The translations under genes and the position numbers were made by a program. 23,918 nt of DNA, taken from positions 1 to 23,918 of IMG/VR virus record IMGVR_UViG_3300025769_011139. One strand, 5' to 3'. Each line of letters opens with the position of its first letter. Position 1 is the first letter of the stretch. The DNA comes from a virus. A model generated the notes under the pieces. That model worked only from the letters and a program-made list of their open reading frames with translations. It made no database searches and was not told where the DNA came from. Positions 1 through 23,918 of the stretch are shown in pieces.

Positions 1-460
1 AAGCAGTAGAAAAATCATTCACAAAACGATTATGAATCGGAACAATAATATCCCCAGTACAGATAATAGCAAGTTGCAGAACATCCCATGCATAAGGAGC
101 CCTTGCAACAAAATCTTTCCAAGTAAAATTCCAACACTTAACAATATCGAGATCGCAATCATCTTCCATGATGACTGCATAAGGACTATCCGAAGTCTCA
201 TACCAATTCTTAATTGCTTTTAAGTGAGATGTGACACATCCAATCTCACCAGTAGTCATGTTTTCGGGATAAGTTCCTTTAATAATTTCACTTAGGTCAT
301 CATCCCTACCATCATAAGCAGAGATACGAGTATAATTTTCAATTTTCCAATAATCAAACTGCCTTTCCATATACTCTTTTCTTTCGGGTTGCCCATCAAG
401 ATTTAGATAGTATATGGGACCAAAGTTTTCAAGTTTATATGCTGCTTTGTTTTTATCCAT
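1..460 (-). CDS. Glycosyltransferase family 25 (LPS-type), 3' end beyond window
   Basis: The gene is partial: 153 codons are visible and the C-terminus runs off the left edge of the window. The family transfers sugars from UDP-sugars in LPS or glycan synthesis. Visible GT25 hallmarks are IYYLNLD at residues 16-22 followed by the R of PERKEY, GEIGCVTSH at 71-79, and the acidic MEDD at 98-101, which is the usual metal/donor site. The ATG is shared with the stop codon of the upstream GT11 gene (TAATG), so translation is probably coupled. It is the last visible gene of the long minus-strand sugar operon. Family assignment is good; donor and acceptor are unknown. Confidence 0.85.
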   Translation of the reverse strand, partial: MDKNKAAYKLENFGPIYYLNLDGQPERKEYMERQFDYWKIENYTRISAYDGRDDDLSEIIKGTYPENMTTGEIGCVTSHLKAIKNWYETSDSPYAVIMEDDCDLDIVKCWNFTWKDFVARAPYAWDVLQLAIICTGDIIVPIHNRFVNDFSTA

Positions 461-1308
461 TAGATTACTTTCCACCCCTCACAATAAACATCTTCAATGA
501 TTTTATCTGCATATGCAGGTCCAAACCAAAGTTTTGGAGCAACTACTTTACCCCTACCATTTTGCAACCATGCTCCCCACCAACTCAAAGAACTATTGGC
601 AATAATTGCACCGGAGCACAATGACATCAAACAAACATCAACATATGGAATATAAGATCCATCAGGATATTTATCTGAAGGTTCTGAAATTAAAAACCTA
701 TCGCTAGAAAATATCTTTTGATCCTTTACCCAGTCAGGAGAATCTGAAAAAATAATTACAGGAATATCTTCATCATATTCTCGCAATGCATTTTCATAAT
801 ATTCTATAGGTTGTGGAGGGTGCTGAGAAGAACATTCAGTGTAGGCCCACTTAAATCCCCTATCACTCAATGTAGGATCTCCCCTACGAACATGAAGAAA
901 GATTGGTTCCCTATCTAGGGCATCGATCATTTCCCTACAAGGAATTAATATTGTATCATGAAAAGTAAAGTCTTTTCTGAGATCACCTTCTACATTTTTA
1001 AAATACTTTTCAGTTTGAAAAAAACCCAAAATGTTTTTTTCATCTGGACAATGATTGAAAAATTCTTCATCAAAATGAAATTGCTTTTCTTGAAAAGTAT
1101 CAGAAGTTTTTAACCACCCAACATTTTTATTTGTAGACATTTTAAAAGATTCAAACAATCCATAATTATGATGTTGAATCTTTCTATCTGTAATGGGTGG
1201 TATTGTATAATCAACGCCAATATTTTTCGCAATTCCCTTTAATGCTGCATATTGAAACATTTGATTACCAAACCTTCCCATTGTAGCAAGATTATTAAAT
1301 CCAATCAT
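460..1308 (-). CDS. Alpha-1,2-fucosyltransferase-like, family GT11 (copy 1)
   Basis: 282 aa, about the usual GT11 length. GRFGNQMFQYAAL at residues 11-23 is the family N-terminal signature. HVRRGD at 139-144 is the GDP-fucose-binding HxRRGD motif, and SSLSWWGAWL at 239-248 is the conserved C-terminal block. GT11 enzymes move fucose, or a related 6-deoxysugar, from GDP to a glycan. The start ATG overlaps the TGA of the preceding methyltransferase gene by 4 nt. Its N-terminus is close to that of the GT11 gene at 7360-8154, which suggests an old duplication. It has no signal peptide or membrane segment and is therefore cytosolic in the infected cell. Confidence 0.9.
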   Translation of the reverse strand: MIGFNNLATMGRFGNQMFQYAALKGIAKNIGVDYTIPPITDRKIQHHNYGLFESFKMSTNKNVGWLKTSDTFQEKQFHFDEEFFNHCPDEKNILGFFQTEKYFKNVEGDLRKDFTFHDTILIPCREMIDALDREPIFLHVRRGDPTLSDRGFKWAYTECSSQHPPQPIEYYENALREYDEDIPVIIFSDSPDWVKDQKIFSSDRFLISEPSDKYPDGSYIPYVDVCLMSLCSGAIIANSSLSWWGAWLQNGRGKVVAPKLWFGPAYADKIIEDVYCEGWKVI

Positions 1309-1892
1309 TTTCTATGATACCGGTTGCTATATTTTTTACGAAGAATAGTCAATCCATTGTTCCATGGAAGAGTTGACCATTCCCAAAACTGCGGATTAAG
1401 CTCTGCTACTGCTCTATATGGTCCACCATCTGCCCACTGTGAACCTCCATGAGAAAGATCACAATGATAAAAAGGATCAGTATTTCCATACATCAAGTCA
1501 TGAAGAAGTATTATACTTGAAGGTCCGACATACCTATCAAGATATTCAAGTTCTTTTTTTACGTGCTCATAAGAATGCCAGTCATCAACAAAAACAATAT
1601 CCATCTTTTTTTCTTGAGGCCAAGACTCCAGAAATGAAAGAGAATCCTGTTTACAAAAAGTATAATTCTCAGATTCTGGGTAATATATTGGGTCTTCAAT
1701 ATCAACAGACCACAGATGTCCACCATTCATCGTTGCTGCACTTAAAAGAGGTTCTGTGGTATGTCCCTCACGAACTCCCAACTCAACATAAGTTTTTCCT
1801 TTTGATGCTAGAGCAATGGAAAACAATGAAATCAAATGTCTATCAGAATCCATGTTACCATGAAGACATTTATCAATAAATTTTTCAATCAT
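1305..1892 (-). CDS. Class I SAM-dependent methyltransferase
   Basis: 195 aa. A Rossmann-type SAM site is seen at YVELGVREGHTT (residues 35-46), followed by an acidic strand end VDIED at 63-67. DIVFVDDWHSYEHV spans 98-111 and SIILLHD 126-132, the pattern of the Methyltransf_24 or cephalosporin-hydroxylase-like group. I chose the ATG at 1892 rather than the ATG two codons upstream because AAGGAG lies 7 nt before it, whereas it would lie only 1 nt before the upstream ATG. The start overlaps the end of the SDR gene by 8 nt. It probably methylates a sugar or sugar nucleotide. The substrate is not predictable. Confidence 0.8.
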   Translation of the reverse strand: MIEKFIDKCLHGNMDSDRHLISLFSIALASKGKTYVELGVREGHTTEPLLSAATMNGGHLWSVDIEDPIYYPESENYTFCKQDSLSFLESWPQEKKMDIVFVDDWHSYEHVKKELEYLDRYVGPSSIILLHDLMYGNTDPFYHCDLSHGGSQWADGGPYRAVAELNPQFWEWSTLPWNNGLTILRKKYSNRYHRK

Positions 1893-2742
1893 GAACATAC
1901 TCCTTTTTCATTTCCTCAAATACTTTTTCAATCCCATTATCTATAGATGTTTTAGGTAACCACCATCCAGTAATATATGTGTCTGCTTCATTTCTCTTAT
2001 CCAACTGAACACTATCTTTTGCAAGTCCAGGTTTAATTCTTACATCATACTTACCAATTCTATTGAAACATCCCTGAATAATTGATGCAATTTCTTTGAT
2101 AGATGTAGATCTAAAAGAAGTAATGTGGAGAGGATCTTCTGGTTTGAAGTCAATATAATTCTCCATAACTGTTTCAAGTGCTTCACAGCAATCTTCTGCA
2201 TAAAGAAATTGACGCTCTTCTGTACCATCAGTAAGCATCTCAAACTCACCCTCCTCAAATCCTCTACGGATAAAATCAGTGATAACATGTGCCTTCTCAT
2301 GGTCTTTCTCAATACCATAAACATTCCAAAACTTAACAGTCAATCCGTTAAGAGTTTTGGTATACATTTCACCAACTCTCTTCATAACACCATACGGAGA
2401 ATAATTCATGTTACTCATTTGAGATGATGCAAACACAAATCTCTTATTATACTTTTTTAACAGACCAAAAGAATTAGCCATCAAACGAGTATTATTGTCG
2501 ATAAATTCAAAAGTATTTTGATACTTTTGAAGGTAACGAGAACCACCAACATCAAATGCAAGAAAGAATACAAAGTCTGCCGTCTCAATTGCATTCTCAA
2601 GATATTGATTAGGAATAATAGTCATATCGTGATTTGGAGTTTCCACCTTATCAAAATCAATAACCACATGTCCCTTATTACGAAGGTAATCTGACAAGTA
2701 GGCCCCAATCTGCCCGCTTGAACCTAAGATTGTAATTTTCAT
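1885..2742 (-). CDS. NAD-dependent epimerase/dehydratase (extended SDR), type 1
   Basis: 285 aa. The N-terminal nucleotide-binding motif is GSSGQIG (residues 7-13). The active-site serine region is FASSQMS (104-110), and the YxxxK pair is YGVMK (117-121). Extended SDRs of this kind epimerise, dehydrate or reduce nucleotide sugars. The sequence lacks the TDE-type triad of 4,6-dehydratases, so an epimerase or reductase role is likelier. The start is locked by a 4-nt ATGA overlap with the next SDR gene upstream. The two adjacent SDR genes probably act in sequence on the same nucleotide sugar, but this is inference. Confidence 0.82.
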   Translation of the reverse strand: MKITILGSSGQIGAYLSDYLRNKGHVVIDFDKVETPNHDMTIIPNQYLENAIETADFVFFLAFDVGGSRYLQKYQNTFEFIDNNTRLMANSFGLLKKYNKRFVFASSQMSNMNYSPYGVMKRVGEMYTKTLNGLTVKFWNVYGIEKDHEKAHVITDFIRRGFEEGEFEMLTDGTEERQFLYAEDCCEALETVMENYIDFKPEDPLHITSFRSTSIKEIASIIQGCFNRIGKYDVRIKPGLAKDSVQLDKRNEADTYITGWWLPKTSIDNGIEKVFEEMKKEYVHD

Positions 2743-3626
2743 TTCTTAATCCAATCAATAACATCTACTTCAGGTTTCCATCCTATGACTTCGCCTATCT
2801 TATCTATATTAGCAATAGTAGTTTCCATTTCACCAGATCTTTTGGGAATGAAAGTCTGATTGTCTGAGATTGCATTGGCAATTTCTTTTACAGAATAATT
2901 CTTACCACTACCAACATTGAATACTTGTCCATAATATCCTTCAAGACTTGACGTTGCCGCAAGATAGTTCGCTCTTGCAACATCACCAACATAGATAAAA
3001 TCTCTTCTCTGTTTTCCATCACCCACAATAGTGAGTGGTGTTCCAGCATCTTTTTGCTTTTGAAAGATTCCAATAACAGGAGCATACTGTCCTACAGTTG
3101 GAGATCTTTCACCAAACACATTAAAGTATCTTAGTGTTATTGTTTCCAATCCATACAGTTCATAGTACATCTTACAGAATTTTTCTGCAGAAACTTTAGA
3201 TGCTGAATATGGATTTAGACAATCGTCAGGTTGTGTTTCAACATTTGGATAGGGGTTGTTTCCATATCCAGAAGAAGTAGAAGAATAGATAAAACGTTTT
3301 ACACCTGCTTCTCTAGCACACTGTAGAGTTACAGTAGTTCCAACACAGTTCTTATATACAGCATCAACTGGATTTTCAATTGACGGTTGAAGTCTAGATT
3401 CTGCTGCCAAATGAAAAACATAATCTACACCATCAAATAATGGACGCATTCTTCCATAGTCTGTAATATCTACTACCTTTGCAATTCCATTATCATTCCA
3501 ATAAAAGTTTTCATTATTGGCAGACATGTTATCTACAATGATAACTTCGTTTCCACGTTCAATAAGATAATCTACTAAGTTTGAACCAATAAAACCAGCA
3601 CCACCAGTAACTAAACACTTACTCAT
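2739..3626 (-). CDS. NAD-dependent sugar-nucleotide epimerase, GalE/WcaG-like (extended SDR)
   Basis: 295 aa. TGGAGFIGS at residues 7-15 binds NAD, HLAAE at 72-76 is the usual strand-4 block, YSSTSSGYG at 114-122 holds the active-site serine, and YSASK at 140-144 is the catalytic YxxxK. The closest functional description is UDP-glucose 4-epimerase-like, but nucleotide and sugar are not fixed by these motifs. It lies between the HAD-nucleotidyltransferase fusion (8-nt overlap with its end) and another SDR gene (4-nt overlap). The setting suggests it works on the activated heptose made by the neighbouring enzymes. Confidence 0.85.
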   Translation of the reverse strand: MSKCLVTGGAGFIGSNLVDYLIERGNEVIIVDNMSANNENFYWNDNGIAKVVDITDYGRMRPLFDGVDYVFHLAAESRLQPSIENPVDAVYKNCVGTTVTLQCAREAGVKRFIYSSTSSGYGNNPYPNVETQPDDCLNPYSASKVSAEKFCKMYYELYGLETITLRYFNVFGERSPTVGQYAPVIGIFQKQKDAGTPLTIVGDGKQRRDFIYVGDVARANYLAATSSLEGYYGQVFNVGSGKNYSVKEIANAISDNQTFIPKRSGEMETTIANIDKIGEVIGWKPEVDVIDWIKK

Positions 3627-4353
3627 AACTTAACCTGTTATAGATTGACTCAAAAATTTTTCTTTTTAATTTAGTAGTTGAATACCCATGGTCTCTGTTA
3701 ATAAACTGAATGGGAATACTCAAGTCCTTTCCGGTATAAGAACCATCGGCATAGTCATCACCAACAAATCTAATATCATAATCATCAAGATAAGATAGAA
3801 AGGTTTCTTCCGCCTGATAGATAACGATATCATCAATGTATTTTATTGCTCGCAGAATTTCTTTTCTGTCTTCCAAAGATTGCGATGGTTTTATCTTACT
3901 TGCTCTTGCCATTGACGGATCTTCATGAAGAGCCACCGTAAGATGATTACAATACTTTTTACAGTCCTTGAACATCCTCACATATCCAGGATGAATCAAA
4001 TCAAATGCACCAGCAACTATACCCCTTTTAAGTGGTTGCGTTTTCATCCATTCGGATACTTCTATTCCTTTATCATCTATGAATAAGTCTGCAGTTGGTT
4101 TATGAAACATTGGTTCAAGTTCATGATACTTGTATCCCCACTTATCTAATTGCTTACATGTAAGTTCGGTATGGTCAATACCAGAACCTCTACCACGAGC
4201 AGTCATTATAATGATATAATGACCTTCATGATAAAGGCGATTGAGTGTTTCTACCATCAATGGAATTGGAGTGGCATTAACATAGTCCGGTTTTCCTTTT
4301 TTGTTATTGGGAGTATCACAAAGTGTCCCATCAATATCAAAACAATATCTCAT
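3619..4353 (-). CDS. Fusion protein: HAD phosphatase domain + TagD/HldE-like nucleotidyltransferase domain
   Basis: 244 aa from the ATG at 4353, which overlaps the TGA of the isomerase gene by 4 nt. The longer reading frame has no better start. N-terminal HAD domain: DIDGT (6-10) supplies the nucleophile, TARG (51-54) motif II, and FIDDKG (91-96) the metal-binding motif. C-terminal nucleotidyltransferase: GAFDLIHPGY (115-124) is a variant of the GxFDxxHxGH site with Tyr for the last His. VGDD (197-200) and HGYSTT (222-227) match the TagD glycerol-3-phosphate cytidylyltransferase pattern. With GmhA- and HddA-like neighbours, the fusion could do the last two steps to an NDP-heptose: dephosphorylate heptose 1,7-bisphosphate, then activate it. 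The HGYSTT block favours CTP, but that is inference. Confidence 0.85.
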   Translation of the reverse strand: MRYCFDIDGTLCDTPNNKKGKPDYVNATPIPLMVETLNRLYHEGHYIIIMTARGRGSGIDHTELTCKQLDKWGYKYHELEPMFHKPTADLFIDDKGIEVSEWMKTQPLKRGIVAGAFDLIHPGYVRMFKDCKKYCNHLTVALHEDPSMARASKIKPSQSLEDRKEILRAIKYIDDIVIYQAEETFLSYLDDYDIRFVGDDYADGSYTGKDLSIPIQFINRDHGYSTTKLKRKIFESIYNRLSYE

Positions 4354-4877
4354 ACAACTCCATGAAGAAAAATCTGATGAACACATTCCACTACACCGTA
4401 ACTTTCACTTGCAATATGATAGTTCCACAATGCATTGGTTGCTCTGGTTCGAATAGTGTTTTCTGGAGAAAATCCAGTCAATACTCCATAATCAATTCTA
4501 TTCTCTTCACACCATGTCAGACAATTCAAAATGTTCTTTGACTCACCACCAGAACTCATAAGAACAACCAAGGTTTCTTTCTCCACATAGTATTCCAGAA
4601 ACTTCTGATATGCATTCTCATACCCAAAGTCATTTGTAAGCATGGTAAGCATAGAAGGATCTGAAAGAATAGAAACTTTCTTACCCCTAAACTTCATATA
4701 ATCCTGAGAAATGTGTGATGCAACTGAACTACTACCACCATTACCCAAGATTATAATACGTTGATGATTATTAAATGCTTCTTGAAATTTCTCAAATTCA
4801 CTACTCATATGAGCAGATTCAAGAGTATTAATATATTCTTTAAACGGATTCACCCAATACTCCATCAGATACTGCAT
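4350..4877 (-). CDS. gmhA: Sedoheptulose-7-phosphate isomerase-like SIS protein (GmhA family)
   Basis: 175 aa, slightly shorter than typical GmhA (about 190). SIS-domain signatures are GNGGSSS (45-51) with a downstream His, DFGY (83-86), and MSSGGESKNI (107-116), which corresponds to the phosphosugar-binding SGNSxN block. GmhA converts sedoheptulose 7-phosphate to D-glycero-D-manno-heptose 7-phosphate, and the substrate is available from host carbon metabolism. The start at 4877 overlaps the end of the kinase gene by 38 nt. An in-frame ATG at 4865 would shorten the overlap, and neither has a clear ribosome-binding site. The adjacent HddA-like kinase supports the heptose assignment. Confidence 0.82.
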   Translation of the reverse strand: MQYLMEYWVNPFKEYINTLESAHMSSEFEKFQEAFNNHQRIIILGNGGSSSVASHISQDYMKFRGKKVSILSDPSMLTMLTNDFGYENAYQKFLEYYVEKETLVVLMSSGGESKNILNCLTWCEENRIDYGVLTGFSPENTIRTRATNALWNYHIASESYGVVECVHQIFLHGVV

Positions 4878-5787
4878 TTATTCTAACTTTATTATAAGGT
4901 ATTGTCAACTGTCCAGGATGAGAAAAGGTTAAAAAGAATCCCCCATTACCAGCACCACACAATTTATGTGCAATGACTGTAGTATTTTTTTCTAGATGAC
5001 TATCAATTTCTTTTATTTTTTCGTTTTCAGTGATAGAGGATGTAGTTGATTTTTTCTGCTGCCATCCATCATTAATCAATTCTAAAAATTGAGAGTAATT
5101 ATTCTCTGATAATGCATCATAAGACTTATCAACGGTTTCCAATAAAGGATATATTTTATCTAAATTGTCTGTCACATTCTTCAAAATTTGTTTTGAATTT
5201 CTGGTAACCCCAGTGAACACCAAGTTCATTTCATATCTCTTGAAAATGTCCAGAGGAAGATACTCATACTTTATACTATTCTTATTGAAGAATTCAATTC
5301 TTTTAAATCCACCAATACCACATCCATACGGATCTTGATATCCACAAAAAGGATTAAATTTTAGTTCTAACTCATATGCCAACTTGCATATATCAGATTG
5401 CGTATATTCTTCGTCAAGAAAAATACAACAAGATTTTATGAGACTAATGATATAAGATGAAGAAGATGCCAGTCCACTTCCCTGAGAATAAGCATCACTA
5501 GTAAGTGTTACTTGAACTGGTGGCATATTGAAATACTCAAGAACAACTCTTACAACATCATTATCTATCTCTTTTATTGTAGATACTTCCTCTCTTCTAG
5601 AATAGTTGATGATATATTTGTGCTTATCTTTATTGAATCCAAACTTATCTTGACTAATAGTTACATAGGTTTTCAAATCTGATGTAAAACTAATGACACT
5701 ACCATACCCATACTTATCAACAAAGTATGGGTTATCAGTAGATCCACCAAACAAAGATATTCTTAATGGGCAAGAAGAAATAATCAT
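4840..5787 (-). CDS. hddA: D-glycero-D-manno-heptose-7-phosphate kinase-like GHMP kinase (HddA family)
   Basis: 315 aa. The N-terminal PLRISLFGGSTDNP (7-20) is typical of heptose-7-phosphate kinases. QGSGLASSSS (102-111) is the ATP-binding GHMP motif 2, QDPYG (151-155) a conserved substrate-site block, and CGAGNGGF (277-284) motif 3. The enzyme phosphorylates C1 of heptose 7-phosphate to give the 1,7-bisphosphate of the NDP-heptose route. The start overlaps the upstream GT2 stop by 4 nt. It lies between that glycosyltransferase gene and the GmhA-like gene, as expected for a heptose module. Confidence 0.85.
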   Translation of the reverse strand: MIISSCPLRISLFGGSTDNPYFVDKYGYGSVISFTSDLKTYVTISQDKFGFNKDKHKYIINYSRREEVSTIKEIDNDVVRVVLEYFNMPPVQVTLTSDAYSQGSGLASSSSYIISLIKSCCIFLDEEYTQSDICKLAYELELKFNPFCGYQDPYGCGIGGFKRIEFFNKNSIKYEYLPLDIFKRYEMNLVFTGVTRNSKQILKNVTDNLDKIYPLLETVDKSYDALSENNYSQFLELINDGWQQKKSTTSSITENEKIKEIDSHLEKNTTVIAHKLCGAGNGGFFLTFSHPGQLTIPYNKVRINAVSDGVLGESV

Positions 5788-6608
5788 CTATACTTTCTCA
5801 GATACTTTTGATTAGAATAATAAGATTTTAATTCATCCTTATTCATTTTTTGTAGAGACTCCCACAATTGAAAATTCTCACTCATGTAAGGATTACCTTG
5901 GACAGACGCAGGCCATGAGTTCCGTCCTCTACTGTGCTCTAAATGATAAATGAAATTATCTATTCTGGCAACCCTATAACCAAGAGTTGTAAACCTGAAA
6001 TATCTTTCCTTGTCCTCTGGTGATGAACCTCTAAAGTTTTCATTCTCCATTCCACCCTCAAAGTATACGTCCCTATCGAAGAACTGAACCCAACCAAAGT
6101 CAGAAGACCAGACTTTTGATTTGTTCTCTAGAATAGAGAAGTCACAGTTAGAGTTCAAAAACTCAGAAACAAGTTCATCATCGGCAAGAACTTGTTTCTG
6201 CCAATTACCATTGCCATAAGGATACACAACGTCTGCTTCATCATCCATAATCATCCGATAAGATTCTATATATGATTCAATGGGAAGAAGAATGTCACAA
6301 TCACAATTGACAACCACCTTTGTAGTTGTCATGGCAAGCATTTCATTTAGGATATGCATCCTGTAGAACACAGGATCCTCAGACTTCTCAAACACATGTT
6401 TAAGAGAACTCAAATCATCGTAGAACTCTTTCAACTGGGGAAGAATGTCCTCCTTGAAAACAGAGGTTGTATCAACTTCCTTGATTATAATATTAGTGTC
6501 AAAGTTTTCGAGAAGAAACACAATACTAGTAAGGACATTACGCATTCTGTCCTCACTCTCAATCCTGACTGGGATAATAAAAGTAGCTTCTTTTAAATCT
6601 TGTTTCAT
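5784..6608 (-). CDS. GT-A fold glycosyltransferase, family GT2-like
   Basis: 274 aa. TFIIPVRIESEDR (9-21) is the first strand of the GT-A fold. NCDCDILLP (101-109) carries the DxD metal site. GGMENENFRGSSPEDKER (185-202) resembles the GGxDE...EDxDLxxR acceptor/catalytic block of galactosyl- and chondroitin-polymerase-type GT2 domains. There is no membrane segment. The TGA of the upstream gene overlaps its ATG (ATGA). It probably adds one sugar of the glycan built by this cluster. Donor and linkage cannot be predicted. Confidence 0.8.
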   Translation of the reverse strand: MKQDLKEATFIIPVRIESEDRMRNVLTSIVFLLENFDTNIIIKEVDTTSVFKEDILPQLKEFYDDLSSLKHVFEKSEDPVFYRMHILNEMLAMTTTKVVVNCDCDILLPIESYIESYRMIMDDEADVVYPYGNGNWQKQVLADDELVSEFLNSNCDFSILENKSKVWSSDFGWVQFFDRDVYFEGGMENENFRGSSPEDKERYFRFTTLGYRVARIDNFIYHLEHSRGRNSWPASVQGNPYMSENFQLWESLQKMNKDELKSYYSNQKYLRKYR

Positions 6609-7366
6609 TTTTTCAAGTACTGTGAATCATGATATTCTTGATCGAAATTATTTGGTTTTGGAATAATCACTTTAGATTTACATCCACTCATCCACCAAGA
6701 TACCTCATCAAAAGTGCTATCATAAGTACCTATAATTTTAGAACACTTTGATAAAATTAGCAACTCAATAAAAGCATCGGTGGTAATCTGAATATCATCA
6801 TGATGACCAGATTCAGCCTGATGTGGATTATTGAATAATTGCCTTTCATATGTAACTACCCTATCACAATACTTATCCACAAAATACTTTTGAACATCTG
6901 AATTATCTGAGCAGAGAAAGAACTTTTCTGGATTCAACTTATCAATTTGTTCTTCAAAAATATCGTTACTGTGAAATCTATTTTTTGAACAGTACCAAGA
7001 TCTTATATGGACTCCAACCATATCTTTCCAATCTTTAGTAAAGTCATTTACATAATCAATAATGCCCCGATTAATTTCAAGTCTCTTAATGATATTAGAA
7101 TACTTCTCAATAAAATATTGAGGAGTCTCTTCATACAACAAGTCTATTGTTCTATAAGTTTCAGTGTACTTCTCCTCATCTGTTGAAATATGCAGTCTCC
7201 AATTTTCTTCATAAGGATTTACCACATCATCCAACAACTTTACTGACGGAAAAATATAATTTATGGGTTCATGCAATGTACCAACTTCTTCAAATTGAGA
7301 CATTGCACTCATAATATTTTTGATTCTATTTGCTATGCCAGCATGACTTGTAACTGTGACTAACAT
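6605..7366 (-). CDS. O-fucosyltransferase/GT23-like glycosyltransferase
   Basis: 253 aa from the ATG at 7366, chosen because GGGAG lies about 6 nt upstream and an earlier in-frame start is only TTG. SHAGIANRIKNIMSAM (7-22) resembles the GLGNRL nucleotide-sugar loop of fucosyltransferases. HIRSW (120-124) fits the HxR motif of the GT11/GT23/O-FucT superfamily. GTYDSTFDEVSWWMSG (213-228) matches the C-terminal S/T-F...W block. The resemblance is to the superfamily only. The start overlaps the end of the GT11 copy 2 gene by 7 nt. It probably uses GDP-fucose or a similar GDP-deoxysugar. Confidence 0.65.
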   Translation of the reverse strand: MLVTVTSHAGIANRIKNIMSAMSQFEEVGTLHEPINYIFPSVKLLDDVVNPYEENWRLHISTDEEKYTETYRTIDLLYEETPQYFIEKYSNIIKRLEINRGIIDYVNDFTKDWKDMVGVHIRSWYCSKNRFHSNDIFEEQIDKLNPEKFFLCSDNSDVQKYFVDKYCDRVVTYERQLFNNPHQAESGHHDDIQITTDAFIELLILSKCSKIIGTYDSTFDEVSWWMSGCKSKVIIPKPNNFDQEYHDSQYLKK

Positions 7367-8154
7367 AAAATTTTCTCCCAACCACTTGGATATAAATCAT
7401 CAGTACTAATAGATGAAAGTCCTGGACCATACCAAGGTTTTGGAGAAATAACTCTTCCCCTATTACCTAACCAGGATCCCCACCAAGAAAAGGTGCTGTT
7501 CGAAATAATAAAATCATCACATCTTGATATTACACATAAATCAACGAATGCTTTTTCAACCTTTGTTTTCTCTTCGACAAAGATAAAATTGTCCCCTTTA
7601 AAATGTTTCTTATAGAGTTCTATATTATTTGAACAAATTAAATACAATCTATCTTTACCAAGTTTTTCAATTGCTTGCTGATAATAATCAATAGGAATAT
7701 TTCTGTGATTAGTATTGCAACCAGGATAATCAAACGAATCATTATAGTGTCTTGCACAGATTGATACTGGATTTTCTTTTAGGTATTTTCCGTAGAGTAT
7801 TTCAACCTCTTCTTGAATTTCTTTTTTGAATATAAAATCAAGTCTGATTAATTTTTCTGCATTCTTAAAATATCTTTCAGTTTGAAAATATCCAGTGAGA
7901 GTCACATGGTTTGGACATTCGTCAAATAGTTCTTGGCAGAACTCATGAGATTCATGCAACTGAACTTCATCCCCGTCAATAATTCCATACCTATCACCAC
8001 AGTGTAGCATCTCAAAACATCGTGTTAGGTCACAATCTTCGGGGATTCTGAAATCGTATCCTTTGTTTTTAGCAATTCCAACAAGAGCGGCATACTGGAA
8101 CATTTGATTTCCTATTCTACCATTCTTTCCAAGATTATTCATTCCAATCGTCAT
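7360..8154 (-). CDS. Alpha-1,2-fucosyltransferase-like, family GT11 (copy 2)
   Basis: 264 aa. GRIGNQMFQYAAL (12-24) and SNSTFSWWGSWLG (218-230) are clear GT11 signatures. The middle motif, HxRRGD in most members, reads ICARHYND here (132-139), so the Arg is kept but the Gly-Asp is lost. This may mean a different nucleotide sugar or altered activity. The N-terminal 30 residues are very close to copy 1 at 460-1308. The start shares 4 nt with the stop of the GT92 gene. Confidence 0.87.
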   Translation of the reverse strand: MTIGMNNLGKNGRIGNQMFQYAALVGIAKNKGYDFRIPEDCDLTRCFEMLHCGDRYGIIDGDEVQLHESHEFCQELFDECPNHVTLTGYFQTERYFKNAEKLIRLDFIFKKEIQEEVEILYGKYLKENPVSICARHYNDSFDYPGCNTNHRNIPIDYYQQAIEKLGKDRLYLICSNNIELYKKHFKGDNFIFVEEKTKVEKAFVDLCVISRCDDFIISNSTFSWWGSWLGNRGRVISPKPWYGPGLSSISTDDLYPSGWEKILC

Positions 8155-8990
8155 AACTCAATTCCCATGTTTTGCTCTTTCAATCTATTATCTATTATAT
8201 CACCCACATCGGAAGAGTAAAATTCATGCCATCCATGAGGATTTCCAGTGAAGTAATAATGATTTGCATCATATATATCTTTCATCTTTACCTTTTCCCA
8301 ATACTCTCTCGATTGTATCTTGTAATGGTTTAGAAGAAGTTTTGGATTCTCCTCATCTGTTTTATATCCAAGATTTATTGTAGGACCGTCAGTAAAAATG
8401 TCATGGACATTGAAGTGTTTGATATTAAAATCGGAATTTGCTATTCCTTTCGCAGCATTGAATGTCTCCCACTGAGGTTCAAATTTTCCTCTGGGATTCA
8501 TACAATCATTTCTAGTGAAAAACACTCTAACATTGTACTCAGCTCTTTTAGTAAAGTTTTTAACAATACCATCCTTTGGATGTTCAATAAAATCATTAGA
8601 GTTAAACCATACCCAATTAGTAAGAATAGTTCCATAGTCCTCATATTGAACTAACAATTCCTTTAAGTCAATATAATCTGGACTATAAAGATATTCATCA
8701 GAATCGAGGTGAGCAATCCACTTAGATTCTTTAGTGAGAGGAAGTCCATACTTATTTGTAATATCAATCTGTCTTCCAGTGTATCTTTCAGAAACTTCGT
8801 TCATAATCAAAGTTACATATCCCTCGTCAATGTATGGTTTAACAATGGGAAGGTAATCATCATCACTAAAATCATCAATCAGATAAATGTGATCTGCACC
8901 ATGATACTTATAATGTTCTATCCATTCTTTAAGATTCCAACTTTCATTTCTAAACATCGAAAGAATAGAAAAATAATACTTGCGTGTCAT
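8151..8990 (-). CDS. Glycosyltransferase family 92-like (GT-A fold)
   Basis: 279 aa from the ATG at 8990, which overlaps the previous TGA by 4 nt. An upstream in-frame TTG would add nine residues but lies inside the previous gene. FSILSMFRNESWNLKEWIEHY (7-27) and YLIDDFSDDD (36-45) are the typical start of GT92/GT2_4 proteins. HLDSDEYL (94-101) is the DxD site, and LNHYKIQSREYW near residue 235 matches the conserved HY...S..W tail. These enzymes add galactose or related sugars. The 17 bases ending in the start codon are repeated exactly before a small gene at 19339. Confidence 0.85.
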   Translation of the reverse strand: MTRKYYFSILSMFRNESWNLKEWIEHYKYHGADHIYLIDDFSDDDYLPIVKPYIDEGYVTLIMNEVSERYTGRQIDITNKYGLPLTKESKWIAHLDSDEYLYSPDYIDLKELLVQYEDYGTILTNWVWFNSNDFIEHPKDGIVKNFTKRAEYNVRVFFTRNDCMNPRGKFEPQWETFNAAKGIANSDFNIKHFNVHDIFTDGPTINLGYKTDEENPKLLLNHYKIQSREYWEKVKMKDIYDANHYYFTGNPHGWHEFYSSDVGDIIDNRLKEQNMGIEL

Positions 8991-9697
8991 TTTACAATCC
9001 CATACTTTTTGTGACAATATTTAAACTCTTCAATAACTTCTTCCTGACTTATGGATTCCTGCCATGTATCTTTTCTAACTCTATTTCCAATCAAAGTATC
9101 ATTCAAGTAGATTGGGTGTCCATAATTCAAAAACATATTATAATAAAACTCAACGTCCATTAACATGGCAACATTTTCATCGAAGCGAATCTTATTTTCT
9201 TTCTTAAATGAAACAACAGATGGAGCACCGATAAAATTATGTCCTGGAGATTTTATCATGTTTGAATCCCATCTAGGATTGATGGGATGATAAAAAGTGT
9301 GTCCATCATCTTTTGTATGAATACACCCATTAACTAACCACATGCTCTCACTGCCCATTAGTTCATTATAAATTTTTTCTAATGCAGTGGTATCATATAA
9401 GAAATCATCCTGAAAGAATACCTTTACAACATCTCCAGTTGCATGATTAATAGCAACGTTTGTATTGGCACACGGGTTCCCCCTACTCTCCTGATTCCTA
9501 ATGTATTTGATATTCAAATTGTATTCATTTAAATCACAAAACTTCTCAACATTATCTTCGGTGCTGTGATCAGAAACTACTACCTCAACTTCTTTTAGTG
9601 TTTGAATAGAAATGGTTCTGAGCAAATCATCAAGGAATTCTACACCTCTATCAAAATGTTCGTAAGCAGGAACAGCAATTGATACCTTTACTTCCAT
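8987..9697 (-). CDS. Glycosyltransferase family 2
   Basis: 236 aa, a minimal GT2 catalytic domain without membrane segments. VSIAVPAYEHF (5-15) is strand 1, VSDHSTED (41-48) the nucleotide-binding acidic loop, NPCANTNVAINHATGD (74-89) the N..N..I..A.GD block, and FFQDDF (94-99) the metal-binding DDx. The ATG at 9697 overlaps the end of the TylF-like gene by 10 nt. It transfers a single sugar from an NDP donor. Specificity is unknown. Confidence 0.87.
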   Translation of the reverse strand: MEVKVSIAVPAYEHFDRGVEFLDDLLRTISIQTLKEVEVVVSDHSTEDNVEKFCDLNEYNLNIKYIRNQESRGNPCANTNVAINHATGDVVKVFFQDDFLYDTTALEKIYNELMGSESMWLVNGCIHTKDDGHTFYHPINPRWDSNMIKSPGHNFIGAPSVVSFKKENKIRFDENVAMLMDVEFYYNMFLNYGHPIYLNDTLIGNRVRKDTWQESISQEEVIEEFKYCHKKYGIVK

Positions 9698-10362
9698 ACT
9701 TTAGCACCGCCGTTGATACCATCTTCATAGATTTCAAAACGGTATCCGTGTTTATCTAACCATTCCCTAAATGCTTTTCTTTCGTGGTGATCATAATCTG
9801 GCTCATGTCCATGCCAATCATCAAATCTGAAATAGATTTCATCCCACTCACACTTGTCAATGAACTTAAACGCAGAGACAGTTGGTTCATAAATGTCCAA
9901 ATCAATGTGAACCGCACCGATTTTATTGATACCATATTCAGACGGATCTTCAAGTTTATGAACGTCTTCAATAACAAGAGTTACATTTTCATTATGTTTT
10001 AGTCTATCAATCACTCCTTGAACTGTTTGAGGAATCCAAGTGTATTGAGGATCTCCTACACGAAATGCGCCAGGAGTCCATCCAGAATAGTGTGGAGTAG
10101 GTTGTGAGGTTTGCTCTAAACCTTCGAAATGATCAAACCCAAACACTCTCCTATCTGGATTAGCTTTTGCGATTGGATCTAATGTTCCACCAGAACAGAC
10201 ACCAAACTCCAAAATATCTCCCTCTCCTGCCAGTTCAGAGATTCTGTCAGCAAAGTCAAGATGACTTAGAGTATATGATAGAGTGTTTCTATCTGTTCTT
10301 TTTGTTCCTTCAGGAAAAACGTTATCAACCTCTACAAAAGAGGGGGGATTGTAACTCGACAT
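9688..10362 (-). CDS. TylF/MycF-like O-methyltransferase
   Basis: 224 aa from the ATG at 10362. A TTG four codons upstream is the only in-frame alternative, and neither has a good ribosome-binding site. LEFGVCSGGT (51-60) is the SAM motif, FGFDHFEGLE (75-84) the following acidic strand, and HIDLDIYEPT (152-161) with DDW (181-183) are the metal-binding signatures of TylF-like sugar O-methyltransferases. It is the only operon gene not overlapping its upstream neighbour. A late-type promoter box, AATAAATA, lies at 10383-10390 in the gap. It likely methylates a deoxysugar hydroxyl. Confidence 0.82.
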   Translation of the reverse strand: MSSYNPPSFVEVDNVFPEGTKRTDRNTLSYTLSHLDFADRISELAGEGDILEFGVCSGGTLDPIAKANPDRRVFGFDHFEGLEQTSQPTPHYSGWTPGAFRVGDPQYTWIPQTVQGVIDRLKHNENVTLVIEDVHKLEDPSEYGINKIGAVHIDLDIYEPTVSAFKFIDKCEWDEIYFRFDDWHGHEPDYDHHERKAFREWLDKHGYRFEIYEDGINGGAKVWK

Positions 10363-10382
10363 AATTTTTTTCAATTTCGTTT

Positions 10383-10390
10383 TATTTATT
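10383..10390 (-). promoter_or_regulatory. Internal late-type promoter box AATAAATA
   Basis: AATAAATA matches the NATAAATA form of T4-like late promoters. It occupies the only gap of the sugar operon, overlapping the last codons of the DUF5672 gene, about 20 nt before the TylF-like ATG. It would let the distal half of the operon be transcribed separately. In AT-rich DNA the box alone is weak evidence, but the position supports it. Confidence 0.5.
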
Positions 10391-11093
10391 GTGATACTTC
10401 CACACCAGGTGGGAGATTTCTATGAAATCCAAATGGGATGATATTTCTATTTTCAGGAACTGGTGATTCATATGAAAAATATTTTGCCAGTTCTAAGGGA
10501 GCAATTTTACATCCCTGCGATTCAAAAATGTGTTTGTTATGCACACAAATGTTTCCATCTTCATTTGTATTTTTTGAACCAAACATTTTATAGAAATTTG
10601 GTTTGTCAGAAACGCGATAAGGAACTTCAACTTTTGTGGGAACTTCCATTAGTTTTTTAGAACGAAGAGAAAATCCTCCGTTACCAACTCTGACATGCTC
10701 ATCATACGGAGTAATGTACGAACCCTCACTGTAAGGCCATGGAGCACCGATATAATCATAGTCTAGAAATTCATCAGTCCATGCATCAGGATTAATAATA
10801 AATCCATGATCTTGAACGATTAGTCCAAACTCCATATTAATGTGTTTGTACATGTGATACAAAATGTATTCATTATACTCATCAATATTCGTGAGTGGTT
10901 TAACCTGTTCTTCCACAATTATACCATCTTCATCCAAACTATCTTTATATTTTTCAACATAGTTTGGAGTAGTTACTAATTTTACTTCACCAAAAGAAGC
11001 CACATCCATACAAGTATAAATGCCCTTAATCGTATCTTCAATACGAGGTGTATTGTCTATAGAAAAACACGTAACCCTTGAAAGATTAAGCAT
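10386..11093 (-). CDS. DUF5672 family protein, probable glycosyltransferase
   Basis: 235 aa. VQDHGFIINP (93-102) and DYDYIGAPWP (111-120), followed by VGNGGFSLRS (136-145), are the core signatures of DUF5672. This family is found in surface-glycan loci and is presumed to have a GT-A-like fold. The start overlaps the end of the aminotransferase-fold dehydrase gene by 8 nt. No membrane segment is seen. The family assignment is firm, the enzymatic role is inferred from family and context. Confidence 0.8.
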   Translation of the reverse strand: MLNLSRVTCFSIDNTPRIEDTIKGIYTCMDVASFGEVKLVTTPNYVEKYKDSLDEDGIIVEEQVKPLTNIDEYNEYILYHMYKHINMEFGLIVQDHGFIINPDAWTDEFLDYDYIGAPWPYSEGSYITPYDEHVRVGNGGFSLRSKKLMEVPTKVEVPYRVSDKPNFYKMFGSKNTNEDGNICVHNKHIFESQGCKIAPLELAKYFSYESPVPENRNIIPFGFHRNLPPGVEVSQ

Positions 11094-12375
11094 AGTTGTT
11101 AATTACCTCTCCAATATGATTTAGCATATCATCATTAATAGTAGGTGAACATCCAAGGAAAAATACTTTGTTCAGAACTTGATTGGATTCAGGATATTTA
11201 AACGCATCATCTAAGTGAACGTATCCAGGGTGAAGGAGAATATTACCAGCAAAATAATTACGTGTTTGAATTTTATTTTCTTCTAAGTGCTTAACTAAAG
11301 AGTGCTTCAATTCTGGAGTATCACACACGATTGGAACTCCAAACCAACTAGTCTCAGAATCTTTTCTTTCATTTACAACTCTACATCCAGATATAGTTTC
11401 AATCATGCCGTGAATTGTTTCTTTATTCTTACGACGTATCTTGTGAATCTCATCAAACTTCAACAACTGAATTGAACCAACCGCACCCTGAAGATCAAGA
11501 GGTTTGAGATTATATCCCATCTGACCAAAGACATACTTGTGATCGACAATATCGTCATAATCCTCCAACCATTTATCAAATCTACGTCCACATACACCAT
11601 TGGAAAGTAGATTCTGCTGTCCAACACAGTAACAACCACGTCCCCACCAAGCAAAACTGCGAGCAAGATCTACAACCTCTTTAATATTTGAAGATACCAT
11701 ACCACCTTCAATTGTGCATATGTGGTGTGCAGGATAGAACGAGCAAGATGCAGCAACAGCGTGCTTTGTCAGGTAGTCATTCTTATATTTACTACCAAGA
11801 CTATCACAGTTGTCGGAGATTAGTTTAATTCCTTTACTATTACAAATATCGATAATTCTATCCATATCATATGCATTACCAAGCACTGGTGAGGAAAAGA
11901 CTGCGCGGGTGCGTTCGGTAATCTTTTCTTCTACTTGATCGATATTCCAATTAAGATCTTTCCAGGTGATATCAACAAAGACTGGTTTCAATCCGTTTTG
12001 AACAATTGGTGCAATGGTAGTGGCAAATCCACAAGCACAAACAATTATTTCATCGCCATCACTCCACCCAAAATACTTTTTAAGGGCAGCAATCATCACA
12101 AGGTTTGCGGATGAACCAGAGTTCACCATCACAGAATAATCAAACCCAAACTTGTTTGAGAACTCACGCTCAAACTTGTTTACCTTCTCGCCAGAAGATA
12201 ACCACTTCCCTTTCAATACGGCGTAGATAAGTTCTTGTGCTTCCAAATCATCCCAATAAGGACCAGAGTAATATATTGATTTTCCAGGTTTCCAATCTTT
12301 ATTCGCCATGAAAGGAAAGATGCTATCATCAGATTCCTTTGCATCTTGAATAAACTTATCAATTAGTTGATACAT
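11086..12375 (-). CDS. RfbH/ColD-like 3-dehydrase (DegT fold with His in place of the PLP lysine)
   Basis: 429 aa, matching RfbH length. The fold is DegT/DnrJ/EryC1: NSGSSANL (85-92), DNCDSLG (188-194) and SFYPAHHICTIEGG (212-225). At the lysine that normally binds PLP there is His217, the hallmark of PMP-dependent 3-dehydrases. WWGRGCYC (243-250) and VCGRRF (261-266) match the cysteine region that holds the [2Fe-2S] cluster of RfbH/E1 (C248, C250, C262, with C211 or C190 as the fourth candidate). RfbH removes the C3 hydroxyl of CDP-4-keto-6-deoxysugars, giving 3,6-dideoxysugars. It would need a reductase partner, and none is obvious in the window. The start overlaps the SDR gene by 13 nt. 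Confidence 0.87.
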   Translation of the reverse strand: MYQLIDKFIQDAKESDDSIFPFMANKDWKPGKSIYYSGPYWDDLEAQELIYAVLKGKWLSSGEKVNKFEREFSNKFGFDYSVMVNSGSSANLVMIAALKKYFGWSDGDEIIVCACGFATTIAPIVQNGLKPVFVDITWKDLNWNIDQVEEKITERTRAVFSSPVLGNAYDMDRIIDICNSKGIKLISDNCDSLGSKYKNDYLTKHAVAASCSFYPAHHICTIEGGMVSSNIKEVVDLARSFAWWGRGCYCVGQQNLLSNGVCGRRFDKWLEDYDDIVDHKYVFGQMGYNLKPLDLQGAVGSIQLLKFDEIHKIRRKNKETIHGMIETISGCRVVNERKDSETSWFGVPIVCDTPELKHSLVKHLEENKIQTRNYFAGNILLHPGYVHLDDAFKYPESNQVLNKVFFLGCSPTINDDMLNHIGEVINNYA

Positions 12376-13181
12376 AATTCTTCGATAATCTCTTCGGTGG
12401 AAATGGTTTGTTTGAAACCAAGGTTTTTTAGTTTAGTTGTATCATACCAAAAATCTTTTGCTTGAACAACTTTATGAAATTCTGCAGCTTCCCTGCAGTA
12501 TATACCACCTTTAGAATTTAAAAATTCTTTGGCTAGATTCATTATATCACACAGTTGTGTTGGTTGTCCACTACCAATATTGTAGATTTCATTAACGTTT
12601 CCTTCCTCCATCACCAAATGGATGGCACGACAAACATCACCAACGTGCATAATATCTCTAATTGGTGTTCCATTATCATACAAGTAAATATCCTCATCTT
12701 TTTTCAAGTTATTAATCATGTAAGTGATGGCATTCTTTTTCGTTGAAGTTCCCCCATCACTACCACCAAGGACATTGCAAAGTCTCAAAATCCTATATTT
12801 GCATCCAAAAGTATTGCAGAAAGAAATAATTAAATCTTCTGCCGCTTTCTTAGTAATTGAATAAAATCCAGTTGGATTGCATGATGATTCTTCCGTGGCA
12901 GGTAAATCTACTGTGCCATAAACAAACCAAGAACTAATAAAGTTGAATACAATATCTTCCTTCTTACAATGCTCAAGCACTTCACAAAGAACTCTCAAGT
13001 TTGTATCAACATCCAAAGTAATATTCGAATGAACATTATAGTTATCTGTGGTTGATATCAAATATAAAATATTATTCGACTTAGGTATTCTATCTTCTCT
13101 ATCTTGTCTGATTACCTCAGACGAATACATGTTGCAAAAAGTGCTACCGACATAACCAGTAGCACCGAATACATTATACAT
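12363..13181 (-). CDS. NAD-dependent epimerase/dehydratase (extended SDR), RfbH-coupled
   Basis: 272 aa from the ATG at 13181. This start has AGGAGTGGG just upstream and puts the NAD motif FGATGYVGS at residues 5-13; the upstream extension of the frame lies inside the previous gene. FISSWFVYG (81-89) carries the active-site Ser, and YSITK (107-111) the YxxxK pair. The substrate-domain block RDIMHVGDVCRAI is typical of sugar-nucleotide SDRs. Because it is coupled to the RfbH-like dehydrase, it may prepare or reduce that enzyme's keto-sugar. The TDE motif of 4,6-dehydratases is not seen. Confidence 0.8.
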   Translation of the reverse strand: MYNVFGATGYVGSTFCNMYSSEVIRQDREDRIPKSNNILYLISTTDNYNVHSNITLDVDTNLRVLCEVLEHCKKEDIVFNFISSWFVYGTVDLPATEESSCNPTGFYSITKKAAEDLIISFCNTFGCKYRILRLCNVLGGSDGGTSTKKNAITYMINNLKKDEDIYLYDNGTPIRDIMHVGDVCRAIHLVMEEGNVNEIYNIGSGQPTQLCDIMNLAKEFLNSKGGIYCREAAEFHKVVQAKDFWYDTTKLKNLGFKQTISTEEIIEELCIN

Positions 13182-14106
13182 TATCCCACTCCTGTCTACA
13201 TTGATCGGATGTAAATAGTCTACCAGATGTGTCCATATAATTCCAACCATCTACAATACTGCCAACAGGTCTCCACCATCCTGTAGAAGTTTTATAATCG
13301 AACCAATACTTAGGAGCAATAACATTCGGTTTTACAGAACTTGTCCAGACAGGCCAGAAAGAAAAGGTAGAAGCGGACATAATAACGTTCTTTGCATTGT
13401 GCAGGATAGACCAGTCAACCCCAATGTTTCCACCTTTGTATTTGAAGAATCCTGTCCCCTGCTCAATATCTTCCTGCTCATCAAGTATAGTCGCACCAAC
13501 TACAGTTGCCCATGGGATAAACTTATGGGCATTTTCCGGATCGTCAGTCACAACCACAAACTTCATGTTTGGATTGATTTCCAACATTCTATCCCTAGCA
13601 TTTGCATAATACTCAGGAGGACACCAGGAAGCGGTAATAAGATACTCACCACCACGGAAATGAATTACACATATGTCATCAGCAGAATACTCAGTGACAT
13701 TAACATTGTGCTTTAACCACTCACGAATGTCATCCTTTCTATCCACAATGTATTTCATGTTCTGAAACAATCCATCCAGTTTGCTATTGTCTGGAAGTTG
13801 ATTCCAAAGATAATCATCGAAAGCAATAGCATTGTTCCCACACTCAGGCATCACATCAGCCCTTTCTCTAATGTAATGCACAATCCCATCAGGTAATGAG
13901 GCAGGAGTTTGCCCTTGCACAGGTGTATGTCCACCAATAACTTCTTCACCATAATCAAAGTTGGGCATAAACTTTGTTGCTTTGAATGGTGTAGTTTGTT
14001 TTACTCCCCACTTATACCCATGCTTTTCTGCAAGAATACGTGTCACAACCAGATTCCAAATTTGGTTGCCAAGACCTGCACCACTATAAATTTCAGTAAC
14101 AATCAT
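13174..14106 (-). CDS. GT11-like glycosyltransferase, divergent (copy 3)
   Basis: 310 aa. GAGLGNQIWNLVV (9-21), VIHFRGGEY (147-155) and SASTFSFWPVW (244-254) correspond to the three GT11 blocks GxGNQ, HxRxGD and S-T-F-S-W. They are more diverged than in the other two copies, with Glu in place of the last Asp of HxRxGD. A fucosyltransferase-superfamily fold is well supported, but the donor could be another GDP- or NDP-6-deoxysugar. The start overlaps the FkbM gene stop by 4 nt, and its stop overlaps the SDR start by 8 nt. Confidence 0.78.
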   Translation of the reverse strand: MIVTEIYSGAGLGNQIWNLVVTRILAEKHGYKWGVKQTTPFKATKFMPNFDYGEEVIGGHTPVQGQTPASLPDGIVHYIRERADVMPECGNNAIAFDDYLWNQLPDNSKLDGLFQNMKYIVDRKDDIREWLKHNVNVTEYSADDICVIHFRGGEYLITASWCPPEYYANARDRMLEINPNMKFVVVTDDPENAHKFIPWATVVGATILDEQEDIEQGTGFFKYKGGNIGVDWSILHNAKNVIMSASTFSFWPVWTSSVKPNVIAPKYWFDYKTSTGWWRPVGSIVDGWNYMDTSGRLFTSDQCRQEWDNV

Positions 14107-14873
14107 TTTTTACTTTTGGAATAAATTTTATCAGAAATGTCTTTTCTAATTGCAATGAGATTACAACCAGCACCTTTAATCATATCACTCTTAATGATAT
14201 CATAAACCTCAGACGAGAGCGGAGTTAACATATCACTATTTGTAGAGTAATAAGGATGTCTGGGATCTACACGCTGCAAGTAGATATCAAACTTTTCTTT
14301 ATCAAACCAACCAATCAAATCATCTGGATTAATTTTCCTATCCAGAATACAAAGACCGAACTCAAACTGAATAATTTTAACTGCCGAGTTGATGATATTT
14401 TTTCCTCCATTGAGGACATCTATTTCCATCCCCTCAATATCAATTTTCAGAAAGTCAATTGAGTCAACAGAATTTTCTATGCAGTATCCATCAAGAGTTT
14501 TGATTTCAAATGACATTCCAGAATCGATAGATGTTGCATTGTGTGTTCTAAAAACAAAAGATTGAGTATTGGAATAATAACTCATAGTTCCTTCTTCAGA
14601 ACCTATTCCATATGGATTCAAAAATATCTTATTTTCAATTGTGTCAGAGGGATTTAAATTTTCAATCTGTTCTTGACAGTTAGAAAGAAACTCCTGTACG
14701 GGTTCAAACAAATGAAACTCTCTACTCTTATCGTATGAATTTTTTATATAATCAATATCATCCCTAGATCCAATATCAAATACAACATCTACATCGTCTT
14801 TAATGAGATTAAAGAATTCAACCTCACTTTTTGGAAAACTATCTAATTCGGATTTATTATGGAAGTAAGTCAT
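14103..14873 (-). CDS. FkbM family methyltransferase
   Basis: 256 aa. VVFDIGSRDD (30-39) is the SAM-binding motif. FLKIDIEGMEIDVLNGG (141-157) is the diagnostic FkbM block. FHLFEP (53-58) is the strand 2 acidic end. FkbM enzymes O-methylate sugars or polyketides and are frequent in surface-glycan loci. The start and the GT17 stop overlap as ATGA. This is the third methyltransferase of the cluster, from a different family than the other two, which points to a heavily methylated glycan. Confidence 0.88.
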   Translation of the reverse strand: MTYFHNKSELDSFPKSEVEFFNLIKDDVDVVFDIGSRDDIDYIKNSYDKSREFHLFEPVQEFLSNCQEQIENLNPSDTIENKIFLNPYGIGSEEGTMSYYSNTQSFVFRTHNATSIDSGMSFEIKTLDGYCIENSVDSIDFLKIDIEGMEIDVLNGGKNIINSAVKIIQFEFGLCILDRKINPDDLIGWFDKEKFDIYLQRVDPRHPYYSTNSDMLTPLSSEVYDIIKSDMIKGAGCNLIAIRKDISDKIYSKSKK

Positions 14874-15757
14874 TTAATCAGGTATGCGTATTTTTCTTTG
14901 TTTTGGATTAGATATACTGGAAAATTATTTTCTTCATTTAACTCAATAGTCCTATACCTGGCATTGTCCTGTCCCAAAGGAGATCTGTCCTCTTCTATTC
15001 TTTTAGTTACTTGAGATAATAAGGTTTCATTATTCAGTTCAATATGAGAACATCCCTTTATTTTTCTCACAACTCTTTCATAGAAAGAATTTTTATTTGG
15101 ACTTCCTACAGTGCTCCAATGCCATCCACCAGGATAAATTCTTGAATTATTTTCATTAGGAAGTTCTCTACGCATCTGTGTCATGGTATACTTTTTCAGA
15201 ATAGAGAAACTAAACATTTTAGTTCCAATCCACCTACGTCTTCCCTCACAATCAAAATCCATTGTTTGTGAATGGATAGTTCCCGTCGTCTCAATCCAAT
15301 TCAAATAACCTTGAAAATTATCTTGAGAGAAATTATATACTACATTACTGTCATAGAAACTATTCAACTCTTTTAATACATCTGGATTTGGAATTTCATC
15401 CAAATCACTCCATATGATTATATCATCATCACTACAGTGTTTTTCTAGAACTTTTTTGATGCTATCTTTTTCATAAGCATCCTGTTGAAAAGTTCTATGT
15501 CCATGAATCCCATACAAATTTGAAACTGTATCCAAATCTTCTTGAGTTGGTGAATCTATTTTCGTGTATATAATTTTATCATGAAACTCTTCAAAGAGAT
15601 GTTTATTATTTTCATAGTAAAACTCTTTCTTAATTCCCGAATGAGTTTCATCATATTCAGATATTACAAAATAATCAACATAATCATTTAACAAATTAAA
15701 ACGAATTTCGAGAAGATCGAGTTCGCCGTTGAATAAAAATACGTCAAATACTTTCAT
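14870..15757 (-). CDS. Glycosyltransferase family 17
   Basis: 295 aa. VFLFNGELDLLEIRF (6-20) and SEYDETHSG (33-41) are the conserved N-terminus of GT17 (beta-1,4-N-acetylglucosaminyltransferase III-like). IIIWSDLDEIPNP (113-125) contains the DxD site, and GGWHWS near residue 201 is the conserved C-terminal block. GT17 members add GlcNAc-type sugars, though phage and bacterial members are uncharacterised. The start overlaps the stop of the epimerase gene by 4 nt. Confidence 0.88.
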   Translation of the reverse strand: MKVFDVFLFNGELDLLEIRFNLLNDYVDYFVISEYDETHSGIKKEFYYENNKHLFEEFHDKIIYTKIDSPTQEDLDTVSNLYGIHGHRTFQQDAYEKDSIKKVLEKHCSDDDIIIWSDLDEIPNPDVLKELNSFYDSNVVYNFSQDNFQGYLNWIETTGTIHSQTMDFDCEGRRRWIGTKMFSFSILKKYTMTQMRRELPNENNSRIYPGGWHWSTVGSPNKNSFYERVVRKIKGCSHIELNNETLLSQVTKRIEEDRSPLGQDNARYRTIELNEENNFPVYLIQNKEKYAYLIK

Positions 15758-16806
15758 AATTTCTCCGAATTGATTTGCTCAGTAATCCACCCATAAGTTT
15801 TAGCAATACCCTCTTCAAGAGTTTGGGAATAATCCCATCCCAGTTTCTCACGAATCAAATCATTATTAGAATTGCGACCACGGACCCCAAGAGGACCGTC
15901 AATATGATTTTTACTTACTTCCTTACCAGCAACCTTAGAGGCAGTATCAACCAGTTGATTGATAGTAACCATTTCTTCGGATCCAATATTAACTGGTCCG
16001 ATAAAATCAGAATCCATAAGTCTACGGGTTGCTTCAATACATTCATCAATAAACAAGAAAGAACGTGTTTGCAGTCCATCACCCCACACATCAATAGTTC
16101 CACCTTCTTCTGGGAGATATGCTACCTTACGGCAGATTGCTGCTGGTGCCTTTTCTCTTCCACCATCCCATGTACCTTCGGGACCAAAGATATTATGATA
16201 TCTGGCAACACGAACAGGAATATTATAATTGCGATGATAGGCAAAATAAAGACGTTCCGAAAAAAGTTTTTCCCACCCATACTCCGAATCTGGGTTTGCA
16301 GGATATGCAGAATCTTCACGGCAATCAGGATTATCTGGATCTAATTGATTGTGTTCTGGATACATGCAAGCAGATCCAGAATAGAAGATTTTAGTTTTAT
16401 TTGTTCCTTTAAAATCATTAAGTTGCCTCTGTGCTTCGAGAACATTCAGATTAATTGTAGCAGAATTGTGCATGATGTCTGCATCATTTTCACCAGTAAA
16501 AACAAATCCTGCTCCACCCATATCAGCAGCAAACTGATAGATCTCATCAAAGGTATCAATATACTTTGATGCTACAAAGTGATAAAAGTTTCCAAGATAT
16601 CCTTTGAAAGTAATAACTCTTTCTACAAAATTAAGATCTCTCAGGTCTCCTTGAATAAATTCATTTGCTTCCGTAGGTGAAAACTCCGGGCGTTTGAGAT
16701 CAACTCCACGTACCCAATATCCTTCTGATCGAAGTCTTTTTACCATGTGACTTCCAATGAATCCACCAGCACCAAGAACAAGTGCTGTCTTCTTATATTC
16801 ACTCAT
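15754..16806 (-). CDS. GDP-mannose 3,5-epimerase-like enzyme (extended SDR), with an unusual 19-residue insertion
   Basis: 350 aa, the first gene of the sugar operon. LGAGGFIGSH (11-20) binds NAD, AADMGGAGF (93-101) and GSACMYPE (144-151) are nearly those of plant GME, with the catalytic cysteine at C147. YGWEK (176-180) is the YxxxK pair, GPEGTWDGGREKAP (208-221) carries the catalytic Lys219, and WGDGLQTRSF (241-250) is the GME substrate block. The family converts GDP-D-mannose to GDP-L-galactose or GDP-L-gulose. Residues about 68-86 look like an in-frame insert just before AADMGG. A late-type promoter lies about 22 nt upstream of the ATG. No clear ribosome-binding site is seen. Confidence 0.88.
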   Translation of the reverse strand: MSEYKKTALVLGAGGFIGSHMVKRLRSEGYWVRGVDLKRPEFSPTEANEFIQGDLRDLNFVERVITFKGYLGNFYHFVASKYIDTFDEIYQFAADMGGAGFVFTGENDADIMHNSATINLNVLEAQRQLNDFKGTNKTKIFYSGSACMYPEHNQLDPDNPDCREDSAYPANPDSEYGWEKLFSERLYFAYHRNYNIPVRVARYHNIFGPEGTWDGGREKAPAAICRKVAYLPEEGGTIDVWGDGLQTRSFLFIDECIEATRRLMDSDFIGPVNIGSEEMVTINQLVDTASKVAGKEVSKNHIDGPLGVRGRNSNNDLIREKLGWDYSQTLEEGIAKTYGWITEQINSEKL

Positions 16807-16827
16807 ATAAAAAATAAATTTCTGTTG

Positions 16828-16835
16828 TATTTATT
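16828..16835 (-). promoter_or_regulatory. Late-type promoter box AATAAATA for the sugar operon
   Basis: AATAAATA, preceded by TATAT, fits the NATAAATA form of T4-like late promoters. It lies between the terminator at 16841-16869 and the ATG of the epimerase gene at 16806. Transcription would start near 16822 and give a leader of about 16 nt. It is the natural start of the 16.8-kb operon. Confidence 0.6.
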
Positions 16836-16840
16836 ATATA

Positions 16841-16869
16841 AAAAAAGAGGGGTCTTGTAAACCCCTCTT
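16841..16869 (-). terminator. Intrinsic terminator before the sugar operon
   Basis: A perfect 9-bp stem (AAGAGGGGT at 16861-16869 and its complement at 16845-16853, minus orientation) has a 7-nt loop. It is followed by seven T residues on the minus strand. It would end transcripts coming from the tRNA region before they enter the sugar operon. On the plus strand there is no T run, so it acts in one direction. Confidence 0.85.
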
Positions 16870-16889
16870 AGTAATATTCAGGCTCGCCA

Positions 16890-16925
16890 AGTTATTTTGT
16901 TGACTGGGTAATAACTAAATCCCAG
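16890..16925 (-). promoter_or_regulatory. Predicted H-type pseudoknot in the leader before the terminator
   Basis: Reading the minus strand: CTGGG (16921-16925), ATTT, AGTTATT (16910-16916), A, CCCAG (16904-16908), TCAACAA, AATAACT (16890-16896). CTGGG pairs with CCCAG and AGTTATT with AATAACT, and the two stems interlock. Loop lengths (4, 1 and 7 nt) are sterically comfortable. The stop codon of the 24-codon leader ORF begins inside the second stem, and the terminator begins about 20 nt downstream. The pairing is seen; the function is inferred. Confidence 0.5.
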
Positions 16926-16989
16926 GCGGGAGTAACCTCCATCCGCACCACTTGCTCTTGAGAGAAGCAAGAAACTCATATAGGGTCAT
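16915..16989 (-). CDS. Candidate 24-aa leader peptide
   Basis: A 24-codon ORF begins with ATG at 16989, has GGAG 5 nt upstream, and ends with TAG at 16915-16917. The peptide contains Lys-Ser-Lys-Trp-Cys-Gly-Trp and ends Leu-Leu-Pro-Pro-Gly-Ile. Pro-Pro-Gly is a known ribosome-stalling sequence. The stop codon overlaps a strand of the predicted pseudoknot, so a stalled or terminating ribosome would decide whether it folds. I do not recognise a homologue. A 16-codon ORF in another frame overlaps it and has a weaker start context. Confidence 0.4.
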   Translation of the reverse strand: MTLYEFLASLKSKWCGWRLLPPGI

Positions 16990-16999
16990 ATTGACTCCA

Positions 17000-17073
17000 C
17001 CAGTTCTTTTAAAGTCTCTCCGTGACTAAAGGGGGGGGTTCCCGACCAGTACTTTTTAAGTCTCTCCGTGACT
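17000..17073 (-). repeat. Two direct repeats of 28 nt (46-nt period) around an 8-G run
   Basis: Copies lie at 17000-17027 and 17046-17073 and differ at two positions. The last 16 nt (AAGTCTCTCCGTGACT on the plus strand) are identical. Between them lies GGGGGGGG at 17031-17038. The second copy runs up to the stop codon of the 71-aa gene, and the first ends 11 nt from the leader-peptide ATG. No gene is seen in the stretch between. Confidence 0.75.
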
Positions 17074-17288
17074 CAAGCAACCTCAACAGTTTCAAGATCT
17101 TGATAGAGATACTCCATCAACATTTCATAGTCATCCATTGGATCTCCAGAAAAAACAACACCTTCGTTTTCATAGTAACGACGAACTTTTTTGTAAAGTT
17201 TCGGATTCTTTACATCAAGATAAAAGTCTCCGTTTGCTGCTCCACGAAGAGTTTGAATGTCTTTTTTGAACTTTGAAGTAAGTGCCAT
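17073..17288 (-). CDS. Conserved-type small phage protein (71 aa), unknown function
   Basis: 71 aa, not recognised beyond being typical of small cyanophage genes. The ATG at 17288 is preferred. The upstream extension of the frame runs through the consensus promoter at 17311-17339 and would not be transcribed. The protein is basic at the N-terminus (LTSKFKKDIQTLRG) and acidic at the C-terminus (DDYEMLMEYLYQDLETVEVA, with many aromatic residues), without cysteine or membrane span. It is the first gene after a perfect sigma70-type promoter, so early expression is likely. Confidence 0.7.
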   Translation of the reverse strand: MALTSKFKKDIQTLRGAANGDFYLDVKNPKLYKKVRRYYENEGVVFSGDPMDDYEMLMEYLYQDLETVEVA

Positions 17289-17310
17289 TGTTTCGATTGA
17301 TTGCCTTAGT

Positions 17311-17339
17311 ATTATAAGGGATTGACAGCGAACTGTCAA
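17311..17339 (-). promoter_or_regulatory. Perfect sigma70-type promoter TTGACA-17-TATAAT
   Basis: On the minus strand, TTGACA (17334-17339) and TATAAT (17311-17316) are separated by exactly 17 nt. The -35 box touches the 3' end of the tRNA-Met/Ile gene. The start site would be near 17304, 16 nt before the ATG of the 71-aa gene. Both hexamers match consensus, as expected of an early phage promoter read by host RNA polymerase. Confidence 0.85.
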
Positions 17340-17340
17340 T
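17321..17340 (-). promoter_or_regulatory. Perfect 8-bp hairpin with TTCG loop overlapping the -35 box
   Basis: ATTGACAG and CTGTCAAT flank TTCG (minus strand). The 5' arm begins at the discriminator base of the tRNA and contains the TTGACA box, while the 3' arm is in the promoter spacer. In RNA it would be a stable UUCG-capped hairpin right behind the tRNA. In DNA it is a palindrome that could be an operator. No T run follows, so it is not a classical terminator. Confidence 0.6.
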
Positions 17341-17412
17341 GCTGGTTACAGGAGTCGAACCTGTTTATATTCTGTTATGAGCAGAGCGCTATTACCGAAT
17401 GGCTAAACCAGC
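17340..17412 (-). tRNA. tRNA-Met or tRNA-Ile2 (anticodon CAT)
   Basis: 73 nt. The 7-bp acceptor is GCTGGTT/AACCAGC, the anticodon loop CTCATAA has CAT at 17377-17379, and the T arm is ACAGG-TTCGACT-CCTGT. The D loop keeps GG. No CCA is encoded. G1-C72 pairing rules out an initiator tRNA. Elongator Met and lysidine-modified Ile cannot be told apart by eye. Confidence 0.93.
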
Positions 17413-17436
17413 AAAAAATCACGATGCTTCGTCGTG
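17413..17436 (-). terminator. Weak intrinsic terminator at the end of the antitoxin-like gene
   Basis: On the minus strand CACGA (17432-17436) pairs with TCGTG (17420-17424) across a 7-nt loop and is followed by ATTTTTT. It overlaps the last codons of the gene and ends right before the tRNA 5' end. The stem is only 5 bp, so it may terminate partially or serve in tRNA processing. Confidence 0.45.
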
Positions 17437-17592
17437 GTCTGTATAGATTCTCAGCAGTTCATCGTCTGCTGGAATCATAACTGCTGTGTGCCCATTTTCT
17501 TCGTTTCTGATCCCTATATGTTCACCATTCTCAACTCGTTCAATCAACGTGTCCCAGTTGTTTTGCCAGTTTTCCACAGAATAAATCTTCAT
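17419..17592 (-). CDS. Phd/YefM-like antitoxin (57 aa), solitary
   Basis: 57 aa. SVENWQNNWDTLIERVENGE (5-24) followed by HIGIRNEENGHTAVMIPADD (25-44) matches the Phd/YefM fold pattern: an N-terminal beta-strand, a helix with 'LI..V..GE', then I-x-I...NG..AVMIPA. In toxin-antitoxin modules such proteins bind operator DNA and neutralise a RelE/Doc-type toxin. Here both neighbours are tRNA genes and no toxin gene is visible, so it may counter host toxins or act only as a DNA-binding repressor. A late promoter box lies 8 nt upstream of the ATG, which leaves almost no leader. There is no ribosome-binding site. Confidence 0.7.
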   Translation of the reverse strand: MKIYSVENWQNNWDTLIERVENGEHIGIRNEENGHTAVMIPADDELLRIYTDHDEAS

Positions 17593-17600
17593 TGTTGTGA

Positions 17601-17608
17601 TATTTATA
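17601..17608 (-). promoter_or_regulatory. Late promoter TATAAATA for the antitoxin-like gene
   Basis: An exact T4-type late box on the minus strand, 2 nt beyond the 3' end of tRNA-Pro and 8 nt before the ATG at 17592. With the usual spacing the transcript would begin about 3 nt before the ATG, giving a nearly leaderless mRNA. Confidence 0.75.
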
Positions 17609-17610
17609 AG

Positions 17611-17686
17611 TCCGGATATTCAGATTTGAACTGAAATTATTCCTGCTCCCAAAGCAGGTGCCATGACCAAGTTAGGCGATATCCGG
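17611..17686 (-). tRNA. tRNA-Pro (anticodon TGG)
   Basis: 76 nt. Acceptor CCGGATA/TATCCGG, D arm GCC...GGC, anticodon arm CCTGC-TTTGGGA-GCAGG with TGG at 17649-17651, T arm TTCAG-TTCAAAT-CTGAA. Discriminator A; CCA not encoded. All stems pair perfectly. Confidence 0.96.
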
Positions 17687-17705
17687 TTACTGAAATATTA
17701 TAAGA

Positions 17706-17951
17706 TTACTTTTTCTTTTTGTCAACCTTTTTCTTTCTTTTCAGTTCTTGTTTAACTGATTTACCACCACTTCGATCAGTAATCAGTTTCTTAACTTCCT
17801 TCTTGGTTGGAGGACCATCTGGACCATCATAAGATTGGAGAGTATATGTCTTTACTCCATCCTTCTCACTATAAGAACCAGGAACTGCGTGTGGAGGTGT
17901 TCCTGATTTTTTTCCTTCGCAAATTTCGTAGAACTCTCTGAATGTAAGCAT
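17706..17951 (-). CDS. Small lysine-rich protein (81 aa), unknown function
   Basis: 81 aa from the ATG at 17951. This ATG follows the TAA of the preceding gene with one base between (TAAAATG), so coupling is likely. The N-terminus MLTFREFYEICEGKK resembles the short leader-like start common in cyanophage proteins. The middle is Gly/Pro-rich (YDGPDGPPTKKE), and the last 20 residues are mostly lysine and arginine, which suggests nucleic-acid contact. No fold is recognised. The stop lies about 20 nt before the tRNA-Pro 5' end. Confidence 0.7.
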   Translation of the reverse strand: MLTFREFYEICEGKKSGTPPHAVPGSYSEKDGVKTYTLQSYDGPDGPPTKKEVKKLITDRSGGKSVKQELKRKKKVDKKKK

Positions 17952-17952
17952 T

Positions 17953-18105
17953 TTACTTGTCGTGTTTTTTGTCAAATGGTGCCCAGTGCTCCCACTTATA
18001 TTTATGAACTGCCCACATGCCTGCTATAGGTAATACAATAAGAGAACCACTTAGGACACCAAGAAATACTGGATTGTTGAGTGCTGTTGCTACAAAGTGT
18101 GACAT
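17953..18105 (-). CDS. Small single-span membrane protein (50 aa)
   Basis: 50 aa. It has one hydrophobic segment of about 20 residues (FLGVLSGSLIVLPIAGMWAV, 14-33), then a tail with aromatic and charged residues (HKYKWEHW, ending KKHDK). The ATG overlaps the TAA of the gene before it by one base (TAATG). It is a likely inner- or thylakoid-membrane peptide of unknown function and belongs to a chain of tiny coupled genes from 19339 down to 17706. Confidence 0.65.
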   Translation of the reverse strand: MSHFVATALNNPVFLGVLSGSLIVLPIAGMWAVHKYKWEHWAPFDKKHDK

Positions 18106-18269
18106 TATGGGTTTGTTGGGTCAATACCAAGTTCGTTTAAATAATCGATCCACCATTGTGGGTCTTCTTGTGTTTTCCAATCAGGAACCTCAAGGCCCCT
18201 CTCAGAATACCATTCCCAGAGTGCTCTGTCAATGGTCTGTGCTGTTTCAATCACTCTCTTTCTCTTCAT
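18105..18269 (-). CDS. Small protein (54 aa), unknown function
   Basis: The frame is open from 18332, but upstream ATGs would overlap the preceding membrane-protein gene by 35-86 nt. The ATG at 18269 gives 54 aa and a 23-nt overlap. An ATG at 18281 is equally possible, and neither has a ribosome-binding site. The product has MKRKR at the start, an amphipathic helix (VIETAQTIDRALWEWYSERG) and a Trp-rich acidic C-terminal half (DWKTQEDPQWWIDYLNELG). No family is recognised. Confidence 0.6.
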   Translation of the reverse strand: MKRKRVIETAQTIDRALWEWYSERGLEVPDWKTQEDPQWWIDYLNELGIDPTNP

Positions 18270-18435
18270 CAACGTCTGCATATGCGTCTGCCAAATAGGG
18301 TCCGTGTTCTCGTTTGGCATCTTCTCTGACATAATCGTTTTCAGAATTTACGGCAGCAATCCACAAAGATAATTTCATTACTATGTAGATAATAACAACA
18401 GGTAAAAAGCAAGCAATAAGAATTAGTGACTTCAT
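18247..18435 (-). CDS. Small membrane protein (62 aa)
   Basis: 62 aa. An N-terminal hydrophobic stretch (LILIACFLPVVIIYIVMKL, 4-22) is followed by an acidic tail ending DVDEEKESD. It could be a signal anchor or a lipoprotein-like leader: a Cys is at residue 9, but the lipobox is poor. It has one of the best ribosome-binding sites in the window, GAGGAGGAA just before the ATG at 18435. It overlaps the preceding gene by 4 nt. Function unknown. Confidence 0.68.
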   Translation of the reverse strand: MKSLILIACFLPVVIIYIVMKLSLWIAAVNSENDYVREDAKREHGPYLADAYADVDEEKESD

Positions 18436-18557
18436 TCTTCCTCCTCGTCCCAGTATCCGTCAAATGGTTCTTGGCACATTTCTCTGTGCTTTAAAAACTG
18501 AATTGCTTGTTGAAGTTTCTTTTCGTCTTCTTCCGTAAATCTTTCTTCTGCTTCCAT
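18432..18557 (-). CDS. Small acidic protein (41 aa)
   Basis: 41 aa and strongly acidic: MEAEERFTEEDEKKLQQAI begins an amphipathic helix, and the protein ends DEEEE. The codons of the terminal acidic run also supply the AGGAGGAA ribosome-binding site of the next gene. The start shares a base with the TAA of the preceding gene (TAATG), and the end overlaps the next ATG as ATGA. The tight coupling on both sides is the main evidence that it is real. Confidence 0.55.
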   Translation of the reverse strand: MEAEERFTEEDEKKLQQAIQFLKHREMCQEPFDGYWDEEEE

Positions 18558-18685
18558 TAGTGTGCTGTTCCGTTTCCTTTGTAGTCATCAGAATCGTAGT
18601 ATCCTCCGCGAGTTCCAAAATAAAAAGTAGTAAACACGAAAGGAATTGCTATTACTAATAAAAATATTCCTAGTAAATGTTCCAT
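18557..18685 (-). CDS. Small single-span membrane protein (42 aa)
   Basis: 42 aa. A hydrophobic helix, LLGIFLLVIAIPFVFTTFYF (4-23), is followed by a Gly/Tyr/Asp tail (RGGYYDSDDYKGNGT). The ATG directly abuts the TAA of the preceding gene (TAAATG), and the TAA overlaps the next ATG. Size and layout recall photosystem-type small subunits, but I see no specific match. Confidence 0.6.
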   Translation of the reverse strand: MEHLLGIFLLVIAIPFVFTTFYFGTRGGYYDSDDYKGNGTAH

Positions 18686-18889
18686 TTATTTAAGTGAAAG
18701 GTTTAACCAAGTAAACATTGGTGGGATTACTCCAATAAGTCGAAGAAGACCTTCAGCAAAAAGAGCAAGAACAACCCAACCAACACACATTGAAATAATC
18801 GCAGCATTACGATTATGTGTTCGTATGGCATCATCAATCATCTCCTGTACTTCACTACGACTTACAAACTCATCATGAGGCTCAATCAT
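18686..18889 (-). CDS. Small membrane protein (67 aa)
   Basis: 67 aa. A charged N-terminal part (EFVSRSEVQEMIDDAIRTHN) probably forms an amphipathic or short coiled-coil helix, followed by one membrane span (AAIISMCVGWVVLALFAEGLL) and a hydrophobic tail. The start overlaps the stop of the zinc-ribbon gene by 4 nt, and the stop abuts the next gene. Function unknown. Confidence 0.65.
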   Translation of the reverse strand: MIEPHDEFVSRSEVQEMIDDAIRTHNRNAAIISMCVGWVVLALFAEGLLRLIGVIPPMFTWLNLSLK

Positions 18890-19131
18890 TCAGGAAAATC
18901 CTCTTCCAGTTCCGTTAAACGCTTTGCCCATGTTACTCCACCATCTTCCCCTCTGCAAGGGTTTATGCAGGTATCATCACCAAGTTTGTTACATACAAGA
19001 CCAGCAAGATCTAATTCGTTTCCTTTCTTGCCAGTTCCTGACCAATAGTGCTCACCATTCAACCAAGTAGCACCACACTTGGGGCATTCCTTCCTATCAA
19101 GAGATAGATCGGATAGCTCTCTATTCTCCAT
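18886..19131 (-). CDS. Small cysteine-rich, probable zinc-binding protein (81 aa)
   Basis: 81 aa from the ATG at 19131, chosen because AAGGAG lies 7 nt upstream. The longer frame begins with TTG. CPKCG (16-20) and three further cysteines at about 47, 55 and 59 form a likely zinc site, with HYW at 28-30 between. It starts 11 nt inside the preceding membrane-protein gene. It is typical of small early or host-takeover cyanophage proteins, but no function is known to me. Confidence 0.68.
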   Translation of the reverse strand: MENRELSDLSLDRKECPKCGATWLNGEHYWSGTGKKGNELDLAGLVCNKLGDDTCINPCRGEDGGVTWAKRLTELEEDFPE

Positions 19132-19339
19132 CTTTGTACTCCTTAAGGAACTTTTCAAAGTCGGTCGTATCCTTAATAAGTTGCCTCTTAAGTTTCCAAC
19201 CCATCCACTTCATTTGCGCCTTTACAAATGCATATCGGATTTGTAAGTCAAGGTAAACAAAAAGTTTCATAGTCTCATCATAACCCGCAAAAGCAACTAA
19301 TGCAACAAATGTCAGCATTAGAAGATAAAACCCTGCCAT
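19121..19339 (-). CDS. Small membrane protein with basic cytoplasmic tail (72 aa)
   Basis: 72 aa. An N-terminal hydrophobic segment (FYLLMLTFVALVAFAGY) is followed by an amphipathic, basic region (RYAFVKAQMKWMGWKLKRQL) and an acidic end. The ATG at 19339 is preferred because GGGA sits upstream. An ATG at 19360 would add seven residues. The 17 bases ending with this start codon are identical to those before the GT92 gene at 8990. Function unknown. Confidence 0.63.
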   Translation of the reverse strand: MAGFYLLMLTFVALVAFAGYDETMKLFVYLDLQIRYAFVKAQMKWMGWKLKRQLIKDTTDFEKFLKEYKDGE

Positions 19340-19364
19340 TTTACAATCCCATATATTCATATGT

Positions 19365-19398
19365 AGACATTAAAGCATCTCTTAACATTTTAATGTCT
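19365..19398. repeat. Inverted repeat with 10-bp arms
   Basis: AGACATTAAA (19365-19374) and TTTAATGTCT (19389-19398) are perfectly complementary, with a 14-nt loop. It lies between the tRNA-Ser 3' end and the first gene of the small-protein chain. It lacks a T run on either side, so it may be an operator or an RNA-processing hairpin rather than a terminator. Confidence 0.6.
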
Positions 19399-19412
19399 TT
19401 GTTGTTACTAAA

Positions 19413-19495
19413 CGGAGAGAACAGGAATCGAACCTGCGAAGGTGTTACCCCCAGCCGCTTTCAAGGCGGTGTCCTCGACCAACCGGACTCTCTCC
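19413..19495 (-). tRNA. tRNA-Ser (anticodon TGA)
   Basis: 83 nt with the long variable arm of class II tRNAs. Acceptor GGAGAGA/TCTCTCC, discriminator G as usual for Ser, anticodon loop CTTGAAA with TGA at 19461-19463, T arm GCAGG-TTCGATT-CCTGT. CCA not encoded. Confidence 0.95.
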
Positions 19496-19500
19496 AAATT

Positions 19501-19758
19501 TTATCGGATTTCGAAGTCCAATTTACGAACTTTTCTATCCCTTCTTGCCTGTTGCCAAGCAACATCTTCCTGAGTTAAGAAATTCTTTTTTCTTTCCTCT
19601 TTGTATGAGTTTAACATAACAACCTTAGATAAGTCAAGCCCTGATATCTTTTCCCCTCTTATTGTTGTCATATTAGGGCAACCACAAGTTACTGTCTTTG
19701 TAGCGTGTCCCTCTAATTCTCTATTACAATTCTTACACCTTACTCTTATCGTATCCAT
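19501..19758 (-). CDS. Small zinc-ribbon protein (85 aa)
   Basis: 85 aa. VRCKNCNREL (6-15) and TCGCPN (24-29) place cysteines at 8, 11, 25 and 27, a CxxC...CxC zinc ribbon. The C-terminal half is a basic helix (QARRDRKVRKLDFE) that could contact nucleic acid. An exact late promoter TATAAATA lies 28 nt before the ATG. The gene ends 5 nt before the tRNA-Ser 5' end. Similar small proteins occur in cyanophages as hypotheticals. Function unknown. Confidence 0.72.
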   Translation of the reverse strand: MDTIRVRCKNCNRELEGHATKTVTCGCPNMTTIRGEKISGLDLSKVVMLNSYKEERKKNFLTQEDVAWQQARRDRKVRKLDFEIR

Positions 19759-19786
19759 AATATATTCATTTTGATTTATTCAGTTT

Positions 19787-19794
19787 TATTTATA
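19787..19794 (-). promoter_or_regulatory. Late promoter TATAAATA for the zinc-ribbon gene
   Basis: Exact T4-type late box on the minus strand, 1 nt past the 3' end of tRNA-Val and 28 nt before the ATG at 19758. Confidence 0.78.
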
Positions 19795-19795
19795 A

Positions 19796-19868
19796 TGGGA
19801 GCAGAGGGATTCGAACCCCCGACATTCTGCGTGTAAAGCAGACGCTACTACCTCTGAGCTATGCTCCC
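19796..19868 (-). tRNA. tRNA-Val (anticodon TAC)
   Basis: 73 nt. Acceptor GGGAGCA/TGCTCCC, D arm GCTC...AGC, anticodon arm TCTGC-TTTACAC-GCAGA with TAC at 19833-19835, T arm GGGGG-TTCGAAT-CCCTC. Discriminator A; CCA not encoded. Confidence 0.96.
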
Positions 19869-19871
19869 ATA

Positions 19872-19944
19872 CTCCCATCGTAGGTACTGCCCCTACCAAT
19901 CTCCGATTAACAGTCGGGCCCGTTCGCTTGCTCGGTCGATGGGA
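19872..19944 (-). tRNA. tRNA-Asn (anticodon GTT), atypical elbow
   Basis: 73 nt, 3 nt upstream of tRNA-Val. Acceptor TCCCATC/GATGGGA with discriminator G and U1-A72 as in bacterial tRNA-Asn. The anticodon arm CCGA-CTGTTAA-TCGG has GTT at 19909-19911. The T arm stem GTAGG/CCTAC is perfect but its loop is GGCAGTA, lacking the TTC bases. The D loop AGCAAGCGAA lacks the GG pair, and position 8 is G. Stem pairing is preserved throughout, so it may be functional, but the usual D-loop/T-loop contacts cannot form. Confidence 0.8.
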
Positions 19945-19948
19945 ATAA

Positions 19949-20021
19949 AGGAAGTTACTGGACTTACACCAGTTCAAAGGGCATTGTCTGCTTGTCTCGA
20001 TTCTTTGACTTAACTTCCTTT
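19949..20021 (-). pseudogene. tRNA-like element or tRNA relic
   Basis: On the minus strand GGAAGTT/AACTTCC forms a 7-bp acceptor-like stem, extended by AAA/TTT. A 3-bp D-like arm GTC-AAAGAATCGA-GAC and a T-like arm ACTGG-TGTAAGT-CCAGT (5 bp, 7-nt loop) follow. The segment between them does not make a normal anticodon arm: only GCA/TGC or a bulged stem can pair, and there is no T33. It sits 4 nt upstream of tRNA-Asn. It is best read as a decayed tRNA or a structured spacer. No anticodon can be assigned. Confidence 0.5.
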
Positions 20022-20029
20022 GGCGTCTA

Positions 20030-20046
20030 CCTAGTTAATCGCTAGG
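20030..20046 (-). other. 5-bp stem with 7-nt loop between tRNA-Gly and the tRNA-like element
   Basis: CCTAG-CGATTAA-CTAGG on the minus strand has the size of an anticodon arm. TTGG/CCAA pairing outside it (about 20021-20055) could extend the stem across an internal loop. No cloverleaf can be built. It may be a second tRNA relic or a processing signal. Confidence 0.3.
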
Positions 20047-20056
20047 GACTACCAAG

Positions 20057-20128
20057 AGCGGGGTATCGGAATCGAACCGACGACATCTAACTTGGAAGGA
20101 TAGCGTTCTACCGCTGAACTAACCCCGC
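20057..20128 (-). tRNA. tRNA-Gly (anticodon TCC)
   Basis: 72 nt. Acceptor GCGGGGT/ACCCCGC, D arm GTTC...AAC, anticodon arm CTATC-CTTCCAA-GTTAG with TCC at 20094-20096, T arm GTCGG-TTCGATT-CCGAT, discriminator T. CCA not encoded. It begins about 11 nt after the -10 box of a sigma70-type promoter. Confidence 0.96.
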
Positions 20129-20138
20129 ATATAAGACA

Positions 20139-20167
20139 ATCATAACACATAAGTATTAGATTGTCAA
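20139..20167 (-). promoter_or_regulatory. Sigma70-type promoter TTGACA-17-TATGAT before tRNA-Gly
   Basis: TTGACA (20162-20167) and TATGAT (20139-20144) on the minus strand with a 17-nt spacer, starting 1 nt after the 3' end of tRNA-Ala. The start site falls near 20132, a few bases before tRNA-Gly. TATGATTGTCTTAT is shared exactly with the promoter at 20701-20729. Confidence 0.85.
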
Positions 20168-20168
20168 G

Positions 20169-20241
20169 TGGAGAATAGGAGACTCGAACTCCTGACACCC
20201 GCCTTGCAAAGGCGATGCTCTACCAACTGAGCTAATTCCCC
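20169..20241 (-). tRNA. tRNA-Ala (anticodon TGC)
   Basis: 73 nt. Acceptor GGGGAAT/ATTCTCC with one G-T pair, D arm GCTC...GC, anticodon arm TCGCC-TTTGCAA-GGCGG with TGC at 20206-20208, T arm AGGAG-TTCGAGT-CTCCT, discriminator A. Its first 10 nt are also the last codons and stop of the HNH gene. Confidence 0.96.
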
Positions 20242-20540
20242 TGGCGAAGTTCTACATGAACTTCTCTGTGACAATTGGCGCAAAGTATACAACACTTGTC
20301 CAATTCCATCAATACCTTTTCCCAATTCCATTTCCGCATATTGTTCCAAGATGCTTCTTTTTTACTTGGGTCAAGATGGTGAAATTCTAAAACATCTGGA
20401 TACTTATCATACCCACATCTTTCACATTTTCCACCTTTATATTCTATAGCATCAAGTTTTCTTTGACGCCATCTTTGAATACAATACTGATTAAAAGCAG
20501 ATTTCTCTTCTTCAGTCATCAGTTTATAAGGTTTACTCAT
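20232..20540 (-). CDS. HNH homing endonuclease (free-standing, 102 aa)
   Basis: 102 aa. CERCG (39-43) and CILCANCHREVH (84-95) supply two CxxC zinc-binding pairs. EFHHLDP (52-58) is the His-His of the HNH active site, with N66/N67 and H91/H95 completing the motif. The N-terminal basic helix (QRWRQRKLD) may bind DNA. The gene lies between tRNA-Arg and tRNA-Ala and its TAG is inside the tRNA-Ala gene, typical of a mobile endonuclease settled next to a tRNA. A late promoter and a start-proximal hairpin lie directly upstream. No ribosome-binding site is seen before the ATG at 20540. Confidence 0.87.
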   Translation of the reverse strand: MSKPYKLMTEEEKSAFNQYCIQRWRQRKLDAIEYKGGKCERCGYDKYPDVLEFHHLDPSKKEASWNNMRKWNWEKVLMELDKCCILCANCHREVHVELRQGN

Positions 20541-20542
20541 AA

Positions 20543-20565
20543 GGTTAGAATAAGTATTTCTAACC
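20543..20565 (-). promoter_or_regulatory. Hairpin next to the HNH start codon
   Basis: On the minus strand GGTTAGAA (20558-20565) pairs perfectly with TTCTAACC (20543-20550) over a 7-nt loop, ending 2 nt before the ATG. A long transcript from upstream would fold it and block ribosome access. A transcript begun at the late promoter (20566-20573) would start near 20560 and lack most of the 5' arm. Confidence 0.65.
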
Positions 20566-20573
20566 TATTTATA
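20566..20573 (-). promoter_or_regulatory. Late promoter TATAAATA for the HNH gene
   Basis: Exact late box on the minus strand, 7 nt beyond the 3' end of tRNA-Arg. Its last base abuts the hairpin at 20543-20565. Predicted start near 20560, leaving a leader of about 20 nt. Confidence 0.78.
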
Positions 20574-20580
20574 AACCAAG

Positions 20581-20653
20581 CAGGCAAGGTAGGACTCGAA
20601 CCTACAATCGGCAACTTAGAAGGTTGATGCATTATCCATTATGCTACTTGCCC
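20581..20653 (-). tRNA. tRNA-Arg (anticodon TCT)
   Basis: 73 nt. Acceptor GGGCAAG/CTTGCCT with a G-T first pair, D arm GCAT...ATGC, anticodon arm CAAC-CTTCTAA-GTTG with TCT at 20618-20620, T arm GTAGG-TTCGAGT-CCTAC, discriminator G. CCA not encoded. Confidence 0.95.
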
Positions 20654-20700
20654 AGGTGAGAGACTTACACAAGGTTTGGGCCCCTGTTGCTCATAAGACA

Positions 20701-20729
20701 ATCATACCATTTTATGATTTAATTGTCAA
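20701..20729 (-). promoter_or_regulatory. Sigma70-type promoter TTGACA-17-TATGAT before tRNA-Arg
   Basis: TTGACA (20724-20729) and TATGAT (20701-20706) on the minus strand, 17-nt spacer, starting 1 nt after the 3' end of tRNA-Tyr. The start site would be near 20694, giving a leader of about 40 nt before tRNA-Arg. It can also feed a long transcript through the HNH gene. Confidence 0.85.
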
Positions 20730-20730
20730 G

Positions 20731-20812
20731 TGGGCAGGGAGGGATTTGAACCCCCGTAGGCAGAGCCAGCGGATTTACAGTCCGCCTCCATTAACCACTC
20801 GGACACCTACCC
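20731..20812 (-). tRNA. tRNA-Tyr (anticodon GTA)
   Basis: 82 nt with a long variable arm, as for bacterial tRNA-Tyr. Acceptor GGGTAGG/CCTGCCC with one G-T pair, anticodon arm GCGGA-CTGTAAA-TCCGC with GTA at 20776-20778, T arm GGGGG-TTCAAAT-CCCTC, discriminator A. Its first base is the last base of the upstream gene's stop codon. Confidence 0.95.
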
Positions 20813-21027
20813 TATTTTACATCAACTTCTTGGTCACCAAAATCATTATCTTCAAGACAAAGATATTCTAATTCCGTTTTACCAGTTGGCAAATTAATCC
20901 ATTCATCAAACTCTTCTGCAATGGCAACAGCATCAAATTGAGACTCTACGTTTCCCTCAGAGAGTTTATGAATCCTTTCAATTGACCAATTACGAATTTG
21001 GGCGACAGGTTCAATCTTTGCATTCAT
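20812..21027 (-). CDS. Small acidic protein (71 aa), unknown function
   Basis: 71 aa from the ATG at 21027, chosen because AAAGGA lies about 6 nt upstream. The frame is open for another 72 codons, but those overlap the 81-aa gene and look like its shadow. The product is acidic (AIAEEFDEWINL, ending LEDNDFGDQEVDVK) with a predicted N-terminal helix (VAQIRNWSIERIHKL). No family is recognised. It overlaps the preceding gene by 17 nt, and its stop touches tRNA-Tyr. Confidence 0.68.
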   Translation of the reverse strand: MNAKIEPVAQIRNWSIERIHKLSEGNVESQFDAVAIAEEFDEWINLPTGKTELEYLCLEDNDFGDQEVDVK

Positions 21028-21256
21028 AGTAATCCTTTCGGAAGTATCTGTTGAGGATGTTGCTATTATAGAATGCTGGTCCTCCTGTGTCAAGGCTTTC
21101 GGTAAGGACTCCGTTGACAAAGAGTTGTCTGGTTTCTTCGAAATTTGTTTTGCCCTTTGTTTTATGTAATGATAGGATAGTTCGACTAAAATTCTGTCTA
21201 CCCAATTGTTCAATTTCTTCTTTAAGTTTCGAAAGAGGCTCATAGTAATTTTTCAA
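21011..21256 (-). CDS. Small protein (81 aa) with TTG start, unknown function
   Basis: 81 aa with no in-frame ATG. The only start is TTG at 21256, overlapping the TGA of the upstream gene (TTGA). The sequence is protein-like: an amphipathic helix (LSKLKEEIEQLGRQ), a mixed middle, and LDTGGPAFYNS near residue 56. The competing frame (ATG at 21243) encodes a lysine/asparagine-rich stretch that looks like a shadow, and the good ribosome-binding site for the next gene supports this layout. Function unknown. Confidence 0.58.
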   Translation of the reverse strand: MKNYYEPLSKLKEEIEQLGRQNFSRTILSLHKTKGKTNFEETRQLFVNGVLTESLDTGGPAFYNSNILNRYFRKDYYECKD

Positions 21257-21432
21257 GGTTTAGATAGTTCTGAGAAATAATCTTTAGAAGCAATGTGAGG
21301 AGTGTATCCAGGATAAAACTTTTTAACGATAGAACTAATTCCCATAGCAGTAATGGCGCTTTCACAAATAACCCAGACTTCTTTTTTATCCTCTAAAACA
21401 ATATGTTGAAATGGAAACTTAGTCTTCTTCAT
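21253..21432 (-). CDS. Small protein (59 aa), unknown function
   Basis: 59 aa from the ATG at 21432. A GTG at 21471 would add 13 basic residues. The sequence has alternating strand-helix character (HIVLEDKKEVWVICESAITA, 10-29, then MGISSIVKKFYPGY). No motif or family is recognised. The ATG overlaps the end of a 23-codon ORF by 14 nt, and no ribosome-binding site is evident, so coupling to that ORF is possible. Confidence 0.62.
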   Translation of the reverse strand: MKKTKFPFQHIVLEDKKEVWVICESAITAMGISSIVKKFYPGYTPHIASKDYFSELSKP

Positions 21433-21490
21433 AAGTAAACGTTTTGTTTTTAACTTTTGTATCAAATTCACCAGTGCGTCCTGGTTTCAT
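21419..21490 (-). CDS. Candidate 23-aa peptide
   Basis: A 23-codon ORF with GGGGA close upstream of its ATG. It contains GRTGEFDTKV and ends FTYEED. Its ATG overlaps the TGA of a six-codon ORF (21487-21507) that itself has AAGG upstream. Both follow the late-type box at 21518-21525. It may be a coupling device for the 59-aa gene rather than a functional peptide. Low confidence. Confidence 0.35.
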   Translation of the reverse strand: MKPGRTGEFDTKVKNKTFTYEED

Positions 21491-21517
21491 TTTCCCCACT
21501 TTAACATTTTTACCTTC

Positions 21518-21525
21518 TATTTATT
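21518..21525 (-). promoter_or_regulatory. Late-type promoter box AATAAATA (minus strand)
   Basis: AATAAATA, preceded by TATAAT and followed by GAAGG, has the same form as the box before the sugar operon. It would drive the small genes from 21507 down to 20812. A plus-strand late box lies 35 bp away, making a divergent pair. Confidence 0.55.
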
Positions 21526-21560
21526 ATAAAGTTATTAATATAATCCAAAAATACTTTCAT

Positions 21561-21568
21561 TATAAATA
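21561..21568 (+). promoter_or_regulatory. Late promoter TATAAATA for the GIY-YIG endonuclease
   Basis: Exact late box on the plus strand, the only one facing right in the window. With standard spacing transcription begins near 21574, so the ATG at that position would be leaderless and the ATG at 21592 would have an 18-nt leader. Confidence 0.78.
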
Positions 21569-21591
21569 GTTTTATGGTAGAAAGTATTTTT

Positions 21592-22296
21592 ATGTCTTGG
21601 AGATATAATGAATCGGAATTTGTAGAAGCTCCTAAGGGTATTGAGGGGTTTGTTTATCTCATAACAAATCTAACAAATGATAGAAAATATGTTGGCAAAA
21701 AATCTTTTTGGACAAGAAGAAAGGATAAGAAGACTGGTAGAAGAAAAACAAAGGAAAGTGATTGGAAAAAATATTTTGGATCTTGTGATGAATTAAATGA
21801 AGATGTAAAACTTCTTGGTGAAGATAAATTTTTGAGAGAAATACTCTACTTATGTCCCCATAAAAAATCAATGTCTTATTATGAAACTATGGAACAATTT
21901 AAAAGAGATGTTCTAATGACTGATGATTATTATAATACAAATATTGAAGGAAGATTTTTTGTGAGTGAGAGAGCAGGAATTTATGAAGTCGTTATGAGAA
22001 ACGATAAATTCCGTGATATGAGAAGTAAAAAGATGAAAGACAAATCATATAATCCAATGTATAAACCAGAAGTTCTTGAGAAGTTTAGTAAAATGTATTC
22101 TGGCGAAGGAAATCCTATGTATGGAAAAAAACTTACCGAAGAGCATAAAAAAGCACTCACAACATCAAAAAATGTAAGAGTGAGTGATGGGGAAAATACT
22201 TGGGAAAGTGTTGTATCTTACTTAAAAGAAAAGAAAATAGGACACCAAAAATACAAAAAACAATTAGAAGATGGATTAATCTTTATTGTTAATTGA
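21592..22296 (+). CDS. GIY-YIG homing endonuclease with NUMOD3 motif
   Basis: 234 aa from the ATG at 21592. An in-frame ATG at 21574 would fall at or before the predicted late transcription start. GFVYLI (19-24) and KYVGKK (32-37) are the GIY and YIG strands, Arg42/43 a candidate catalytic arginine, and E98 in YYETMEQ the likely metal-binding glutamate. KSYNPMYK (151-158) and GEGNPMYGKKLTEEHKKAL (171-189) are NUMOD3-type DNA-binding repeats. It is the only plus-strand gene and its 3' end overlaps the convergent 48-aa gene by 21 bp. It is free-standing: no intron boundaries are visible. Confidence 0.88.
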   Translation: MSWRYNESEFVEAPKGIEGFVYLITNLTNDRKYVGKKSFWTRRKDKKTGRRKTKESDWKKYFGSCDELNEDVKLLGEDKFLREILYLCPHKKSMSYYETMEQFKRDVLMTDDYYNTNIEGRFFVSERAGIYEVVMRNDKFRDMRSKKMKDKSYNPMYKPEVLEKFSKMYSGEGNPMYGKKLTEEHKKALTTSKNVRVSDGENTWESVVSYLKEKKIGHQKYKKQLEDGLIFIVN

Positions 22297-22422
22297 TTCA
22301 ATTAAAGTTTTTGGATTATCGTGACTGATTGGTAATGAGATAAACAAACCCAAAGTAGTCCCCAATATCACTAGAAGTAAAAACCTTGCCATTATAAATC
22401 CAGGGATTGTCATAGATTTCAT
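22276..22422 (-). CDS. Small single-span membrane protein (48 aa)
   Basis: 48 aa. One hydrophobic segment (FLLLVILGTTLGLFISLPI, 14-32) and a short polar tail (SHDNPKTLIESINNKD). The ATG overlaps the TGA of the preceding gene by one base (TGATG). Its last 21 bp are also the 3' end of the GIY-YIG gene on the other strand. Function unknown. Confidence 0.55.
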   Translation of the reverse strand: MKSMTIPGFIMARFLLLVILGTTLGLFISLPISHDNPKTLIESINNKD

Positions 22423-22580
22423 CAGTAGTATAACTGCAACTCATTCACATAGTCAATAGCTTTGCTCAGATATTTATGAGCAAGTTCTTTCTCATGTGGA
22501 GTTGCATTTTCTCCATCAATATGATGCTTGAGTTTATCAAGTCTTGATTTGAGTGTGAAAATATCCGTAAGACCAATCAT
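22422..22580 (-). CDS. Small protein (52 aa), unknown function
   Basis: 52 aa, helical and charged (LKSRLDKLKHHIDGENATPHEKELAHKYL region), ending VNELQLYY. It starts 4 nt beyond the terminator at 22584-22610, so it would be read only by readthrough or from an unseen promoter. It is coupled to the membrane-peptide gene downstream. No family is recognised. Confidence 0.58.
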   Translation of the reverse strand: MIGLTDIFTLKSRLDKLKHHIDGENATPHEKELAHKYLSKAIDYVNELQLYY

Positions 22581-22583
22581 TAG

Positions 22584-22610
22584 AAAAAAGAGGAGTTATA
22601 ACGCTCCTCT
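22584..22610 (-). terminator. Intrinsic terminator of the nrdB transcription unit
   Basis: Minus strand: AGAGGAG (22604-22610) pairs perfectly with CTCCTCT (22589-22595) over an 8-nt loop and runs into six T residues. It lies 3 nt past the stop of the small acidic gene downstream of nrdB. Confidence 0.85.
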
Positions 22611-22612
22611 AT

Positions 22613-22831
22613 CTATACATCCAGAGTAGTTATACCTACCCACTCTTTACAATAGTCATAATCTCCAAACAAATACTCATCATGTTTTGCTGCTTCTTTA
22701 TATGCATCTATACAACAATCTATCTCAGAATAATTTGTGATGGGAGTCAATGGTTCTATATTATCCATCTCCTCCCATATAGAATCTAGATCTTCAAAGT
22801 TGGAATCCTGAGAATGTGTTTGCTTTGACAT
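22613..22831 (-). CDS. Small acidic protein downstream of nrdB (72 aa)
   Basis: 72 aa from the ATG at 22831, which overlaps the end of nrdB by 38 nt. A later ATG at 22768 would avoid the overlap and has GGGAGGAG directly upstream, but too close for an ideal site. The protein is acidic (FEDLDSIWEEMDNIEP) with two adjacent cysteines (IDCCIDAYKEAAKHDEY) and an aromatic C-terminal end. No family is recognised. Its position suggests co-expression with ribonucleotide reductase. Confidence 0.55.
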   Translation of the reverse strand: MSKQTHSQDSNFEDLDSIWEEMDNIEPLTPITNYSEIDCCIDAYKEAAKHDEYLFGDYDYCKEWVGITTLDV

Positions 22832-23918
22832 CTTGCTTAATACCCCCAACAATGTAACTTTCTACTTCTGTTTCTTGTGGTGCTACCTGAAGTCCTTTAG
22901 AAGAAATCCAGTTCTGTGTCCAAGGAAGAGGATTGTTATTTGCAGCAATGTCATATTGAGGTTTCAGACCAATTGCTTTAATACGGCGATTAGCAATCCA
23001 CTCAACGTACTGTTGGAGAAGTTTATCATTTAAACCAATCATAGATCCATCTTTAAACAGATAGTCTGCCCACTTCTTCTCTTCATTTACGGCACGGTCA
23101 AACATAGCATAGACCCACTCTTCCTCTTCTTTGGCAATCTGCTTCATCTCAGGATCATCACCATCGCGCCACTTGTTCAGAATGTTTTGAGTAATGGCAA
23201 GATGCTGATTCTCATCGCGGGCAATCAAAGAAATAATCTTAGCAGAACCTTCCATAAGTTTCAGTTCACCAAAAGCAAAACTGCAAGCAAAGGAAACATA
23301 GAAGCGAATACCCTCAAGGATATTCACATTTGCAACTGCACGATAGAGTTTACGCTTAACCTCTTTTAGGGAATCTTTTGCATAATCAGCACCCTCAAGA
23401 CGATGTTTCCATTGGTCAGAAACACCATAAAAATGAGCAGAGTTAATAAAGTCATTATAAGACTCTGTAACGCTCTCAGCACGTTCTAGAATGCGATGAT
23501 CGCCAATGATAGTATCAAATACCACCGAAGGGTCAGAATAAACGTTTTTGATGATATAGGTGTATGAGCGACTATGAATCATTTCCATAAATCCCCACAC
23601 TTCCATACATGCTTCCAGTTCAGGAAGTGAGCAATAAGGAATGAATGCCATACCAGGACCGCGACCCTGAACGGAGTCAAGCATGATCTGATACTTCAGA
23701 TTAGAAGTATAGATATGCTTCTGTTCAGGACGCAGCGTATGATAATCGCCACGATCCTTCTGGAGGGAGACCTCCTCAGGTCTCCAGAAGTATCCTAGTT
23801 GTTGTGTTGTGAGTTTATCGAAGACTGGATATTTGTATGAGTCGTATCTTTGAACCCCCAAAGGTTTACCAAAAAACATAGGTTGCTTTTTAGTATTCAC
23901 TTGTTCAGTATTAAAAAC
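22794..23918 (-). CDS. nrdB: Class I ribonucleotide reductase small (beta) subunit, 5' end beyond window
   Basis: 375 codons are visible. The frame stays open to the window edge and reads V-F-N-T-E-Q before the GTG at 23900, matching the M-S-T-V-F-N-T start of T4 NrdB, so the true ATG lies a few codons outside. The protein houses the diferric-tyrosyl radical that drives NDP reduction to dNDPs by NrdA. Iron and radical residues are visible: D in LKYQIMLDSVQGR, E, H and Tyr in EMIHSRSY, E in EGIRFYVSF, and E..H in ENQHL. QVAPQETEVESYIVG matches the T4 protein. The C-terminus ends KANTFSGFQL. All key residues are present. Confidence 0.96.
   Translation of the reverse strand, partial: VFNTEQVNTKKQPMFFGKPLGVQRYDSYKYPVFDKLTTQQLGYFWRPEEVSLQKDRGDYHTLRPEQKHIYTSNLKYQIMLDSVQGRGPGMAFIPYCSLPELEACMEVWGFMEMIHSRSYTYIIKNVYSDPSVVFDTIIGDHRILERAESVTESYNDFINSAHFYGVSDQWKHRLEGADYAKDSLKEVKRKLYRAVANVNILEGIRFYVSFACSFAFGELKLMEGSAKIISLIARDENQHLAITQNILNKWRDGDDPEMKQIAKEEEEWVYAMFDRAVNEEKKWADYLFKDGSMIGLNDKLLQQYVEWIANRRIKAIGLKPQYDIAANNNPLPWTQNWISSKGLQVAPQETEVESYIVGGIKQDVKANTFSGFQL

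Follow-up and report, generated by a model that had tools for sequence, protein, structure and literature searches.

A probable late-only translational switch, with a late promoter inside a start-codon hairpin, at an HNH endonuclease gene of a T4-like cyanophage

In phage T4, early and middle transcripts hide the translation start of the homing endonuclease I-TevI, and transcription from a late promoter on the 5' side yields an RNA without the 5' strand (PMC2988022, PMC3014915). The arrangement that we propose here for a cyanophage HNH gene resembles I-TevI in both respects, although I-TevI is a GIY-YIG enzyme encoded in the td intron, and sequestration of its Shine-Dalgarno sequence has been shown experimentally. 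Such logic is used, or thought to be used, by T4 I-TevI, I-TevII, I-TevIII, segB, and genes e, soc and 49, and by mobE of phage Aeh1 (PMC2988022, PMC3014915). In gene e (lysozyme), soc and gene 49, as in the proposed cyanophage case, an inhibitory helix sequesters the Shine-Dalgarno sequence and/or the AUG, and late promoters of gene e lie where the 5' strand is encoded (PMC3014915). Unlike the cyanophage gene, which is a candidate mobile element, these three are not mobile, and they belong to an Escherichia coli phage. A sequence-only reading of the present locus had cited I-TevI, MobE and lysozyme as T4 precedents, which is correct for I-TevI and lysozyme, but the hairpin-regulated MobE belongs to the Aeromonas phage Aeh1 (PMC2988022).

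Among these systems, T4 segB is closest to the cyanophage locus in setting, and Aeh1 mobE is closest in nuclease type. The segB gene encodes a GIY-YIG homing endonuclease and lies between tRNA-Arg and tRNA-Ile (PMC2988022). In common with the cyanophage gene, it is free-standing, lies beside tRNA-Arg in a tRNA cluster, has a predicted late promoter, and carries an RNA hairpin that covers its start region (PMC2988022). However, it differs in nuclease family and sequence, and the role of its hairpin is implied, not shown. The homing-endonuclease gene mobE, like the cyanophage gene, encodes an HNH enzyme and has a late promoter and a hairpin over the translation start (PMC2988022, PMC3014915), but it resides in nrdA and not in a tRNA cluster. 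We found no report of such a switch in cyanophages in the open-licence papers searched.

The DNA analysed here (hereafter the window) is a 23,918-nucleotide contig that is a fragment of a virus record. Similarity of its DNA to tRNA genes of Synechococcus phages fits an origin in a T4-like cyanophage, and so does the nrdB-type gene in the neighbourhood; in phage S-RSM4, tRNA genes occur with nrdB and a phrog_447-type gene in similar order. The HNH gene (20232..20540, minus strand) encodes 102 amino acids that match PHROG 2255, HNH endonuclease (E 1.9e-27), and that include conserved CxxC, EFHHLDP and CANCH sequences. The product has no Pfam match at 0.001 and no PDB relative. Directly upstream of the gene is a tRNA-Arg (UCU) predicted by ARAGORN (20580..20653, minus strand).

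The leader of the HNH gene reads CTTGGTTTATAAATAGGTTAGAAATACTTATTCTAACCTTATGAGTAAACC on the minus strand, as do all features of this locus. It carries a T4-type late promoter with the exact sequence TATAAATA (20566..20573), followed by a perfect 8-bp hairpin that consists of a 5' arm GGTTAGAA (20558..20565), a predicted 7-nt loop (20551..20557) and a 3' arm TTCTAACC (20543..20550). The dinucleotide TT separates the 3' arm from the ATG (20538..20540), and the arms amount to 9 bp instead of 8 if the A20566/T20542 pair is counted. Both the hairpin two nucleotides before the ATG and the late promoter abutting its upstream arm had been noted in the sequence-only reading, and both are confirmed. This hairpin occurs only once in the window. 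It is followed by TT-ATG and has no U-run, and was rejected as an intrinsic terminator. Late promoters of the form NATAAATA have been described in cyanophages (PMC2984593), and in T4 late promoters the TATA box begins at -13 (PMC2988020). With T4 spacing, the late transcript is predicted to start at 20560, which agrees with the earlier proposal of a start about 5 nt inside the 5' arm.

The predicted fold of the long RNA also contains an outer helix, in which GGUUUAU (20571..20577) pairs with GUAAACC in codons 2-5 (20530..20536). An AUA/UAU pairing between the 3' end of the late promoter and the start region includes two bases of the start codon, A and U. In this fold the late promoter lies entirely inside the 5' side of a two-tier hairpin, and the AUG is enclosed by the outer helix. 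The sequence-only reading had overlooked this pairing with the coding region, and the structure is larger than was described there. By inspection, no purine-rich Shine-Dalgarno sequence is present in 20560-20541 or in the leaders of relatives, and the model would have the AUG and codons 2-5 sequestered in its place. This absence and the pairing with codons 2-5 distinguish the HNH leader from the known switches, including segB, whose hairpin does not pair in this way with coding sequence, and mobE, whose hairpin hides the ribosome-binding site. By analogy, the element would represent, in a cyanophage, a variant of the switch of T4 I-TevI/segB and Aeh1 mobE.

An exact sigma70-type promoter (TTGACA, 17 nt, TATGAT), presumably early, is located upstream of the tRNA-Arg at 20701..20729, where it had been claimed. 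On the minus strand, a block resembling a promoter, TTGACAAT...TATGATTGTC, recurs in the spacers before tRNA-Gly (20128-20168) and tRNA-Arg (20700-20730). The two ends of the block make up an inverted repeat (GACAAT/ATTGTC), and both copies are possibly operator-like early promoters.

We consider it very probable that the HNH leader is a cis-acting, promoter-dependent translational switch that permits expression only late. According to this proposal, early RNA from the promoter at 20729-20701 would read through tRNA-Arg into the HNH gene. Only ~3 nt separate the 3' end of the tRNA from the hairpin foot that follows it, and this RNA would retain the whole two-tier hairpin whether or not the tRNA is excised. 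The inner helix, of 8-9 bp, would end beside the AUG, the outer helix would tie the leader to codons 2-5, and the enclosed start codon would keep ribosomes off the early RNA. Late in infection, a gp55-type polymerase would start at approximately 20560, directed by the TATAAATA in the 5' side. The resulting RNA would lack the whole outer 5' strand and five of the eight inner bases, leaving the AUG open, so that the endonuclease would be made only late.

Folding predictions are consistent with this scheme. The long RNA (20600-20500, 101 nt) folds at -20.5 kcal/mol (z -2.7), versus -5.3 kcal/mol (z -0.8) for the predicted late RNA (61 nt), and the hairpin-bearing leader folds well below shuffled sequences (z -2.7 to -4.0). 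Across 20 distinct leaders, opening of positions -12 to +8 has a median cost of 12.0 kcal/mol in the 100-nt leader and 3.9 kcal/mol in the late RNA, in which weak local structures are predicted around the AUG. The median is 14.4 kcal/mol in a ~41-nt leader that begins roughly at the tRNA 3' end. The cost is higher in the long RNA in all 20 leaders. The claim that a long transcript would hide the start region is thus upheld in prediction, with the whole two-tier hairpin kept and opening costs of ~12-14 versus ~4 kcal/mol.

Searches of viral contigs yielded 24 close HNH relatives (72-100% identity) and three more at 69-76%, whereas relatives in bacterial genomes are distant only (39-61%). In most viral relatives the gene directly follows tRNA-Arg(UCU), but it precedes this tRNA in L016 and L023/L024, and no tRNA is directly upstream in L105 and L106. 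Its presence beside tRNA-Arg(UCU) in differing tRNA-cluster contexts is suggestive of mobility through homing. A late-promoter-like box (TATAAATA, CTAAATA or CTATATA) adjoining a hairpin of the GATTAGAA...CTAATC type before the ATG is present in all relatives except L023/L024. The CTAAATA forms are close to the late-promoter box of Aeh1 mobE, which has a/gC at -13/-12 (PMC2988020). The 20 distinct leaders analysed among these contigs all contain the late promoter and inner hairpin, and in each the predicted late start lies at -18 to -21 relative to the ATG. Nearly all copies linked to tRNA-Arg are preceded by a sigma70-type promoter that is close to consensus and has a 17-nt spacer; no early-type promoter is recognisable in L107 or in the L023/L024 lineage, which likewise is without the late promoter and hairpin. 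All sequence-level predictions of the original late-only interpretation hold.

A scan for the inner-hairpin pattern elsewhere matched 18 contigs. Most of these carry the HNH genes already described, a second HNH type was also matched, and two matches are probably due to chance. The second type is a different HNH protein (119 aa) encoded after a tRNA (L214:2300-2480), whose leader carries a CTAAATAGATTAG...CTAATC element. A frameshifted copy of the gene for this type of protein has the same leader element (L212:60-200).

Evolutionary evidence for RNA pairing comes from the outer helix. Both of its strands change together in most of the 20 distinct leaders, giving pairs such as GGUUUA/UAAACC, GGUUUC/GAAACC, UUUCCC/GGGAAA and GCUUUUCC/GGGAAAGGC. 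We evaluated this pattern with an alignment-free test in which every 5' strand was paired with every coding start. True partners have a mean energy of -9.0 kcal/mol, versus -6.4 kcal/mol over all pairings, and permutations that do as well number 33 of 40320 at the class level (exact) and 0 of 100000 at the sequence level. L106 has no outer helix, and in L016 and L107 the helix is weak. When codons 1-4 were left out, the tree of the HNH gene had little resolution; both outer strands differ within its one strongly supported group (L017, L020 and L022). The inner helix is nearly invariant, with one double change (GG/CC in the window itself versus GA/TC) and, in one group of relatives, an A.G mismatch. 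Its double changes do not exceed those in shuffles and are not significant, so our claim of covariation concerns the outer helix alone. These matching changes on both sides of the hairpin make it very likely that the switch is real in this cyanophage.

The same window contains a second instance of the layout. A GIY-YIG homing-endonuclease gene (21592..22296, plus strand), recognised by PHROG matches and relatives, follows a perfect inverted repeat of 12 bp, with 5' arm AAAAATACTTTC (21547..21558), an exact TATAAATA in the loop (21561..21568), and 3' arm GAAAGTATTTTT (21580..21591) that ends directly at the ATG. The true start is probably this ATG at 21592 rather than that at 21574. The predicted late start, also at 21574, is beyond the 5' arm. 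For the protein read from 21574-22296, the best PHROG match is phrog_447, labelled NAD synthetase; this label looks wrong because the next matches are homing endonucleases. The leader is equivalent in layout to that of the HNH gene but unrelated in sequence, and the arrangement of hairpin and late promoter is kept in dozens of relatives among viral contigs. One pair of this hairpin occurs as C-G, U-A and U-G, and the others hardly vary. Long and late RNAs differ less in energy here than at the HNH gene, and the differences vary more.

Conceivably, the inverted repeat over the HNH late promoter is a DNA operator bound by the endonuclease for autorepression, which would make the RNA hairpin incidental. 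Autorepression of this kind has been shown for I-TevI, which acts on its late promoter through a site resembling its homing site (PMC2988022), and the inner arms of the HNH leader overlap the late promoter and are conserved in sequence beyond the needs of pairing. Moreover, the 3' arm in some relatives (TTCTAAG/TTCTAA) resembles the anticodon loop of tRNA-Arg(UCU), a short match that could be due to chance. We nevertheless regard an operator as quite unlikely to be the explanation, as it accounts neither for the joint change of the outer strands and codons 2-5 nor for the equal layout with different sequence at the GIY-YIG gene.

We likewise give little credence to the idea of constitutive damping, in which the hairpin would lower HNH expression or shield the 5' end after tRNA processing, with no timed switch. 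The position of the foot relative to the tRNA means that a processed RNA would begin with the hairpin, which favours this idea, but damping does not require that essentially every relative place its late promoter within the hairpin, or that the predicted late start be so constant.

How specific the layout is can be judged from scans for perfect hairpins of at least 8 bp that lie at most 4 nt from the ATG of an ORF of at least 50 aa, with ATAAATA within 60 nt. That a chance hairpin arose beside a chance TATAAATA in an AT-rich spacer and was kept by common descent, a reading already disfavoured, is extremely improbable: TATAAATA alone is about as frequent in the window as in shuffled sequence (4 found versus 2.7 expected, not significant by number), but the combination occurs twice, versus 0.03 times per shuffled window, and the outer helix carries compensating changes. 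An exact TATAAATA also stands at the start of two other genes in the window, and neither has such a hairpin. A Phd-like antitoxin gene (17422-17592, minus strand) has TATAAATA directly after tRNA-Pro, with a predicted late leader of ~3 nt.

The combination scan of two whole cyanophage genomes, with ORFs of at least 50 aa, revealed no further case beyond the two genes of the window. Of the genes annotated as endonucleases in S-RSM4 and S-PM2, F-CphI has TATAAATA near its start with no hairpin over the start codon, and the others show no clear instance of the layout. When 66 ORFs with late promoters were ranked by energy difference, the GIY-YIG gene was first and HNH eighth. In S-RSM4 and S-PM2, leader hairpins with similar differences also occur at some unrelated late genes (virion genes and genes of unknown function), so a moderate energy difference is not in itself specific. 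Large differences between long and late leaders are present at L197:33532 (-), L196:46856 (-) and L201:15200 (+), which are late-promoter genes of these two phages; genes with such differences include g25, a 63-aa protein and a RusA-like resolvase.

These observations suggest that the late-only control of selfish nucleases known from T4 extends to uncultured marine cyanophages, and they add evolutionary evidence for an RNA pairing that includes coding sequence. The switch would take a form that acts on the start codon itself, with no Shine-Dalgarno sequence. We see roughly even chances that start-codon-enclosing hairpins with embedded late promoters act as a portable cassette accompanying homing-endonuclease genes that are unrelated to one another in marine T4-like phages; lacking a Shine-Dalgarno sequence, such a leader would co-evolve with the first codons, and the coding sequence would be part of the switch. 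The presence of the same layout at two unrelated nuclease families in one phage suggests that early expression of homing nucleases is strongly selected against.
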